From assembly GCF_005221385.1 (NCBI RefSeq), contig NZ_CP039904.1:1895501-1959500 (forward strand): a stretch of 64,000 bases of DNA. Reading direction: 5' to 3'. The translations under genes were made by a program, and so were the position numbers. The notes beneath the pieces were generated by a model that was not told the DNA's origin, searched no databases, and saw only the letters and a program-made list of their open reading frames with translations. This DNA is from Agrobacterium tumefaciens (GTDB taxonomy: Bacteria > Pseudomonadota > Alphaproteobacteria > Rhizobiales > Rhizobiaceae). Every line of letters starts with the position of its first letter. Within the stretch, counting starts at the first letter, position 1. Shown here piece by piece: positions 1 through 64,000 of this stretch.

Positions 1-693
1 GGCAACTGGATGCCGGCCCAGAAATCCTTCGTCGATGACCTGAACGCGGCCAAGGCGGCCGAGGTGATGACGAAGAACCTTGAAGGCGCAAAGTTTACGC
101 TGGCAGTGCCTTCCTATATGGCGGAAAAGGGCGTCAAGGATTTCGCCGATCTCGCCAAACATGCCGATGAGTTCGAAAGCAAGATCTACGGCATCGAGCC
201 GGGTGCACCGGCCAACCAGAATATCCAGAAGATCATCGATGCCAATGATTTCGGCCTGAAAGGCTGGCAGTTGGTCGAATCCGGCGAGCAGGCCATGCTG
301 GCGCAGGTGGAGCGGGCTGGCAGGGACAAGAAGGCCGTGGTCTTTCTTGCCTGGGCGCCGCATCCGATGAATGAGAAGATCGATATCGCCTACCTCTCCG
401 GCGGTGACGCCTATTTCGGCCCGAATTTCGGCGGCGCGGAAGTCCATACGCTCGCCCGCACCGGTTGGCCGCAGCAATGCCCGAATGCGGCGACGCTGTT
501 CAAGAACCTGAAATTCGATATCGGCATGGAAAATACCCTGATGGGCTCCATTCTCGGTGGTGAGGATTCGAAGGCCGCGGCGGCGGCCTGGCTGAAGGCC
601 AATCCGCAGGCGCTGGATGGCTGGCTGCAGGGCGTTACCACGCTGGATGGCAAGCCGGGTGCGGATGCCGTCAAGGGTAAGCTGGGCCTCTAA
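1..693 (+). CDS. choX: ChoX choline ABC transporter substrate-binding protein (5' end missing)
   Basis: The reading frame is open from base 1 and ends with TAA at 691-693, leaving the C-terminal 230 residues of a periplasmic binding protein. The stretch FLAWAPHPMN followed by YLSGGDAYFGPNFGG, and the late MENTLMG helix, match the ligand-closing lobe of ChoX-type (OpuAC family) choline/acetylcholine binding proteins, where the Trp before APHPMN contributes to the aromatic cage for the quaternary amine. The signal peptide and N-terminal lobe lie outside the window. Nine bases separate its stop from the betC region, so choline import and choline-sulfate hydrolysis are probably co-transcribed. 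The family is clear; restriction to choline is inferred from the motif and from the adjacent betC. Confidence 0.88.
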   Translation, partial: GNWMPAQKSFVDDLNAAKAAEVMTKNLEGAKFTLAVPSYMAEKGVKDFADLAKHADEFESKIYGIEPGAPANQNIQKIIDANDFGLKGWQLVESGEQAMLAQVERAGRDKKAVVFLAWAPHPMNEKIDIAYLSGGDAYFGPNFGGAEVHTLARTGWPQQCPNAATLFKNLKFDIGMENTLMGSILGGEDSKAAAAAWLKANPQALDGWLQGVTTLDGKPGADAVKGKLGL

Positions 694-708
694 AATCGGA
701 AAGTGGAA

Positions 709-2223
709 ATGCCGCGTCCCAATATTCTGATCCTGATGGCCGACCAGTTTAACGGGACGTTTTTTCCCGATGGCCCGGCCGATTTTCTCCATGCACCACA
801 TCTGAAAGCCTTGGCGGAGCGGTCTGTCCGCTTCGCCAACACTTATACCGCAAGCCCGCTCTGCGCACCGGCCCGCGCCTCCTTCATGTCCGGGCAATTG
901 CCCAGTCGCACGCGGGTTTACGACAATGCCGCCGAATTTGCTTCCGATATTCCGACCTATGCCCATCATCTGCGGGCGGCGGGTTATTACACCGGCCTTT
1001 CGGGCAAGATGCATTTTGTCGGGCCCGACCAGCTGCATGGCTTCGAGGAACGCCTGACGACGGATATCTATCCGGCGGATTTCGGCTGGACACCCGACTA
1101 TACCAAGCCCGGTGAGCGGATCGACTGGTGGTATCACAATCTCGGTTCGGTGACTGGCGCAGGTGTCGCGGAAATCACCAACCAGATGGAATATGACGAC
1201 GAGGTGGCCTATCACGCCACCCGCAAGCTCTACGACCTGTCGCGCCGGCTCGATGATCGCCCGTGGTGCCTGACGGTCAGCTTCACCCACCCGCACGACC
1301 CCTATGTGGCGCGGCGCAAATTCTGGGACCTCTACGAGGATTGCCCGGCGCTCGACCCGCAGACGCCGGCGATTGCCTTCGAGGAGCAGGACCCGCATTC
1401 GAAGCGGTTGCTGGAGGCCTGCGATCACGAAGCTTTCGATATTTCGGCAGAGCAGATGCGCCGGGCACGGCGCGGTTATTTCGCCAATATCTCCTATATC
1501 GACGAGAAGATCGGCGAAATCCTCGACGTCCTGAAGGCGACGCGGATGGAGGAGGACACGATCATCCTCTTCCTGTCGGACCATGGCGATATGCTGGGCG
1601 AGCGCGGCCTGTGGTTCAAGATGTGTTTCTTCGAGGGTTCCGCCCGCGTGCCCTTGATGATCGCCGCACCCGGCTGGCAGCCGGCTTTGATCGATGCACC
1701 GGTCTCGACGCTGGATGTCACGCCGACGCTGTGCGGATTGGCGGGGCTCGATATCACTTCACTCAAACGCTGGACGGATGGCGAAGATCTGGCGGCGCTG
1801 GCTGCTGGAGCTGGCGAGCGCGGCCCGGTGCCGATGGAATATGCCGCCGAAGGCTCCATCGCGCCGCTCGTCGCCATCAGGGACGGCCGCTACAAGCTGT
1901 CGGTCTGCGAGGCCGATCCGCCACTGCTCTACGATCTCGAAGCTGACCCGGAAGAGCGCATCAATCTTGCCGGCGATCCCGCTTTCAGCGATGTGCTCTC
2001 ATCGCTTTCCGCCGAGATTGGCCGGCGTTGGCAATTGCCGGGGTTCGACGCTGCCGTTCGCGAAAGTCAGGCGCGGCGCTGGGTGGTCTATAAGGCGCTG
2101 CGCAACGGCGCCTATTATCCGTGGGATTACCAGCCCTTGCAAAAGGCCTCGGAACGCTACATGCGCAACCACATGGACCTCAACGTGCTGGAGGAAAACC
2201 AGCGCTTTCCGCGCGGGGAATGA
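709..2223 (+). CDS. betC: Choline-sulfatase BetC
   Basis: This 504-residue enzyme of the type I sulfatase/alkaline phosphatase superfamily hydrolyses choline-O-sulfate to choline and sulfate, feeding glycine-betaine synthesis or choline catabolism. The sulfatase signature CAPAR (about residue 52) supplies the Cys that is converted to formylglycine. The early MADQ segment and the later SDHGDMLGERG segment supply metal ligands. The C-terminus has the choline-sulfatase-specific block around RRWVVYKALRNGAYYPW. The ATG at 709 is preferred over the GTG at 703 because it places the purine-rich CGGAAAG at a usable distance and starts directly with the conserved PNILILMADQ strand. No signal peptide is seen, so it should be cytoplasmic. 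It follows choX directly and converges on the kinase gene downstream. Confidence 0.93.
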   Translation: MPRPNILILMADQFNGTFFPDGPADFLHAPHLKALAERSVRFANTYTASPLCAPARASFMSGQLPSRTRVYDNAAEFASDIPTYAHHLRAAGYYTGLSGKMHFVGPDQLHGFEERLTTDIYPADFGWTPDYTKPGERIDWWYHNLGSVTGAGVAEITNQMEYDDEVAYHATRKLYDLSRRLDDRPWCLTVSFTHPHDPYVARRKFWDLYEDCPALDPQTPAIAFEEQDPHSKRLLEACDHEAFDISAEQMRRARRGYFANISYIDEKIGEILDVLKATRMEEDTIILFLSDHGDMLGERGLWFKMCFFEGSARVPLMIAAPGWQPALIDAPVSTLDVTPTLCGLAGLDITSLKRWTDGEDLAALAAGAGERGPVPMEYAAEGSIAPLVAIRDGRYKLSVCEADPPLLYDLEADPEERINLAGDPAFSDVLSSLSAEIGRRWQLPGFDAAVRESQARRWVVYKALRNGAYYPWDYQPLQKASERYMRNHMDLNVLEENQRFPRGE

Positions 2224-2238
2224 GGCGGGCAGGGCGTG

Positions 2239-3129
2239 TCACGCGGCGGTCGCCCTTGGCGCGCCGCCCGCCGCCTGCACCGCAAGACTGCCCGCCGCAA
2301 CACCCGCCTTGAGGCATTGTTCGTCGCCCAGCCGATGAAGCCATGCGTCAAGAAAGCCTGCATTAAAGGCGTCACCTGCGCCCGTCGTGTCGATGACAGG
2401 GACTTTTTGAGCCGCGGCATGCCGAAGTCCGGCTGAAGAGGATACCCATGCGCCCTGCGCACCGCCTTTGAGGGCGACGAGGGGAAAAGCCTCCGCCAGT
2501 GCCTTAATGGCCGCTTCCGGCTCTGAATGACCCGTGATTGCTTCGGCTTCCTCAAGATTGGGCAAAAAGACGTCAACCCCCGCACAGGCCTTGAGTAGTC
2601 CCTTGTCATATATCAGTGCCGCGTCCCAGCTCGGATCGAGCGAGACGGACAGGCCGTTTGCCTTGGCGCGGGAGACGAGATCGGGGATTTCGTGCAGCGT
2701 GGCGAATTCGGCGATATGCAGATGGCATGCCCCGTTCCAGGCAAAGGCGGCATCAAGCGTTGAAGGGCGAACGGCACCGGCGCGGCGCGTCAGAAACGCC
2801 CGGTCCTGCCCGACCACGCTTGCCACCGTGACTTGCGGCCCCGCATCCGCCGAATGCTCCAGAAATTGCAGGTCGACGCCGCTTTGCTGCATCTTCTCGC
2901 CGATCGCGCGTGAAAGCGTGTCGGTGCCGAGCCTTGCAAGCAACGCGGCCGGGCGGCCGATATGGGCGAAATGCGCGGCGGCGATGAAGGCCCCGCCGCC
3001 AGCGGCCATTTCCATGTCGCGGGCAAAGAGTTCCCGGCCGAGCACCGGCAATTCATCAAGCCCGGTGAAAATAAGGTCGCAATAGATCCGGCCGATGCTG
3101 ATGACGGCTGATTTTTCTGTTGTCATCAT
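2239..3129 (-). CDS. PfkB-family carbohydrate kinase
   Basis: This is a 296-residue ribokinase/PfkB-fold kinase. The N-terminal glycine-rich sugar-binding segment is AAGGGAFIAAAHFA (about residues 43-56). The C-terminal signature DTTGAGDAFNAGF carries the catalytic Asp and the anion hole. The start lies in an ATGATGA overlap with the end of the upstream ATP-binding gene, which implies translational coupling; the 22 residues that could extend it upstream are not kinase-like. It is the last gene of the minus-strand ABC operon and probably phosphorylates the imported sugar or its hydrolysis product. The exact substrate (2-keto-3-deoxygluconate, fructose, ribose, etc.) cannot be read from the sequence. 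Confidence 0.85.
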   Translation of the reverse strand: MMTTEKSAVISIGRIYCDLIFTGLDELPVLGRELFARDMEMAAGGGAFIAAAHFAHIGRPAALLARLGTDTLSRAIGEKMQQSGVDLQFLEHSADAGPQVTVASVVGQDRAFLTRRAGAVRPSTLDAAFAWNGACHLHIAEFATLHEIPDLVSRAKANGLSVSLDPSWDAALIYDKGLLKACAGVDVFLPNLEEAEAITGHSEPEAAIKALAEAFPLVALKGGAQGAWVSSSAGLRHAAAQKVPVIDTTGAGDAFNAGFLDAWLHRLGDEQCLKAGVAAGSLAVQAAGGAPRATAA

Positions 3130-4166
3130 GCACGGCCCAGAAGCTTTTCCGTTTTCGCATCGAAAAGGTAGAGCGCCCCCGCCTCGGCGCGGCATTGCAG
3201 CCGGCTGCCGACGGCCGGAATGGATTTGCCTCTGGCTGTTGCTATCACGGAGGTCGTGTCCGTATCCAGATGAACCAGCGTTTCCGGACCGAGCGGCTCA
3301 ACGGCCGTGACCGTTCCCTCGAGAGAAAAGGCGTCCTGGGCCGCCTCGCTTTCCCCAACGAGCAGATCGTGCGGTCGGACGCCGATCAAAAGATCGCCCG
3401 TTGCCGAAGGCGCGATGCGGTTCGTCGCTCTGGCGCCGCGCAGCAGGTTCATGGAGGGACTGCCGATGAAGCGCGCGGTGAAAATATCCACCGGCGTCTC
3501 ATAAAGTTCCGTCGGCGTGCCGACCTGCAATATATGGCCATCCTTCATCACCACGATCCGGTCCGCCATGGTCATGGCTTCCACCTGATCGTGGGTGACG
3601 TAGACGGTTGTTGTCTTAAGACGTTGGTGCAAGCGCTTGATTTCAATGCGCATCTGCGATCTCAGCTGCGCGTCGAGATTGGATAGCGGCTCATCGAACA
3701 GAAAGGCGGCAGGATCGCGCACCATGGCGCGGCCGATGGCGACGCGCTGCCGCTGGCCGCCCGACAGGGCCGCGGGACGGCGGTCAAGCAGGGCTTCCAG
3801 TCCCAGCACCCGGCCGGCCTCTTCAATGCGCCGGTTCTTTTCCGCCTTGTCGAGCTTCGATGTATAAAGCCCGAAGCCGATATTCTGGCGAACCGTCATA
3901 TGCGGGTAGATCGCATAGTTCTGGAAGACCATGGCGATGTTGCGTTGTTTCGGCTCTTTCTCGTTGACGACATTTCCGGCGATCTTGAGCGTGCCATCGG
4001 AAATCTCTTCCAGCCCGGCGATCATTCTGAGCGTAGTGGATTTGCCGCAGCCGGAAGGGCCGACAAAAACGACGAATTCGCCGTCTTCAATGGCCAGGTC
4101 TATGCCTTTGACCGCTTCGACCTTGCCGTAGCGCTTCACGAGTTGATTGAGTTCGATTGTCGCCAT
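3126..4166 (-). CDS. Sugar ABC transporter ATP-binding protein (MalK/UgpC type)
   Basis: This 346-residue cytoplasmic ATPase would energise the CUT1 transporter encoded by the neighbouring minus-strand genes. Walker A is GPSGCGKST (about 36-44), the Q-loop lies in VFQNYAIYPHM, the ABC signature is LSGGQRQR (about 134) and Walker B is FLFDEPLSNLDA. The C-terminal third has the OB-fold (TOBE) region expected of MalK-type subunits, including IGVRPHDL. It overlaps the lyase gene by one base and the kinase gene by four bases. Such subunits are sometimes shared by several sugar transporters, but the tight operon suggests a dedicated one. Confidence 0.92.
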   Translation of the reverse strand: MATIELNQLVKRYGKVEAVKGIDLAIEDGEFVVFVGPSGCGKSTTLRMIAGLEEISDGTLKIAGNVVNEKEPKQRNIAMVFQNYAIYPHMTVRQNIGFGLYTSKLDKAEKNRRIEEAGRVLGLEALLDRRPAALSGGQRQRVAIGRAMVRDPAAFLFDEPLSNLDAQLRSQMRIEIKRLHQRLKTTTVYVTHDQVEAMTMADRIVVMKDGHILQVGTPTELYETPVDIFTARFIGSPSMNLLRGARATNRIAPSATGDLLIGVRPHDLLVGESEAAQDAFSLEGTVTAVEPLGPETLVHLDTDTTSVIATARGKSIPAVGSRLQCRAEAGALYLFDAKTEKLLGRA

Positions 4167-5680
4167 TATCGCGCTCCCGTCAGGGCGGTAAATTTCTCTG
4201 TCAGTTCGGTGGCCTTCGCCGCTTCGTGGTCGGCGGATCGCTGTGCTTCCGCTGCCAACGCACCCAGCTTGTCTCGATAGGCCGCAATGGCCTCCCGCAT
4301 CGGTTCGGGGGCAGGGCCGCCAAAGCGGCTGCGAACCGCGACGAAGTGCTCCGGCGAGACGATCTGCCTGAACTTTTCCTCGTCAATGCCGGTCTCGCGT
4401 CCTGTCAGCTCATTGAAGGCCTTGAGGAACGGGTGATAGCCGTCATTCGGCAGATCGCCCTTCAGGGCGACGACGCTTCTGGCGACGGTCGCGGCAATTT
4501 CATGCGCCTGGCGGAACGACAGGTCTTCGATGCGGACAAGCGAATCCGCCAGTTCCGTGATGGTGATGCAGGAACGGCGGATGTTCTGGTCGACCCTTTC
4601 AGGATCGATGCTGATCTGGCCAACGAGGCTGGCGAGAAGATCGAGAACCCGGCCGGCGGAAGCGAAGGCCTCGTAACCCATGCCCTGGGTTTCGCCTTCG
4701 CTGTCGTTCATGTCGGTGAAGGGCGTATTGTGCATCACATCAAGCACGGTACGCGCCCGGCCGAATGTCTGGCTGGCGAGGTGGCGCAGATGTTCGATCG
4801 GCACCGGGTTGCGCTTCTGCGGCATGATGGAGGAAATCTGTACCAGCGAATTTGGCACGTAGATCTGGCCAACTTCGAAGCTCGTCCAGAACTGGAAATC
4901 CTGAATGAGCCGACCGAGATGCAGGAACATCAGCTCGATCGCGCCGTAGGTTGCTGTCGTATAATCGACGGCGGCGATGCAGGAATAGGAATTGCGCAGT
5001 GGCGCGGCAAAGCCCAGCAATTCGGCAACGCGTGCACGGTCGATTGGAAAGCCCGAGGTGGTGATGGCGGCAGCGCCCATCGGCGAAAGGTCAACGATGC
5101 GGCGCGCCTCAGCGAAGCGGTCAATATCCCTTATCAACACCTCGATGGCGGCGGAAAGGTAATGGCCGAAGGTCGTGGGCTGGGCGGGCTGCCCATGCGT
5201 ATAGGCCACAATCAGCGTGGACTGATTGCGCTCGGCGGCATCGATCAGCGCTTTCAGCAGAACGCGTGCCTTGGCGGTGAGCGTGTCGATCTTGTCCTTG
5301 AGGCCGATCTTGAACAGCGTGTGATCGATATCGTTGCGCGAACGGGCCGTGTGCAGGCGACCTGCCACATCGACGCCGATGCGGGCTTTCAGTTCCTTTT
5401 CGATCAGGAAGAAGAAATCCTCGACCTCGCCGGTATAGACAAGTTCCGATGGCTCGATGGTCCTGTCGATATCCTCAAGCGCGCCGGCGATTTTGGCCGC
5501 CGTTTCGGCGTCGAGAATGCCGGTTTCCCGAAGCATGACGAGATGGGCGCGGTCGATGCGGCGGAAGCCGTCGACATGGTGGTTCTTGGCACCGTCGAAA
5601 AGCGGGCGCAGCACTGTTTCCTTGTAGACAGGGTCGGGAAACTTGCTGGTATCCGATTGGCGCGGGTTGATATCGGCCAT
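4166..5680 (-). CDS. Argininosuccinate lyase-family protein (ASL/fumarase superfamily)
   Basis: This 504-residue protein resembles argininosuccinate lyase (ArgH). It shows LHTARSRNDI (about residues 108-117), the YTHGQPAQPTT block with the conserved His, and the superfamily signature SSIMPQKRNP on the flexible catalytic loop. The family performs beta-elimination that releases fumarate from a succinyl-N compound. Housekeeping argH is usually shorter (about 460 aa) and not located inside a sugar ABC operon, so this is probably a paralogue acting on an imported conjugate. It starts behind an AAGGA ribosome site, four bases after the permease gene, and overlaps the ATPase gene by one base. The family is secure; the reaction in this operon is unknown. 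Confidence 0.8.
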   Translation of the reverse strand: MADINPRQSDTSKFPDPVYKETVLRPLFDGAKNHHVDGFRRIDRAHLVMLRETGILDAETAAKIAGALEDIDRTIEPSELVYTGEVEDFFFLIEKELKARIGVDVAGRLHTARSRNDIDHTLFKIGLKDKIDTLTAKARVLLKALIDAAERNQSTLIVAYTHGQPAQPTTFGHYLSAAIEVLIRDIDRFAEARRIVDLSPMGAAAITTSGFPIDRARVAELLGFAAPLRNSYSCIAAVDYTTATYGAIELMFLHLGRLIQDFQFWTSFEVGQIYVPNSLVQISSIMPQKRNPVPIEHLRHLASQTFGRARTVLDVMHNTPFTDMNDSEGETQGMGYEAFASAGRVLDLLASLVGQISIDPERVDQNIRRSCITITELADSLVRIEDLSFRQAHEIAATVARSVVALKGDLPNDGYHPFLKAFNELTGRETGIDEEKFRQIVSPEHFVAVRSRFGGPAPEPMREAIAAYRDKLGALAAEAQRSADHEAAKATELTEKFTALTGAR

Positions 5681-5684
5681 GATA

Positions 5685-6527
5685 TTATCCTTTCAGACCC
5701 GCCAGCATCACACCGCGCACGATGTAGCGTTGCAGGACGATGAAGACGATAAGGGTGGGGATGGTCGCAATGGCTGCGCCCGTCATGATCATTTCCCACT
5801 GGATCTGCTGCTCCACGGCAAAGCTCGAGAGGCCGACCGGCAGGGTATAGAGTTCCTTGCTGGTCGTGACGATCAGCGGCCAGAAAAAGGCTGTCCAGTT
5901 GCCAAGGAAGGTGAAGATCGCGAGTGCGGAGAGCGCCGGCGTCACCAGTGGCAGGGCGACTTTCCACCAGATCTGGAATTCGTTCAGCCCGTCGACGCGC
6001 GCGGCCTCGATGAAATCGTTAGGAACCGTCTCGAAGAACTGCTTCATCAGGAAGGTGCCGAAGGCCGTCATCATGCCCGGAAACATGATGCCCCAGTAGC
6101 TGTCGAGCCAGCCCAGCTGGCTGGACATCAGATACCACGGAATAACGAGCATTTCGGTCGGTATCATCAGTGTCGAGAGGATTGCGAGGAAGATGAAGTA
6201 TCGACCACGGAACTCGAACTTCGCCAGCGTATAACCGACCAGACTGTCGAAGAAACAGTTGGAAATGGTGACGACAACGGCGACCAGCATCGAGTTGAAA
6301 AACCAGCGCAGGAAACGGCCGTCAGCCATGACGGTGATGTAGTTTGCGATTGTCGGCGCAGCCGGGATGAGCCTGAGATCATAGACTTGATCCGCCGTCT
6401 TGAACGATGTCGAGAACATGAACAGCAGCGGCGAAACCATGATCAGGCCACCGATGAACAGCAGCGTCCAGGCGAGAATGCGGCCGGGTCGGATGCGGGC
6501 GTGGGAGAGTGGCGACGCTTCGCTCAT
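5685..6527 (-). CDS. CUT1-type sugar ABC transporter permease (MalG-like)
   Basis: This 280-residue inner-membrane protein has about six hydrophobic segments. Its EAA loop, EAARVDGLNEFQIWWKVALPL, contacts the ATPase. The C-terminus LQRYIVRGVMLAGLKG is the typical MalG-family ending. It overlaps the upstream MalF-like permease by four bases and is followed four bases later by the lyase gene. Together with the partner permease it forms the channel of a carbohydrate uptake transporter. Confidence 0.92.
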   Translation of the reverse strand: MSEASPLSHARIRPGRILAWTLLFIGGLIMVSPLLFMFSTSFKTADQVYDLRLIPAAPTIANYITVMADGRFLRWFFNSMLVAVVVTISNCFFDSLVGYTLAKFEFRGRYFIFLAILSTLMIPTEMLVIPWYLMSSQLGWLDSYWGIMFPGMMTAFGTFLMKQFFETVPNDFIEAARVDGLNEFQIWWKVALPLVTPALSALAIFTFLGNWTAFFWPLIVTTSKELYTLPVGLSSFAVEQQIQWEMIMTGAAIATIPTLIVFIVLQRYIVRGVMLAGLKG

Positions 6528-7465
6528 TTTTTTTCCCTCAGGACCCAGAGCTGGATCAGCGATACGACGAGAAGAATGGTGAACAGGACGACCGTCTGCG
6601 CGGCGGCATAGCCCATCGCATAGGAGTTGAATGCGGTCTGGTAGATCATCAGCACCAGCGGTTTGGTGGAACCGAGCGGCCCGCCCGGATCATTGGTGGT
6701 CATGTTATAGACCTGGTCGAAAATGCGCAGGAAGCCGATGGATGAAAACACCACGAGGAAAACGGTGGTGGGTTTCAGAAGCGGCAAGGTTATCTTGCGC
6801 AGGATCGCCCATTCACCCAGCCCGTCGATACGGGCGGCTTCGTAGAATGTCGTCGGAATGGCGCGCAGGCCTGCCATGAAGATGATGATCTGGAAACCGA
6901 GGCCCGCCCAGATGGCGGTTACCATCACCGAATAAAGCGCCTGATCGGTGGAGCGAATAAATGGCTGCTGGGGAATGCCGATGAGGCCGAGAACGTCGTT
7001 GATGATGCCGATGGGCGGCGGCTGATAGAACCAGCGCCAAACCCAGGCCATGGCGGCAGCCGTGGTCAGGTATGGCAGGAAATAAAGCGCGCGGATGAAG
7101 CCGTGCAGAATGCGCACCCGGTCCAGATAAAACGCGATGACGAAAGCCAGAACGAGGCTGATCGGCGTACCGACGATAAGATAGGCAAAGGTGTTCTTGA
7201 ACACCTTCCAGAATTGCGGGTCCTTGAACAGCTTGACGTAATTGGCGATGCCGATGAACTTTGCCGGTCGCAGCAGGTCCCAGTTGGTGAAGGATAGATA
7301 GAAGGCCTGCAGCGTCGGGTAAAAACGGATGACGCTGTAAAAGAGGATCGGGATTGCCAGAAAGCTCCAGATCCACAAAAGCCGTTTGGTGCGCATGGAA
7401 AGGCGATCTCCGAAGGAGCCGCCGGGGCGGCCGGGTGCCGCCCCCTGTTGATCGATCGCTGTCAT
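6524..7465 (-). CDS. CUT1-type sugar ABC transporter permease (MalF-like)
   Basis: This 313-residue inner-membrane permease has six predicted transmembrane helices. The early FYPTLQAFYLSFTNW motif is typical of MalF/UgpA-type subunits, and the EAA loop is EAARIDGLGEWAILRKITLPL. It lies 17 bases after the binding-protein gene and overlaps the MalG-like permease gene by four bases, so the two should be made in equal amounts. Its substrate follows that of the neighbouring binding protein and is not known. Confidence 0.92.
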   Translation of the reverse strand: MTAIDQQGAAPGRPGGSFGDRLSMRTKRLLWIWSFLAIPILFYSVIRFYPTLQAFYLSFTNWDLLRPAKFIGIANYVKLFKDPQFWKVFKNTFAYLIVGTPISLVLAFVIAFYLDRVRILHGFIRALYFLPYLTTAAAMAWVWRWFYQPPPIGIINDVLGLIGIPQQPFIRSTDQALYSVMVTAIWAGLGFQIIIFMAGLRAIPTTFYEAARIDGLGEWAILRKITLPLLKPTTVFLVVFSSIGFLRIFDQVYNMTTNDPGGPLGSTKPLVLMIYQTAFNSYAMGYAAAQTVVLFTILLVVSLIQLWVLREKK

Positions 7466-7482
7466 TGTTGGACCTGCGGTTT

Positions 7483-8736
7483 TCAGGGTTTCGCCGCGTC
7501 GATGATTTCCTGCTCGGCCTCGGCGGCCTGCTTGATGGAATCTTCGACCGACTGACCTTCGAGCAGGACCCGGTTGGTCATGTCGATGGCGTTCTGCCGC
7601 TGGGCGGCTTCATCCATGAACAATGTTGTATGGGCATATTCCAGACCCTTCAGGAACGGCGCGTAGATCGGGTCCTTCAGGTTTTCTTCTGTCAGCGCCG
7701 CAGAGCGCCGCGCCGGCAACTCGCCCACCGTCTTCAGCCAGATCGCCATGGCTTCCGGGGAGGAGATATAGGCGAGGAACTTCTTCGACGCCTCAAGCTC
7801 TTCACCTGTCGTCTTGGCGCTGATGCCGTTGGCGAAGTAGCTCGCATAGTTGGAGCGGATATTCTTGTCATTGGTGGGAAGTTCGGTCACGCCCCATTCG
7901 AAATCCTTGATGGTGCGGAACGAGCCCAGCCGGAAGGTGCCGTCGATGGTCATACCGGCCTTGCCGGCGCGGAAGGCGGCCTGGCCTTCATCCATGAAGC
8001 CGGCCTGACCGATCTTCTTTTCAAGCTGCAGGCTGGTGTAGAATTTCAGCGCCTGAACGCCCGCCTCGCTGTTATAGGCGACCTTCTGGTCGTTGTCGGT
8101 ATAGGGTTCGCCACCATATTGGCGAATGAGAATCTCACGCCACCACTGGTGATCCTGCCCGCCCATGTCGAGCGTGGAGCCGGCGACCGTCAGGTTTCCG
8201 GCGGCGTCGTGCTTGGCGATCTTTTCCGCGGCTGCCACGAATTCATCGAGCGTCTTCGGCGGATTGGCGGCGTCGAGACCTGCTTCGGTGAAGAGCTTCT
8301 TGTTGTAGAAGAGCGCCAGCGAACGAACCGCTGTCGGCAGGCCGTAATAATCGTCGCCGCGTTTCATGGCGCTGACGATCGGGAAAAATTCGCTTTCGAT
8401 CTTGTCATGCGGGAAGGCGTCGGTTGGCAGCGGCTGCAGGATGCCGCCGGCTGCGAATTTATCCAGCCAGCCATAGAAGAGCTGCATCACGTCCGGGCCC
8501 TTGCCGGAAAGATTGGCGGCGATGACGCGCGTCTGGTAATCGGCGTATGGAAAGGTCACCTGCTTGACGGTGATGTCAGGATTGGCCTTCTGGAATTCCG
8601 CGATCAGCTCATCCATGGCCTTTACGCGTGTGTCGAAGACATATTGCCAATATTCGATTTCAACCGCCTGCGCGGCGTTGAATGCAAATGTGCTGAAACC
8701 GGCGACCAAGCCGGCGAACAGAGTTGCCCTGCGCAT
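7483..8736 (-). CDS. Extracellular sugar-binding protein (SBP family 1)
   Basis: This 417-residue periplasmic protein begins with a Sec signal peptide (MRRATLFAGLVAGFSTFAFNAAQA). The mature start VEIEYWQYVFDTRVKAMDELIAEF and the later GKGPDVMQLFYGW are typical of carbohydrate-binding MalE/UgpB-type proteins. The start at 8736 is chosen because a strong GGAGGG ribosome site lies four bases upstream; the next upstream ATG (8748) would overlap that site. It is the first gene of the minus-strand operon that continues with two permeases, the lyase, the ATPase and the kinase. The divergent ROK repressor gene is the likely regulator. Confidence 0.9.
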   Translation of the reverse strand: MRRATLFAGLVAGFSTFAFNAAQAVEIEYWQYVFDTRVKAMDELIAEFQKANPDITVKQVTFPYADYQTRVIAANLSGKGPDVMQLFYGWLDKFAAGGILQPLPTDAFPHDKIESEFFPIVSAMKRGDDYYGLPTAVRSLALFYNKKLFTEAGLDAANPPKTLDEFVAAAEKIAKHDAAGNLTVAGSTLDMGGQDHQWWREILIRQYGGEPYTDNDQKVAYNSEAGVQALKFYTSLQLEKKIGQAGFMDEGQAAFRAGKAGMTIDGTFRLGSFRTIKDFEWGVTELPTNDKNIRSNYASYFANGISAKTTGEELEASKKFLAYISSPEAMAIWLKTVGELPARRSAALTEENLKDPIYAPFLKGLEYAHTTLFMDEAAQRQNAIDMTNRVLLEGQSVEDSIKQAAEAEQEIIDAAKP

Positions 8737-8916
8737 GTAACCCTCCATTTCCTCCGTCCGGTCTTCCGGATGCGGAGTGATCGTTCCCTTTATCCGCGCT
8801 TTCGCGCGTGCTCATTCACTCGCCCGGCAACGGGAATTTTTGTGTCCCATCCCCCATGCGAGCCTGACCCCCGGTCGTTCTCTACGGTTCTCCGAACACG
8901 GGCATTTGTCAATAAG

Positions 8917-8934
8917 ATAATTTACTTGAATTAT
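8917..8934. promoter_or_regulatory. Inverted repeat, candidate ROK operator
   Basis: ATAATT and AATTAT form a perfect inverted repeat separated by six bases, inside an AT-rich stretch in otherwise GC-rich DNA. It lies between the divergent sugar-binding protein gene and the ROK regulator gene. NagC/XylR-type ROK repressors bind AT-rich palindromes, so this is a plausible operator controlling both directions. Binding is not shown by the sequence. Confidence 0.5.
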
Positions 8935-8996
8935 TATATTGCGCTTATCGTCATTTGGACGTTATGAATTTTCTAAGGGACGGGGAAATTGAAGAG

Positions 8997-10223
8997 ATGA
9001 CGGTGCACACGGTGGATGCCTATCCCGTAGCAATCGGAAAAAATCCTGAGCGGAGCCGCGAGCATAACAGGCGAGTCGTCCTCGACCTCGTCAGGCGTCA
9101 CGGATCGCTCGGTCGCGCCCAGATCGCCAAGATCACCCATCTGACAGCCCAGGCAGTCGCCAACATCGTCGATGAGCTGGTGGGTGAAGAATTGCTGAAG
9201 GAACTCGGCCGACGCCGCACCGGCAGGGGTCAGCCGCCGATCCAGTTCGCCGTCAATCCGGATGGCGGCGCGACGATCGGCGTGGAAATCGCCGCCGACC
9301 ATATGGTCACCGTCGGCCTCGATCTCGCCGGCGTGCTGCGCACCCATCGCGTCACGCCGCTGACGGACACCACTCCGGAGGCCATATTCAAGACCTTTGC
9401 CGCCGAGCATGCGGCTGTTGCGAAAAATCTCGGTTGCAGGCTGCTCGGCACCGGCGTCGTCATGCCCGGTCCCTTCGAGATCGATGGCATGACCTCGGTC
9501 GGGCCAACGACCCTTTCCGGCTGGGGCGGCATCGATGCCCGCCAGATGCTGAGCGACGCCTGCGGCCAGCCGGTTGTGGTGGAAAATGACGCGACAGCCG
9601 CTGCCGTCGGGGAGCGCCTGTTCGGCGCGGGGTTGGCGATCCCCAATTTCTGCATGATCTATTTCGGCGTCGGTATCGGTCTTGGCATCATTCAGGATGG
9701 CTCGCCCTATCGCGGTGCATTCGGAAACGCCGGCGAAATCGGCCACGTCACCGTATCGCCGCGGGGCAGGGCCTGCCCGTCCTGCGGGCAAAAAGGCTGC
9801 CTGGAAGCCTATGCTTCCGTTTACGTGCTGAAGGAAAAGCTTAGCCATGCCGGTATCGCCGATACCGAACTTGGCGATCTTGAAGCTCTGTTCAAAGCCG
9901 GCGATCCGGTCGTGACAGAGTGGATCGACGATGCCTCGGCCCATCTCGCGCCGATGATTGCCATGCTGGAGAACATTCTCGATCCGCAGACCGTCATCCT
10001 CGGTGGCGCGCTGCCGGAGGTCATCATCAGCGAAATCATTCAGCGCATGGGGGATTTGCCGACCTCGGTCGCAAGCCGGCGGCAGCGGGAACTGCCGCGC
10101 GTCATGCACGGCAAATCAGGGCAGTTGACCGCCGCCCTTGGCGCTGCGGCGCTGCCGCTGTTCGATATCGTCACACCAAAACTGGAGACATCCCCGGGAG
10201 CCGCAGCACAGGCGCCGGGCTGA
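8997..10223 (+). CDS. ROK-family transcriptional regulator (NagC/XylR type)
   Basis: This protein of about 408 residues has an N-terminal winged helix (SREHNRRVVLDLVRRHGSLGRAQIAKITHLTAQAVANIVDEL, given here by its extent at about residues 20-62) and a C-terminal ROK sugar-kinase-like domain. The effector domain carries the zinc motif GHV followed by CPSCGQKGCLE, and the phosphate-loop-like IYFGVGIGLGII. The ATG at 8997 has a purine-rich leader; in-frame alternatives are ATG 8964 and TTG 8955, which would add 11-14 residues. It is divergent from the sugar ABC operon and 19 bases before the deacetylase gene, so it probably represses both until the imported sugar or its phosphate binds. Confidence 0.87.
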   Translation: MTVHTVDAYPVAIGKNPERSREHNRRVVLDLVRRHGSLGRAQIAKITHLTAQAVANIVDELVGEELLKELGRRRTGRGQPPIQFAVNPDGGATIGVEIAADHMVTVGLDLAGVLRTHRVTPLTDTTPEAIFKTFAAEHAAVAKNLGCRLLGTGVVMPGPFEIDGMTSVGPTTLSGWGGIDARQMLSDACGQPVVVENDATAAAVGERLFGAGLAIPNFCMIYFGVGIGLGIIQDGSPYRGAFGNAGEIGHVTVSPRGRACPSCGQKGCLEAYASVYVLKEKLSHAGIADTELGDLEALFKAGDPVVTEWIDDASAHLAPMIAMLENILDPQTVILGGALPEVIISEIIQRMGDLPTSVASRRQRELPRVMHGKSGQLTAALGAAALPLFDIVTPKLETSPGAAAQAPG

Positions 10224-10242
10224 ATATTGGAGGAGACCGCCC

Positions 10243-12645
10243 ATGCTTACCCCCCGCGAACGCATCGAACGGCAGATGGCCGATCCATGGCTCGTTCGCC
10301 TGCATCGCAAGCTGAGCGCGCTGAAATCCACCGCCACCATCATGCATACCGGCGCGCATCCGGATGATGAGCAGAACGGCCTTCTCGCCTATTTCCGCAT
10401 GGAACTGGGCATGCGGATCATCATTGCCTGTTCGACACGCGGCGAGGGCGGGCAGAACGCGCTGGGGCCGGAAAGACTGGGCGCGCTTGGTGTCATTCGC
10501 TCGCGGGAACTCGAAGAGGCCGCCCGTGTCATCGATGCCGACATAAGCTGGCTTGGCCACGGACCGGCGGATATGATCCATGATTTCGGTTTCTCCAAGG
10601 ATGGCGACCAGACCTTCGGCCGCTGGGGGCAGCAGCGCATCGTCGAAAGATTGGTGCGGGCCTATCGCAAGGAGCGTCCCGATATCGTCATCCCGACATT
10701 TCTCGATGTGCCGGGCCAGCACGGGCACCACCGCGCCATGACACGGGCTGCAAGAAGCGCGATTGCGCTGGCGGCCGATCCTTCCGCTTACCCTGAACAT
10801 TTCTCCGAGGGGCTGAAGCCCTGGAAGGTGGCGAAGTTCTACCTTCCGGCATGGTCGGGCGGTGGTGATACCTATGATGACGAAGTGCCGCCGCCGGAAA
10901 CCACCCTGACGATCAATGCGGTCGGCAAGGAGCCGGCGACCGGTGCGGAATATGACCGTATCGGCGAATGGTCACGTTATTACCATGCCTCGCAGGGAAT
11001 GGGGCACTGGCCAAAGCGTGCACAGGAACTCTGGCCGCTTCATCTCGAACTCTCTGACGCCGCCAATCGAGAAGAAGGATCGATCCTCGACAACCTGCCA
11101 TCGACGCTTGCCGCCCTTGCCGGCGTTGCGGGGCTGGATGCCGAATCCCAGAAAGCACTGGTCGAGGCCGAAAAGGCCATCAACCGGGCGATTGCGGCTT
11201 TTCCCGACACGCGGGAAATCACCAGATCGCTACTTGATGCGGCGGCCCTTCTGCAAAAGGTGGATGAAGCCGCGGCAAGTGAATTCACGGACTTGCACGG
11301 CCACAGGATCACGCGCAAACGGGCTGAAGTCGATGCTGCCATTCTGACCGCGCTTAATCTTTTCGAGCGGGCCTATGCCGAGCCGGCAGAGATCGTTCCG
11401 GGTGGGGAAACGTCGCTTTCTGTGGAGCTTTCCGACCGGGCGGCGGAATTCGATATCAAGGTAACACCGGTTCTTCCGAGTGGAGTGTCGTCGTCCATCA
11501 GGTCGTTGGGACAGACAGTTGTCTTTTCCCTTGCCGCCGATCAAACCACGGCTGTCTCAGGTCTCTATCAGCCGGACTGGAAGGCGGCTGGCGGCAACGG
11601 CCATGGTTTCGTACGTGTGGCTGCAACGCTTGAGGGGCGGGAGGTTTCCGCCTTCTTTGATCTGGAAGAACCGTTTTTTGTTACGCCGGCGCAGTCGCTC
11701 ACGCTTTCGCCGGATGCTTTTCTCGTTCCGCTGGGGCAAGGCCGGGACACACATGTGTTTCAGGCCCTTGTGAAAGGCGCGGATACACCGATTTCATTCA
11801 GGGGCGCTGGCGGCTGGAATGTGCAAAAATCGGGAGACGACTGGATTGCCGAACGCACGGGCGAGGGCGCTGCGGGGCTTTCACAGCTTGAGGCGATCTC
11901 CGGTTCGCAGCCGGCTTTCCAGGTCACCCCTATCGCCTATCCGCATATTGGCAGGGCGCGGTTTCTGGCCCCGTCCGTCATGAAAATTCTGTCGCTGGAC
12001 CTCAAACTGCCCAAGGGCGCGCGGATCGGTTATGTCGGCGGCGGTGCGGACCGGGTCGGTTCATGGCTGTCGCGTATAGGTCTCGATGTCACCGAACTTG
12101 ACGCGCAGGCGCTCGGCGGCGATCTCTCGTCTTTCACGACAATTGTCGTCGGCATATTCGCCTTCGGCATCCGCAGGGATCTCACTGCTGCGACGGAGAA
12201 GCTCCATCGCTTTGTCGAAAACGGCGGCCATCTCATCACGCTCTATCACCGGCCGACCGACGGATGGAACCCGGAGACAACGCCGGTCCGGCGACTTGAA
12301 ATCGGCAAGCCGTCCCTGCGCTGGCGGGTAACGGACCCGAAGGCGGAGGTGACGGTGCTGTTGCCCGATCATCCGCTGCTTGCCGGCCCCAATGTCATCG
12401 ATGCCGCCGACTGGGCGGGCTGGGACAAGGAGCGCGGGCTTTATTTCGCCTCGCGCTGGGATGACGTGTACGAGCCATTGCTCGCCATGCACGATGTCGA
12501 TGAACAGCCTCTCAAGGGCGCGCTGGTCTCGGGCGTCATCGGCAAGGGCCGTCACACCCATACCAGCCTCGTGCTGCATCACCAGATGGACAAGCTTGTG
12601 CCGGGGGCGTTCCGCCTCATGGCAAACCTTGTGCAACCGGCGTGA
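10243..12645 (+). CDS. Large multidomain PIG-L-family deacetylase
   Basis: This protein of about 800 residues has an N-terminal PIG-L (LmbE-like) metal-dependent N-deacetylase domain with the zinc motif HTGAHPDDE (about residues 33-41) and the downstream HGHHRAM histidines. Family members remove acetyl groups from N-acetylglucosamine conjugates. The middle is a long linker/beta-rich region. Around residues 580-700 an alpha/beta segment (IGYVGGGADRVGSWL, then FVENGGHLITLYHRP) resembles a glutamine-amidotransferase-like fold. Typical PIG-L enzymes are 220-300 residues, so the fusion is notable. GGAGGA precedes the ATG. No signal peptide is seen. Its position after the ROK gene links it to the adjacent sugar import operon. 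Confidence 0.82.
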   Translation: MLTPRERIERQMADPWLVRLHRKLSALKSTATIMHTGAHPDDEQNGLLAYFRMELGMRIIIACSTRGEGGQNALGPERLGALGVIRSRELEEAARVIDADISWLGHGPADMIHDFGFSKDGDQTFGRWGQQRIVERLVRAYRKERPDIVIPTFLDVPGQHGHHRAMTRAARSAIALAADPSAYPEHFSEGLKPWKVAKFYLPAWSGGGDTYDDEVPPPETTLTINAVGKEPATGAEYDRIGEWSRYYHASQGMGHWPKRAQELWPLHLELSDAANREEGSILDNLPSTLAALAGVAGLDAESQKALVEAEKAINRAIAAFPDTREITRSLLDAAALLQKVDEAAASEFTDLHGHRITRKRAEVDAAILTALNLFERAYAEPAEIVPGGETSLSVELSDRAAEFDIKVTPVLPSGVSSSIRSLGQTVVFSLAADQTTAVSGLYQPDWKAAGGNGHGFVRVAATLEGREVSAFFDLEEPFFVTPAQSLTLSPDAFLVPLGQGRDTHVFQALVKGADTPISFRGAGGWNVQKSGDDWIAERTGEGAAGLSQLEAISGSQPAFQVTPIAYPHIGRARFLAPSVMKILSLDLKLPKGARIGYVGGGADRVGSWLSRIGLDVTELDAQALGGDLSSFTTIVVGIFAFGIRRDLTAATEKLHRFVENGGHLITLYHRPTDGWNPETTPVRRLEIGKPSLRWRVTDPKAEVTVLLPDHPLLAGPNVIDAADWAGWDKERGLYFASRWDDVYEPLLAMHDVDEQPLKGALVSGVIGKGRHTHTSLVLHHQMDKLVPGAFRLMANLVQPA

Positions 12646-13553
12646 ATGCCCACGGACAAAGTGAGAAACAGGAAAACCCGCGCGAAACCGATACGCGCGC
12701 CGGTATCGGCTGGCTGTTGCTGGACATGACCCTTGTTGCGGGAGGAATGACAGCGCTGGTCAAGGCGCAGGGTGTTACCTATCCCGCCTTCCAGCTCGTC
12801 TTCATCCGGGCGATGATCGGCCTTATCTTCATCCTGCCTTTGATCTGGCGGCATCGGATGGAGATGCTGCGCGTCAAATATCCCTGGCGCAACCTCTTCC
12901 GCATCTGCTGCAACGCCATTGCGCTCACCAGCAATTTCATCGCCATCACCCTCCTGCCGCTTGCCACGGTCAACGCCGTCGGCTTCTCCCGACCATTGGT
13001 GACGATGGCGATGGCCGTTGCTTTTCTCGGTGAAAGAGTGAGTCGGTATCGCTGGGCCGGAGCCTGCCTCGCATTTGCCGGCGTGCTTGTCGTCATCGGG
13101 CCGGGTGGGGCGGAGTTTAACGGGGGCGTGCTTGTCGTCCTCGTATCTGTGGTGTTCGGCGCACTTGCAGTGATCCAGACCCGGGCGTTGCGGCAGGAAA
13201 ACACCACGGTCATGATGGTGTTTTATACCGTTGGCCTTGCCGTCATCACTGCTGTTCCGGCGATCTGGACATGGAAGCCGGTTGCGCCGCTCGACTGGGG
13301 TCCGCTGCTGGCCATCGGGCTTCTGGCGCAGATGGGGCAATATTGCTTCCTGCGGGCTTATCGTATCGCCGATGCCAGCGTTCTTGCACCCGTCAGCTAT
13401 CTCTCGATCCTGTTCGTCACGGCTGTCGGATATTTCATCTTTGACGAGGTGCCCGAAACCCGTGTCGTGCTCGGCATCGCCATCATCCTCGTTTCGTTGC
13501 AGTCCACCGCACTTGTGGAATATGTTTTAAAGAAGCTGCGCCGCCGGAAGTAA
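12642..13553 (+). CDS. DMT-superfamily (EamA) transporter
   Basis: This 303-residue membrane protein has about ten hydrophobic helices arranged as two EamA repeats. The first repeat includes WLLLDMTLVAGGMTALVKAQG; the second ends with VLAPVSYLSILFVTAVGYFIFDEVPE, where the acidic residue after the last helices is typical. It starts at a GTG that overlaps the deacetylase stop (GTGA), so the two are translationally coupled. It probably exports or imports a small metabolite linked to the deacetylase, but EamA proteins are too varied to name a substrate. Confidence 0.85.
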   Translation: MNAHGQSEKQENPRETDTRAGIGWLLLDMTLVAGGMTALVKAQGVTYPAFQLVFIRAMIGLIFILPLIWRHRMEMLRVKYPWRNLFRICCNAIALTSNFIAITLLPLATVNAVGFSRPLVTMAMAVAFLGERVSRYRWAGACLAFAGVLVVIGPGGAEFNGGVLVVLVSVVFGALAVIQTRALRQENTTVMMVFYTVGLAVITAVPAIWTWKPVAPLDWGPLLAIGLLAQMGQYCFLRAYRIADASVLAPVSYLSILFVTAVGYFIFDEVPETRVVLGIAIILVSLQSTALVEYVLKKLRRRK

Positions 13554-13564
13554 CGGAAACGCCC

Positions 13565-14032
13565 TTACCTCTGGAATTCCAAGACCCTCAGCCGGATCCA
13601 GTTCAAGGTCGCCAGTTTGGCGCGATCGTAAAAGGAACGGGCGAAGCGCACATAGCGCATGATCCAGGCGAGCCAGGCATAGGTGAGGAGCTTTTCCTTC
13701 CCCGCGTGATAGATGCGTTCGACGATCAGGAAGGTTGCGAGATGGGCGAGGATCGTGACACCGATCCCTGTCTTGATTGCACCATGGGCAATCAGGAGAA
13801 GGCCGACGATCTTCATGGGTTCGGCAATAGCGAAGGGCACGGCGAGACAGAGAAGAATGGCGAGACGCGGCAAGTCGGCGATCCGGTTTTCCAGTCGCCT
13901 GATGAATGTTATGCCGGATATGGCCCTGATGACAGGCCGATAAAGCGGCCGGAAAATTCCGTCGAGGATCAGTGCAAATACGATGATTGCCCTGATTGGA
14001 AAAACGAGGATCGTGCGGACTTTGCTGTTCAC
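13565..14032 (-). CDS. Conserved hypothetical membrane protein
   Basis: This is a 155-residue basic protein with three or four hydrophobic segments: residues about 8-26, 58-72, 75-90 and 92-105. It has an Arg-rich tail ending LNWIRLRVLEFQR. I do not recognise a named family or catalytic motif; similar small membrane proteins are common in Rhizobiales. It converges on the DMT transporter gene with only eleven bases between stops, and lies 73 bases from the end of the AraC regulator gene on the same strand. Function unknown. Confidence 0.7.
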   Translation of the reverse strand: MNSKVRTILVFPIRAIIVFALILDGIFRPLYRPVIRAISGITFIRRLENRIADLPRLAILLCLAVPFAIAEPMKIVGLLLIAHGAIKTGIGVTILAHLATFLIVERIYHAGKEKLLTYAWLAWIMRYVRFARSFYDRAKLATLNWIRLRVLEFQR

Positions 14033-14105
14033 CTCAGCCGGTCTCCAAGGAGGTTGTTCAGTCCATTCTTAGTCGCCTGAAACGTGGCAAAACGAAGTTG
14101 TTTTT

Positions 14106-14999
14106 TCAGGTTCCGTCCTGCCGAACGCTCGCATACATGCCGGTGGTGCGAAATTCGCTGGGGTTCGTGCCGTAAAGACGGCGGAAGACCTTGGAGAAAT
14201 AGTTCGGATCCTCGAACCCACACAGCACGGAAACCTCCTTGATCGGGATGTTTGCGGCCGTGGTGAGAAGCTTGGCCGCCCGCCTCAATCGGCGTTGCAG
14301 CACGAATTCAGCGGGCGGCATGCCTTCGCTTGCCGTGAAGATGCGGGAAAAATGCGCGCGGCTGAGGCCGGCGACGCCCGCAAGGTCGCTGACGGAAAGA
14401 CGCTCGCCGAGATGGCTGTCTATGTGGCTCAGCACCTGTTGCAGGGTGCGATATTCGCCGCCGAAAGAAGGGTGCGAACCGAAGACATCATCATAAAGCG
14501 TCATAGCTGCTTCATAGGCCACGGCGGAGGCGGCCCCTGGTGTTTCCGCGCCATTAACGAGGCGCGAACAGCATTCGGCAAGGTGATCGACGGTTTCGGA
14601 CTGGAGCTTGAGGATCGGGCCGGTGACGGCGAGGATGTTGCGGTGAATGCGCAGGGCTTCCTCGCCATTCATGGAAATCCAGAAGAATTCCCACTCCTTG
14701 CCCTCTTCCAGCCAGTAGCGGTGATTGTGCGGGATGAGCAGCAGCAGGGTTTCGCCCGGCTTCACCACATAGTGGCGGTTCTCGTAACGCAGGTTGCCCT
14801 GTCCGCTGATACAATATTGCAGCACCGTGAAGGGCGTCTGGCCGCGCTTGCGTCCGTCCCAGTCGTAATTGCCGCCGCGGCGGATTTCATAACCGCTGCT
14901 GGTCGGCATGGTGTGCAGCGTCTGGCGGCCGCGCGGCAGCGAGACGGTGCGCATGCCCGGTCCCTGATCGATCAAATCGTGCAGCACAAAATTACCCAT
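14106..14999 (-). CDS. agpT: AraC-family activator, AgpT-like
   Basis: This 297-residue regulator has an N-terminal cupin-type arabinose-binding fold (YCISGQGNLRYENRHYVVKPGETLLL, about residues 60-90) and a C-terminal double helix-turn-helix with the AraC signature FEDPNYFSKVFRRLYGTNPSEFR near the end. It is divergent from the first GH4 gene, across a 197-base intergenic region. In Sinorhizobium meliloti an AraC-type activator (AgpT) in this arrangement is needed for alpha-galactoside induction of agp/aga genes. The symbol is assigned by that synteny and should be treated as probable. Confidence 0.8.
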   Translation of the reverse strand: MGNFVLHDLIDQGPGMRTVSLPRGRQTLHTMPTSSGYEIRRGGNYDWDGRKRGQTPFTVLQYCISGQGNLRYENRHYVVKPGETLLLLIPHNHRYWLEEGKEWEFFWISMNGEEALRIHRNILAVTGPILKLQSETVDHLAECCSRLVNGAETPGAASAVAYEAAMTLYDDVFGSHPSFGGEYRTLQQVLSHIDSHLGERLSVSDLAGVAGLSRAHFSRIFTASEGMPPAEFVLQRRLRRAAKLLTTAANIPIKEVSVLCGFEDPNYFSKVFRRLYGTNPSEFRTTGMYASVRQDGT

Positions 15000-15196
15000 G
15001 AAAGCATAATCCTTCTCTGGTCCTCACCCTCTTTATACGCATAATCCCGATCCGAGGAGACAGCCAACGGGATATTGTTGCTGAAAAATTGGGAGGAAGG
15101 CCGGTTTTCCGGGATTCTTACGGGTATTTTTCTACAGCGCCATTTCATGACCCTTCGGCCCGTTTCACCCGTTCGATTTGCAACAGAGGTGGCGTT

Positions 15197-16663
15197 ATGA
15201 GTTTCAAAATCGCTATTATTGGCGCAGGCAGCGTCGGTTTCACGAAAAAACTGTTCACCGATCTCCTGTGCGTGCCGGAGTTTCGCGACATTGAAGTCGC
15301 GTTGACGGATATCAGCCAGCACAATCTCGATATGATCAAGGCGATCCTTGAAAAGATCGTCGAGGCCAATGGTTTTCCGGTGAAGGTGACAGCCGATACC
15401 GACCGCCGCAGGGCGCTGGAGGGTGCCAAATACATCATCAGCTGCGTGCGGGTCGGCGGTCTGGAAGCCTATGCCGACGATATCCGTATTCCGTTGAAAT
15501 ATGGCATCGATCAGTGCGTCGGCGATACGATCTGCGCCGGCGGCATTCTCTACGGCCAGCGCAACATTCCGGTCATCCTGGATTTCTGCAAGGATATCCG
15601 CGAGGTCGCGGCACCCGGCGCAAAATTCCTGAACTATGCCAACCCCATGGCGATGAACACGTGGGCGGCCATCGAATATGGCAAGGTAGATACGGTTGGT
15701 CTCTGCCATGGCGTGCAGCACGGTGCCGAACAGATCGCCGAAATTCTCGGTGCGAAAAGCGTGTCCGAACTGGATTACATCTGCTCGGGCATCAACCACC
15801 AGACATGGTTTATCGATCTGAGACTGAACGGCCGCAAGATCGAAAAGGACGAGTTGATCGCCGCCTTCGAAGCGCATCCGGTCTTCTCGCAGCAGGAGAA
15901 GCTGCGCATCGATGTGCTGAAGCGTTTCGGCGTCTATTCGACGGAAAGCAACGGCCATCTCTCCGAATATCTGCCGTGGTATCGCAAGCGGCCGGAGGAA
16001 ATCGCCCGCTGGATCGACATGTCCGACTGGATTCACGGCGAAACCGGCGGGTATCTCCGCCATTCCACCGAAACGCGCAACTGGTTCGAAACGGAGTTTC
16101 CGCAGTTCTTGGCATCCGCCGCCAAGCCCATCGACCCGGCGAAGCGCTCCAACGAACATGCGAGCCACATTCTGGAAGCGCTGGAAACCGGGCGCGTCTA
16201 TCGCGGCCATTTCAACGTCAAGAACAATGGCGTCATCAGTAACCTGCCTGCGGATGCGATCATCGAATCGCCCGGCTTCGTTGATCGTTTCGGCATCAAC
16301 ATGGTCTCGGGCGTGACGTTGCCGGAAGCTTGTGCTGCCACCTGCATGGCCTCCATCAACGTCCAGCGCATGTCTGTCCATGCGGCGGTGAGTGGCGATA
16401 TCGATCTTCTGAAACTTGCGGTGCTGCATGACCCGCTGGTCGGCGCTGTCGCTACGCCGGAGGAGGTTTGGCAGATGGTCGATGAGATGGTTGTCGCGCA
16501 GGCGCGCTGGCTGCCTCAATACGCCGATGCCGTGCCGGCCGCCAAGGAGCGGCTTGCGAAATCCAGCGTCAAGACCCGTGACTGGGCGGGAGCTGCGCGC
16601 CGCAATGTGCGCTCCATCGAGGAATTGCGGGCCGAAAAATCGGCGTTGAAAAAGGCCGTTTGA
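15197..16663 (+). CDS. agaL1: GH4 alpha-galactosidase/alpha-glucosidase, AgaL1-like
   Basis: This 488-residue glycoside hydrolase family 4 enzyme uses NAD+ and a divalent metal for an oxidation-elimination mechanism. The Rossmann loop is IIGAGSVGFTKKL (residues about 6-18). YANPMAMNTW precedes the metal-ligand motif CHGVQHG (about residue 170), followed by GINHQTWF. The motif differs from CHSVQ in the second GH4 gene of this cluster, so the two enzymes probably differ in substrate preference. The ATG at 15197 follows AGAGGTGG. It is the first gene of the predicted alpha-galactoside operon and is cytoplasmic, so it acts on intact imported oligosaccharide. Confidence 0.87.
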   Translation: MSFKIAIIGAGSVGFTKKLFTDLLCVPEFRDIEVALTDISQHNLDMIKAILEKIVEANGFPVKVTADTDRRRALEGAKYIISCVRVGGLEAYADDIRIPLKYGIDQCVGDTICAGGILYGQRNIPVILDFCKDIREVAAPGAKFLNYANPMAMNTWAAIEYGKVDTVGLCHGVQHGAEQIAEILGAKSVSELDYICSGINHQTWFIDLRLNGRKIEKDELIAAFEAHPVFSQQEKLRIDVLKRFGVYSTESNGHLSEYLPWYRKRPEEIARWIDMSDWIHGETGGYLRHSTETRNWFETEFPQFLASAAKPIDPAKRSNEHASHILEALETGRVYRGHFNVKNNGVISNLPADAIIESPGFVDRFGINMVSGVTLPEACAATCMASINVQRMSVHAAVSGDIDLLKLAVLHDPLVGAVATPEEVWQMVDEMVVAQARWLPQYADAVPAAKERLAKSSVKTRDWAGAARRNVRSIEELRAEKSALKKAV

Positions 16664-16767
16664 GGAAAAGCGAGGAAACAGGCCGGCGGCAAAAGGGAGT
16701 TTGCCGCCCGGTCGCAACGATCAAAGAGGGTGGGCGGTCGAAGGGCTGCCATTTGGGAGGAATGACG

Positions 16768-18855
16768 ATGTTACTTCAATGCAAGATTGGTATCATCTCG
16801 GCACTGGGTCTCGGTGTTTCGATGATCGCACTCAATGCGAATGCCTTCGAGACCACCACGCCGCCGGAGCCGCCGCAATTTCCGGCCGAAGGCAAGATCA
16901 ATTATGTCGCGCGCGACTCGATCCTCGAATTCAAGGCGCTGCCGAATTACAGCGAACCCGACTGGGTCAGCGAGAAATTCGAAAAGACCGGCAAATTGCC
17001 GCCGCTGAAGGAGCGTTTGCCGGAAGAGCCGCTGGTCTACAAGGCGGCCAACATGCCCGACGGCGCCGGCGTTTACGGCGACACGATGCGCCATGTGGTC
17101 GGCGGCAGGCCCGAAGGCTGGAACTATATTGCCGGCCAGAGCCAGGGTTGGGGTGGCATCGATATCGCCCTTTCCGAATGCCTGACGCGCACCGCACCGC
17201 TCTTCCAGGTGGATGCCAAGGACACCGAACCGCTGCCCAATCTGGCGAAAAGCTGGGAATGGTCCGAAGACGGCCACAGGCTGACGATGCATCTCGTCAA
17301 GGGCGCCAAGTGGTCGGACGGCGAAGCCTTCAACGCCGATGATGTGATGTTCTACTGGGAAGATGCCGTCGTCGATCCAAATGTGTCACCGCTTGGCGGC
17401 GGCGCATCGCCCGAGGCTTTCGGTGAGGGAACGACGCTCAAGAAGATCGATGATTACACCGTGGAGTGGACCTTCAAGGCCGCTTTTCCCAAGCAGTATC
17501 TCTACACCATGGCCTATCCGAGCTTCTGCCCCGGACCGTCGCATATACTGAAACCGCAGCATCCGAAATATTCCAAGAACACCTATAACCAGTTCAAGAA
17601 CGCTTTCCCGCCGGAATATATGAACATGCCGGTCATGGGTGCTTGGGTGCCGGTCGCCTATCGGCCCGATGATATCATCGTGCTCAGGCGCAACCCCTAT
17701 TACTGGAAGGTGGATGAAAAGGGCCAGCAGCTGCCCTATCTCAACGAGGTCCACTACAAGCTTTCCACCTGGGCCGACCGTGATGTGCAGGCCGTGGCGG
17801 GATCGGGCGATTTCTCCAATCTCGAGCAGCCGGAGAACTTCGTCGCCTCGCTGAAACGCGCCGCCGATCCCAATGCGCCGGCCCGCCTTGCCTTCGGGCC
17901 GCGGCTTATCGGTTATAATCTGCAGATGAATTTTTCCGCCAATGGCTGGGGCAATCCGGACGCACGTGGACAGGCTATTCGCGAGCTGAACCGCAACGAG
18001 GTGTTCCGCCAGGCCGTGACATCGGCCCTCGATCGCAAGGCGATCGGTGACTCGCTGGTGAAGGGGCCTTTCACGGCGATCTATCCGGGCGGCATTTCAT
18101 CGGGCACCAGCTTTTATGATCGCGCCTCCACGGTCTATTACCCCTTCAACCTCGAGGCAGCCAAGGCGGCGCTCGCCTCGGTTGGCCTGAAGGATACCGA
18201 TGGCGATGGTTTCCTGAATTTCCCCAAGGAAACGCTTGATGGTCGCAATGTCGAAATTACCCTTCTCGTTAATAATGGCTATGCGACGGACAAGAGCCTC
18301 GCGGAAGGTCTCGTCGGCCAGATGGCGAAACTCGGCCTGCGCGTCGTCATCAACAGCCTTGATTCCAACCAGCGCGATGCCGCCCATTATGGCGGGCAGT
18401 TCGACTGGCTGGTGCGCCGCAATTCCACCGAGCTTTCGTCCGTGGTGCAGAATACCGAGCAGCTTGCCCCTGTCGGCCCGCGCACCAGCTGGAACCACCG
18501 CTCTCCCGAAGGCAAGGAGCTGGACCTGATGCCGTTCGAGAAGGAGATGGCCGATCTGGTGCGGAAATTCATCTCCTCGCAGGACAATGCCGAACGGGCG
18601 GACCTGATGAAGCAATATCAGAAGGTCTATACGCAGAACCTCTATACGATTGGTCTCACCGAATATCCCGGCGCGCTGATCGTCAACAAGCGGTTCTCGA
18701 ATGTGCCGCAGGGCACGCCGATCTTCATGTTCAACTGGGCTGAAGACGCCATCATCCGCGAACGCCTGTGGGTCGCGGCCGACAAGCAGGGCAAATACGA
18801 ACTTTTCCCGCAGCAGCTTCCCGGCAAGCCGGGTGAGGGCGGGCCGATTAACTAA
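16768..18855 (+). CDS. agpA: AgpA-like alpha-galactoside-binding protein (oligopeptide SBP family 5)
   Basis: This 695-residue periplasmic protein has a signal peptide (IGIISALGLGVSMIALNANA). The SBP_bac_5 core includes LTMHLVKGAKWSDGEAFNADDVMFYWED (about residues 172-200) and the FNWAEDAIIRERLW tail. Although built like an oligopeptide-binding protein, it sits between two GH4 enzymes. Known homologues in rhizobia and Agrobacterium (AgpA, MelB) bind melibiose, raffinose and galactinol. Length of about 700 residues is characteristic of that subgroup versus about 530 for DppA/OppA. ATG 16768 is preferred because GGGAGG lies seven bases upstream; ATG 16762 would be too close. Confidence 0.86.
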   Translation: MLLQCKIGIISALGLGVSMIALNANAFETTTPPEPPQFPAEGKINYVARDSILEFKALPNYSEPDWVSEKFEKTGKLPPLKERLPEEPLVYKAANMPDGAGVYGDTMRHVVGGRPEGWNYIAGQSQGWGGIDIALSECLTRTAPLFQVDAKDTEPLPNLAKSWEWSEDGHRLTMHLVKGAKWSDGEAFNADDVMFYWEDAVVDPNVSPLGGGASPEAFGEGTTLKKIDDYTVEWTFKAAFPKQYLYTMAYPSFCPGPSHILKPQHPKYSKNTYNQFKNAFPPEYMNMPVMGAWVPVAYRPDDIIVLRRNPYYWKVDEKGQQLPYLNEVHYKLSTWADRDVQAVAGSGDFSNLEQPENFVASLKRAADPNAPARLAFGPRLIGYNLQMNFSANGWGNPDARGQAIRELNRNEVFRQAVTSALDRKAIGDSLVKGPFTAIYPGGISSGTSFYDRASTVYYPFNLEAAKAALASVGLKDTDGDGFLNFPKETLDGRNVEITLLVNNGYATDKSLAEGLVGQMAKLGLRVVINSLDSNQRDAAHYGGQFDWLVRRNSTELSSVVQNTEQLAPVGPRTSWNHRSPEGKELDLMPFEKEMADLVRKFISSQDNAERADLMKQYQKVYTQNLYTIGLTEYPGALIVNKRFSNVPQGTPIFMFNWAEDAIIRERLWVAADKQGKYELFPQQLPGKPGEGGPIN

Positions 18856-18963
18856 AGCATTTCCAGGAAAAGTGCGTAGCGGTTGTACGTCCGGAAAATG
18901 CGTAGAAACAAATAGCTAGCGCATTTCCAGAAAAAGGTGACCCCGCTTTTCCGCCCGGAAATG
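18854..18963. repeat. Rhizobial palindromic intergenic repeat (copy 1)
   Basis: This element between agpA and agpB starts with AAAGCATTTCC and contains GCGTAGCGG and CCGGAAAATGCGT. A second hairpin follows, with GCATTTCC near 18920 pairing with GGAAATGC near 18956. A diverged copy in the opposite orientation lies at 41121-41187. The location between binding protein and permease suggests it also stabilises or attenuates the transcript. Confidence 0.75.
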
Positions 18964-19062
18964 CCAATACCTTGAAGTACTCCTCCCGGAGAACACCCGG
19001 TACCGGTCGCGCGTGAAGCGCGGCCGGAGACACACGGCCCACCCAAACCGAGGAGACCGTCG

Positions 19063-20070
19063 ATGCTGCGATTTTTGACGATACGCGTTGCATCCGCCAT
19101 TCCGGTGCTGCTGATCCTGAGTGTGGTGACCTTCGCCATCATTCAGGCGCCGCCCGGCGATTATGCCGATTACATCCGCTCGCAGCTGATGAACCAGGGC
19201 GGCGCGTCTTTCGAACAGGCGGAAGCGCAGGCGCAGGCCTATCGTGTCGAACACGGTCTCGATCAGCCGCTCGTGGTGCAATATTTCAACTGGATCGGCG
19301 GCATCGTGACGCGCGGCGATTTCGGCTACAGCTTTTATTACAACAAGCCGGTCGCCGATGTGGTTGGCGAACGCCTGCCGCGCACCATTGCGCTGGCGCT
19401 GGTCTGCCACATCTTTGCATCCGTTCTCGGTATCGGTTTCGGCATCTGGGCGGCCACACGGCAATATTCCTGGGTCGACAACCTGCTCTCCACCATCGCC
19501 TTTCTCGGCATGACGATCCCGCGTTTCCTTATGGCGCTGATCCTCGTCTATCTCATGGTATTTCATTTCGACGTTTCCGAGATCGGAAGCTTCTTCTCGC
19601 CGCAATATGGCGGTGCGCCGTGGTCGTGGGGCAAATTCGTCGATCTGGTCAGTCATGTCTGGCCGGTGGTCGCCATCGCCGTCTTCGGTGGGCTGGCCTA
19701 TAATATGCGGGTGATGCGCGGCAATCTGCTCGATACGCTGAATGCGCAATATGTCGAGACGGCGCGCGCCAAGGGGCTTTCGGAAGGCGCCGTCATCATG
19801 CGCCATGCGGTGCCGAATGCCGTGCACCCGCTCGTCATGTATCAGGGGGTGGTGCTGCCCTACATGCTGAGCGGCGAGATCGAAACCGCCATCATCTTCG
19901 CGCTGCCGACCGTCGGTCCCGCCATCGTCGGCTCCATGGCAGTGGGTGATGTCTATGTCACTGCGACATTCATGATGGTGCTGGCCGCCACGCTCATCAT
20001 CGGCAACATCATCGCCGATATGCTTCTGGCCATGCTCGACCCGCGCGTGCGCGAATTCGGGAGGGCCTGA
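19063..20070 (+). CDS. agpB: Oligopeptide-type ABC permease (DppB-like), AgpB
   Basis: This 335-residue inner-membrane permease has six predicted helices and the DppB-family N-terminus with IPVLLILSVVTFAIIQAPPGDY. The cytoplasmic EAA-type loop is YVETARAKGLSEGAVIMRHAVPNA. GAGGAG precedes the ATG. It is followed two bases later by the DppC-like permease gene. As part of the agp cluster it should import alpha-galactosides rather than peptides. Confidence 0.87.
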   Translation: MLRFLTIRVASAIPVLLILSVVTFAIIQAPPGDYADYIRSQLMNQGGASFEQAEAQAQAYRVEHGLDQPLVVQYFNWIGGIVTRGDFGYSFYYNKPVADVVGERLPRTIALALVCHIFASVLGIGFGIWAATRQYSWVDNLLSTIAFLGMTIPRFLMALILVYLMVFHFDVSEIGSFFSPQYGGAPWSWGKFVDLVSHVWPVVAIAVFGGLAYNMRVMRGNLLDTLNAQYVETARAKGLSEGAVIMRHAVPNAVHPLVMYQGVVLPYMLSGEIETAIIFALPTVGPAIVGSMAVGDVYVTATFMMVLAATLIIGNIIADMLLAMLDPRVREFGRA

Positions 20071-20071
20071 G

Positions 20072-21208
20072 ATGATGGCGTTTGACGAGATGAAGAACGA
20101 AACCACCGTTGCAGCAAAACCCGACCGCTCCGCCCATGGCAATGAGAGCTATCTCGCGCTTGTCTGGCGGCGTCTGCGGCGCTCGTTCACCGGCATGATC
20201 GGGCTGGTGCTGGTGGTACTGCTGATCCTCATTGCCATCTTCGCGGATTTTTTTGCGCCGATGAACCCGCTCGAAACCCATGGCAGCTTTTCGCCGCCGC
20301 AGGTGGTGCGCTTCAGCGACAAGGACGGCAATGTCAGCCTTTCGCCGCGGGTCTATGCCATCGCCGAGACCGAAGAGCTCGATCCGATCACCTTCCAGCC
20401 CATCGTCGGGCCGGACTATGACAATCCGGTTTATCTCGGCTTTTTCGTCAAGGGCGCAGAATACAAGCTTTTGGGTCTCATCCCGATGAGCCGGCATTTC
20501 TTCGGCTCGACGGATGGCCAGCCGGTGCATTTTCTCGGAACCGATAAATTCGGACGCGACGTGCTGTCGCGCGCCATCTATGGCTCGCGCATCTCGCTTG
20601 CCATCGCGCTCAGCGTCGTCGCCATCGTCACCGTCATCGGCACCAGCGTCGGGCTGATATCAGGATATTTCGGCGGGCCTCTGGATGCCTGGATACAGCG
20701 TTTCGTGGAAGTGGTGCTCGCTTTCCCGCAATTGCCGCTTTATCTCGCGCTGACCTCACTCATTCCTGTCACCGCGCCGACGACCGTTTTCCTCGTCTTC
20801 GTCGTCGGTGTCATGTCGGCGCTCGGCTGGGCGCAGATGTCCCGCGAAGTGCGGGGCAAGACGCTGGCGCTGGCGCGTATCGATTATGTGCGGGCGGCGA
20901 TTGCGGTCGGGGCCACTGACCGGCGCATCATTTTCCAGCATATCCTGCCGAATGTGATGAGCCATGTGATCGTCGCCGTCACCCTGCATATTCCAAGCGT
21001 CGTGCTGCTCGAATCCTTCCTCGGTTTCCTCGGTTTTGCGGTGAAGCCGCCGCTCATCTCCTGGGGGCTGATGCTGCAGGATACCGCCACCTATTCCGTC
21101 ATCGGTTCCTATCCATGGATATTGGCCCCGGTCGGTTTCGTGCTGGTCACCGTCTTCGCCTTCAACGCGCTGGGCGATGGCCTGCGCGATGCCGTCGATC
21201 CCTATTGA
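20072..21208 (+). CDS. agpC: Oligopeptide-type ABC permease (DppC-like), AgpC
   Basis: This 378-residue permease has an N-terminal DppC/OppC helix (FTGMIGLVLVVLLILIAIFADFFAPMNP). A long periplasmic insertion spans about residues 70-150. The core contains the HFLGTDKFGRDVLSR motif and the EAA-type loop DYVRAAIAVGATDRRIIFQHILPN. The insertion makes it about 80 residues longer than usual DppC and is a feature of the agp/sugar subgroup. Two adjacent ATGs exist at 20072 and 20075; the first has GGGAGGG six bases upstream. Confidence 0.87.
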   Translation: MMAFDEMKNETTVAAKPDRSAHGNESYLALVWRRLRRSFTGMIGLVLVVLLILIAIFADFFAPMNPLETHGSFSPPQVVRFSDKDGNVSLSPRVYAIAETEELDPITFQPIVGPDYDNPVYLGFFVKGAEYKLLGLIPMSRHFFGSTDGQPVHFLGTDKFGRDVLSRAIYGSRISLAIALSVVAIVTVIGTSVGLISGYFGGPLDAWIQRFVEVVLAFPQLPLYLALTSLIPVTAPTTVFLVFVVGVMSALGWAQMSREVRGKTLALARIDYVRAAIAVGATDRRIIFQHILPNVMSHVIVAVTLHIPSVVLLESFLGFLGFAVKPPLISWGLMLQDTATYSVIGSYPWILAPVGFVLVTVFAFNALGDGLRDAVDPY

Positions 21209-21220
21209 GAGGAGTGTGTC

Positions 21221-22888
21221 ATGGTTGCTGCCCAGAACAACGCCTACGCCCCTGCGATCCGCCTCGATGCCGATGACCGTCAGGACGATGCCATTATCGA
21301 CGCGCGCAATATTGCCGTGACCTTCAGGGTGGAACACGGCACCGTGGAGGCGGTGAAGGATATTTCCTTCCAGCTCTATCGCGGAGAGACGATCGCCATC
21401 GTCGGCGAATCCGGTTCGGGAAAATCGGTGACGGCGCGCACCGTCATGGGCCTTTTGACGAAGCGGGCTTCCGTTTCGAAATCCGCGACCGTGCGGTTCA
21501 ATGGCGACGACATCCTGAAGTTCTCCAGCCGCCAGCGCAGGGCGTTGCGTGGCAACCGCATCTCGATGATCTTTCAGGAGCCGATGAGTTCATTGAACCC
21601 GATCTATACGATCGGCAGCCAGATCGTCGAGGCGATCCGCGTTCATTCGAAACTCAGTCGGAAAGAGGCCGAGGCAAGGGCGCTCGATCTGCTGCGGCAG
21701 GTGCAGATACCGGAGCCGGAAGCGCGACTGAAGCAATATCCGCACCAGCTTTCCGGCGGCCAGCGGCAGCGTGTGATGATCGCCATGGCGCTCTCCAACG
21801 ATCCGGACGTGCTGATTGCCGACGAACCCACCACCGCGCTTGATGTGACGGTGCAGGCGCAGATCCTCAATCTCATACGCGACCTGCAGAAAAAGCGCGG
21901 CATGGCCGTGGTGCTCATCACCCATGACCTGACCATTGTTAAGCAGTTTTCCGATTACGTCTATGTCATGCAGCATGGCGAGATGCGTGAGCACAACACC
22001 ACGGAAAAGCTCTTCGAAGCGCCGCAGCACCCCTATACGAAGAAGCTGCTCGGCTCCGAACCGCATGGCACGGCAAAGCCGCTGCCGGAAAATTCCGGCG
22101 TGCTGCTGACGGCGAGCGGCGTGCGCGTTTCCTTCATGATGCGCTACGGCGGGCTGTTCAAACCGGAACTGAAAGAACTGATCGCCGTCGACAGTCTCGG
22201 CCTGACCCTGAGGCGGCACGAGACGCTGGGGCTCGTCGGTGAATCCGGTTCCGGCAAGACCACGTTCGGCCAATCCCTGCTGCGGCTGAACGAGCCGGTG
22301 GCCGGGGAAGTGATCTTCGACGGCGAGAGGGTCGATGGCCGCTCGCGTGCGGAAATGCGGCCCTTGCGTTCGCGTATGCAGATCGTCTTTCAGGATCCTT
22401 TTGCCTCGCTCAACCCGCGCATGACCATCGGCCAGATCATCGAGGAAGGCCTCATCATCAACGGTCTTGGCAAAACCAAGGCCGAAAGACTGGAGCGGGT
22501 GCGCGACGCGCTGGAGGCGGCGGGCATGCCCGGCAACATCCTCTCGCGTTTCCCGCACGAATTTTCCGGCGGCCAGCGCCAGCGCATCGCCATTGCCCGT
22601 GCAGTGGCGCTGGAGCCGGAATTCATCCTGCTCGATGAGCCGACCTCGGCACTCGATCTCTCCGTACAGGCGCAGATCATCGATTTGCTGCGCAAGCTGC
22701 AGGATGAGCGGGGCCTGAGCTACCTGTTCATCTCGCATGACCTGAAGGTGGTGCGCGCACTCTGCCACCGCGTCATCGTCATGCAAAGCGGCAGGATCGT
22801 CGAGGAAGGCCCCGTCGAGGACGTTCTCACTCACCCAAAAACCGAATATACTCAGCGGCTTGTAAGGGCCGCCTTCGAAATCGCTTGA
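21221..22888 (+). CDS. agpD: Fused tandem ABC ATPase (DppD-DppF type), AgpD
   Basis: This 555-residue protein contains two complete ATP-binding domains in one chain. Domain one has GESGSGKSVTA, LSGGQRQRVMIA and VLIADEPTTALDV. Domain two has GESGSGKTTFG, FSGGQRQRIAIA and FILLDEPTSALDL. Each half has a Q-loop (FQEPMSSLNP and FQDPFASLNP). In most Dpp/Opp systems these are separate genes, as in the operon at the end of this window. It energises AgpB/AgpC. Spacing of 12 bases from agpC and 22 to the second GH4 gene indicates one operon. Confidence 0.9.
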   Translation: MVAAQNNAYAPAIRLDADDRQDDAIIDARNIAVTFRVEHGTVEAVKDISFQLYRGETIAIVGESGSGKSVTARTVMGLLTKRASVSKSATVRFNGDDILKFSSRQRRALRGNRISMIFQEPMSSLNPIYTIGSQIVEAIRVHSKLSRKEAEARALDLLRQVQIPEPEARLKQYPHQLSGGQRQRVMIAMALSNDPDVLIADEPTTALDVTVQAQILNLIRDLQKKRGMAVVLITHDLTIVKQFSDYVYVMQHGEMREHNTTEKLFEAPQHPYTKKLLGSEPHGTAKPLPENSGVLLTASGVRVSFMMRYGGLFKPELKELIAVDSLGLTLRRHETLGLVGESGSGKTTFGQSLLRLNEPVAGEVIFDGERVDGRSRAEMRPLRSRMQIVFQDPFASLNPRMTIGQIIEEGLIINGLGKTKAERLERVRDALEAAGMPGNILSRFPHEFSGGQRQRIAIARAVALEPEFILLDEPTSALDLSVQAQIIDLLRKLQDERGLSYLFISHDLKVVRALCHRVIVMQSGRIVEEGPVEDVLTHPKTEYTQRLVRAAFEIA

Positions 22889-22910
22889 ATGCCAAATGCC
22901 GGAGGTAGAA

Positions 22911-24284
22911 ATGGCAAGAGATCCCAAGATCACATTTATCGGCGCAGGTTCCACTGTTTTCATGAAGAACATCATCGGTGATGTGCTGCAGCGTCCGGCC
23001 CTGTCCGGCGCCACCATCGCGCTGATGGACATCAACCGTGAAAGGCTGGAAGAAAGCGCCATCGTCGTCAACAAGCTGATCTCGACATTGGGGGCAAAGG
23101 CGAAGGCCGAGACATATACCGACCAGAAGAAGGCGCTCGCCGGTGCGGATTTCGTCGTCGTCGCCTTCCAGATTGGCGGATACGAGCCCTGCACGGTCAC
23201 CGATTTCGAGGTGCCGCGCAAATATGGCCTGCGCCAGACGATTGCCGATACGCTCGGCGTCGGTGGCATCATGCGCGGCCTGCGCACCGTGCCGCACCTG
23301 TGGAAGATTTGTGAGGACATCCTTGCCGTCTGCCCCAATGCGATCATGCTGCAATATGTCAACCCGATGGCGATCAACACCTGGGCGATCGCGGAAAAAT
23401 ACCCGACGATCCGGCAGGTCGGCCTTTGCCATTCCGTACAGGGCACGGCCATGGAACTCGCCCACGATCTCGATATTCCCTACGAGGAAATTCGCTATCG
23501 TTCGGCCGGCATCAACCACATGGCGTTTTTCCTCGAATTCGAGCATCGCCAGCCCGACGGCAGCTACAAGAACCTTTATCCCGATCTCGTGCGTGGTTAC
23601 CGCGAAGGCCGTGCACCAAAACCCGGCTGGAACCCGCGCTGCCCCAACAAGGTCCGCTACGAGATGCTGACGCGGCTCGGTTATTTCGTCACCGAAAGCT
23701 CGGAGCATTTCGCCGAATACACGCCCTATTTCATCAAGGAGGGGCGAGAGGACCTGATTGAGAAATTCGGCATTCCGCTCGATGAATATCCCAAGCGCTG
23801 CATCGAGCAGATCGAACGCTGGAAAGGCCAGGCGGCTGCCTATCGTTCGGCCGAGAAGATCGAGGTCAAGCAGTCCAAGGAATATGCCTCCTCGATCATC
23901 AACTCGGTCTGGACCGGCGAACCCTCGGTGATTTACGGCAACCAGCGCAACAATGGCTGCATCACCTCGCTGCCGGCCAATTGCGCGGCGGAAGTGCCTT
24001 GCCTCGTCGATCACAACGGCGTGCAGCCCACCTATATCGGCGAGTTACCGCCGCAGCTCACCGCACTGATGCGCACCAACATCAATGTGCAGGAACTGAC
24101 GGTGCGGGCGCTGATGACCGAAAACCGCGAGCACATCTTCCACGCGGCAATGATGGACCCGCATACGGCGGCGGAACTCGACCTCGACCAGATCTGGTCG
24201 CTGGTGGATGATCTCCTCGTCGCACACCGCGACTGGTTGCCGGAGTGGACGCAGGTGGAGGTGAAGCGGGCGCGGGCGGTGTAA
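22911..24284 (+). CDS. agaL2: GH4 alpha-galactosidase, MelA/AgaL2-like
   Basis: This 457-residue NAD- and metal-dependent GH4 glycosidase has the Rossmann loop FIGAGSTVFMKN at the N-terminus. LQYVNPMAINTW precedes the MelA-type metal motif CHSVQGTAMEL (about residue 172), and GINHMAFF follows. The CHSVQ form matches alpha-galactosidases such as E. coli MelA, so melibiose/raffinose-type hydrolysis is the best prediction. The ATG at 22911 follows GGAGG. It is the last gene of the agp cluster and is followed by a palindromic repeat region rather than a gene. Confidence 0.88.
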   Translation: MARDPKITFIGAGSTVFMKNIIGDVLQRPALSGATIALMDINRERLEESAIVVNKLISTLGAKAKAETYTDQKKALAGADFVVVAFQIGGYEPCTVTDFEVPRKYGLRQTIADTLGVGGIMRGLRTVPHLWKICEDILAVCPNAIMLQYVNPMAINTWAIAEKYPTIRQVGLCHSVQGTAMELAHDLDIPYEEIRYRSAGINHMAFFLEFEHRQPDGSYKNLYPDLVRGYREGRAPKPGWNPRCPNKVRYEMLTRLGYFVTESSEHFAEYTPYFIKEGREDLIEKFGIPLDEYPKRCIEQIERWKGQAAAYRSAEKIEVKQSKEYASSIINSVWTGEPSVIYGNQRNNGCITSLPANCAAEVPCLVDHNGVQPTYIGELPPQLTALMRTNINVQELTVRALMTENREHIFHAAMMDPHTAAELDLDQIWSLVDDLLVAHRDWLPEWTQVEVKRARAV

Positions 24285-24365
24285 CGCGCGGTCGCTACAG
24301 CAAATACGAGGCTGCAGGTTTCAACCTGCGGCCTTTGACTATTCAAGGTGCAGGCCCTCTCCTCC

Positions 24366-24479
24366 GTCATGCCGGACTTGATCCGGCATCCAGCCACGGC
24401 GCGTCTGCGCCGTGAGAAGAGAGTCTCGTGCGATCAAGGACTTGATCGCCTGGACCCCGGATCAAGTCCGGGGTGACGA
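24366..24479. repeat. Palindromic mosaic intergenic repeat (CCGGACTTGATCCGG type)
   Basis: Two related palindromic arms, one with GCCGGACTTGATCCGGC (24371-24387) and one with CCCCGGATCAAGTCCGGGG (24454-24472), face each other across a central hairpin CACGGCGCGTCTGCGCCGTG (24396-24415). The outer ends read CGTCAT and GTGACG. This structure is typical of short mosaic repeats scattered in Rhizobiales genomes. The rest of the 474-base gap between the agp cluster and the export system (24285-24758) shows no convincing gene. Confidence 0.75.
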
Positions 24480-24758
24480 GTGCGGATGATGCGGCCTTGC
24501 CAAACGAGGCCGCATCATATGGATTTGCAATCGCTGCTGCGTGCCATCGTCAACCGGTTTAGGCCCTTGCCCGAAACCTCTCATGCACTTGACTTGTGTC
24601 AAAGCCACGAAGCGCACCCTCACTTAAACAGCCGCATGACCCGGCCCATTTCCTCAAACAGAAGAAATGCCGGGTGCAAATTCTAAACGCGATGGTGGCT
24701 GGCATCTTCGGTTTTTACGTATTACGGTTGAAACCTGAAGGGTTCATGGGGAAGACGG

Positions 24759-25823
24759 ATGTCTAAAAAAGGCTTGCTCATTGGTCTGGTGGTTCTGGTT
24801 ATTGCCGGTGTCGCCTATTTCTCCTGGTCAAAACTGAAGGGGGAGGGACTTCCCGCCGGATTTGTGGCCAGTAACGGCCGGATCGAGGCTGTCGAGATCG
24901 ACATTTCCACGAAAACCGCCGGCCGCCTCCAGGATATCATGGCGCGCGAGGGCGACTTCGTGAAGGCCGGGCAAGTGCTTGCGCAGATGGACACAGCCCA
25001 GCTGGAAGCCAAGAAACGTCAGGCGGAAGCGCAGCTTCGCCGTGCGAAAATTGCGATCGATACAGCCAACAGCCTCGTTGCCCAGCGTGAAGCGGAAAAA
25101 ACCTCCGCTCAGGCGGTGGTGGAACAGCGCAAGGCCCAACTCGATTCCGCATCCAAGACCTATACGCGCTCAAAACAGCTGCTGACCGGCAACGCCGTCT
25201 CCCAGCAGATCGTCGACGACAGCGAAGCCGCTGAGCAATCCGCCCGCGCCACACTTGCCTCGGCGCAGGCCTCTCGCGCTGCTTCGGATGCTGCAATCAG
25301 CGCCGCCAAGGCACAGATCGTTGATGCCGAAGCGGCTGTCGATGCTGCGCAGGCCGATATAGAGAGCATTGAAACGGATATAGAAGATGCGACGCTGAAA
25401 TCGCCCCGCGACGGCCGCGTGCAATATCGCATCGCCCAGCCCGGAGAGGTGCTTTCCGCCGGCGGCCGCGTTCTCAATCTTGTCGATCTCGGCGACGTCT
25501 ACATGACGTTTTTCCTGCCGACGGCCGAGGCCGGCCGCACTTCCATGGGCTCCGATGTCCGCCTGATCCTCGACGCAGCGCCGCAATACACCATTCCCGC
25601 CAAGGTTTCCTTCGTCGCCGATGTCGCGCAATTCACTCCAAAAACGGTTGAGACCGAAGAAGAGCGCCAGAAACTGACGTTCCGGGTGCGGGCGCAAATT
25701 CCGCAGGAACTGCTGCAGAAATATATTCAATATGTCAAAACCGGTCTGCCCGGCATGGCCTATGTCCGGCTTGATCCGCAGGCGGCCTGGCCTGAAAACC
25801 TCGAACGCAATCTCGTCAAGTGA
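24759..25823 (+). CDS. HlyD-family periplasmic adaptor (membrane fusion protein)
   Basis: This 354-residue protein has one N-terminal transmembrane anchor ([18 protein letters not shown]). Half-lipoyl/barrel-sandwich segments ([26 protein letters not shown] and [19 protein letters not shown]) flank a long Ala/Gln-rich coiled coil at about residues 85-200. Such adaptors link an inner-membrane exporter to an outer-membrane channel. The stop overlaps the GTG start of the ABC gene downstream, so it is coupled to that exporter. The arrangement matches E. coli yhiI-rbbA-yhhJ. No TolC-like gene is present nearby. Confidence 0.88.
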
Positions 25824-28603
25824 CGGTGGCCGCCGTGGTCGCGTCTCCCCAAACGAACGACAAGAACGCACCGGTCGCGCGATTGACCGATGTGCGGCTG
25901 ACCTTTGGCAGCACGGTAGCGCTGGCCGATATATCGGTGGAGGTCCCCGCCGGCCGGATGATTGGCCTGATCGGGCCTGATGGCGTCGGCAAATCCAGCC
26001 TGCTGTCGCTCGTCTCCGGTGCGTGCGCCATCCAGAAGGGCAAAGTGGAGGTTCTGGGCGGCTATATGTCCGATCCACGCCACCGCGAGGATACCTGCCC
26101 GCGTATCGCCTATATGCCGCAGGGTCTCGGCAAGAACCTTTATCCCACCCTGTCCGTCTTCGAGAATATCGACTTTTTCGGCAGGCTGTTCGGGCAGGGC
26201 AGCAGGGAGCGGCAGGCGCGCATTGCCGAATTACTCAAGAGCACCGGCCTCGAGCCATTCGCCGACCGCCCCGCAATGAAACTTTCTGGCGGCATGAAGC
26301 AGAAGCTCGGGCTCTGCTGTGCCCTCATCCACGATCCGGACCTGCTCATTCTCGATGAACCGACCACGGGCGTCGACCCGCTGTCGCGCCGGCAGTTCTG
26401 GGAACTGATCGATTCCATCCGCGCCGGGCGTCCGGGCATGAGTGTGATCGTCGCCACGGCCTATATGGAAGAGGCAGCCGGTTTCGACTGGCTGGTCGCC
26501 ATGGATGGCGGCAAAATCCTCGCCACCGGCTCACCCGCCGAACTTCTCGAACGCACTTCGACCGCCAATCTCGATGCCGCCTTCATCGCGCTTCTTCCGG
26601 AAGAAAAACGCAAGGATTATCATGAGGTGCATATCGCGCCACGCAAGGTGACGGATGATGGTGACTATGCCATTGAGGCGTCGCATCTCAGCATGCGCTT
26701 CGGTGATTTCACCGCCGTCGACAATGTCAGCTTCAAGATTCCGCGCGGCGAGATTTTCGGCTTTCTCGGCTCGAACGGTTGCGGAAAATCCACGACCATG
26801 AAGATGCTGACCGGGCTTCTGGCCGCCAGCGAAGGCGAAGCGAAGCTCTTCGGGCACAAGGTGGATGCCAGTGACATGGCGATCCGCCACCGCGTCGGTT
26901 ACATGAGCCAGGCGTTCTCGCTCTATTCCGAGCTGACGGTGCGCCAGAACCTCGATCTGCACGCGCGGCTGTTCAAGCTGCCGGAAGAAACCATTCAGCC
27001 GCGTATCGCCGAGATGGCGGAGCGTTTCGATCTCGGCGCCGTTATGGAAACCATGCCTGACGACCTGCCGCTCGGCATCCGCCAAAGGCTGTCGCTGGCG
27101 GTGGCGATGATCCATTCGCCTGATATTCTCATCCTTGATGAGCCGACCTCGGGTGTCGATCCGGTGGCGCGGGACGGCTTCTGGCAAATCCTCGCCGATC
27201 TCTCGCGTAACGATAATGTCACCATCTTCATCTCCACCCATTTCATGAACGAAGCGGAGCGCTGCGACCGGATTTCGCTGATGCATGCCGGCAAGGTGCT
27301 GATCAGCGATACGCCAGACGCGATCACCAGAAGTCGCAATGCCGCAACGCTGGAAGAGGCCTTTGTCGCCTATCTCGAAGATGCGTCCGGTGTAAAGAAG
27401 ACGCAGGCCGCCGCCGTTCCTGCTCCGGCAGTGGCCGTGCCCGCGACGCCGCATGCAGCGCCCGCCCGCAAACGGTTTTTCGATGTCAGGCGCATGTTCA
27501 GCTATACGCGGCGCGAGGCGCTGGAACTGCAGCGAGACCCCATTCGCGGCACGCTGGCGGTGCTTGGCAGCGTCATCCTGATGTTCGTGATCGGATATGG
27601 TATCAATCTCGATGTCGAGGATCTGACCTTCGCGGTGCTGGACCGTGACGATTCCACCATCAGCCGCGATTACGTGCTCGACATAGCCGGCTCGCGTTAT
27701 TTCATCGAGAAAGAACCGATCCGCGATTATGCCGATATGGACAGGCGCATGCGTGACGGCGAACTCAGCCTTGCCATCGAAATCCCACCCGGTTTCGGCC
27801 GCGATGTCTTGCGCGGCAAGACGGTGGAGGTCGGCGCCTGGATCGATGGTGCCATGCCGCAGCGGGCCGAGACGGTGCGCGGTTACGTGCAGGGCATGCA
27901 CCAGACATGGCTGGCTCGCAAGGCCGCCGAGATTTACGGCAGCGCCGCCACGCAAAGCACATTCAGCATCGAGACGCGGTATCGTTATAATCCAGACGTC
28001 AAGAGCCTCGTCGCCATGGTGCCGGCGGTCATTCCGCTGTTGCTGATGCTCATCCCCGCCATGTTGGCGGCGCTCAGCGTCGTCCGGGAAAAGGAGCTTG
28101 GCTCCATCGTCAATCTTTACGTGACGCCGACCACGCGGCTGGAGTTCCTGATCGGCAAGCAGCTTCCCTATGTCGCTCTCGGCATGCTCAATTTCCTGCT
28201 GTTGACGGCATTCGCCATCTTCATCTTTCAGGTACCCTTCACGGGAAGTTATCTCGCTTACACAACGGGAGCGCTGCTCTTCGTCATCATCGCCACATCC
28301 ATCGGCCTCGTCATGTCGTCTTTCATGAAGAGCCAGATCGCGGCGATCTTCGGCACGGCCCTGTTGACGCTTATTCCGGCCACGCAATATTCGGGCATGA
28401 TCGATCCCGTTTCGTCGCTACAGGGGGCGGGGGCCTTCATCGGCAACATCTATCCCGCCACCTATTTCATGACCATTTCGCGCGGCACCTTCTCCAAGGG
28501 ACTGGATTTCGCCGGCCTTTCCGGCTCGTTCCTGCCGCTCATCATCGCCATTCCGCTGCTGCTCATCGCCGGTGCCGCGCTTTTGAGGAAACAGGCGTCA
28601 TGA
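25820..28603 (+). CDS. RbbA-like ABC transporter: two ATPase domains plus ABC-2 permease
   Basis: This 927-residue fusion has a first ATPase with [25 protein letters not shown] and [13 protein letters not shown]. The second has [14 protein letters not shown], the altered signature [12 protein letters not shown], and [13 protein letters not shown]. After an Ala/Pro linker near residue 540 comes an ABC-2 permease domain with about six helices. This is the domain order of E. coli RbbA/YhiH. In the second signature the usual LSGG is replaced, as in many asymmetric exporters. Translation starts at GTG within the adaptor gene stop (GTGA), and the stop overlaps the next gene. It probably drives export of an unknown substrate. 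Confidence 0.9.
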
Positions 28604-29718
28604 GGTTGTTTTCGTCCAACATCTTCCAGCTCGGCATCAAGGAACTGCGCGGGCTTGCGCGTGATGGCATGCTGCTGCTCCTGATCGTCTACGCTTTCAC
28701 GCTGCAGATCTACACCGGCTCCAGCGCATTGCCGGAGACGCTGAACAATGCCGCCATCGCGATTGTCGATGAGGATCAGTCACCGCTTTCCGGTCGCATC
28801 AGCACGGCGTTTTATCCGCCCTATTTTGCGCCGCCAAAGCAGATTTCGATTGCTGAAATGGACAAGCGCATGGATGCGGGGCTCGATACCTTCGCGCTCA
28901 ACATTCCACCGGATTTCCAGCGCCGGCTGATGGCCGGGCAACAGCCCGCCATTCAACTCAACATCGACGCCACCCGCATGAGTCAGGCTTTCAGCGGCGG
29001 CGGTTATGTTCAGACCATCGTGACGAGTGAAGTTCAGGAATATATGAACCGCTATCGCGGTGTGACTTCGGTGCCGGTAGATCTGACACTGCGCTCTCGC
29101 TTCAACCCGGAACTGGACAAATCCTGGTTCGGGTCGATCAACAACATCATCACCGCCATCACCATGCTGTCGATCGTGCTGACCGGGGCGGCGCTCATTC
29201 GCGAGCGTGAGCATGGCACGGTCGAGCATCTGCTGGTCATGCCGGTCACGCCGCTGGAGATCATGCTCAGCAAGGTCTGGTCCATGGGCCTTGTCGTGCT
29301 GGTGGCTTCGGCATTTTCGCTGTTCGTTGTTGTCAGGGGTCTGCTTGCCATTCCCATCGAAGGCTCGCTCTCGCTCTTTCTGCTTGGAACCGCCCTGCAG
29401 CTCTTCGCCATGACGTCGATGGGCATATTCCTCGCAACGGTTGCCGGGTCCATGCCGCAATTCGGCATGCTGCTGATCCTGTTCCTGCTGCCGTTGCAGG
29501 TGCTTTCCGGCGCCATGACGCCACGTGAAAGCATGCCTGATATCATCCAGTATCTCATGCTTCTCGCACCCAACACCCATTTCGTCATCCTGGCGCAATC
29601 GGTGCTTTTCAGGGGCGCCGGGCTGGATGTGGTGTGGCCGCAACTGCTGGCGCTGCTGGCTATCGGCTCGGCGCTCTTCGTCTTTGCGCTTCGCCGCTTC
29701 CGGCGTTTCCTGCGCTGA
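28600..29718 (+). CDS. ABC-2 type permease (YhhJ-like)
   Basis: This 372-residue membrane protein has an N-terminal helix ([19 protein letters not shown]), a large periplasmic domain (about residues 45-165) and five or six C-terminal helices. It includes the ABC-2 block [29 protein letters not shown]. It overlaps the RbbA-like gene by four bases (ATGA) and would form the second half of the exporter channel with that protein's permease domain. It is the last gene of the three-gene operon; a 137-base gap follows. Confidence 0.9.
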
Positions 29719-29855
29719 GGTGAGGGAAACCCGCCGTTTTTCGAACGCTTCCGGACAAGTTGAATTAATTGTGTTCGGTAACGGTATGTTCGCCTTCCGG
29801 GAATATGCCTATGAGGACGGCTGGGTAAAAGCGGGCTTTGTTCAGGAGTAGCATA

Positions 29856-30458
29856 ATGAATATTGCAGCACGTCTGTCTTTGACGGCCATGATCGCACTG
29901 GTCGCGACATCATCTTTCGCCTCTGAGGATATGACTTCGGAGACGAGCGAGGCGATATTCGGTTTCGCTGGCGCCATGACGAAAGAAGACATGCTGAAAA
30001 GTGCTGCGCTCATTCCAGTGGAATATGAAAGAAACGCCACTATCGGCGGCGGCTACCAGTTTTATCCCTACCGTATCGGCAATGTAAAACTGGGCGGCGA
30101 GATTGGCATAGCCGCCAGGTTTGGCAAAGGCTTCACCGGCGAAGTCTGGGCCGGCCCGGTCGCACGTTACGAGCAGATCAGGCTTGGGGAGCGGCTTTTC
30201 ATCACGCCAAGCTTTACCGCCGGTCTCAGCCTGGTCACGGATGCGCAGCCGGGCCGTGAGCGTGAGCAGGAAATCAAGGACGACGGCAATGCCAATGTCC
30301 TGTTTTATCTGGGGCCGGAAATCAATGTCTCCTTCAGCGAGGATTCGTCGACGGAATTCTTCTGGCGCCTTCACCACCGTTCCGGCGGTGGCAAAACTTT
30401 GGGCAATATGAAGGGCGCTACAAACGCCAATGTATTCGGTGTTCGCTACAAGTTTTGA
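29856..30458 (+). CDS. Outer-membrane beta-barrel protein, possibly PagL-like lipid A deacylase
   Basis: This 200-residue protein has a Sec signal (LTAMIALVATSSFA). It shows alternating aromatic/hydrophobic beta strands and ends in an aromatic residue (GVRYKF), typical of outer-membrane barrels. Near the C-terminus H174-R-S176 resembles the His-x-Ser pair of PagL-type lipid A 3-O-deacylases, which also lies in the last strands. The match is motif-level only, and the catalytic Glu is not evident. The ATG at 29856 follows AGGAG, making this start better than the ATG 18 bases upstream. It appears monocistronic. Confidence 0.55.
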   Translation: MNIAARLSLTAMIALVATSSFASEDMTSETSEAIFGFAGAMTKEDMLKSAALIPVEYERNATIGGGYQFYPYRIGNVKLGGEIGIAARFGKGFTGEVWAGPVARYEQIRLGERLFITPSFTAGLSLVTDAQPGREREQEIKDDGNANVLFYLGPEINVSFSEDSSTEFFWRLHHRSGGGKTLGNMKGATNANVFGVRYKF

Positions 30459-30676
30459 GATGACAGCGCCGGGTAAAGCCTCGCGAACCGGCTGAATTTC
30501 AGTCACGTTTCTTTTTCGTTGCAAACCGTCACGAGGTACCCTTGCGTCTGGCGCATGGGTGTATTGCCTTATTCTGCCTGTTCATTGGGCATGAGAAAGC
30601 GCATATAGAGGGCATCAAAGGACGCCGGAACGAAAACGTTGCTGACGTCACCTAAACCTCAAGAAAGGGTCATGTC

Positions 30677-30823
30677 ATGAACGTAGCACGCAGCTTTAAC
30701 AATTGGCGCAAATATCGTCAGACCATCAACGAACTGGGCCGCATGAGCACCCGTGAACTGCACGATCTCGGTCTCGACCGCAGCCAGATCACCAGCGTTG
30801 CCCGCGCCGCAATCGGCAAATAA
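30677..30823 (+). CDS. DUF1127 small protein, 48 aa
   Basis: This is a 48-residue basic protein, MNVARSFNNWRKYRQ...ARAAIGK, with the DUF1127 (YjiS-like) pattern of an Arg-rich N-terminus, then L-x-x-M-S-x-R-E-L-x-D-L-G-L-x-R-S-x-I. Frame, conserved spacing and the AAGAAAGG ribosome site support it, although it is short. In Agrobacterium, DUF1127 proteins have been linked to phosphate and carbon metabolism and RNA-related regulation. A strong terminator lies 31 bases after the stop, so it forms a one-gene transcript. Confidence 0.88.
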   Translation: MNVARSFNNWRKYRQTINELGRMSTRELHDLGLDRSQITSVARAAIGK

Positions 30824-30854
30824 TCAAGACGATTATTGTCGTGTCTTAATGCCC

Positions 30855-30881
30855 AAACGCCCGCTTCGCGGGCGTTTTTGT
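30855..30881 (+). terminator. Rho-independent terminator of the DUF1127 gene
   Basis: AAACGCCCGC and GCGGGCGTTT form a stem closed by a TTC loop and followed by a T-rich tail. It ends the DUF1127 transcript. Confidence 0.9.
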
Positions 30882-31104
30882 TTTGGCGCATCATTCAATT
30901 TCTTCGTCACCTTTTGACGCTTGTAACGAAGTTTTGCCCGGCTGCGTGAAATAGGCAGTCTGCGGTTTTTGCAGACGATGCGACAAGACGTGAAGCTGTG
31001 GCATCCATATCCCATAGCGTGAAATTCGCCATGCACCAAATGCATATCTGTACTGCAAGCTTATGCCTGTGAAATGCGCAGGAAAATGCTATCTTCAAAT
31101 CATC

Positions 31105-31263
31105 GAAACGGATGTACCTCCTCCCACATCCTTTTGGTAATGCGGGCGATCCTACTCCTCCTCCCAAGGATTGCCCCAGGGACAGCGGTTTCCTCCTCCC
31201 ATATCGCTGTTCATCTTTTCAGAAGCCTGCCGCACCTCCTCCCGCGGCAGGCTTTTCTGTTTT
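31105..31263 (+). ncRNA. Four-hairpin small RNA with CCTCCTCCC loops (cuckoo/alpha-r14-type)
   Basis: Four consecutive hairpins each place the nonamer CCTCCTCCC in the loop. Stem 1 is 31110-31115 with 31126-31131 (GGATGT/ACATCC). Stem 2 is 31144-31153 with 31167-31176 (ten pairs, one G-U). Stem 3 is 31182-31189 with 31203-31210. Stem 4 is 31225-31233 with 31244-31252 (GCCTGCCGC/GCGGCAGGC), followed by TTTTCTGTTTT as terminator. The loop sequence is complementary to Shine-Dalgarno sequences. Rhizobial small RNAs of the alpha-r14 or cuckoo type carry this motif in loops. The 5' end is approximate and I do not see a convincing promoter. The surrounding 30882-31303 holds no gene. Confidence 0.88.
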
Positions 31264-31303
31264 CAGCCTTATCTTCAGGTCAGATTAATTTTAAGGAAGT
31301 GCC

Positions 31304-31747
31304 TCAGTCGAAAGCCATCATGCCGATGGGCGTCACCGCATGGGTGCCGGCCCGTTTGGCAAGCGCGTAGGACAGGCATTGTCCCACTGCGTCCTGCGGC
31401 ACGGGCTTGGCAATTACTCCCGCGCCAATGCCCAGATTGACGACCACTTCCGGGTTTGCCGTCATGAAAATCACCACCACGCCATGATCCTGGGAAAGAC
31501 GGCGGCCGATCTCCGGGCCAGTCTGGCCATCGGCAAGGTTGACGTCGACGAAGGCGATGTCGGCGCGGCTGCCGAGCGCAACGGCCTCATCCAGCCGGTT
31601 GGCGATGCCGATGACATCTGCCTCTTCATCCGCCTGGAGAATGGAATCCTCTATGTCCATGGCGATGAGGAACTCATCCTCGACGATCAGCACCCGCGGC
31701 TGTTCCATGCGGAAACCCGGTTCGCTTTGCAAGACGTCTGCCAACAT
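31304..31747 (-). CDS. Single-domain response regulator
   Basis: This 147-residue stand-alone receiver domain has acidic residues E23-D24-E25 in LIVEDEF. The phospho-acceptor is D68 in IAFVDVNL, with the switch Thr at T96 (IFMTAN) and the conserved Lys at K114 (IAKPV). There is no output domain. The start at 31747 is selected because GGAGG lies seven bases upstream; an internal ATG (31708) begins exactly at the receiver fold and is the alternative. No kinase is adjacent. It is divergent from the short ftsZ gene, with about 370 bases between them. Confidence 0.87.
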   Translation of the reverse strand: MLADVLQSEPGFRMEQPRVLIVEDEFLIAMDIEDSILQADEEADVIGIANRLDEAVALGSRADIAFVDVNLADGQTGPEIGRRLSQDHGVVVIFMTANPEVVVNLGIGAGVIAKPVPQDAVGQCLSYALAKRAGTHAVTPIGMMAFD

Positions 31748-32121
31748 ATGTCTGCCTCCATTCTGTGCGCCAAGCGCGGTCGGCAAGCAAACACTTGTCG
31801 GCACAACTCGTTCCAAACTGAGATAAACATAGTGAATGGAGTGTAAACGGCGTGCCTTTTCGGCTATCACCATTCAATAGCGAAGCAGTTGATTCGGTTT
31901 GGTTTTCATCCGGAGGAAGGGTGGGAGAACGTTGCCGTAGCGCATCTTTCGCCGCTGGAGCACAAGTCTTTTGGCCGCAATCGGCCGATAGCTTATATGC
32001 AATTCAACGCGTTAAAGCCTCCTTCGTGCGCCAGGAAGGAAGTGCCGGAACGCCGCCGATCATTCGCGTGCCGCGGCCAAAACGGCGCGGGACACTATGA
32101 GTTTAGAAAGAGAATAACACG
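31748..32121. other. Divergent intergenic region between response regulator and ftsZ
   Basis: These 374 bases lie between two divergent genes. A possible 82-residue frame at 31852-32100 has no recognisable domain and is not called. No strong terminator or palindrome was seen. The region presumably contains promoters for both genes. Confidence 0.5.
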
Positions 32122-33084
32122 ATGACCCAGTCTCCGCGCGCTTCGATTGCCCGCAACACTCCCAATATCGCTGTCGTCGGCGTTGGTGGCGGTGGCGGAA
32201 ATGCGATCAACAACATGATCTCCGAGGGCATTAGCGGGGTCGATTTCATCGCCGCCAATACGGACGCGCAGGCGCTGAAGAAAACCAATGCACCGCGGAT
32301 GGTGCAGCTCAGTTCCGAGCTGACCGGTGGACTTGGTGCAGGGGCCGATCCGGAGGTCGGTCGGCAGGCGGCGATCGATTCACTCGATGAGATCATGGAT
32401 CACTTGAGCGGTTACGACATGTGTTTCATCACCGCCGGCATGGGCGGCGGCACCGGCACGGGTGCGGCCCCGGTAATTGCGGAAGCCTGCCGGGCAAAGA
32501 ACATCCTCACCGTTGGCGTTGTTACGCTTCCCTTCAGCTTTGAAGGTGCGCGCCGCATGCGAGCTGCCGAATACGGCTTTGCCAACCTGCTCAATACCGC
32601 CGATACCGTCATCGTAATTCCCAACCAGAACCTGTTGCGCATCGCCGACGCTGGCACCACCTTCGAGAATGCGCTGAAGACGGCCGACAAGGTCCTGTCG
32701 CTCGGCGTGCGTTGCGTCACCGATCTCATTCTGCGCGAGGGTCTCGTCAATCTCGATTTCGCCGATGTGCGCTACGTCATGAAAAATGGTGGCCGGGCGC
32801 TTATGGGCACGGCGCAGGCCAAGGGTGAAAAGCGCGCCTCGGAAGCGGCGGCCGCCGCCATCGCCAACCCGCTGCTCGGCGAACCGTCGCTGAAAGAAGC
32901 GCGCGGTGCGCTTGTGGCCATCTCCGGTGGCAACGATCTGACGCTTTATGAGATCGATGAGGCGATGACGCTGGTGCGCGAGGCTGTCAGCGAGGAGACG
33001 GATGTGGTGATGGGCGCTTCTTTCGATCCGACGCTGGACGGGGCTTTCAAGATCTCTGTCGTGGCCACCGGCCTGCGGAACTGA
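32122..33084 (+). CDS. ftsZ1: FtsZ paralogue lacking the C-terminal tail
   Basis: This 320-residue tubulin-like GTPase has the signature GGGTGTG at residues 108-114 and an intact T7 loop N210-L-D212-F-A-D215, so GTP binding and hydrolysis look preserved. The sequence ends right after the polymerisation domain (FKISVVATGLRN). It therefore lacks the linker and conserved C-terminal peptide that bind FtsA and other partners; full-length alphaproteobacterial FtsZ exceeds 500 residues. Agrobacterium is known to carry a main FtsZ plus such an accessory copy. The ribosome site is weak. No other division genes are nearby. The symbol follows that reported accessory FtsZ and is probable. Confidence 0.88.
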   Translation: MTQSPRASIARNTPNIAVVGVGGGGGNAINNMISEGISGVDFIAANTDAQALKKTNAPRMVQLSSELTGGLGAGADPEVGRQAAIDSLDEIMDHLSGYDMCFITAGMGGGTGTGAAPVIAEACRAKNILTVGVVTLPFSFEGARRMRAAEYGFANLLNTADTVIVIPNQNLLRIADAGTTFENALKTADKVLSLGVRCVTDLILREGLVNLDFADVRYVMKNGGRALMGTAQAKGEKRASEAAAAAIANPLLGEPSLKEARGALVAISGGNDLTLYEIDEAMTLVREAVSEETDVVMGASFDPTLDGAFKISVVATGLRN

Positions 33085-33134
33085 GGCGCAGCTACAGCGA
33101 CAGGGAGTTACGGGGGAGTACGAGGGTGCGGCTC

Positions 33135-33261
33135 GTTTCTTCTCCCCGCCGGGGAGAAGGTGGCCCGAAGGGTCGGATGAGGGGGCAACGTTGCCGAATA
33201 TCTCTACCCTTGCCCCCTCATCCCGCTGCCGCGACCTTCTCCCCGAACGGGGAGAAGAAAC
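33135..33261. repeat. Long palindromic rhizobial repeat (TTCTCCCCGCCGGGGAGAAG), copy 1
   Basis: Both ends carry GTTTCTTCTCCCC or its inverse. Inner arms AGGGTCGGATGAGGGGGC and GCCCCCTCATCCCGCTGCCG face each other. A nearly identical element lies at 44015-44140. This is typical of the mosaic intergenic elements of Rhizobium and relatives. It occupies much of the 33085-33484 gap. Confidence 0.85.
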
Positions 33262-33340
33262 AGGCGGCGTGCTCCCCGTTCCCCGATAAACTAAGCGGCG
33301 ACATTTTATAAACAGCGTACACGCCACAAACCGAACAATT

Positions 33341-33377
33341 AAAAGCCGTCGCGGGTAATTTTCGCGACGGCTTTTTG
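33341..33377 (+). terminator. Strong rho-independent terminator
   Basis: AAAAGCCGTCGCG pairs with CGCGACGGCTTTT around a short loop and is followed by more T residues. It would end any transcript from ftsZ through the repeat, before the GntR gene. Confidence 0.85.
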
Positions 33378-33461
33378 TTGTTTTTGAACAATTATTCCGC
33401 CATTCGGGGAGGCGGGGCTGCAACGCGTCGTTGATAACGAAAAAAGATAATAGTACTCTTT

Positions 33462-33471
33462 ATGTCGACAA
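33462..33471. promoter_or_regulatory. Candidate GntR operator upstream of its own gene
   Basis: ATGTCGACAA, 13 bases before the GntR start, matches nine of ten positions of the perfect palindrome TTGTCGACAA found in front of the DapA-like gene. This suggests autoregulation. Confidence 0.45.
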
Positions 33472-33484
33472 GAAGGATTTGGCT

Positions 33485-34183
33485 ATGACGGATATAATTG
33501 CTTCTGCCGAGCGCAAGCGCGGCTCCGGCGTGAAGATGGTCTATGATCTGCTGCGCGACGAGATTCTCGATCTGGTCCTGCCGCCGGGAAGCCCCATTGA
33601 CGAGGTGCAGCTTGCCGAACGGTTCAAGATGTCGCGCACGCCCATACGCGAGGCGCTGGTGCGGCTTTCGGGTGAAGGGCTGATCGATACGTTGCCGAAC
33701 CGCTCGACCATGGTGTCGAATATCGATTTCCTCAACATGCACACCTATTTCGATGCGCTGGTGCTGATGTACCGGGTCACCACCCAGCTTGCGGCGCAAT
33801 ATCACCGCCCCGAGGATCTGGCGGGAATCCGTGCCCATAATGCGGAATTCGCCATTGCGGTGGAAGAGCAGAATGCGCTGGCAATGATTTCTACCAACGC
33901 CGCACTTCATCTCTCCATCGCCGAGGCAGGCCGAAACCCCTATTTCACCAGCCTGTTCAAGCGCCTGCTGGATGAGGGGCGGCGCATTCTGAGACTTTAT
34001 TACCAGTCCTATGAGGACCGTCTGCCGAAGCGTTTCGTCCATGACCATGACGCAATGATCGCCGCCATCGCCGCGCGGGATATCGCCCTTTCCGAAAAAC
34101 TGGCGCGTGAACATGCGGAACAGATCGTGCAGCAGGTGCAGAAATTGCTGGTGCGAAATGAGCGGTTGGAAATAAATCTGTAG
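33485..34183 (+). CDS. GntR-family (FadR/FCD) transcriptional regulator
   Basis: This 232-residue regulator has an N-terminal winged helix (VYDLLRDEILDLVLPPGSPIDEVQLAERFKMSRTPIREALVRLSGEGL, at about residues 18-65) with the GntR signature SRTPIREAL. The C-terminal helical FCD ligand-binding domain contains the metal-binding His pattern around LHLSIAEAGRN and HDHDAM. The ATG at 33485 is preceded by AAGGAT; an upstream in-frame ATG would add 18 unrelated residues. It precedes the DapA-like gene and probably controls the proline-analogue catabolic genes. Confidence 0.87.
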   Translation: MTDIIASAERKRGSGVKMVYDLLRDEILDLVLPPGSPIDEVQLAERFKMSRTPIREALVRLSGEGLIDTLPNRSTMVSNIDFLNMHTYFDALVLMYRVTTQLAAQYHRPEDLAGIRAHNAEFAIAVEEQNALAMISTNAALHLSIAEAGRNPYFTSLFKRLLDEGRRILRLYYQSYEDRLPKRFVHDHDAMIAAIAARDIALSEKLAREHAEQIVQQVQKLLVRNERLEINL

Positions 34184-34195
34184 CTTGTCGATTTC

Positions 34196-34205
34196 TTGTC
34201 GACAA
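34196..34205. promoter_or_regulatory. Perfect palindrome TTGTCGACAA, candidate GntR operator
   Basis: The ten-base perfect palindrome lies between the GntR gene and the DapA-like gene, 88 bases before the latter. An extra half-like TTGTCG occurs eleven bases upstream. The form resembles GntR-family sites of the TTGT-x2-ACAA kind. Confidence 0.5.
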
Positions 34206-34292
34206 ATAAAATACAAGATAGTAATGTCCTTGTTGAAAGGGTGGCGCATCGCTGCGTCCATTCCTGAGAACCATGTGCCTTAGGAGCTAATA

Positions 34293-35258
34293 ATGACGGC
34301 CAGCATTTTTTCCGGCGTGATTCCCGCCTTGATGACCCCCTGCAAGGAAGATCGCACCCCTGATTTTGATGCGCTTGTGCGCAAGGGCAAGGAACTGATT
34401 GCCGATGGCATGTCGGCCGTCGTTTATTGCGGTTCCATGGGCGACTGGCCGCTTCTCACCGATGAGCAGCGCATGGAAGGCGTGGAGCGTCTGGTCAAGG
34501 CTGGCATCCCCGTTATCGTCGGCACCGGTGCGGTCAACACGGCCTCCGCCGTCGCGCATGCCGCCCACGCCCAGAAGGTTGGTGCCAAGGGCCTGATGGT
34601 CATTCCCCGCGTCCTGTCTCGCGGTTCGGTCATCGCGGCCCAGAAGGCGCACTTCAAGGCCATTCTCTCGGCCGCTCCTGAAATTCCGGCGGTTATCTAC
34701 AACAGCCCCTATTACGGTTTTGCCACCCGCGCAGATCTCTTCTTCGCGTTGCGTGCCGAACACAAGAACCTGATCGGCTTCAAGGAGTTCGGCGGTCCGG
34801 CTGATATGCGTTACGCAGCTGAAAACATCACCAGCCGTGATGATGAAGTGACCCTGATGATCGGCGTCGATACCGCCGTTTTCCACGGCTTCGTCAACTG
34901 CGGTGCAACCGGCGCCATCACCGGCATCGGCAATGTTCTGCCGAAGGAAGTGATTCATCTGTGCAAGCTGTCGCAGGCCGCTGCCAAGGGTGATGCGGAT
35001 GCCCGCACCCGCGCGCTGGAGCTGGAGCAGGCGCTGGCCGTACTCTCCTCCTTTGATGAAGGTCCGGATCTGGTTCTGTATTTCAAGCACATGATGGTGC
35101 TGAAGGGCGACAAGGAATACACGCTGCATTTCAACGAAACCGACGCCCTGACGGACAGCCAGCGCGGTTATGTCGAGGCGCAGTTCAAGCTGTTCAACAG
35201 CTGGTATGCCGACTGGAGCAAGCTTCCCGGTGCCGTTCAGACCTGTAAGGCTGCCTGA
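34293..35258 (+). CDS. DapA-family aldolase/deaminase, probable pyrroline-4-hydroxy-2-carboxylate deaminase
   Basis: This 321-residue class I Schiff-base TIM-barrel protein of the dihydrodipicolinate synthase family carries the catalytic Tyr in IYNSPYYG (about residue 132) and the Schiff-base Lys in LIGFKEFGG (about 164). The usual pyruvate-binding GGTGE is replaced by CGSMGDW, showing that it is not housekeeping DapA. In hydroxyproline operons a member of this family deaminates delta-1-pyrroline-4-hydroxy-2-carboxylate to alpha-ketoglutarate semialdehyde. The nearby DadA-like oxidoreductase, racemase-family and LDH2 genes support that role. The ATG follows AGGAG, and a strong terminator follows the gene. 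The specific reaction is inferred from context. Confidence 0.75.
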   Translation: MTASIFSGVIPALMTPCKEDRTPDFDALVRKGKELIADGMSAVVYCGSMGDWPLLTDEQRMEGVERLVKAGIPVIVGTGAVNTASAVAHAAHAQKVGAKGLMVIPRVLSRGSVIAAQKAHFKAILSAAPEIPAVIYNSPYYGFATRADLFFALRAEHKNLIGFKEFGGPADMRYAAENITSRDDEVTLMIGVDTAVFHGFVNCGATGAITGIGNVLPKEVIHLCKLSQAAAKGDADARTRALELEQALAVLSSFDEGPDLVLYFKHMMVLKGDKEYTLHFNETDALTDSQRGYVEAQFKLFNSWYADWSKLPGAVQTCKAA

Positions 35259-35278
35259 GCAGTCGCTGACGTGAAAAC

Positions 35279-35306
35279 AAAAGGCCCGCAAATGCGGGCC
35301 TTTTTT
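35279..35306 (+). terminator. Rho-independent terminator after the DapA-like gene
   Basis: AAAGGCCCGCA pairs with TGCGGGCCTTT across two loop bases and runs into six T residues. It separates this gene from the convergent reductase gene. Confidence 0.9.
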
Positions 35307-35341
35307 GCATGTTATGAGGTTTGATCGTTCCCCGGCTTCGA

Positions 35342-35428
35342 CGTCATCCTCGGGCGTGTCCCGAGGATCTGCCAACGTTTAGTCAAATCAATCGGTTGCA
35401 GATGCTCGGGACAGGCCCGAGCCTCACG
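35342..35428. repeat. Palindromic mosaic repeat (CCTCGGGC...GTCCCGAGG type)
   Basis: Two inverted arms, CCTCGGGCGTGTCCCGAGG (35348-35366) and GCTCGGGACAGGCCCGAGC (35404-35422), are bounded by CGTCAT and CACG. The architecture is the same as the repeat at 24366-24479 with different arm sequence. It sits between two convergent genes. Confidence 0.7.
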
Positions 35429-35503
35429 GAGGAGAGGTTTGCGGTCTTCGCCATCACATCAGGCCCGCGCCCTCAGCCTTTTGTATATCGCTCCCCAACG
35501 CGG

Positions 35504-36541
35504 TCAGGAGACCGCGTCCAGACCCTTCTCCAGCAACCGGTCGAGCCCGGCCATTTCTGCTGCGGTCAGCGTGATGCCCTCGCTTTCGGACTTGGCGCGT
35601 GCGACGAAGCGGCGGCCGGAGGGCAGGCGGGCGCCCTGGCCGATGATGGCGTCGAACAGCACTTCCGCGCGCTGGAACGGGTCGCCGGGGCGGCCCCTGG
35701 CGAAGGCTTCGGGAGAGAAGGCGACAATCAGCTCGCCGTGTGTGGGGGCGAGCGCCGTGCTGCCGAGAAAGTCGAGGGCTTCGGGGCTGGTCAGGTCGCC
35801 GATCATGATACCGGCGAGAAGTTCGATCATGGTGCCGATTGCCGATCCCTTGTGCCCGCCGAAAGGCAGCATGGAACCGGCAAGCGCGGCTTCCGGGTCG
35901 GTCGTCGGCTTGCCTTCAGCGTCCAGCGCCCATCCTTCCGGCAGGGATTTGCCTGCGCGACGGTGCAGTTCGATTTCGCCGCGCGCCGCAACCGATGTGG
36001 CGAAATCGAAGACATAGGGTGATGTATCCTTGCGCGGCCAGCCGAAAGCGAAGGGGTTGGTGCCGAGAAGCGGTTTGCTGCCGCCAGTGGGGGCAACGGC
36101 GGAATAGCTGGGGCACATCACCAGCCCGGCAAGGCCGTTCTCGGTCAGTCCCTCGATTTCCGGCCAGAGCGCCGAGAAATGCGTGCAGTCATTGATGACG
36201 AGTGCGGCGATGCCCGAACGTTTCGCCCGCTCCACCAGAACCGGCAGGCCCAGTTCGAAAGCTGGGTTGGCAAAGCCGCCATTGGCGTTGACCTTCACGA
36301 TCGCCGTGCCGTCATCTTCGGCCACATCAGGGATCGCGTCAGGCTTCACCTTACCGGCCTTGACGGTGCGCAGCGCGCCCTCGATGCGGTAGATGCCGTG
36401 CGATTTGCAGGCGTCGCGCTCGCCGGCGGTGATGACGCGGGCAAGCGCTCCCGACTGCACGTCATTCAGCCCCGCCTTGCGGAAAATTTCTTCAACCCGC
36501 TTTGAAAGCGCATCAATGGTCAGGGTGGTGGCGTCGCTCAT
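35504..36541 (-). CDS. LDH2/MDH2-family oxidoreductase, probable delta-1-pyrroline-2-carboxylate reductase
   Basis: This 345-residue NAD(P)H-dependent oxidoreductase of the malate/L-lactate dehydrogenase type 2 family has the conserved SHG in CKSHGIYRI (about residue 46). It also shows NDCTHFSALWPEIEGL and the nucleotide-binding region FDFATSVAARGEI. LPFGGHKGSAIG is the C-terminal family motif. Characterised Agrobacterium relatives reduce delta-1-pyrroline-2-carboxylate to L-proline after dehydration of 3-hydroxyproline, which fits aconitase X and the racemase-family gene downstream. ATG 36541 is favoured over 36544 by spacing from GGAGG. It is divergent from the ABC transporter operon, and the shared promoter region carries paired TTTGTATACT sites. 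Confidence 0.8.
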   Translation of the reverse strand: MSDATTLTIDALSKRVEEIFRKAGLNDVQSGALARVITAGERDACKSHGIYRIEGALRTVKAGKVKPDAIPDVAEDDGTAIVKVNANGGFANPAFELGLPVLVERAKRSGIAALVINDCTHFSALWPEIEGLTENGLAGLVMCPSYSAVAPTGGSKPLLGTNPFAFGWPRKDTSPYVFDFATSVAARGEIELHRRAGKSLPEGWALDAEGKPTTDPEAALAGSMLPFGGHKGSAIGTMIELLAGIMIGDLTSPEALDFLGSTALAPTHGELIVAFSPEAFARGRPGDPFQRAEVLFDAIIGQGARLPSGRRFVARAKSESEGITLTAAEMAGLDRLLEKGLDAVS

Positions 36542-36582
36542 CATGATCCTCCGATATCGGCTCGCACATCTTGAATACATAA

Positions 36583-36592
36583 AGTATACAAA
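36583..36592 (-). promoter_or_regulatory. Candidate GntR-type site, reductase side
   Basis: AGTATACAAA on the plus strand reads TTTGTATACT on the minus strand. It is about 42 bases upstream of the reductase start, where a repressor or activator would act. It is the exact inverse of the site at 36822. Confidence 0.5.
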
Positions 36593-36821
36593 GGCGGGTC
36601 TATTGCAACTCGTCTTTTCGGTGAAGTGCCATGAAAGCGTAAATCGGCATCGAAGATACAGAGTTTTCAGTTTTTGTGACGGTTTCCTCTTCCTTCGCAT
36701 TCCCGGGCGGGCCGCGGCACTCGCGTCGGCTCAAGTGCTTGGGCTGAAAAGAGTCTTTTCTTCAGCCGCCACACAGACACCCATGCGGCAATTCCCGATT
36801 ATTCGCTGCTGCAAAATTCTT

Positions 36822-36831
36822 TTTGTATACT
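36822..36831 (+). promoter_or_regulatory. Candidate GntR-type site, ABC operon side
   Basis: TTTGTATACT lies about 90 bases before the binding-protein start and is identical to the inverted site at 36583-36592. GTATAC cores are common in GntR/FCD operators. A near-repeat TTGTATT follows at 36834. Confidence 0.5.
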
Positions 36832-36919
36832 AGTTGTATTTTTATGTTGATTTATCGGCCCCATAGGGAAATAGTGACCGGGCCTTCAAAGGCAGACCAA
36901 TTGTGGGAGCAAATAAAGA

Positions 36920-37726
36920 ATGAAAAAATCGGTCATCATCGCCGGCCTTCTGGCCACCACTTCCGTTATCACGCCGGCCAAGGCCGACAAACTTGACGAC
37001 ATTATTTCCGCCGGTACGCTGCGCTGCGCCGTTGTGCTCGATTTCCCGCCCATGGGTTCGCGTGACGACGCAAACAACCCTGTTGGCTTCGACGTCGATT
37101 ATTGCAACGATCTCGCCAAGGCGCTCGGCGTCACGGCTGAAATCGTCGAAACGCCTTTCCCCGAGCGCATTCCCGCCCTGATGTCGGGCCGCGTCGATGT
37201 CGGCGTTGCGTCGACCTCCGATACGCTGGAGCGCGCCAAGACGGTCGGCATGACCGTGCCTTATTTCGCCTTTGAAATGGCCGTTACCGCCAATGACAAG
37301 TCGGGCATCAAGTCCTTCGAGGACATGAAGGGCAAGACGGTTGGCGCAACCGCCGGCACGTTCGAAGCCATCGCGCTCGAAAAGTCGGTCAAGGAATGGG
37401 GAACCGGCGAGTTCCGTCCTTACCAGACGCAGGCCGATGTCTTCCTCGCGCTGAGCCAGGGCCAGATCGACGCCACCGTTTCCACTTCCACGGTTGCGCA
37501 GTCCAACGTCAAGGGCGGCAAGTTCGCCGGCATCTCGGTGGTCGGCAAGGCGCCTTACGACATCGACTATGTCGCGCTCTTCACCAACCGTGACGAATAC
37601 GGTCTCATCAACTACCTGAACCTCTTCATCAACCAGCAGGTTCGTACCGGTCGTTACGCCGAACTCTACGAAAAATGGGTTGGCGGCGAGGTTCCATCGC
37701 TCACCGTCAACGGCGTTTATCGCTGA
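36920..37726 (+). CDS. Polar amino-acid ABC transporter substrate-binding protein
   Basis: This 268-residue periplasmic protein of SBP family 3 has a signal peptide ending ITPAKA. The N-terminal lobe contains LRCAVVLDFPPMG and the motif GFDVDYCNDLAKALG. The second lobe contains DMKGKTVGATAGTFEAIALEK and the late FINQQVRTGRYAELYEKW. It is the first gene of an operon with two permeases, an ATPase and a DadA-like oxidoreductase. The substrate is probably a proline derivative such as hydroxyproline, inferred only from the enzymes that follow. A strong hairpin separates it from the first permease gene. Confidence 0.87.
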   Translation: MKKSVIIAGLLATTSVITPAKADKLDDIISAGTLRCAVVLDFPPMGSRDDANNPVGFDVDYCNDLAKALGVTAEIVETPFPERIPALMSGRVDVGVASTSDTLERAKTVGMTVPYFAFEMAVTANDKSGIKSFEDMKGKTVGATAGTFEAIALEKSVKEWGTGEFRPYQTQADVFLALSQGQIDATVSTSTVAQSNVKGGKFAGISVVGKAPYDIDYVALFTNRDEYGLINYLNLFINQQVRTGRYAELYEKWVGGEVPSLTVNGVYR

Positions 37727-37741
37727 TCAGGACTTTTCGTA

Positions 37742-37770
37742 AACGGCGCGGTCGAAATGATCGCGCCGTT
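37742..37770 (+). other. Intercistronic hairpin after binding-protein gene
   Basis: AACGGCGCG (37742-37750) pairs perfectly with CGCGCCGTT (37762-37770) around an eleven-base loop. It has no T-run, so it is more likely an mRNA-stabilising or attenuating hairpin than a full terminator. It would favour higher levels of binding protein than permease. Confidence 0.75.
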
Positions 37771-37798
37771 GATCGTTTCTGAAAAGGCGGGACGCTTA

Positions 37799-38464
37799 AT
37801 GTTCAACTATACATTCCACTGGAATCAGGCGCTGAAGGCTTTGCCGCAGCTTCTGGACGGTGCGGTGGTAACGCTGCAGATCGCCCTTTTGTCGATGGTG
37901 ATCGGTCTTACCTTCGCCATCCTGCTGACGCTGTTCCGGCTCTCCGGTAACCGCGTTCTCGGCGCTTTGGCCTCCGTCTGGGTGGAGGTTGCCCGCAACA
38001 CGCCGGCACTTTTCCAGATTTACATGGCCCATTTCGGGCTTGGCAATTTCGGCATCCACCTCAGCCCCTATACCGCGCTTCTGGTCGGTATCGCGTTTAA
38101 CAATGCCGGTTATCTGGCCGAGAACTTCCGCGGTGCGCTGAAAGCAATCCCGGATACGCAGACGCGGTCGGGCCGCTCGCTTGGCATGACCTCGATGCAG
38201 ACCTTCCGGCTGATCATCCTGCCGCAGATGCTGCGCGTTGCTTTCCTGCCGGCCACCAACCAGATGGTCTGGGCGATCCTCATGACCTCGCTCGGTGTCA
38301 CGGTCGGCATGAATACGGATCTGGCCGGCGTCACGCAGGCGCTCAATGCGCGCTCGTTCCGCACCTTTGAATTCTTCGCGCTCGCCGCGGTCATCTATTA
38401 CGTGATCGCCAAAATCGTCACGCTCGCCGCCAGAATGCTGGCCTGGCGTCTGTTCCGTTACTGA
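37799..38464 (+). CDS. Polar amino-acid ABC transporter permease (HisM/GlnP type)
   Basis: This 221-residue inner-membrane protein has about five helices. It shows the family pattern WVEVARNTPALFQIYMAHFGL and the ATPase-contact loop QTRSGRSLGMTSMQTFRLIILPQ. An upstream in-frame ATG at 37757 falls inside the intercistronic hairpin, so ATG 37799 is chosen. It is followed 12 bases later by the partner permease. Confidence 0.88.
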   Translation: MFNYTFHWNQALKALPQLLDGAVVTLQIALLSMVIGLTFAILLTLFRLSGNRVLGALASVWVEVARNTPALFQIYMAHFGLGNFGIHLSPYTALLVGIAFNNAGYLAENFRGALKAIPDTQTRSGRSLGMTSMQTFRLIILPQMLRVAFLPATNQMVWAILMTSLGVTVGMNTDLAGVTQALNARSFRTFEFFALAAVIYYVIAKIVTLAARMLAWRLFRY

Positions 38465-38476
38465 GAGAGGTGAGCC

Positions 38477-39130
38477 ATGTTTGAAACCGCTCTCAGCTGG
38501 AGTGATCTCGCCTTCCTGGCCAAGGGTGCCGGCATGACGCTTGCCGTCACCGCCGTCGCCGTCACGGCGGGCACCCTCATGGGAATCATCTTCGGTATCA
38601 TCCGTTTCCAGTTCGGCCCTTACTGGTCGCTGCCGCTGACCTTCGTGCTGGATATTTTCCGCTCCGTGCCGCTGCTCATCCAGCTGGTTCTCGGCAACGC
38701 CTTCCAGTCGATCGCCAAGCTCGGCTGGCCGCCATTTACCACCTCCTGCGTGGTGCTGTCGCTTTATACGGCAGCCTATTGCACCGAGATCGTGCGCGGC
38801 GGCATCGATGCCGTGCCGTCCAATACGCGCCGCGCCTGCCGCTCGCTCGGCATGACGTGGTCGCAGGACATGCGCTACATCGTGCTGCCGCTTGCCACCC
38901 GCGTGTCGCTGCCGTCCTGGATCGGGCTGACGCTCGGTGTCATGAAGGATTCGGCACTGGTGCTGTGGCTTGGCCTCATCGAGCTTCTGCGCGCCTCGCA
39001 GATTCTCGTTACCCGCCTGCAGGAACCGTTGACCATTCTGATGATCTGCGGCGCCATCTACTTCCTTATCAGCTTCCCCATCGCCCGTTTCGGCGGGTAT
39101 CTCGAAAGACGGTGGTCCCCCAATGATTGA
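38477..39130 (+). CDS. Polar amino-acid ABC transporter permease
   Basis: This 217-residue membrane protein is of the same family as the preceding permease. It has the RSVPLLIQLVLGNAF segment and the coupling loop NTRRACRSLGMTWSQDMRYIVLPLA. It overlaps the ATPase gene by eight bases. GAGAGAGG precedes the ATG. It forms a heterodimeric channel with the first permease. Confidence 0.88.
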   Translation: MFETALSWSDLAFLAKGAGMTLAVTAVAVTAGTLMGIIFGIIRFQFGPYWSLPLTFVLDIFRSVPLLIQLVLGNAFQSIAKLGWPPFTTSCVVLSLYTAAYCTEIVRGGIDAVPSNTRRACRSLGMTWSQDMRYIVLPLATRVSLPSWIGLTLGVMKDSALVLWLGLIELLRASQILVTRLQEPLTILMICGAIYFLISFPIARFGGYLERRWSPND

Positions 39131-39845
39131 GATCGAAAACGTCCGCAAATCCTTCGGCCCGCTGGAGGTTCTGAAAGGGATCAACCTCACCGTCAACAAG
39201 GGCGAGGTCGTCACCATCATCGGCGGTTCGGGTTCCGGCAAGTCGACCCTGCTGACCTGCATCAACGGCCTTGAGCCGATCGACAGCGGCAAGATCGTCA
39301 TCGACGGCACCGAGGTGCATGCGAAGTCCACGGACCTCAACAAGCTGCGTCGCAAGGTCGGCATCGTCTTCCAGCAATGGAACGCCTTCCCGCATCTGAC
39401 GGTGCTTGAAAACGTCATGCTGGCGCCGCGCAAGGTGCTCGGTATTTCCAAGGAACAGGCCGAGGAAATCGCCGTCAAGCAGCTGACCCATGTGGGCCTT
39501 GCCGAAAAGCTGAAGGTCTATCCCAACCGCATGTCGGGCGGCCAGCAGCAGCGCATGGCGATTGCCCGCGCGCTCGCCATGTCGCCGGAATATATGCTGT
39601 TCGACGAAGTCACGTCAGCGCTCGACCCGATGCTGGTGGGCGAAGTGCTCGATACGCTGAAGATGCTGGCGGATGAGGGCATGACGATGATCTGCGTCAC
39701 CCATGAAATGGCCTTCGCCCGGGATGTCTCGAACCGCGTCGCCTTCTTCCATCAGGGCGTGATGGCGGAAATCGGTACGCCTGACCAGCTGTTCGGCGCA
39801 CCGCAGCATGCTGAAACCCAGAAGTTCCTGGCGAGCGTGCGGTAA
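39123..39845 (+). CDS. Polar amino-acid ABC transporter ATP-binding protein
   Basis: This 240-residue ATPase of the HisP/GlnQ type has Walker A GGSGSGKST, the Q-loop VFQQWNAFPHLTVLENV, the signature MSGGQQQRMAIA and Walker B YMLFDEVTSALDP. Its last base is shared with the start of the DadA-like gene. The Trp in QQWN instead of the usual QSFN/QQFN is a minor variation. Confidence 0.92.
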   Translation: MIEIENVRKSFGPLEVLKGINLTVNKGEVVTIIGGSGSGKSTLLTCINGLEPIDSGKIVIDGTEVHAKSTDLNKLRRKVGIVFQQWNAFPHLTVLENVMLAPRKVLGISKEQAEEIAVKQLTHVGLAEKLKVYPNRMSGGQQQRMAIARALAMSPEYMLFDEVTSALDPMLVGEVLDTLKMLADEGMTMICVTHEMAFARDVSNRVAFFHQGVMAEIGTPDQLFGAPQHAETQKFLASVR

Positions 39846-41086
39846 TGCCAGCCAATGATGTCATCGTCATAGGGGCCGGCGTCGTCGGCCTCTCGGCGGC
39901 AATCGCCGCGCAGGGCCGTGGTCTTTCGGTCACCGTCATCGATCGCGAGGGACCGGCGGCGGGCGCTTCGGCCGGCAATGCCGGTGCCTTCGCCTTCACC
40001 GATATCCTGCCGCTTGCATCGCCGGGCATTCTCTGGAAAGCGCCGAAATGGCTCATCGATCCGCTCGGTCCGCTCAGCGTGCCGCCGGCCTATGCGCTGA
40101 AGATCGCGCCGTGGATGTTCCGCTTCTGGCGGGCCTGCGCGGCATCGAAAGTCGAGCATTCCACCGCCGCCCAGACGGCGCTGATGGATCTTTCCAAAGC
40201 AGAGCTGGAGCCGTTTCTCAGAAAGACGGACACCATTGCCATGCTGCGCAAGGAGGGCAACCTTCAGGTCTATGAAAGCGAGGCGGAATTCGAATCCTCG
40301 CTTCCCGGCTGGAAGGCGCGCGAACGCCATGGCATCGAGTTCCGGCATCTGAACGCCGAACAGATGGCCGAGATACAGCCCGGCATCGCGCCGCGTTTTA
40401 CCTGTGGCACGTTTACGCCCGGCTGGTATTCCATTGCCGATCCCAAGCTTTACACGCTGGCGCTGGCCGACCATTTCCGCACCATTGGCGGTCGCATCGA
40501 ATGCCTTGATGTCGCCTCGCTCCGGCCGCTGGAAGACGGTGTCGAGGTGGTGAGCCATGATGGCCGCACCCGCAAGGCCGGTAAGGTTGTGCTGGCGGCC
40601 GGGGCTTTCTCGCACCGCATCGCCCGCTCGCTTGGTGAAAAAATTCCGCTGGAAACGGAACGGGGTTATAATACCACCCTGCCTTCGGGTGCTTTCGATC
40701 TGCGCACGCAGGTCACCTTCGGCGGCCATGGTTTCGTCGTTACCCGCCTTTCCTCCGGTATCCGCGTCGGCGGTGCTGTGGAACTCGGCGGGCTGGAGCT
40801 TCCGGCCAATTTCGCCCGTTCGGAGGCGCTTTTGACCAAAGCGAAGAGCTTCCTGCCGGGCCTGAAAACCGAAGGCGGCAAGCAGTGGATGGGCTTTCGC
40901 CCGTCGCTGCCGGACAGCCTGCCGGCCATCGGTGAAGCGCGGCACACGGCACGGGTGGTTTATGCTTTCGGCCACGGGCATCTGGGGCTGACGCAATCGG
41001 CGGGCACGGCCCGCATCGTCGCTGATCTTCTGACGGGGCAAAAACCCGCCATCGATACAAGGGCATTTTCGCCGCAACGTTTCTAG
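39845..41086 (+). CDS. DadA-like FAD-dependent D-amino-acid/D-hydroxyproline dehydrogenase
   Basis: This 413-residue member of the DAO family has an N-terminal FAD-binding Rossmann motif, VIVIGAGVVGLSAAIAAQGRG (residues about 6-26), and a second FAD/substrate block near the end (GFRPSLPDSLPAIGEA, then FGHGHLGLTQSAGTA). Homologues in hydroxyproline pathways oxidise cis-4- or cis-3-hydroxy-D-proline to the corresponding pyrroline carboxylate. Its translation is coupled to the ABC operon (shared base 39845), which ties it to the imported amino acid. DadA-type D-alanine dehydrogenase is the alternative. Confidence 0.8.
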   Translation: MPANDVIVIGAGVVGLSAAIAAQGRGLSVTVIDREGPAAGASAGNAGAFAFTDILPLASPGILWKAPKWLIDPLGPLSVPPAYALKIAPWMFRFWRACAASKVEHSTAAQTALMDLSKAELEPFLRKTDTIAMLRKEGNLQVYESEAEFESSLPGWKARERHGIEFRHLNAEQMAEIQPGIAPRFTCGTFTPGWYSIADPKLYTLALADHFRTIGGRIECLDVASLRPLEDGVEVVSHDGRTRKAGKVVLAAGAFSHRIARSLGEKIPLETERGYNTTLPSGAFDLRTQVTFGGHGFVVTRLSSGIRVGGAVELGGLELPANFARSEALLTKAKSFLPGLKTEGGKQWMGFRPSLPDSLPAIGEARHTARVVYAFGHGHLGLTQSAGTARIVADLLTGQKPAIDTRAFSPQRF

Positions 41087-41120
41087 AGAGTTTTGGCTTT
41101 TCCCCAAAACGCAAAAATTC

Positions 41121-41187
41121 TCTAGCTCTTTTTTTTCACGCATTTTCCGGGCGTAAAACCGCTACGCAATTTTGACGGAAATGCTTT
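41121..41187. repeat. Rhizobial palindromic repeat, inverted relative to 18854-18963
   Basis: Read on the minus strand this gives AAAGCATTTCC, then GCGTAGCGGTTTTACG and CCGGAAAATGCGT, closely matching the copy after agpA. Just upstream is GTTTTGG (41090-41096) pairing with CCAAAAC (41104-41110). Both lie between the DadA-like and aconitase X genes and may lower transcription into the latter. Confidence 0.72.
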
Positions 41188-41200
41188 AGGGAGATTTTCG

Positions 41201-42910
41201 ATGTCTTCTGCCGTTTCGCCAATCACCGCTCCCGAGGCGCGCAGCATTCTGGCTGGCGCCGCCGAAGGCAAGGTTATCGCCACGACCGAGGCGCTGAGCT
41301 TCTGGGGCGGGGTCGATCCCGCCACCGGCAAGGTGATCGACGTGCATCACCCGCTGCATGGCGCCTGTCTCACCGGCGGTGTGCTGTTCATGCCGACCAG
41401 CCGCGGCTCCTGCACCGGTTCCGGCGTGCTGCTCGATCTCATCCTCACCGGCCGTGCGCCCTCGGCGCTGGTTTTCTGCGAGGCTGAAGACGTTCTGACA
41501 CTCGGCGCCCTCGTCGCGGCGGAAATGTTCGACAAGGCTCTGCCGGTCGTCCGTCTGGATGCGGATAATTTCGCCCGCTTCTCGCGTGCTGCGCATGTCA
41601 GCATCAATGAGAACACCATTGAGGCTGACGGTATCTCGCTTGCCATCGCGCCGCCGGCGACGGCCCATCTCGACCTGAAGGACGACGATGGGGCAATGCT
41701 CGAGGGGCGAGACGGCATCGCCGTGCGGCAGGCCATGCGCATCATCGTCGCCATGGCCGCGCAGCAGGGCGCTTCGGCGCTTGTCGATGTGACGCAGGGC
41801 CATATCGATGGCTGTATCTATGCCAGCCCCGCCAACCTCACCTTTGCCGAAAAAATGGCTGACATGGGTGGCAAGGTGCGGGTACCGACCACCATGAACG
41901 CCATTTCGGTGGACAAAGCGCACTGGCGGGCGCAGGGCGTGCCGGAGGATTTCGGCGATCCGGCTGCAAGGCTGGCGGATGCCTATGTGCGCATGGGCTG
42001 TCGCCCCACCTTCACCTGTTCGCCTTACCTGCTGGATAGTGCCCCAAGTGCCGGTGAATCGATCGGCTGGGCCGAATCGAATGCGGTGATCTTCGCCAAT
42101 ACGGTGCTCGGTGCCCGCACCGCAAAGCACCCGGATTTTCTCGACCTCTGCATTGCGATGACGGGCAGGGCGCCGCTTTCGGGGGTCTATCTCAAGGAAA
42201 ACCGCAGGCCGCAGCGCATCGTCGATGTGGCGTTGCCAGCTGGTATCGATGATGCCTTCTGGCCGCTCGTTGGCTATCTCGCCGGCAAGGCCGCGCCGGA
42301 TTGTATTCCGTTGCTGCGTGGTCTCGGGGCCGCAAAGCCGTCGCGGGACGATCTCAAGGCGTTGTGTGCCGCCTTCGGCACCACCTCCGCCTCGCCCATG
42401 CTGCATATCGAGGGCGTGACGCCGGAGGCAGAACTAGCGCCGCTCGAAACCGCCGAGACCGTCACCATTTCGCTCGCCGATATGGCTGCCGGCTGGTCGC
42501 TTCTGAACGAGGGACCGGAAGAGGTGCAGCTTGTCGCCATCGGCAGCCCGCATGCCTCGCTGGAGGAATGCCACGCCCTTGCCGCCGTGTTCAATGGCCG
42601 CAAACGCCATGCGGATGTCGCCGTCATCGTCACCGCCGGCCAGCAGGTCATCGATGCGGCTGTGCAGGACGGCACGTTGCAGAGTTTGAAGGACAGCGGC
42701 GTGCAGGTGCTGCCGGATCTCTGCTGGTGTTCGATTTCCGAGCCGGTCTTCCCGACGAAGACGCGCGCACTCATGACCAATTCCGGCAAATACGCCCATT
42801 ACGGTCCCGGTCTCAGCGGCCGCGCTGTGCGCTTCGGCAGCCTTGCCGATTGCGTCGAAAGCGCGCTGACCGGCCGTGCCGTATCCCGCCTTCCTGTCTG
42901 GCTTTCCTGA
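41201..42910 (+). CDS. Aconitase X: cis-3-hydroxy-L-proline dehydratase (fused small and large domains)
   Basis: This 569-residue protein joins an N-terminal AcnX small (DUF126) domain to a C-terminal AcnX large (DUF521) domain. The small domain is about residues 1-140 and includes [24 protein letters not shown]. The large domain is about 150-569 and includes [30 protein letters not shown] and the C-terminal [21 protein letters not shown]. This type I fused form has been characterised in Agrobacterium as an iron-sulfur cis-3-hydroxy-L-proline dehydratase giving delta-1-pyrroline-2-carboxylate. That product is the substrate of the LDH2-type reductase gene across the cluster. It is followed ten bases later by the racemase-family gene. 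Confidence 0.85.
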
Positions 42911-42920
42911 GGAGAACTGA

Positions 42921-43949
42921 ATGCGCAGTATCAAGACAGTTCATGTAATTTCCGCCCATGCGGAAGGTGAAGTGGGGGATGTTATCGTTGGTGGGGTGAA
43001 GCCGCCGCCGGGGGAGACGATCTGGGAACAGAGCCGTTTCATCGCCCGCGATGAGACCCTGCGCAACTTCGTGCTCAACGAGCCGCGCGGCGGCGTGTTC
43101 CGCCACGTCAATCTGCTGGTGCCGCCGAAACATCCGGATGCGGATGCCGCCTTCATCATCATGGAGCCGGAGGATACACCGCCCATGTCCGGCTCCAATT
43201 CCATCTGCGTTTCCACCGTGCTTCTGGATGGTGGTATCGTGCCGATGCAGGAACCGGAAACCCATATGCTGCTGGAAGCTCCCGGTGGACTGGTGAAGGT
43301 GCGCGCCGAATGCCGCAACGGCAAGGCCGAGCGCATTTTCGTGCAGAACCTGCCGAGCTTTGCCGCAAAACTCGACGCCGAACTCGAGGTCGAAGGTCTC
43401 GGAACGCTGAAGGTAGATACCGCTTATGGTGGCGACAGCTTCGTCATCGTTGATGCCGAGGCGATGGGTTTCAGCCTGAAGCCGGAAGAGGCGCATGAGA
43501 TTGCCCGCCTCGGTGTGCGCATCACCAATGCCGCCAACAGGGCTTTGGGCTTCGACCATCCCGAAAACCCGGACTGGCGGCATTTTTCCTTCTGCCTTTT
43601 CGCCGGCAAGGTGGAACGCACGGCGGAAGGTCTCAGGGCAGGGGCGGCCGTCGCCATCCAGCCGGGCAAGGTGGACCGCTCGCCGACCGGCACGGCACTT
43701 TCGGCCCGCATGGCCGTGCTGCATGCGCGCGGCGAAATGAAGGAAGGCGAAACGCTGACGGCGGTATCGCTGATCGGCTCCACCTTCACCGGCCGCATCC
43801 TCGGAACCACAACAGTCGGCGACCGCCCGGCCATCCTGCCGGAAATCTCCGGCCGCGGCTGGGTTACCGGCATCCATCAGCATATGCTCGATCCGTCGGA
43901 TCCATGGCCGGAAGGGTATCGGCTGACGGATACCTGGGGTGCGAGGTAA
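42921..43949 (+). CDS. Proline racemase-family protein with Ser/Thr active-site pair
   Basis: This 342-residue protein has the proline racemase/hydroxyproline epimerase fold. The first catalytic position, usually Cys in MCGHG, is Ser90 in MSGSNS. The second, usually Cys in DRSPCGT, is Thr256 in DRSPTGT. Racemases use Cys/Cys, and trans-3-hydroxy-L-proline dehydratases typically use Cys/Thr, so Ser/Thr is unusual. The context (aconitase X, reductase, DadA-like gene) suggests action on 3-hydroxyproline, either dehydration or C2 epimerisation. GAGGA precedes the ATG. It is the last gene of the run, followed by a repeat. Confidence 0.85.
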
Positions 43950-44014
43950 TAAGAGCCTTACGGTCGAAACCCAGCTCGGGTGGCGTGTTTCGATGGACCG
44001 CAGCGATTCGGCGA

Positions 44015-44140
44015 GTTTCTTCTCCCCGCCGGGGAGAAGGTGGCCCGAAGGGTCGGATGAGGGGGCGACGTTGCCGGATTTCGGAGAGCTCGCCCCCTCA
44101 TCCCGCTGCCGCGGACTTCTCCCCGGCGGGGAGAAGAAAC
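44015..44140. repeat. Long palindromic rhizobial repeat, copy 2
   Basis: It is nearly identical to 33135-33261: same ends (GTTTCTTCTCCCC), same GGTGGCCCGAAGGGTCGGAT block and same inverted inner arms. Differences are concentrated in the central spacer. It lies between the racemase-family gene and the end of the convergent LacI-family gene. Confidence 0.85.
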
Positions 44141-44175
44141 AAGCGGCATCCGCTCGTTCCAATAGGGCTAGGCGC

Positions 44176-45252
44176 TCACAGGCTCAACCGCTTCGTCGTC
44201 TCCCGCACGATCAGCTCGAAACCGACATCCACCCGCGCCCCTTCGGGAACAGCGGCATCCTTTTCCGGCTCCAATATCGAAAGCAGCAATTCGCCCGCCT
44301 TGCGGCCGATCATCTGGGCATCGACGCGGATCGTTGAAATCGCGGGGTAACATTGGCGGCTGATATCGAAATCGCCGAAACCGAGAATCGACACCTGATC
44401 CGGCACGGGAATGCCGCGGCGATGACATTCCATCAGTGCGCCAACGGCGGAAATATCGGAGACCGCGAAAATGCCTTCGACATCGGGCGCCTTCGCGAGC
44501 AACGAGCCGAGCGTCTTTGCCCCGTGATCGTAGGAGACAGGCGCGCTGCCTTCCCGGATGATCAGATCGTCGGGAATGCCGGCTTCGCGCAGTGCCGCCG
44601 CAAACCCGACAAGGCGGCTTTCGCCGCGCCAGTCGTTCACAGCGCCATCAGCCCGGGAGCCGAGTGCGCCTATGCGCTTTAAACCAAGCGATATCAGATA
44701 TTTGGCGGCGTTTCTTCCCACTTCGTAGTTGGAGAAACCAACCGCGTGGTCGATCGGATGTTCCGGAACATCCCAGATTTCCACGATCGGAATGCCGGCG
44801 CGCATCAGAACTTCGCTCGCCATCTTGGTATGTACGGTGCCGGCAACGACAATCGCGTCGGGACGCCGCTCCATCATGGTGCGGATGACGCGCTCCTCTT
44901 CCTGCAGATCATACATCGTATAACCGATCAGCAACTGGTAATCGGCCGCGCGCAGCGCCTTGGCGAGCCCCTGGGCGCTGTCGGCGAAGTTGGAGTTGGT
45001 GAGCGTCGGCAGGATGGCGGTGATGAAATTGGTGCGCCGGGAAGAGAGCGAACCGGCGATCCGGTCTGGCACATAACCAAGCTTCTCTATCGCCTTCATC
45101 ACCTTCTGGCGTGTGTCTTCCGACACCAGGGCAGGATCGGCCAGCACCCGCGAAACGGTCATCTTGGAGACGCCCGCGAGTTTCGAGACGTCGCTCATGG
45201 TTGCTTTTTTTGACGTGACTAACGCTGTGGCCAAGGGCGTGCGCTCCACCAA
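44176..45252 (-). CDS. LacI-family transcriptional regulator
   Basis: This 358-residue regulator has an N-terminal LacI helix-turn-helix (MSDVSKLAGVSKMTVSRVLADP) and hinge helix region (PDRIAGSLSSRRTN). It is followed by a periplasmic-binding-protein-like effector domain (GYTMYDLQEEERVIRTMMERRPDAIVV onward). The most likely start is TTG 45252, seven bases after AGGGAG; GTG 45249 and ATG 45198 are alternatives. It is close to the gluconate-repressor subgroup. The upstream intergenic regions carry LacI-type palindromes, so it probably controls itself and the following ABC operon. Confidence 0.88.
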   Translation of the reverse strand: MVERTPLATALVTSKKATMSDVSKLAGVSKMTVSRVLADPALVSEDTRQKVMKAIEKLGYVPDRIAGSLSSRRTNFITAILPTLTNSNFADSAQGLAKALRAADYQLLIGYTMYDLQEEERVIRTMMERRPDAIVVAGTVHTKMASEVLMRAGIPIVEIWDVPEHPIDHAVGFSNYEVGRNAAKYLISLGLKRIGALGSRADGAVNDWRGESRLVGFAAALREAGIPDDLIIREGSAPVSYDHGAKTLGSLLAKAPDVEGIFAVSDISAVGALMECHRRGIPVPDQVSILGFGDFDISRQCYPAISTIRVDAQMIGRKAGELLLSILEPEKDAAVPEGARVDVGFELIVRETTKRLSL

Positions 45253-45271
45253 AGCATGTCTCCCTAAATTC

Positions 45272-45281
45272 GAACCGGTTC
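45272..45281. promoter_or_regulatory. Palindrome GAACCGGTTC upstream of LacI gene
   Basis: The perfect ten-base palindrome, with the central CCGG typical of LacI-family operators, is located 20 bases before the presumed LacI start. It is a candidate autoregulatory site. Confidence 0.45.
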
Positions 45282-45355
45282 AGGACAAGACATACACGAA
45301 GATATCAAGGGAAAGCACGCCGTATGATTGCAGATCGATGCGGCGTGCACCGGAT

Positions 45356-45676
45356 TTATGCGACGCGGCTATAGACCAGATGGTAAAAACGGCCGTCGCA
45401 CATGCTCATCATCTCGTCCGTCAGCACCCGGCCTTCCAGCCGGACGGGGGAAACCAGCGCTTCCTCCACCGCCTCCATCGACGGATAGTCGATTTCCTGC
45501 ACCATGATGATCGCAGCCGCGTCCGGATCGGTGCGCTCGGTGCGCATCACCCGCACGGCCTGCGCATTCGGCATGCGTTTCCAGACGGGCAGCAATTTCT
45601 CCTCGACGATGCGGAAAAACTCCTCCTCCCGGCCGGGGTGAATCCTGCCTTCGAAAATTGCCGAGCGTGTGTACAT
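45356..45676 (-). CDS. Small protein, possible dimeric alpha/beta-barrel
   Basis: This 106-residue protein starts at ATG 45676, four bases after GGGAGGG. Its pattern (beta strand SAIFEGRIHPG, helix EEEFFRIVEEKLLPVWKRM, beta AVRVMRTERTD, beta AIIMVQEIDYP, helix SMEAVEEALVSP, and a final beta strand) fits a ferredoxin-like dimeric barrel of the EthD/ABM kind. No catalytic residue can be assigned. It is divergent from the ABC operon, and both promoters lie in a region with two LacI-type sites. Confidence 0.72.
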   Translation of the reverse strand: MYTRSAIFEGRIHPGREEEFFRIVEEKLLPVWKRMPNAQAVRVMRTERTDPDAAAIIMVQEIDYPSMEAVEEALVSPVRLEGRVLTDEMMSMCDGRFYHLVYSRVA

Positions 45677-45729
45677 GTTTCCCTCCCGAATGAATGCCGA
45701 CCAAAACAGTTCTGTAGATCGGACTTGCA

Positions 45730-45745
45730 ATGATACCGATAACAT
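45730..45745. promoter_or_regulatory. LacI-type operator candidate O1
   Basis: ATGATACCGATAACAT matches 14 of 16 positions of the palindrome ATGTTATCGATAACAT, a typical form for the gluconate-repressor branch of the LacI family. It lies about 55 bases upstream of the small-protein gene. Confidence 0.55.
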
Positions 45746-45886
45746 GCATTATTGATCCTGCCAAGAACGTGAAATGGTGTCGAACAGAGGAAAATCGATA
45801 ACCAGCCGAAAACATTGAATTTCATTGGAAATTCCAGCTGTTTTTGATCTTCGCGTCCCCTTGGGAGGAGTTTTTAGTCAATCGCG

Positions 45887-45912
45887 ACAGAATGTTATCG
45901 AGAACATTTTGT
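45887..45912. promoter_or_regulatory. LacI-type operator candidate O2
   Basis: The inverted repeat ACAGAATGTT / AACATTTTGT surrounds ATCGAG. Its core, ATGTTATCGAGAACAT (45892-45907), matches 15 of 16 positions of the same palindrome as O1. It lies about 60 bases before the binding-protein start. A weaker half-site, ATCGATAAC, occurs at 45794. Confidence 0.6.
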
Positions 45913-45970
45913 CCTTTGCGCAAGGCCGCTGTTCCTGTCGAACAGCCACTATAAGGTTGGAGGAGAAACC

Positions 45971-46774
45971 ATGAGCATTTCAAGATTTCTGAAAAACATG
46001 ACCGTTGCCGTCGGTGTTGCAGCAGCAACGCTCGCCGCAACCACATCCGCCCATGCCGTCTCGCTCAGCGAGATCACGGCGCGCGGCAAGGTCAAGATCG
46101 GTGTTCTCACCGGCGCTCCGCCAATGGGCATGGTGGACGAGAAGGGCAATCCTTCCGGTTACGACGTCGATGTCGCCAATCTTATCGGTTCTTACCTGTC
46201 GCTGCCGGTGGAGCTGGTGCCGCTGACGCCGCCCGCCCGCATTCCGGCACTTCAGACCGGCAAGGTCGATTTCCTTGTCGCGACGCTCGCACCGACCGGT
46301 GAACGCGCCAAGACCGTGATGTTCACGCAGCCCTACAGCGCCTTCAACATGGACATCATCTCCGGCAAGGACCAGAAGTTCGAAAATCTCGACAGCCTCA
46401 AGGGCAAGCGCGTCTCGGTCAATCGTGGTTCCTCGCAGGAAACAGCGCTGCGCAAGGCCAATGTCGAAGGTCTCGAAATCGTCGTTTACGAAGACGATTC
46501 CACCAGCGCGCAGGCTTTGCTTGCCGGTCAGGTGGATGCCGTCGCACTGCCGTCCACGGTTGGCGAAGCGATCATCAAGCAGCGCCCGGAGGCTGGTCTG
46601 CAGGTTGGTTTCACCTTCTTCCAACAGGGCAATTCCATGGCGACGAAGCTTGAGGATTTCGAGCTGCGCCAGTGGCTGAACACCTCCATCTACCTCATGA
46701 AGATGTCGGGTGATCTCGACCGTATCTCGGTGAAGTGGACCGGCCGTCCGCTGCCGCAATTGCCAAGCTTCTGA
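45971..46774 (+). CDS. Polar amino-acid-type ABC substrate-binding protein
   Basis: This 267-residue SBP family 3 protein has a signal peptide ending TTSAHA. The core contains KVKIGVLTGAPPMG, PSGYDVDVANLIGSYL and LDSLKGKRVSVNRGSSQE. GGAGGA precedes the ATG. It heads the operon 45971-49873 with two permeases, an ATPase and a hydroxyacid dehydrogenase. The LacI-type operators upstream suggest control by a sugar-acid or related effector rather than general nitrogen control. The substrate is unknown. Confidence 0.87.
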   Translation: MSISRFLKNMTVAVGVAAATLAATTSAHAVSLSEITARGKVKIGVLTGAPPMGMVDEKGNPSGYDVDVANLIGSYLSLPVELVPLTPPARIPALQTGKVDFLVATLAPTGERAKTVMFTQPYSAFNMDIISGKDQKFENLDSLKGKRVSVNRGSSQETALRKANVEGLEIVVYEDDSTSAQALLAGQVDAVALPSTVGEAIIKQRPEAGLQVGFTFFQQGNSMATKLEDFELRQWLNTSIYLMKMSGDLDRISVKWTGRPLPQLPSF

Positions 46775-46790
46775 TTGAGCCTTTCAACGC

Positions 46791-46817
46791 GTCCGCCGGA
46801 GGAAAATTCCGGCGGAC
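46791..46817 (+). other. Intercistronic hairpin after binding-protein gene
   Basis: GTCCGCCGGA (46791-46800) pairs perfectly with TCCGGCGGAC (46808-46817) around seven bases, with no T-run. It occupies the gap before the permease gene, as in the operon at 36920. Confidence 0.8.
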
Positions 46818-46841
46818 CGGGAAATGTCAACGGAGTGACGC

Positions 46842-47546
46842 ATGTCCTATACTTTTCAATTCGGCGCGCTCGCCCAATATCAGAATGAAATTCTGAACGG
46901 CATATGGCTGACGATCAAGCTGTCTGTCCTGTCCATCGTGCTCGGCTGCGCTTTCGGCATTCTTTTGGCCTCGCTGCGGTCCATCAATGGCGGCATTGTC
47001 CGCATCATCGTGGACGCCTATGTGGAGGTGATCCGCAATACGCCGTTTCTTGTGCAGCTGTTCATCGTCTATTTCGGCCTGCCGGGCCTCGGCTTCAGGG
47101 TAGGGGCGGATACGGCGGCGCTGATCGGCATGACGATCAATCTTGCGGCCTATTCGACGGAAATCATCCGCGCCGGCATCGAGGCTGTGCACAAGTCGCA
47201 GATCGAGGCAGGCGAGGCGCTGGGCTTCACCAGATACCAGATCTATCGCCACGTCATCATCGTGCCTGCCATCGCCAAGGTCTATCCCTCGCTGTGCAGC
47301 CAGTTCGTGCTGATGATGCTGGCGTCGAGCATATGCTCGGCCATTTCCACCCATGAGCTTGCGGCTGCCGCAGCCTTCGTGGAATCGCAGACCTATCGCT
47401 CCTTCGAAGTCTATATCGTCGTCACGCTCATCTATCTTGCGCTGGCGCTCAGCCTGCGGCTCATCCTTGCCCTTATCGGCATGTGGCTGTTTGGCCGCCG
47501 CGTGGCTCGCAAGACGATGACCGCTATGCCGGAGGTGCAGTCATGA
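46842..47546 (+). CDS. Polar amino-acid-type ABC permease
   Basis: This 234-residue membrane protein shows VEVIRNTPFLVQLFIVYFGLPGLG and the coupling loop KSQIEAGEALGFTRYQIYRHVIIVPA typical of HisM/GlnP permeases. CGGAG precedes the ATG. It overlaps the next permease gene by four bases. Confidence 0.9.
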   Translation: MSYTFQFGALAQYQNEILNGIWLTIKLSVLSIVLGCAFGILLASLRSINGGIVRIIVDAYVEVIRNTPFLVQLFIVYFGLPGLGFRVGADTAALIGMTINLAAYSTEIIRAGIEAVHKSQIEAGEALGFTRYQIYRHVIIVPAIAKVYPSLCSQFVLMMLASSICSAISTHELAAAAAFVESQTYRSFEVYIVVTLIYLALALSLRLILALIGMWLFGRRVARKTMTAMPEVQS

Positions 47547-48202
47547 CTCTTCGAACTTTCGGCTGGAACGAATTCGGTTTCCTGCTGACCGCCCTGCAAT
47601 GGACCGTGCTTTTGACGATCATTGCGCTTATCGGCGGTGGCATCGTCGGCTTTTTCATCGCTCTTGCCCGCACCTCGGATAACAAGCTGCTGCGCATTGC
47701 CGCCGGCACCTATATCCAGGTCATCCAGGGCATTCCGGTGCTGATGATCCTGTTCCTGTCCTATTACGGCCTCAGCCTTGCCGGACTGGAACTGCCGCCT
47801 TTGATCGCCGCCGGCGCGTCGATGACCATCTATACATCAGGTTATCTTGCCGAAATCTGGCGCGGCTGCATCCAGGCGGTGCCGAAGCAGCAATGGGAAG
47901 CATCGGAATCGCTGGCGTTGACCCGCGCCCAGCAATATCGCTACGTCATCCTGCCGCAGGCGATCCGCATTTCCCTGCCGCCGACCGTCGGTTTCGCCGT
48001 CCAGGTCGTCAAGAATACGTCCATCGCATCGATCATCGGTTTCGTCGAACTGGCGAGAGCGGGGCAGCTCATCAACAATGCCACGTTCCAGCCGTTCCGC
48101 GTCTTTGTCGCGGTGGCCGTGCTTTATTTCATCGTCTGCTACCCGTTGTCCCAGCTGTCGCGTTGGCTGGAAAGGAGGCTTCATGCCGGAAGTAATCGTT
48201 GA
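47543..48202 (+). CDS. Polar amino-acid-type ABC permease
   Basis: This 219-residue partner permease has IQVIQGIPVLMILFLSYYGLSL and the loop KQQWEASESLALTRAQQYRYVILPQ. It starts in an ATGA overlap with the previous gene, and its end overlaps the ATPase gene by 20 bases. Translational coupling along the set is therefore expected. Confidence 0.9.
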   Translation: MTLRTFGWNEFGFLLTALQWTVLLTIIALIGGGIVGFFIALARTSDNKLLRIAAGTYIQVIQGIPVLMILFLSYYGLSLAGLELPPLIAAGASMTIYTSGYLAEIWRGCIQAVPKQQWEASESLALTRAQQYRYVILPQAIRISLPPTVGFAVQVVKNTSIASIIGFVELARAGQLINNATFQPFRVFVAVAVLYFIVCYPLSQLSRWLERRLHAGSNR

Positions 48203-48914
48203 AAACGTTCACAAGAGCTTTGGCGCTCTGGAAGTCCTGAAAGGCGTTTCGCTTTCGGTCGGCCGTGGTGAAGTCTTCGCCCTCATCGGCCGCTCTGGCT
48301 CGGGCAAGAGCACGCTGTTGCGCTGCATGAATGGGTTGGAGAAGATCAATTCGGGCCGCATCGAAATTGCCGGTCATGCCATTGGCGAAGATGCCAAGGC
48401 GCTGCGCAAGCTGCGCACCGATGTCGGCATCGTGTTCCAGAGCTACAATCTCTTCCCGCATTTGACGGTCGGCGAAAACATCATGCTCGCGCCGCGCATC
48501 GTCAAGGATGTGGCGAAATCGGAAACAAAGGATATCGCCCGCGAGGTCCTGCAACTCGTCGGCCTGTCGGAGAAATTCGATTCCTATCCCGACCAGCTGT
48601 CCGGCGGCCAGCAGCAGCGCGTGGCAATTGCCCGCTCGCTCGCCATGCGACCGAAGGTGATGTTGTTCGACGAGGTGACCTCGGCGCTCGACCCCGAATT
48701 GACCGAGGAAGTGCTGACCGTCATGGAAAACCTCGCCAAAGGCGGCATGACCATGATCCTCGTTACCCATGAAATGGCCTTTGCGCGCCGCGTGGCGACT
48801 GAAACCATCTTCATGCACAAGGGCAAGATCTGGGAGCAGGGCCGTTCTTCGGAACTTTTCGCCAATCCGCAAACGCCGGAACTCCGGCAATTCGTCAAGG
48901 CCGATGTGAAGTAA
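48183..48914 (+). CDS. Polar amino-acid-type ABC ATP-binding protein
   Basis: This 243-residue ATPase has Walker A GRSGSGKST, Q-loop VFQSYNLFPHLTVGENI, signature LSGGQQQRVAIA and Walker B VMLFDEVTSALDP. The ATG at 48183 follows AAGGAGG and lies inside the end of the permease gene. It is followed 23 bases later by the dehydrogenase gene. Confidence 0.92.
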   Translation: MPEVIVENVHKSFGALEVLKGVSLSVGRGEVFALIGRSGSGKSTLLRCMNGLEKINSGRIEIAGHAIGEDAKALRKLRTDVGIVFQSYNLFPHLTVGENIMLAPRIVKDVAKSETKDIAREVLQLVGLSEKFDSYPDQLSGGQQQRVAIARSLAMRPKVMLFDEVTSALDPELTEEVLTVMENLAKGGMTMILVTHEMAFARRVATETIFMHKGKIWEQGRSSELFANPQTPELRQFVKADVK

Positions 48915-48937
48915 TTCACCGGCGCAAAGGAAAGTCC

Positions 48938-49873
48938 ATGACCACTGAAATCGTGCAACTGTGCCCGCTCATTCCGGCACTGGAAGAAGAACTCGCGCAG
49001 CGTTTCACCGTGCATCGCCTGTTCGAAGCTTCGGGCAAGGCGGCGTTCCTTGCTGAAAAGGGCGCCGCGATCCGCGGCGTCGTCACCGGCGGCCATATCG
49101 GCCTGCCGGCGGATATCGGCGCCGCACTTCCCAATCTTGAAATCGTCGCCATCAACGGTGTCGGTTTCGACAAAGTCGATCTGACTGACGCGAAACAACG
49201 CGGTTTCCGTGTCTCCAACACGCCTGACGTGCTGACGGCTGATGTCGCCGATCTTGCGCTTGGCCTCGTTCTGGCGCAGGCGCGCAAGCTGCCGCAGGCC
49301 GACCAGCATGTGCGTACCGGTCAATGGCTGAAGGGCGATATGGGGCTTTCCACCCGTGTGGCTGGCCGTCGTTACGGCATTTTCGGCCTCGGCCGCATCG
49401 GTCAGGCAATTGCAAAGAGGCTCGAAGGTTTTGATGCGCGGATTTCCTATACCGCCAGAAACCGTCGCGACGTCGCCTATGACTATCACGACAGCATAGA
49501 GGCGCTGGCCGCCAATTGCGACGTGCTGATCATCGCCGCCGCCGCCACCGCCGAAACGCGCCATATCGTCAATGCCGATGTGCTGAAGGCACTTGGGCCG
49601 CAGGGCGTGCTTGTCAACGTGGCACGCGGTTCGCTGGTGGATGAAAAGGCGCTGGTCGAGGCGCTGTCAAACGGCACGATCGGTGGTGCGGCCCTCGACG
49701 TCTTCGAGGATGAGCCGCATGTGCCGGAAGCGCTTTTCGCCTTCGACACCGTCACGCTTGCCCCGCATGTCGGCAGCGGCACGCACCAGACGCGACGCGC
49801 CATGGCCGATCTCGTTCTTGCCAATCTTGACGCGCATTTTGCGGGCAAGGAACTGCCGACCCCGGTGGTCTGA
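48938..49873 (+). CDS. D-isomer-specific 2-hydroxyacid dehydrogenase
   Basis: This 311-residue NAD(P)-dependent oxidoreductase has the nucleotide-binding motif YGIFGLGRIGQAIAKRL (about residue 146). The catalytic set is Arg in VNVARGSLVDE, Glu in DVFEDEPHVPE and His in LAPHVGSGT. The family reduces 2-keto acids such as glyoxylate or hydroxypyruvate, or oxidises D-2-hydroxy acids. As the last gene of the ABC operon it probably processes the imported compound after deamination. A hairpin terminator follows. Confidence 0.88.
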   Translation: MTTEIVQLCPLIPALEEELAQRFTVHRLFEASGKAAFLAEKGAAIRGVVTGGHIGLPADIGAALPNLEIVAINGVGFDKVDLTDAKQRGFRVSNTPDVLTADVADLALGLVLAQARKLPQADQHVRTGQWLKGDMGLSTRVAGRRYGIFGLGRIGQAIAKRLEGFDARISYTARNRRDVAYDYHDSIEALAANCDVLIIAAAATAETRHIVNADVLKALGPQGVLVNVARGSLVDEKALVEALSNGTIGGAALDVFEDEPHVPEALFAFDTVTLAPHVGSGTHQTRRAMADLVLANLDAHFAGKELPTPVV

Positions 49874-49900
49874 CATACCTCTATCTGAGCCTGTAATCCG

Positions 49901-49928
49901 ACGGCGCGGCTTTTATCCGCGCCGTTTC
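49901..49928 (+). terminator. Hairpin terminator of the ABC-dehydrogenase operon
   Basis: ACGGCGCGG (49901-49909) pairs with CCGCGCCGT (49917-49925) around CTTTTAT, followed by a short T stretch. The weak tail suggests partial termination. Confidence 0.65.
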
Positions 49929-50064
49929 GATTCGTGCTGTCGGCTGTTCCTGATTTAGCATGTAAAAGGCAGTCATTCGCCGGTAATCTCGGCCTGTCGT
50001 TCATATTTATATAATATGTATAATCCTACTATTCTGCTTCCTTATAAAGCGATGAGGCGGAGAG

Positions 50065-52278
50065 GTGCGTTCCAAAGGCCCGAAGACACCCGTGCAGAAC
50101 CGGATGTCGCGAACCAAGCGCGGCGTAGCGCCATCTGCCTCTCCTGCAACGACTGAAAACCCCAATACCTCCGACCGGCATGTGCTTCTGGAAGCGATGA
50201 TCAATCATGTGCCGGATTTCATCTATGCCAAGGATCTGGAGGGTCGTTTTCTTTTTGCCAACCGCGCCATCGTTACGGAAAACGGCTTTGAAAGTGTCGA
50301 AGAACTGATCGGGCTCACCGACGGCGACATTCACGGAGATGCGGCGCAGCGGGCCGGCATTCCCGATACCGAAGCGCGGGTGATGCGCACCGGAGAGCCT
50401 GATCTTGGCTATGAGGAACCCGCCATGCGCGGCGATATCGACCGTTGGTTGATGATGTCGCGTGTGCCCTTGAAGGATGAGGCCGGCAAGATCATTGGCG
50501 TGGTTGGCGCTTCCAGGGACATAACCCAGAAAAAGGCCTCGGAAAGACTGCTTCAGGCACAGGCGCGTATTCTGGAAATGATTGTCGCGGCGGCGCGGAT
50601 CGAAGATTTTCTCGACGAATTCGTCAAGGCCATTGAAAATCTTGCCACCGGGCTTGCCTGCGCTGTCAGGGTGTTCGAGGCGGCGGCGGGCGAACCTTCC
50701 GTTTATGTCTCTCCGGCGCTGATGCCGCATGAGGGTCTGACGGCGCGCATTTCCACAGTCAACGATCCCGGGAGCCTTATCTATCCGGCCGACAGCACGG
50801 CTTTCAGTTTCGATATTCCCGCCAGCGAGGGCAAGGCGCATGGTTTTGTCTGGTGCGTGCTGGCGGGCCGCCAGCCGGATGCGGCGCTGGTAGAGTTCAT
50901 CGGGGCTGCCGCCCGCATGGCGGGGCTGGCGATCGACCGGAAACGTGCCGCGGAGCATATAGCCTTTCTAGCCGATCACGACATGCTGACCCGGCTACCT
51001 AATCGCCGTTTTCTCGATACGCGGCTACCGGAAATATTGGCGGTGGCGGCAAAGGCAAAACGGAAGGTCGGCATCGGTTTTCTCGATCTCGATAATTTCA
51101 AGCAGATCAATGATACGCTTGGTCACAGCGTTGGCGACGCGCTACTTTCGAAAACGGCGGAGCGCATCGCTCATAGCCTCAGCCGCAACGATCTCGTGCT
51201 GCGGGTGGGCGGCGACGAATTCGTCGTCATTCTGGAAAAGCAGAAAGACAGTTTCGAAAACCGTCTGCAGCGTATTCAGGCGGCGGTTTCGCAGCCGCTG
51301 CGCATCGGCAATTACGATATCAAGGTCACCTGCAGCATCGGCATGGCGTTTTTTCCCGAGCACGGGGAGACCACGGCGGAAATCGTCGCTGCCGCCGACC
51401 TTGCCATGTATGAGGCCAAACATAATGGCCGGAATGGCATCGCCACTTTCACACCGCGCATGGCGGACGATCTGAGAAAGAAGTTCACCCGCATCGAGGA
51501 ATTGCGCAAGGCTGTGGAGCGGGATGAGTTTGTTCTGCATTTCCAGCCGCAGGTTGATCTTCTCACCGGCCGCATCAGCGGGGTGGAGGCGCTGGTGCGC
51601 TGGCAGCATCCGGTGGAAGGTCTGCTGGCTCCGTCGGAATTCATCGGTCTTGCCGAGGAAACCGGCCTCATTGTGGAGCTTGGGGAAAGCATTCTGAAAA
51701 AGGCATGCCAGCAGGCGCAGGCTTGGATCGTGGCCGGCCTGTCGCCCATCAAAATGGCGGTCAATATCTCACCCCGGCAGTTTCAGGGCGGACTTGTGGA
51801 GCAGATACAGTCGGTGCTGAAGGAAACCGGTCTTTCGCCCTCGCTGCTCGAAATCGAAATCACCGAGACGCTTATCATTCAGGATGTCGAAACATCGGTG
51901 CGGATCATGCGCTCCATCAAGCAGATGGGCGTCAGCCTCTCGCTGGACGATTTCGGCATCGGTTATTCCTGCCTCGGCATGCTCAAGACCTTTCCCCTGT
52001 CCTGCATGAAGATAGACCGCTCGTTCCTCACCCACCTGCCGGAAAAAACCAAGGACAGCGCCATCGTCTCGATCATGATTCAGCTTGCTGGATCTCTGGA
52101 TATCGATGTCATTGCCGAGGGAGTGGAGACCGGCGAACAGGCGGCGTTTTTGCGCGCCGCCGGCTGCCCCTACGGGCAGGGTTATTATTTCAGTCGCCCG
52201 GTGCAGGCGGACGTGATTGAAGACATGCTGGCGAAGATGACGACATTCCCGACGGGCCCTGCCGGCGATCTGCAATAA
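50065..52278 (+). CDS. PAS-GGDEF-EAL cyclic-di-GMP protein
   Basis: This 737-residue protein has an N-terminal PAS/PAC sensor (about residues 40-155, with DFIYAKDLEGRFLFANRA and GVVGASRDIT). A GAF-like linker spans about 170-290. A diguanylate cyclase domain follows with an intact GGDEF at 382-386, then a phosphodiesterase domain with E508-A-L, DDFGIGYS and IDVIAEGVE. Both active-site motifs are preserved, so it could make or degrade cyclic-di-GMP. No transmembrane segment is obvious, suggesting a cytoplasmic sensor. The start is uncertain: GTG 50065 or ATG 50104. It is a single gene. Confidence 0.9.
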   Translation: MRSKGPKTPVQNRMSRTKRGVAPSASPATTENPNTSDRHVLLEAMINHVPDFIYAKDLEGRFLFANRAIVTENGFESVEELIGLTDGDIHGDAAQRAGIPDTEARVMRTGEPDLGYEEPAMRGDIDRWLMMSRVPLKDEAGKIIGVVGASRDITQKKASERLLQAQARILEMIVAAARIEDFLDEFVKAIENLATGLACAVRVFEAAAGEPSVYVSPALMPHEGLTARISTVNDPGSLIYPADSTAFSFDIPASEGKAHGFVWCVLAGRQPDAALVEFIGAAARMAGLAIDRKRAAEHIAFLADHDMLTRLPNRRFLDTRLPEILAVAAKAKRKVGIGFLDLDNFKQINDTLGHSVGDALLSKTAERIAHSLSRNDLVLRVGGDEFVVILEKQKDSFENRLQRIQAAVSQPLRIGNYDIKVTCSIGMAFFPEHGETTAEIVAAADLAMYEAKHNGRNGIATFTPRMADDLRKKFTRIEELRKAVERDEFVLHFQPQVDLLTGRISGVEALVRWQHPVEGLLAPSEFIGLAEETGLIVELGESILKKACQQAQAWIVAGLSPIKMAVNISPRQFQGGLVEQIQSVLKETGLSPSLLEIEITETLIIQDVETSVRIMRSIKQMGVSLSLDDFGIGYSCLGMLKTFPLSCMKIDRSFLTHLPEKTKDSAIVSIMIQLAGSLDIDVIAEGVETGEQAAFLRAAGCPYGQGYYFSRPVQADVIEDMLAKMTTFPTGPAGDLQ

Positions 52279-52726
52279 ACCCCACTTGGTGGCCCTGTTT
52301 TGACTGGCCTGATCTGAGCGACGCCGGAAAGGCTCCGGTAGGGTCCGCACGCCTTTTTATTACAATAATCTCAAACGTCTTTGTGATTGTTCCGGGTCAG
52401 GATGCCGGGCAACCGTCTTTCGTGGTGGAGAGCATTTTTATTTCATAATAAATAAAACAATTGTATTCGATTATTTCTATTAAGTAATAAATGATGTTAT
52501 TTTAAAATAAAACATGAAATTATTATATTTTAAACTATTGATTTGTTGTAATTTTACTACTTAATCCAATTGTGTACTTTTATTGTATTTGTAATCCGCC
52601 GATTTGAATTGCGAGTCTCCCGCACTTTCTGTCATTTGCTCAGTCAGCGCAGGGAAGCGGGCGGCAGGGAAAGACCAGCCCTCAAATTTGCGCATTCGTT
52701 GAAAAATTTTTGACTGGAGATTAAAA
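52279..52726. promoter_or_regulatory. AT-rich upstream region of the porin gene
   Basis: About 130 bases (52432-52565) are strongly AT-rich (runs of TTTATTT, AATAAA and TATTTT) in contrast to the GC-rich surroundings. The rest is unremarkable. Such DNA is often bent or bound by nucleoid proteins and fits a highly regulated outer-membrane porin promoter. No gene is seen. Confidence 0.55.
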
Positions 52727-53842
52727 ATGAACATCAAGAGCCTTCTTATCGGCTCCGCTGCGGCTCTCGCAGCAGTATCCGGCGCACAGGCCGCTGACGC
52801 AATCGTCGCTGCCGAGCCGGAAGCCATGGAATACGTTCGCGTTTGCGACGCTTTCGGCACCGGCTTCTTCTACATCCCCGGCACCGAAACCTGCCTGAAG
52901 TTCGACGGTTACATCCGTTTCCAGACCGACTTCGGTCGTGACCAGTCCGGCACGTCTGACTGGAACACGTTCACGCGCGCTCAGTTCAACGTTGATACCC
53001 GTTCGGACACCGAGCTCGGCGCTCTGCGCGGTTACTTCGGCTTCCGCGGCCAAGCCAACAACGACAGCAGCCGTGGCGTCGTTCTCGACCAGGCTTTCAT
53101 CGAACTCAGCGGCCTGAAGGTCGGTTTCTACTACAACTGGTGGGATGACGGTCTCTCTGGTGAAGTCGACAACCTCAGCTCCAACCAGACCCGCCTGAAC
53201 GCCATCCGTTACACCTACGACGCTGGCTCTTTCTACGCTGGTGTTGCAGTTGAAGAACTCGAAGGCGTTATCGCTGGCAACTCGATCAGCGGAACGACCA
53301 TTCAGCGCAACAACCTCGGCGTCAACCAGAACAACTGGACGAGCCTCAACCGCCAGGGCGACAACAATGTTGGCGTCAGCGCCATCATCGGTGCAAAGTT
53401 CGGCGGCGTTAAGGCTAACCTGCTTGGCGGTTACGACACCGACGCTGAAAACGGTGCTATCCGTGCTATCGTAACGGCTGAAGTCGGTCCTGGTACGTTC
53501 GGCCTCGCCGGCGTATGGGCTTCTGGTGCCAACGCGTACTACGAAGAGTCCGAGTGGTCTGTTGCTGCTGAATACGCAGTCAAGGCAACCGACAAGCTGA
53601 CCATCACCCCCGGCGTTCAGTACTTCCGTACGCTGGACATCGGCACCGATGGCGACTTCGTTGGCAACCGCGATGCATGGCGCGCTGGTGTAGCTGTTGG
53701 CTACAAGATCACTTCCGGCCTTTCCACGCTCGTTTCGGTTAACTACCAGAGCGTTGACGGCGATGAGCGCGTTCGTAGCGGCGTCGGCAGCGGTGCTGGC
53801 GACCAGTGGACCGGTTTCGTTCGCCTGCAGCGTTCGTTCTAA
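52727..53842 (+). CDS. Rhizobiales porin (Porin_2, RopA/Omp2b-like)
   Basis: This 371-residue outer-membrane beta-barrel protein has a signal peptide (SLLIGSAAALAAVSGAQA). Its N-terminal block, with VCDAFGTGFFYIPGTETCLKFDGYIRF, contains the paired cysteines typical of this porin family. It ends in the aromatic QRSF. Codon use is restricted (many GCT, GTT, TAC, AAC codons), unlike neighbouring genes, which indicates high expression. GGAG precedes the ATG. It should be a major diffusion pore trimer. Confidence 0.93.
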   Translation: MNIKSLLIGSAAALAAVSGAQAADAIVAAEPEAMEYVRVCDAFGTGFFYIPGTETCLKFDGYIRFQTDFGRDQSGTSDWNTFTRAQFNVDTRSDTELGALRGYFGFRGQANNDSSRGVVLDQAFIELSGLKVGFYYNWWDDGLSGEVDNLSSNQTRLNAIRYTYDAGSFYAGVAVEELEGVIAGNSISGTTIQRNNLGVNQNNWTSLNRQGDNNVGVSAIIGAKFGGVKANLLGGYDTDAENGAIRAIVTAEVGPGTFGLAGVWASGANAYYEESEWSVAAEYAVKATDKLTITPGVQYFRTLDIGTDGDFVGNRDAWRAGVAVGYKITSGLSTLVSVNYQSVDGDERVRSGVGSGAGDQWTGFVRLQRSF

Positions 53843-53930
53843 TAGAGCGCAATAAAAAAGCATAACCGGGTTAGACAACTCAGATCCACCCCGTTTCCGA
53901 ACGGGTGAGTCACTAGCTCCAGTCAAAGTT

Positions 53931-53985
53931 CCTGACATGATGTCAGGTTTGCTCCCCGGACCCCTCCAGGCCGGGGAGTTTTTGT
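53931..53985 (+). terminator. Porin terminator region
   Basis: A small palindrome, CCTGACA TGA TGTCAGG (53931-53947), is followed by a strong hairpin, CTCCCCGG (53952-53959) with CCGGGGAG (53971-53978), and a run of T. It ends the porin transcript. Confidence 0.88.
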
Positions 53986-54017
53986 TTCTGTACAAGGTCT
54001 CCGGCAATTCACTTCCG

Positions 54018-55556
54018 CTATCGGAAGAATGCCGGCCCATTGCCCTCTTCTTGGTCAGTACCGCCCTGTTGCCCATGGGCCGCCGGCTCCGGTGGCCGGG
54101 GAGGGTGGACAGGTTCTTCGAAGGTCCGCAACAGGCGGCCCCAACCCGGATCGTGCATATGCGCTTCAAGACCGGCACGGGCGGCGAGTGCCAGCGCTTC
54201 TCGCTGGCCGAAGTTAAGTGCTGCATCAACGTCGGTTGTCAGAACCCGGCCGTTTTCCATCAACATCCTGCCATCCACGAAGACGGTATCGACATCGCTG
54301 CCCAGCACCTGATGCACCAGCCGGTGCACCGGCATCCACATCGGCATCAGATGCGGTTTGCGCATGTCGATGATGACGACATCGGCCTTTTTGCCGATCT
54401 CCAGCGAGCCGATCTCGTTTTCCATGCCGATGGCATGGGCGGCGTCGATGGTGATCATTTCGAATATCTTGCCGGGCGGCAGCAGGTAACGATCATGGTT
54501 GTGCAGCAGGTGCTGGGTGAATTGCGCCAGACGTGCCGTCTGCAACATGTCGAAATGACGGCTGGGGGCCGCGCCGTCGGTGGTGATGGCAACGCGAATG
54601 CCTTTCGACATCATTTCCATGATTGGCGTCGCCCGACCGGGCGGGGCGTGGGTAACGCGAGTTCCCGTTTCGGCCAGAATGTCGATCTCGTCATGCGAGA
54701 TGCCCCAGCAATGCTGAAGATGGATATCAGGGCCAAGCAGCGCATTTTCCTTGTCCTGAAACGCCATGCGAATCTGGCCCGCAAAAGCGTCCGAATGTAG
54801 CCTGACGCCGGTCTTTCGTGCCGTTTCGCGGATCCGGCGCGCCTGCATCCGGTCATTTTCCGTCAGTTTCACCGACTGATCGGGTGTCGAGGCATTGGAG
54901 GGCTCCACTGACGGAACGATGGTGAAAGGTGTGAGGAAAACGCTGATGCGGCCATCCGCCGTGCCGTTCAGGGCCTCGATGGTTGCCTCGCTGCCTTCGA
55001 TCATCTCTTCGAAGCTGATATGACGGCGCTCCGGCGAACCGCTTTCCCATCGGGTGACGGGGTGCGGCCATGGCAGGCCGGAAGGGCCGACACAGATGAT
55101 TTCGCGAAGGCCGATCTCCTCATAGGCGCGTGCATGGTTGATAGCGAAGAGGGGATCGTCGGCGCGCGGCATCGAGGTGATGATGCTGGCGCCGGTCGTC
55201 ACGCCGGCGCGTAACCGCTCGATGCCGGAGACCAGGCCGTCGGCGTACCAGTAATCGCGGGTGACGTAGTGATAATAGGTCGGTGTCACGACCTTCATCC
55301 ACATGGCATTGGTATCGGCGGCAATGCTGCGGATGAGCGCATGCCCGGCATGGCCATGCGCATCGATCAGGCCGGGAATGATGAGTTTGCCCCGGCAGTC
55401 TATGATCTGCTTGCCGGGGTGGCGTGAAGCGAGTTCCCCGGCCGGGCCGATGTCAACGATACGATCATCCTGAATGGCAAGGCCGCCATCCTCGATAATC
55501 CGTCTTTCGCGATCCACGGTGACGATCGTGCCATGCAGCAGCAGATAATTTCCCAT
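54018..55556 (-). CDS. Amidohydrolase (chlorohydrolase/deaminase-like)
   Basis: This 512-residue metal-dependent hydrolase of the amidohydrolase superfamily has the HxH motif in LIDAHGHAGH (about residues 64-73). Further metal ligands lie in LHSDAFAG and LQHCWGIS, with a late Asp in ITTDGAAPS. The pattern is that of TrzN/AtzA/SsnA-type enzymes acting on N-heterocyclic amines, where loss of an amino or similar group is catalysed. The C-terminal 30 residues are Pro/Gly/Gln-rich and probably disordered. It is divergent from the peptide-type ABC operon, whose other two amidohydrolases suggest a shared pathway. Confidence 0.82.
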   Translation of the reverse strand: MGNYLLLHGTIVTVDRERRIIEDGGLAIQDDRIVDIGPAGELASRHPGKQIIDCRGKLIIPGLIDAHGHAGHALIRSIAADTNAMWMKVVTPTYYHYVTRDYWYADGLVSGIERLRAGVTTGASIITSMPRADDPLFAINHARAYEEIGLREIICVGPSGLPWPHPVTRWESGSPERRHISFEEMIEGSEATIEALNGTADGRISVFLTPFTIVPSVEPSNASTPDQSVKLTENDRMQARRIRETARKTGVRLHSDAFAGQIRMAFQDKENALLGPDIHLQHCWGISHDEIDILAETGTRVTHAPPGRATPIMEMMSKGIRVAITTDGAAPSRHFDMLQTARLAQFTQHLLHNHDRYLLPPGKIFEMITIDAAHAIGMENEIGSLEIGKKADVVIIDMRKPHLMPMWMPVHRLVHQVLGSDVDTVFVDGRMLMENGRVLTTDVDAALNFGQREALALAARAGLEAHMHDPGWGRLLRTFEEPVHPPRPPEPAAHGQQGGTDQEEGNGPAFFR

Positions 55557-55615
55557 TCGCCTTCTCCCATATGTTTGCAGTCGGTATCCAGAATTTCACA
55601 ATTTTGAATACGATA

Positions 55616-55639
55616 ATTGTCAACAATATTATTGACAAT
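55616..55639. promoter_or_regulatory. Inverted repeat overlapping a promoter, divergent amidohydrolase/ABC region
   Basis: ATTGTCAA (55616-55623) and TTGACAAT (55632-55639) form a perfect inverted repeat around eight AT-rich bases. The right arm contains TTGACA, an ideal -35 box. This is a plausible repressor site for the operon starting at 55716. Confidence 0.6.
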
Positions 55640-55660
55640 AAGCCCGTGCAAAACAATACT
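55632..55660 (+). promoter_or_regulatory. Sigma-70 type promoter for the ABC operon
   Basis: TTGACA (55632-55637) and AATACT (55655-55660) are separated by 17 bases, close to the ideal arrangement. It lies about 55 bases before the binding-protein start. Confidence 0.6.
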
Positions 55661-55715
55661 CCCCTTGCTCAGCCGCCAGCCGGCTTTCCAACGACCTATA
55701 AAAAGGGGGGATCAA

Positions 55716-57281
55716 ATGTCCCGAATTAGAAGTTTTGTCCTGGCCGCCATGGCCGCCGCCGCCATTGCCGCTCCCGCAAGCGCAGAGACCCTACGCTGGG
55801 GTAGCCGCGCCGATCTTTATTCGCTCGATCCGTATTCGGTGCCTTCCACCTCCAACCTTGCGTTCCTCAATCACATCTATGAAGGGCTCGTCCGTTACGG
55901 GCCGGACTTCAAGATCGAGCCGGCGCTGGCGACGGAGTGGAAGCTCGTTGATGGAAAGACCTGGCGTTTCACCCTGCGCAAGGGTGTGAAGTTCCATGAC
56001 GGCTCGGATTTCACCGCTGACGATGTTGTTGCGTCCTTCACGCGCGCTTCCGATGCCACCTCGCCATTGCGCGGCAATATTCCGGTCTTTGCCGGCGTGA
56101 AGAAGGTCGATGACTACACTGTCGATCTCGACGTCACCGCGCCGACCTCGCTTTTCCTGAACGACATTACCAATATCTTCATCTTCAATGCCAAGTGGTT
56201 GAAGGATAACAATAGCGAGAAGCCGACCGATTTTGCCTCCAAGGTCGACGGTTATACGACGATGCACACCAATGGCACCGGGCCGTTCAGGCTCGAAAGC
56301 CGTGTGCCCGATAGCAAGACGGTTCTCGTCGCCAATGATGGCTGGTGGGATCAGAAGAAGCACAATCTCGACCGTATTGAATTTGTACCGATCGCCTCTG
56401 CCGCGACCCGTGTTGCAGCGCTGCTTTCCGGCGAAATCGACCTGATCGATTCCGCGCCGATCCAGGATTTGCCGCGGCTCGAAACCTCGGCCAATATCAC
56501 GGTGAAGAAGCGCACCGAACTGCGCACGCTGTTCATCGGTTTCAACCGTCGCGAAAAGCTGGAAGACGGCAAGCCCAACCCGTTTAATGACCTGCGTGTG
56601 CGTCAGGCATTCGAGGCCTCGCTTGATCGCGATCTCATCAACAAGAAGGTCATGCGCGGCCTTGCAAGACCTTCCGGCTCGCTCATCGCGCCTGAAATCG
56701 CCGGTTATGCCAAGTCGCTCGATACCTATGAACCCGCCGATCCGGCAAAAGCACAAAAGCTGCTTGCCGATGCAGGCATGAAGAACCTTGCTTTCACCTA
56801 TACCTGCATGAACGACGAAAGCATCAATGAGGAAGATATCTGCTCCGGTGTCGCCAACATGCTGAAGCGCGGCGGTTTCCAGCCGACGATCGACATTGCC
56901 CCGCGCTCCGTGCAGTCGCCCAAGCGCAATGGCGGCAAGGCGGATGTCTTCAACCTCAGCTGGGCGAACGAGCCGACGCTCGATGCCTTCTCGTTCCTGT
57001 CGCAGATACTGTCGACCCGCAAGGGTGCGATGGGTGTCTCCAATTATGGCGGCTGGTCGAACCCCGAAATCGACAAGCTGGTCGATCAGGCGGCGCAGGA
57101 GCAGGACAACACCAAACGTCTGGCGCTTGAAGAAGCTGCATTGAAGATCGCCAAGGATGAAACCATGCTTGTTCCGCTGCATCAGCAGCCCATTGCTTGG
57201 GCCATGCTCGGAAAGGTCAAGAGCGTCGATTTCCGTGCCGATAACAAGCCGCGTCACTGGCTGACACAGCTCGACAAATAA
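55716..57281 (+). CDS. Peptide/nickel-type ABC substrate-binding protein (SBP family 5)
   Basis: This 521-residue periplasmic protein has a signal peptide (SFVLAAMAAAAIAAPASA). The family pattern includes SLDPYSVPSTSNLAFLNHIYEGLVRYGPDF and WRFTLRKGVKFHDGSDFTADDVVASF. Length fits the DppA group. The ATG at 55716 follows a GGGGGG-rich leader. In spite of the family name, the neighbouring amidohydrolases suggest a ligand other than peptides, possibly a heterocyclic or amide compound. A hairpin separates it from the first permease gene. Confidence 0.88.
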   Translation: MSRIRSFVLAAMAAAAIAAPASAETLRWGSRADLYSLDPYSVPSTSNLAFLNHIYEGLVRYGPDFKIEPALATEWKLVDGKTWRFTLRKGVKFHDGSDFTADDVVASFTRASDATSPLRGNIPVFAGVKKVDDYTVDLDVTAPTSLFLNDITNIFIFNAKWLKDNNSEKPTDFASKVDGYTTMHTNGTGPFRLESRVPDSKTVLVANDGWWDQKKHNLDRIEFVPIASAATRVAALLSGEIDLIDSAPIQDLPRLETSANITVKKRTELRTLFIGFNRREKLEDGKPNPFNDLRVRQAFEASLDRDLINKKVMRGLARPSGSLIAPEIAGYAKSLDTYEPADPAKAQKLLADAGMKNLAFTYTCMNDESINEEDICSGVANMLKRGGFQPTIDIAPRSVQSPKRNGGKADVFNLSWANEPTLDAFSFLSQILSTRKGAMGVSNYGGWSNPEIDKLVDQAAQEQDNTKRLALEEAALKIAKDETMLVPLHQQPIAWAMLGKVKSVDFRADNKPRHWLTQLDK

Positions 57282-57292
57282 TGCAGGATGCA

Positions 57293-57326
57293 GGAAGGGC
57301 GTCGGCCAGTCGCCGAACGCCTTTCC
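57293..57326 (+). other. Intercistronic hairpin after binding-protein gene
   Basis: GGAAGGGCGTCGGC (57293-57306) pairs with GCCGAACGCCTTTCC (57312-57326), with one G-U and one bulge and a five-base loop. It lies just after the stop codon and is the third such hairpin between a binding-protein gene and its permease genes in this window. Confidence 0.72.
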
Positions 57327-57538
57327 AGCCTTTCCGGCGCAGTCGCCTCAGCCGTTCAAACCGTGATCCCCAGGGACAGGGAAGGCCGAAATGCGATCCT
57401 CCGCCGGTGCAATTGTCGACAATGTGACAGGCTCATGCGCGAGGCATCGCATCGTTGCGAAAGCTCTGCCCTGTCTCTGCAAGAGAATGGTCGAACCTGA
57501 CAGGCCTTGTGGCGCGGGTTCTGATCCGAGAGGTAACC

Positions 57539-58507
57539 ATGCTGGTTTTCATCATCAAGCGTTTGGGAAATGCCGTGCTCGTCATGCTTTCCGTCGCGCT
57601 TATCGCATTTCTCATTTTCCGGCTCGCGGGTGATCCCGTTGAACTGATGGTCGGCGAACAGACCTCGCAGGAGGATCGGGCGGCCCTGCGTGAGCGCCTC
57701 GGCCTCAATGACAGTCTGCCGACGCAATATCTGCGGTTTGTCAAAGATGCGGCAGAAGGCAATTTCGGCGTTTCCTATCGCAACGGCCAGCAGGTGCTGC
57801 CGCTGATAGCGGAGAGGTTTCCGGCAACGCTGGAGCTTGTTCTTGTCGCCACCGTCCTGTCGCTGGTCGTCGGCCTGCCGCTCGGGGTGCTGACGGCGAT
57901 CAGACGTGGTAAATGGTATACGGAGGGCCTGCAGTTCCTGTCGATCGTCGGCGTTTCCCTGCCGAGTTTCGTCGTCGGCATCCTGCTCATTCTCGTCTTT
58001 TCGGTGTCGCTCGGCTGGGCGCCGGCCTTCGGTCGCGGAGATGTGGTGCAGATCGGCTGGTGGTCCACCGGGTTGCTGACCTCCTCCGGTCGTGCGGCCA
58101 TCATTTTGCCGGCCATTGCGCTTTCGCTTTATCAGATCACGCTCGTCATGCGTCTGGTTCGCGCCGAGATGCTGGAGGTGCTGCGATCCGATTTCGTGAA
58201 ATTCGCGCGTGCCCGCGGCATTCCCCGCTGGCGCATCTATTTCCGCCATGCGCTTCGCAACTGTCTTATGCCTGTTGTGACGCTGACGACGATGAATGTC
58301 GGCTCGCTCATCGCCTTCGCACTGATTACGGAAACGGTGTTCCAGTGGCCGGGCATGGGCATGCTGTTCATACAGGCGGTGACGTTTCTCGATATTCCCG
58401 TCATGGCGGCCTATCTCTGCATCATTTCCTTCATCTTCGTTGTTCTCAACACGTTCGTCGACATTGCCTATGCGGTGATCGATCCGCGTCTGCGCACCGC
58501 GCGTTAA
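57539..58507 (+). CDS. Peptide-type ABC permease (DppB-like)
   Basis: This 322-residue inner-membrane protein has the DppB N-terminus (FIIKRLGNAVLVMLSVALIAFLIFRLAGDP), six helices and the coupling loop DFVKFARARGIPRWRIYFRHALRN. ATG 57539 follows GAGAGG and begins directly at the first helix; longer in-frame starts add a non-conserved stretch. It lies 18 bases before the second permease gene. Confidence 0.88.
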   Translation: MLVFIIKRLGNAVLVMLSVALIAFLIFRLAGDPVELMVGEQTSQEDRAALRERLGLNDSLPTQYLRFVKDAAEGNFGVSYRNGQQVLPLIAERFPATLELVLVATVLSLVVGLPLGVLTAIRRGKWYTEGLQFLSIVGVSLPSFVVGILLILVFSVSLGWAPAFGRGDVVQIGWWSTGLLTSSGRAAIILPAIALSLYQITLVMRLVRAEMLEVLRSDFVKFARARGIPRWRIYFRHALRNCLMPVVTLTTMNVGSLIAFALITETVFQWPGMGMLFIQAVTFLDIPVMAAYLCIISFIFVVLNTFVDIAYAVIDPRLRTAR

Positions 58508-58525
58508 CCGAAGGGAGCCGGTTCC

Positions 58526-59473
58526 ATGACAGACCTTCCACAAATGGTAAAACCCGCCCGTCGGTCGATTTTCAGCCGCCTGCGCGACAGCGATCTCTAC
58601 TGGTCCTTCAGTCGCAGCAAATCGGCGAAGATCAGTGCGCTGGTCCTCGCAATCCTGATCCTTGCTGCCATATTCGCGCCATTGATCGCCCCCCAGAACC
58701 CCTATGACGGCGCTTCGCTGGACATGTGGAAGGCCGAGCTGCCGCCGGTTTGGCAGGAGGGCGGCGAATGGCCCTATCTGCTCGGCACCGATACGCAGGG
58801 GCGGGACATGCTCTCCGCCATTCTCTACGGCACGCGCATATCGATCGTCATCGGCGTCGCTTCCGTGGCGCTGTCGCTTGTCATCGGCATGACCGCGGGA
58901 TTGATTGCCGGTTACTTCGGTGGCTTTGCCGACAATCTCCTGATGCGGATCGGCGACATCACGCTCTCCATCCCGACAATTCTGGTGGCCATCCTCGTCT
59001 CGACGGTCGTGCGGCAGATGTTGCCGGACAGTCTGCGTGAGGTGGGCGCATCCGCCGTGCTCATTTTCGCCATCGCTCTTTCCGCCTGGGTGCAATATGC
59101 CCGCACCGTGCGCGCCCAGGCCATCGTCGAAACCGGCAAGGATTATGTGCAGGCGGCCAAGCTCATCGGCGTTCCCGCCCGCCGTATCATGGCAAACCAT
59201 ATCCTGCCCAATACGCTCACACCGATCATGGTTGCCGCCACGCTCAATTTCGGCATGGCGATCCTGACCGAAGCGACGCTGTCCTTCCTTGGCATCGGCA
59301 TGCCGCCCAGCCAGCCTTCACTCGGAACGCTGATCCGCATCGGCAATCAGTTCCTGTTCTCGGGTTCGTGGTGGATCGTATTGTTTCCCGTTTTCCAGCT
59401 CTGTCTGCTCGTCGTCACCGTCAACCTTCTGGGTGACTGGCTGCGCGATGCGCTCAATCCGAAACTGAGGTGA
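58526..59473 (+). CDS. Peptide-type ABC permease (DppC-like)
   Basis: This 315-residue permease has a cytoplasmic N-terminal region, the first helix ALVLAILILAAIFAPLIAP, and the DppC motif LLGTDTQGRDMLS. The coupling loop is DYVQAAKLIGVPARRIMANHILPN. GGGAG precedes the ATG. It is followed at once by the cytosine-deaminase-like gene, whose possible GTG start overlaps its stop. Confidence 0.9.
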   Translation: MTDLPQMVKPARRSIFSRLRDSDLYWSFSRSKSAKISALVLAILILAAIFAPLIAPQNPYDGASLDMWKAELPPVWQEGGEWPYLLGTDTQGRDMLSAILYGTRISIVIGVASVALSLVIGMTAGLIAGYFGGFADNLLMRIGDITLSIPTILVAILVSTVVRQMLPDSLREVGASAVLIFAIALSAWVQYARTVRAQAIVETGKDYVQAAKLIGVPARRIMANHILPNTLTPIMVAATLNFGMAILTEATLSFLGIGMPPSQPSLGTLIRIGNQFLFSGSWWIVLFPVFQLCLLVVTVNLLGDWLRDALNPKLR

Positions 59474-59478
59474 GTTCC

Positions 59479-60672
59479 ATGCATGATCTTCTGCTCCGCA
59501 ACATCAGGCCCATGGCGGGCGATACCTGCGACGTTCTGATCAGGCAGGGAAAGATAGCCGGTTTCGGAAAATTCGAGGCCGAACCGGGCATGCCGGTCGA
59601 GGAGGGGAATGGCGCGATTGCCGTTCCCGGCCTTATCGATGCCCATACCCACCTCGACAAGACGACATGGGGCATGCCCTGGCATGTTAATAATCGCGCG
59701 GCGATCCTGCGCCAGCGGATCGACTTTGAACGCGATAACCGGACACAGATCGGCATCGATCCGCACCGCCAGTCCATGCGACACGCCATCGGCCTTGCGG
59801 CAAATGGCGGCACGCATATTCGCAGCCACGTGGATATCGACCCGACCCATGGCCTGACGCTCGTGGAAGGTATCTGGGAGACCCGCGAGAAGCTGAAGGG
59901 CATCATCGACATCGAAGTCGTCGCCTTCCCGCAATCCGGCGTCATGGTCATGCCCGGCACCGTGGAACTTCTGGACGAAGCCTTGAAACAGGGCTGCGAA
60001 GTGCTTGGCGGTATCGATCCCTGCGGCATCGACCGCGATCCGAAAGGCCAGCTGGATATTCTCTTTGCGCTTGCGGTCAAGCACGGCGTGCCGATCGACA
60101 TCCATCTGCATGAGGCCGCCGATCTCGGTGCCTTCACCATGGAGCTGATCTTCGAGCGTATCCGGGCCAATGGCATGCAAGGCAAGGTCGCGATCAGCCA
60201 TGCCTTTGCCCTTGGAATGAATGATTACCTGCGGGTCGGCAAGCTGATCGAAGAGATTGCAAAGCTCGACGTGGCGATCCTGACGACAGGTGCGCCTTCG
60301 GCAAACGTGCCGTCGATCATGCGCCTGAAGGAGGCGGGTGTGCGCGTCGGCGGCGGTTGCGATGGCATTCGTGATACCTGGGGGCCATGGGGCCAGCCGG
60401 ATATGCTCGACCGGGCAAAGATCATCGGCATGAAGAATGGCCTGCGGTCGGATATAGAACTTGCCCATGTGCTGCATGTGGTCTCGCAGGGCGGCGCCGA
60501 TGTCATGGGGCTTGGCGATTATGGCCTCAAGGAAGGCTGCGCCGCAGACTTCACGTTGCTTACGGGCGAAACGCTCGCCCATGCCGTGGTCGATATCGCG
60601 CCCCGGCCGCTCGTCGTCAAAGGCGGCCGCGTCACCGCCAGAAACGGCAAAGCCATCGTGGAGGCGCCGTGA
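59479..60672 (+). CDS. Cytosine deaminase-like amidohydrolase (CodA type)
   Basis: This 397-residue enzyme of the amidohydrolase superfamily has the HxH motif in IDAHTHLDKT (about residue 53). It also has the His in IHLHEAADLG, the His in ISHAFALG, and a late Asp in GGGCDGIRDTWGPWG that matches the CodA pattern. All expected metal ligands are present, so it should be active in hydrolytic deamination or ring opening. ATG 59479 is preferred to GTG 59470 because it follows GAGGTGA. Its stop overlaps the next amidohydrolase start. Confidence 0.84.
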   Translation: MHDLLLRNIRPMAGDTCDVLIRQGKIAGFGKFEAEPGMPVEEGNGAIAVPGLIDAHTHLDKTTWGMPWHVNNRAAILRQRIDFERDNRTQIGIDPHRQSMRHAIGLAANGGTHIRSHVDIDPTHGLTLVEGIWETREKLKGIIDIEVVAFPQSGVMVMPGTVELLDEALKQGCEVLGGIDPCGIDRDPKGQLDILFALAVKHGVPIDIHLHEAADLGAFTMELIFERIRANGMQGKVAISHAFALGMNDYLRVGKLIEEIAKLDVAILTTGAPSANVPSIMRLKEAGVRVGGGCDGIRDTWGPWGQPDMLDRAKIIGMKNGLRSDIELAHVLHVVSQGGADVMGLGDYGLKEGCAADFTLLTGETLAHAVVDIAPRPLVVKGGRVTARNGKAIVEAP

Positions 60673-62165
60673 TGAGCGCTGCCTTGCAATCTCTCGCACT
60701 TGGCGAACGTCCGTCCGGTCGCACGCTGCTTACCGCAAGCTGGGTTGTCGGACACAAGGATGGATCGCATCGGCTCTTGAAAAACGGCGAGGTGGTCTTC
60801 GAGAACGGTGAGATTCTGTTCGTAGGGCACGGCTTTGAAGGCGAGGTCGCCCGTCGCGTCGATTTCGGCAATGCCCTCATCAGCCCTGGCCTGATCGATC
60901 TCGACGCGCTTTCCGATCTCGATACGACGATCCTGGGGATCGATCATTACCCCGGCTGGGCCAAGGGCCGGGTCTGGCCGCGATCCTATGTCGAGGCGGG
61001 TCCCTACGAGATGTATTCCGTGGAGGAGCTGGCCTTCCAGAAGCGTTTCGCTTTCGGTCAGCTGCTTCTGGGCGGCATTACCACGGCAGCGCCCATCGCT
61101 TCCCTGTTTTACCGGCAATGGGGCGAAACCGCCGCCGAATTCGAGGCTGCGGCCGATGCTGCCGGCGAACTCGGCCTGCGCGTCTATCTCAGCCCCGCAT
61201 ACCGCTCCGGCGGCATGGTGCTGGAAGAGCCGGGACGCATGGTGCCTGTATTTGACGAGGAGCGCGGCTTTCAGGGGCTGAAGGATGCGGTGTCCTTCAT
61301 CGAAAGACAGAGCGGACGCCATGGAGATCTCGTGCGCGGCATGCTCGCACCAGATCGGGTCGAGACATCGACACTCGCCCTGTTGCAAAGAACCGATGCG
61401 GCGGCTCGCGATCTTGGCTGCAAGTTTCGTCTGCATATGGCGCAGGGCACGATGGAGGTGGATACCGTCCGCAGCCTTCATGGCTCGACTGCGCCTGTGT
61501 GGCTGGCCAAGGCGGGCTTGCTCAGTGACCGCCTTGTCGCGCCGCACGCCACCAATGCGACCGACGAGGATCTGGCGCTTTACGCTGAAAATGGCGTTTC
61601 CATCGTCCACTGTCCGCTGGTGTCGGCCAGAGGCGGCAGCAAGCTGTCGTCGTTTTCGTCGTGCCGGCAGCGTGGCATCAACATCGCGATGGGTACGGAC
61701 ACGGCACCGGCCGACATGCTGATGAACCTTCTGGTCGGGCTCATCACCTGCCGCATCAGCGACGGCGTTCCCGACAGGGTTCGCTCGGCCGATCTGTTTG
61801 ACGCCGCCACGATCGGTGGCGCAAGGGCGCTGGGCCGATCCGATCTCGGACATCTCTCAAAGGGTGCCCGCGCCGATATCGCGGTCTTCGATCTCGATGA
61901 TACGGTCATGGCTCCGAGCGTCGATCCCATCACGACCATCATTACCGGCGGCTCTGGCAAGATCACGCGTGCGGTCTTCGTTGATGGCCGGCTGTCGATG
62001 CGCTCAAGGCAGGTCGCGAATATCGACATGGAGCGCGCCCGCGTTCAGGCGCAGGCGCAGTTCGACGGGCTGATCGCGAAATATCCCGAACGAAGCTGGG
62101 CCAATCCGCCCGTTTCGGAAATCTTTCCCCCGAGCTACCCGGTGGAGGTGGACGCCAATGGATAA
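60672..62165 (+). CDS. Amidohydrolase-family protein with altered N-terminal metal site
   Basis: This 497-residue protein is of the amidohydrolase/chlorohydrolase type. Later ligands look present: His in FRLHMAQG, His in VAPHATNATDE and Asp in IAMGTDTAPADM. The N-terminal PGLIDxHxH motif, however, is replaced by PGLIDLDALSD, so the two metal-binding His (expected at 78 and 80) are Asp and Leu. It either uses a mononuclear site without the HxH pair or is catalytically changed. It overlaps the CodA-like gene (ATGA) and the ATPase gene downstream (8 bases), so it is part of the same operon. Confidence 0.8.
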   Translation: MSAALQSLALGERPSGRTLLTASWVVGHKDGSHRLLKNGEVVFENGEILFVGHGFEGEVARRVDFGNALISPGLIDLDALSDLDTTILGIDHYPGWAKGRVWPRSYVEAGPYEMYSVEELAFQKRFAFGQLLLGGITTAAPIASLFYRQWGETAAEFEAAADAAGELGLRVYLSPAYRSGGMVLEEPGRMVPVFDEERGFQGLKDAVSFIERQSGRHGDLVRGMLAPDRVETSTLALLQRTDAAARDLGCKFRLHMAQGTMEVDTVRSLHGSTAPVWLAKAGLLSDRLVAPHATNATDEDLALYAENGVSIVHCPLVSARGGSKLSSFSSCRQRGINIAMGTDTAPADMLMNLLVGLITCRISDGVPDRVRSADLFDAATIGGARALGRSDLGHLSKGARADIAVFDLDDTVMAPSVDPITTIITGGSGKITRAVFVDGRLSMRSRQVANIDMERARVQAQAQFDGLIAKYPERSWANPPVSEIFPPSYPVEVDANG

Positions 62166-63141
62166 CATGAACCAGTCGGTTATCGATGTTCGCAATCTGA
62201 AAGTCGAGTTTCCGGGGCGAAGAGGCACGGTGACGGCGCTTTCGGATGTCAGCCTGTCGATCCGCCCCGGCGAAATCCTCGGTGTGGTGGGAGAATCCGG
62301 TGCCGGAAAATCCATGACCGGGCTTGCGATACAGGGCTTGCTGGAAAAGCCCGGCCGCATCGCCGAGGGTGAGATATGGCTGGGATCGCGGCGTATTGAC
62401 AAGTTGGACGACAGGGCGATGGAGAGCATTCGCGGCCGCGAGATTGGTGCGATCTTTCAGGATCCGCTCACCTCGCTCAATCCCCTCTTTACGGTTGGCG
62501 CGCAGCTGCTCGAAACGATCCGCCAGCATCTGCCGCTCTCCAAAAAAGAAGCGCGGGGGCGGGCGGTTCAACTCTTGAAAGATGTCGGCATTCCGTCTCC
62601 GGAAGATCGTGTCGATCATTATCCGCATCAGTTCTCCGGCGGCATGCGCCAGCGTGTCGTCATCGCATTGGCGCTGGCGGCTTCGCCGAAGCTCATCATT
62701 GCCGACGAGCCGACCACGGCGCTTGACGTATCCATTCAGGCGCAGATCATCGCGCTGCTGCGCAGGCTGTGCAAGGAGAAGCAGACGGCCGTCATGCTGG
62801 TCACGCATGATATGGGCGTCATCGCCGAAGCCGCCGATCGCGTCGCCGTGCTTTATGCCGGCAGGCTGATCGAGGTCGGGCCGGTCGAGCAGGTTCTGCA
62901 TGCGCCGAAACATCCCTATACGCAGGGCCTGATGGCCTCCATCCCCTCGCTCGGCGCGCGCGTGGAGCGGCTCAACCAGATCGACGGGGCGATGCCGCGT
63001 CTCGATGCGATCCCCCCGGGCTGCGCCTTCAATCCGCGCTGTGGCTTTGCCGGCCCCCGCTGTCTTCGCGAGCGCCCGGAACTGGAAACGCAGGGCGACA
63101 GCGCAAGCGCCTGCTGGATGAATGCAGGAGGAACAGCATGA
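62158..63141 (+). CDS. Peptide-type ABC ATP-binding protein (DppD-like)
   Basis: This 327-residue ATPase has Walker A GESGAGKSM, Q-loop FQDPLTSLNP, signature FSGGMRQRVVIA and Walker B LIIADEPTTALDV. The C-terminal extension has the Cys-rich oligopeptide ATPase motif CAFNPRCGFAGPRC, which often binds an iron-sulfur cluster in this family. It overlaps the amidohydrolase gene and the following ATPase gene. Confidence 0.92.
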   Translation: MDNMNQSVIDVRNLKVEFPGRRGTVTALSDVSLSIRPGEILGVVGESGAGKSMTGLAIQGLLEKPGRIAEGEIWLGSRRIDKLDDRAMESIRGREIGAIFQDPLTSLNPLFTVGAQLLETIRQHLPLSKKEARGRAVQLLKDVGIPSPEDRVDHYPHQFSGGMRQRVVIALALAASPKLIIADEPTTALDVSIQAQIIALLRRLCKEKQTAVMLVTHDMGVIAEAADRVAVLYAGRLIEVGPVEQVLHAPKHPYTQGLMASIPSLGARVERLNQIDGAMPRLDAIPPGCAFNPRCGFAGPRCLRERPELETQGDSASACWMNAGGTA

Positions 63142-64000
63142 AAACCCCGGTGACAAAAACACCTGCACTGACGGTGAAGGGTCTGACCAAGACCTTCGAT
63201 GTTTCCGCCCCGTGGCTCAACCGCGTCATCGAGCGCAAGCCCCGTCAATTCGTGCAGGCCGTCAACGACATCGACTTCACGGTGCCAGCCGGTGGATGTC
63301 TCAGCATTGTCGGCGAAAGCGGCTGCGGCAAGTCCACGGTCGCGCGGCTGGTGACAGGGCTGTTCCGTCCAAGCGCCGGTGACTTCCGCTTTGCCAAAGG
63401 GCGGAAGGACGCGCCGCTTTCGGCGCAGATGATCTTTCAGGATCCCTATGCTTCGCTCAATCCGCGCTGGCGGGTGAAGAACATCATCGCAGAGCCGATC
63501 CGCGAGCTGAAACTGCGCGCCACCCGTGCAGAGACAATGGAGCGGGTGGAGGAACTGCTGCGAACCGTCGGCCTTTCCGCTTCCGATGGCGAGAAATTCC
63601 CGCATGAATTTTCCGGCGGTCAGCGCCAGCGCATTTCGATTGCCCGCGCCCTGGCAAGCGAACCGGAGTTTCTCGTCTGCGACGAGCCGACATCTGCACT
63701 TGATGTATCGGTGCAGGCACAGGTACTGAACCTGATGCGGCGGCTTCAGGATGAGCTGGGACTGACTTATCTCTTCATCAGCCATGATATGAGTGTGGTT
63801 CGCCACATGTCGGACCGTATCGCGGTGATGTATCTCGGTCGCATCGTGGAGGAGGGCGATACGGAGGAGCTATTCGCCCGCCCGCGTCACCCCTATACGC
63901 AGCTTTTGTTGCAGACCATTCCCAATATCGAGGCGCCGCGCCGCGACCGGGAACTGGTGGCAGGTGAAGTCCCAAGCCCGCTCAGGCCACCCTCGGGGTG
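63138..64000 (+). CDS. Peptide-type ABC ATP-binding protein (DppF-like), 3' end missing
   Basis: The open frame from ATG 63138 runs to the window end, giving 287 residues. Walker A is GESGCGKST, Q-loop FQDPYASLNP, signature FSGGQRQRISIA and Walker B FLVCDEPTSALDV, followed by the H-loop in LFISHDMSVV. It overlaps the DppD-like gene by four bases (ATGA). It completes the five-component transporter 55716-64000; the fragment lacks only the last part of the C-terminal domain. Confidence 0.9.
   Translation, partial: MKTPVTKTPALTVKGLTKTFDVSAPWLNRVIERKPRQFVQAVNDIDFTVPAGGCLSIVGESGCGKSTVARLVTGLFRPSAGDFRFAKGRKDAPLSAQMIFQDPYASLNPRWRVKNIIAEPIRELKLRATRAETMERVEELLRTVGLSASDGEKFPHEFSGGQRQRISIARALASEPEFLVCDEPTSALDVSVQAQVLNLMRRLQDELGLTYLFISHDMSVVRHMSDRIAVMYLGRIVEEGDTEELFARPRHPYTQLLLQTIPNIEAPRRDRELVAGEVPSPLRPPSG

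What the first reader, a model, noticed from the sequence alone, without database searches (positions are those of the whole stretch)
31105..31263. RNA with four tandem hairpins, each showing CCTCCTCCC in its loop
Four independent stems with unrelated sequences all present the same nine-base loop motif (31117-31125, 31157-31165, 31192-31200, 31235-31243), complementary to GGGAGGAGG ribosome-binding sites. The last hairpin doubles as terminator. Similar motifs define rhizobial cuckoo/alpha-r14 RNAs; four copies in one transcript suggests a multi-target translation silencer or protein sponge. Several genes in this window have matching GGAGGA/GGGAGG sites (for example those at 10243, 16768, 31747, 45676, 45971).
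Basis: partly seen in the sequence, partly recalled or inferred. Interest (0 to 1): 0.75.

Follow-up and report, generated by a model that had tools for sequence, protein, structure and literature searches.

The report
Four-hairpin ribosome-site-blocking small RNA
This is very probably a real small RNA of a known soil-bacterial family that carries four copies of a ribosome-like tag to shut down other genes; the bacterial locus is ordinary in kind, but closely related copies also turn up in sequences classed as viruses of related bacteria.

Summary
In detail: four CCTCCTCCC motifs sit in the loops of four hairpins at the coordinates given, far beyond chance. The kind is known: Rfam ar14 (RF02344) matches 31138-31259 above threshold, and four-hairpin versions were published in 2011 (SmelA099). 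Stems covary across 60 four-hairpin arrays. All 20 sampled loci of the window's ortholog group (19 distinct) keep four hairpins, an upstream DUF1127 gene, and a VtlR/LsrB-type box 74-75 nt before the first motif. The locus probably corresponds to VrsA/L4, a VtlR-dependent sRNA detected by Northern blot in Agrobacterium C58, although VrsA's reported length does not fit well. I found no held paper joining VrsA to this family. Best mechanism: a VtlR-activated sRNA whose four redundant anti-Shine-Dalgarno loops block translation of many mRNAs, as shown for its three-hairpin relative NfeR1; here it is inferred. Most novel by-product: 40 viral contigs (14 distinct arrays) carry a three-hairpin version, beside phage replication genes in the three contigs examined. 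Of the 40, 31 have the exact VtlR box at 74 nt, and some are up to 93% identical to a chromosomal array of a Brucella/Ochrobactrum-like genus.

The parts
30677..30823 (+). DUF1127 small-protein gene (48 aa), conserved upstream neighbour
   Evidence: Pfam PF06568, E 1.6e-16; a DUF1127-like frame (found by a residue pattern) lies upstream in 20 of 20 sampled orthologous loci, 19 distinct
30855..30877 (+). terminator-like hairpin after the DUF1127 gene, separating it from the RNA
   Evidence: 2 overlapping matches; 0.9 expected from shuffles
31032..31045 (+). LsrB box TGCA-N6-GCAT (exact)
   Evidence: located; consensus from PMC10746234
31042..31054 (+). VtlR/LsrB box GCAT-N3-TG-N3-T (exact), about -61 to -49 of the predicted start
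   Evidence: consensus from PMC7486931 and PMC8844928
31089..31095 (+). candidate -10 element CTATCTT; transcription start about 31102-31103 (inferred)
   Evidence: TATCTT kept in the 5 host rows of alignment A2; not found by the E. coli-type promoter scan (0 found)
31102..31138 (+). hairpin 1, motif 31117-31125 in the loop
31141..31178 (+). hairpin 2, motif 31157-31165 in the loop
31180..31212 (+). hairpin 3, motif 31192-31200 in the loop
31221..31263 (+). hairpin 4 (stem 31221-31256) with motif 31235-31243 in its loop, then a T-rich tail: terminator by form
   Evidence: not listed by the simple terminator scan
31304..31744 (-). convergent response-regulator gene; its C58 counterpart may be atu4670
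   Evidence: Pfam PF00072; context PMC7486931; assignment inferred

Best explanation
31102 to about 31263 is a free-standing, VtlR/LsrB-activated small RNA of the cuckoo/alpha-r14 (NfeR1) family in its four-hairpin form, and probably the ortholog of A. tumefaciens VrsA (L4). When the LysR regulator is active, RNA polymerase starts near 31103. Each of four stable stems holds the single-stranded tag CCUCCUCCC, a copy of the ribosome's anti-Shine-Dalgarno sequence; the fourth stem ends transcription. Any loop can pair with the GGAGG-type ribosome site of many mRNAs and keep ribosomes off, lowering for instance uptake and nitrogen-metabolism proteins. Shown here: four conserved, covarying hairpins, invariant loops, a conserved operator-like box. 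Shown in relatives (papers): VtlR/LsrB control and redundant loop-mediated silencing. Inferred: that this very RNA is made, that it is VrsA, its targets, and that four loops act like three.
For: Rfam RF02344 match, 96.2 bits against a cut-off of 58.8; two sister loci of the genome also above it. A3: 60 four-hairpin arrays, 55 distinct; 93.4% of cells paired, 30 of 39 pairs with two-sided changes, 0 of 500 shuffles as high on any of 5 measures; slid controls 38-51% paired. 20 of 20 sampled orthologous loci (19 distinct) keep four motifs, a DUF1127 frame upstream and the box at -74/-75. PMC7486931 puts VrsA between two gene 3' ends on the linear chromosome with such a box. Silencing through the loops: PMC10746234, PMC8844928 (passages).
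Against: VrsA ran at about 300 nt on the Northern, against about 160 nt predicted. The paper made its vrsA mutant by deleting atu4670; if that is the window's convergent gene, the hairpins end about 40 nt before its stop and an in-frame deletion should have spared them. There are no expression data for this genome. Promoter and terminator scans did not list this RNA's own signals (loop too large for the scan, promoter type not covered). The structure tested was taken from the same alignment, and shuffles do not remove relatedness.
Confidence: 0.8

Rival explanations
1. CcsR/CIN1-like: the hairpins are the processed 3' end of the DUF1127 messenger, cut out by RNase E with the DUF1127 protein as RNA-binding partner.
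For: A DUF1127 frame ends within 70 nt upstream of 34 of 102 arrays with at least 400 nt of upstream sequence in named records; CcsR/CcaF1 biology in PMC10253847 (passages).
Against: In the window the DUF1127 stop lies 293 nt before the first motif, a terminator-like hairpin intervenes at 30855-30877, and a VtlR box and -10-like element precede the array. None of those 34 arrays has the box at -90 to -55.
Confidence: 0.08
2. Sponge or decoy: the four loops titrate a protein (for instance the neighbouring DUF1127 protein) or compete with the ribosome generally rather than silence chosen mRNAs.
For: Many identical loops in one RNA; the DUF1127 protein CcaF1 is tied to CcsR RNAs in Rhodobacter (PMC10253847, passages); the motif copies the 16S tail.
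Against: NfeR1 silences named mRNAs by pairing, with mutant and reporter tests (PMC10746234, PMC8844928, passages). I tested nothing about protein binding.
Confidence: 0.08
3. No trans function: a string of hairpins and terminators with C-rich loops.
For: The last hairpin looks like a terminator, and no transcript of this genome was seen.
Against: The nine-base loops stay on covarying stems in 55 distinct arrays (arrays were chosen by having the motif, so loop invariance itself is not a test); pattern in 39 of 39 genomes against 0 of 39 for its reversal.
Confidence: 0.02

Closest known systems
Rfam RF02344 ar14 / NfeR1 (Smr14C2) of Sinorhizobium
   Same: Loops, stems, terminator-like last hairpin, LysR-regulator box; family score above cut-off
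   Different: Four hairpins instead of three; the Rfam model covers only the last three
RFMSmelA099 / cuckoo RNA family
   Same: Four adjacent hairpins, CCUCCUCCC in each loop, variable stems (PMC3927594 section 2.7, read)
   Different: No tested feature differs; the founding cuckoo paper (Reinkensmeier and Giegerich 2015) was not held and not read
VrsA (L4) of Agrobacterium tumefaciens C58
   Same: Place on the linear chromosome between convergent 3' ends (inferred), exact VtlR box
   Different: Reported size about 300 nt against about 160 nt; the terms hairpin, Shine-Dalgarno, NfeR1 and cuckoo do not occur in the paper
CcsR1-4 / CIN1 locus of Rhodobacter
   Same: aSD-loop RNAs with a DUF1127 gene nearby (PMC10253847 and PMC3927594, passages)
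   Different: Here own promoter-like elements and an intervening terminator-like hairpin; not a 3' UTR product by sequence

Membership tests
Rfam ar14 (RF02344) | covariance-model score above gathering | tested here: met
   96.2 against 58.8 bits, 31138-31259
Rfam ar14 (RF02344) | three hairpins, each with CCUCCUCCC | tested here: not met
   four hairpins; the last three match the model. The wider cuckoo family allows this number
cuckoo / RFMSmelA099 | four adjacent hairpins with CCUCCUCCC in every loop | tested here: met
   definition PMC3927594 section 2.7
cuckoo / RFMSmelA099 | stems vary while pairing is kept | tested here: met
   30 of 39 pairs with two-sided change; within the window's own ortholog group only 4 of 44
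cuckoo / RFMSmelA099 | stress-induced, processed transcript | not testable with these tools
   no expression data
NfeR1-type regulation | LsrB/VtlR box upstream of the core promoter | tested here: met
   both published consensus forms exact within 31032-31054; binding itself not tested
NfeR1-type regulation | aSD loops silence target mRNAs | not testable with these tools
   needs reporter assays
VrsA | intergenic VtlR box between convergent 3' ends on the linear chromosome | tested here: met
VrsA | transcript about 300 nt, overlapping atu4670 | tested here: inconclusive
   predicted about 160 nt, ending before the convergent gene; the scan listed no second terminator downstream
CcsR/CIN1 | co-transcribed with a DUF1127 gene | tested here: not met
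   terminator-like hairpin 30855-30877 and own promoter-like elements; by sequence only

The most novel reading that the evidence does not exclude
Temperate phages have captured this regulator. A lineage of phages or prophages related to 16-3-like Rhizobium phages carries its own three-hairpin anti-Shine-Dalgarno RNA beside its DNA helicase and recombination genes, in most cases still with the host's VtlR/LsrB operator. The host's own regulator would then switch on a phage RNA that silences host (or phage) translation initiation. The family would be a regulator shared and fought over by bacteria and phages, with the window's RNA as a bacterial member.
Probability: 0.5. Interest if true: 0.68.

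Novelty: new member of a known kind. Interest (0 to 1): 0.42.

Why it matters
For the window locus: it gives VrsA, an orphan VtlR-controlled sRNA, a probable structure, family and mode of action, and joins two literatures (LsrB-NfeR1 in Sinorhizobium, VtlR-VrsA in Agrobacterium) under one regulator-RNA pair. It also separates two architectures of the family: operator-type free RNAs and arrays directly behind DUF1127 genes. The phage copies, if active, would be a clear case of a phage using a captured bacterial sRNA gene with its bacterial switch.

Tried and rejected
Rejected: chance repeats. Coding origin: single-base insertions and deletions separate the orthologs; the frames listed were not searched against families. 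Four copies as exceptional (3 motifs 57, 4 motifs 23, 5-14 motifs 27, of 107 clusters kept). Cited ribosome sites as target evidence. Membership in CcsR/CIN1. Of 102 clusters with at least 400 nt upstream, 68 had no DUF1127 frame directly upstream: 33 had the box at -90 to -55, 35 did not. Control stretches of 300 nt held the box once for these 68 and five times for the 34 DUF1127-adjacent ones.

Led nowhere: the phage version in named phages and plasmids (no match; the window's own RNA in phages: 31 records with short stretches only, at most 14% of the query in the 20 listed); an order-wide DNA search (2 of 397 genomes, partial matches); the syntenic spot of three named 16-3-like phages (no CCTCC[TC] motif in 3 of 3); arrays beside the helicase in the best loci (none, including two with 96-98% identical helicase). 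A survey of Agrobacterium ncRNAs (PMC3738593) holds none of my six terms. A first phage alignment (A4) used wrong coordinates and was replaced by A5. In A2 the phage rows are misaligned around the -10 region. L256 and L257 had three motifs and were left out of A3.

Full report
Observation. The four motifs are at the stated coordinates and lie in the loops of four hairpins; folding energy is 7 standard deviations below shuffles. The last hairpin is followed by a T-rich tail; the simple terminator scan did not list it, its loop of 10 bases being larger than that scan allows. Rfam's ar14 model matches the last three hairpins above its cut-off, the only gathering-level Rfam match in the window. 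The genome holds two further ar14 loci, both three-hairpin (L003, L004).

Conservation. The tandem three-motif pattern occurs in 39 of 39 genomes of the genus, its reversed control in none (the match list was cut, so not every locus was seen). I cut out 34 further loci. All show four motifs, a DUF1127-like frame ending 172-323 nt before motif 1, and a box GCATNNCTGNNNTGC[A/G] at -74/-75. Within this group mean identity is 94% and only 4 of 44 pairs change on both sides, so the stronger test uses 60 four-hairpin arrays (39 from this genus, L066 included, and 21 from other records). It gave 93.4% of cells paired and 30 of 39 pairs with two-sided changes; no shuffle of 500 reached any of the five measures, and sliding partners by 1-3 columns dropped pairing to 38-51%. 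The structure came from RNAalifold on the same alignment plus hairpin 2 placed by me, which favours it over slid versions; hairpin 2 is the weakest (79.6% paired).

Operator and identity. The window holds TGCA-N6-GCAT at 31032-31045 and GCAT-N3-TG-N3-T at 31042-31054. The first is the LsrB motif tested by gel shift and reporter at the NfeR1 promoter (PMC10746234, passages). The second is the VtlR/LsrB consensus (PMC7486931: abstract, sections 9, 10 and 12, and passages; PMC8844928, passages). PMC8844928 puts the box at -61 to -49 at abcR1; with a start at 31103 the window's box takes the same place. The own genome has 15 sites of GCATNNNTGNNNTGCA; one lies just ahead of the ar15 (AbcR) pair (L263), a positive control. 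PMC7486931 reports VrsA/L4, about 300 nt, lost in a vtlR mutant, from the region between the 3' ends of atu4669 and atu4670 on the linear chromosome. Genome G007 has contigs of 2,841,580 and 2,075,577 bases, which I recall as those of C58. Of its 20 box sites three lie outside open frames longer than 122 codons: one identical to the abcR1-type site, the four-hairpin array at 1,831,386, and one at 2,065,364; a further site 12 kb from the array is inside a 342-codon frame. Recalled gene numbering puts atu4670 near 1.83 Mb. I conclude that the window's RNA is probably the VrsA ortholog. Against this stand VrsA's length and the paper's use of an atu4670 deletion as its vrsA mutant. The terms NfeR1, Smr14, Shine-Dalgarno, ar14, cuckoo and hairpin do not occur in that paper, nor VrsA in two NfeR1/AbcR papers. 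CCUCCUCCC occurs in 3 held papers, none of them the VrsA paper; one held paper names both VrsA and VtlR.

Family picture. In named records (120 stretches, scan stopped at its limit) cluster sizes after filtering were 3: 57, 4: 23, 5-14: 27, of 107 kept and 17 dropped. Two architectures separate: of 102 clusters with enough upstream sequence, 34 follow a DUF1127 frame within 70 nt and none of these has the box; 68 do not, and 33 of these have it. The window belongs to the second kind, with the DUF1127 gene present but behind a terminator-like hairpin. The largest, 14 motifs, is in a Loktanella assembly (L132).

Known literature. PMC3927594 section 2.7 (read; passages) describes SmelA075 with three and SmelA099 with four hairpins with CCUCCUCCC loops, and proposes one family that blocks ribosome sites. 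PMC10253847 (passages) gives the CcsR/CcaF1 case and the name CIN1. The founding cuckoo paper was not held; its 2-4 hairpin definition is recalled.

Mechanism. The loops copy the 16S anti-Shine-Dalgarno tail (general knowledge). Over 48 predicted genes of the window, 11 start regions bind the loop at -10 kcal/mol or better, against 0 of 48 coding controls, but this tracks 16S complementarity (r = 0.83) and start codons were chosen by 16S pairing, which inflates both. Sequence alone cannot name targets; NfeR1's tested targets (ntrB, SMc03121, SMb20442; PMC10746234) are the guide.

Phage copies. Scanning IMG/VR found 63 contigs with the triple pattern. 40 share one array type (spacings 35-36 and 40, 42 or 45), 14 distinct sequences; the other 23 contigs (25 clusters) are mixed, several being short-period repeats. 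In A5 all 29 pairs hold in all 14 sequences. Seven have two-sided changes (17 of 500 shuffles reach 7); cells with two-sided change 27 (0 of 500); further pair types 18 (192 of 500, so no support from that measure). The exact box GCAT-N3-TG-N3-T lies at -74 in 31 of 40 contigs, and in 9 of the 14 representatives; the rest lack it by the strict pattern. In the three contigs whose genes I tested (L189, L207, L213) the array lies within about 20-165 nt of the 3' end of a phage DNA helicase (phrog_16), among Gam-like (L189), exonuclease (L207, L213) and Cas4-exonuclease (L189, L213) genes. The helicase's closest named relatives are Rhizobium/Sinorhizobium phages including 16-3 (44-56% identity); three checked lack the array at that spot. 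Helicases 96-98% identical occur in two genomes of genus g158, without an array beside them. Loci of g158 resemble named Brucella/Ochrobactrum records (84-85% over 1.4 and 3.1 kb). That genus also has arrays between an AI-2E transporter and a TonB-dependent receptor gene (G709) or near minC (G545). The receptor protein also matches a PHROG of unknown function (phrog_5687) and the transporter one weakly, so a mobile origin there is not excluded. The G709 array is 84-93% identical to phage arrays and the G450 one 76-83% (best alignments listed). I read this as capture from such hosts; the direction is inferred and no transcript is known. Two literature searches aimed at phage-borne members gave no such paper in their listings, within the held library only.

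Verdict. Ordinary in kind, well supported by sequence, with a useful probable identification and one surprising by-product.

Noticed in passing
L159, L161, L189, L213 and 36 other viral contigs (L189:5114-5229, L213:7810-7930, L207:5258-5373): Three-hairpin CCUCCUCCC arrays, 31 of 40 with an exact VtlR-type box, in viral contigs; next to the phage DNA helicase in the three contigs examined; up to 93% identical to an array in a Brucella/Ochrobactrum-like genus.
   Followed up: partly
L132 (MAG Loktanella), L116, L055, L085, L042, L095, L138: Arrays with 10-14 CCTCCTCCC motifs directly after a DUF1127 frame, in Rhodobacterales-type records; the longest seen has 14.
   Followed up: no
L003:2021-2142 and 2157-2379: An Rfam 'RNA thermometer' (RF02762, C1_109596F) begins 15 bases after the end of an ar14 array; an ar35 match follows at 2822-2941. 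Whether the thermometer is independent of the array was not examined.
   Followed up: no
G656:C3:321631-322032 (L337, L342, L347): Three copies of a three-motif array at a 157-base period; the second and third have the same listed sequence.
   Followed up: no
L344/L348 (G545:C39): Two divergent three-motif arrays under 1 kb apart near minC.
   Followed up: no
window 45622-45630: A fifth, isolated CCTCCTCCC without array.
   Followed up: no
window 32122-33084: A 320-residue FtsZ paralog (Tubulin/FtsZ plus FtsZ_C) two genes downstream of the RNA.
   Followed up: no
window 29838-30458: A 206-residue frame without Pfam match upstream of the DUF1127 gene; possible counterpart of atu4669.
   Followed up: no
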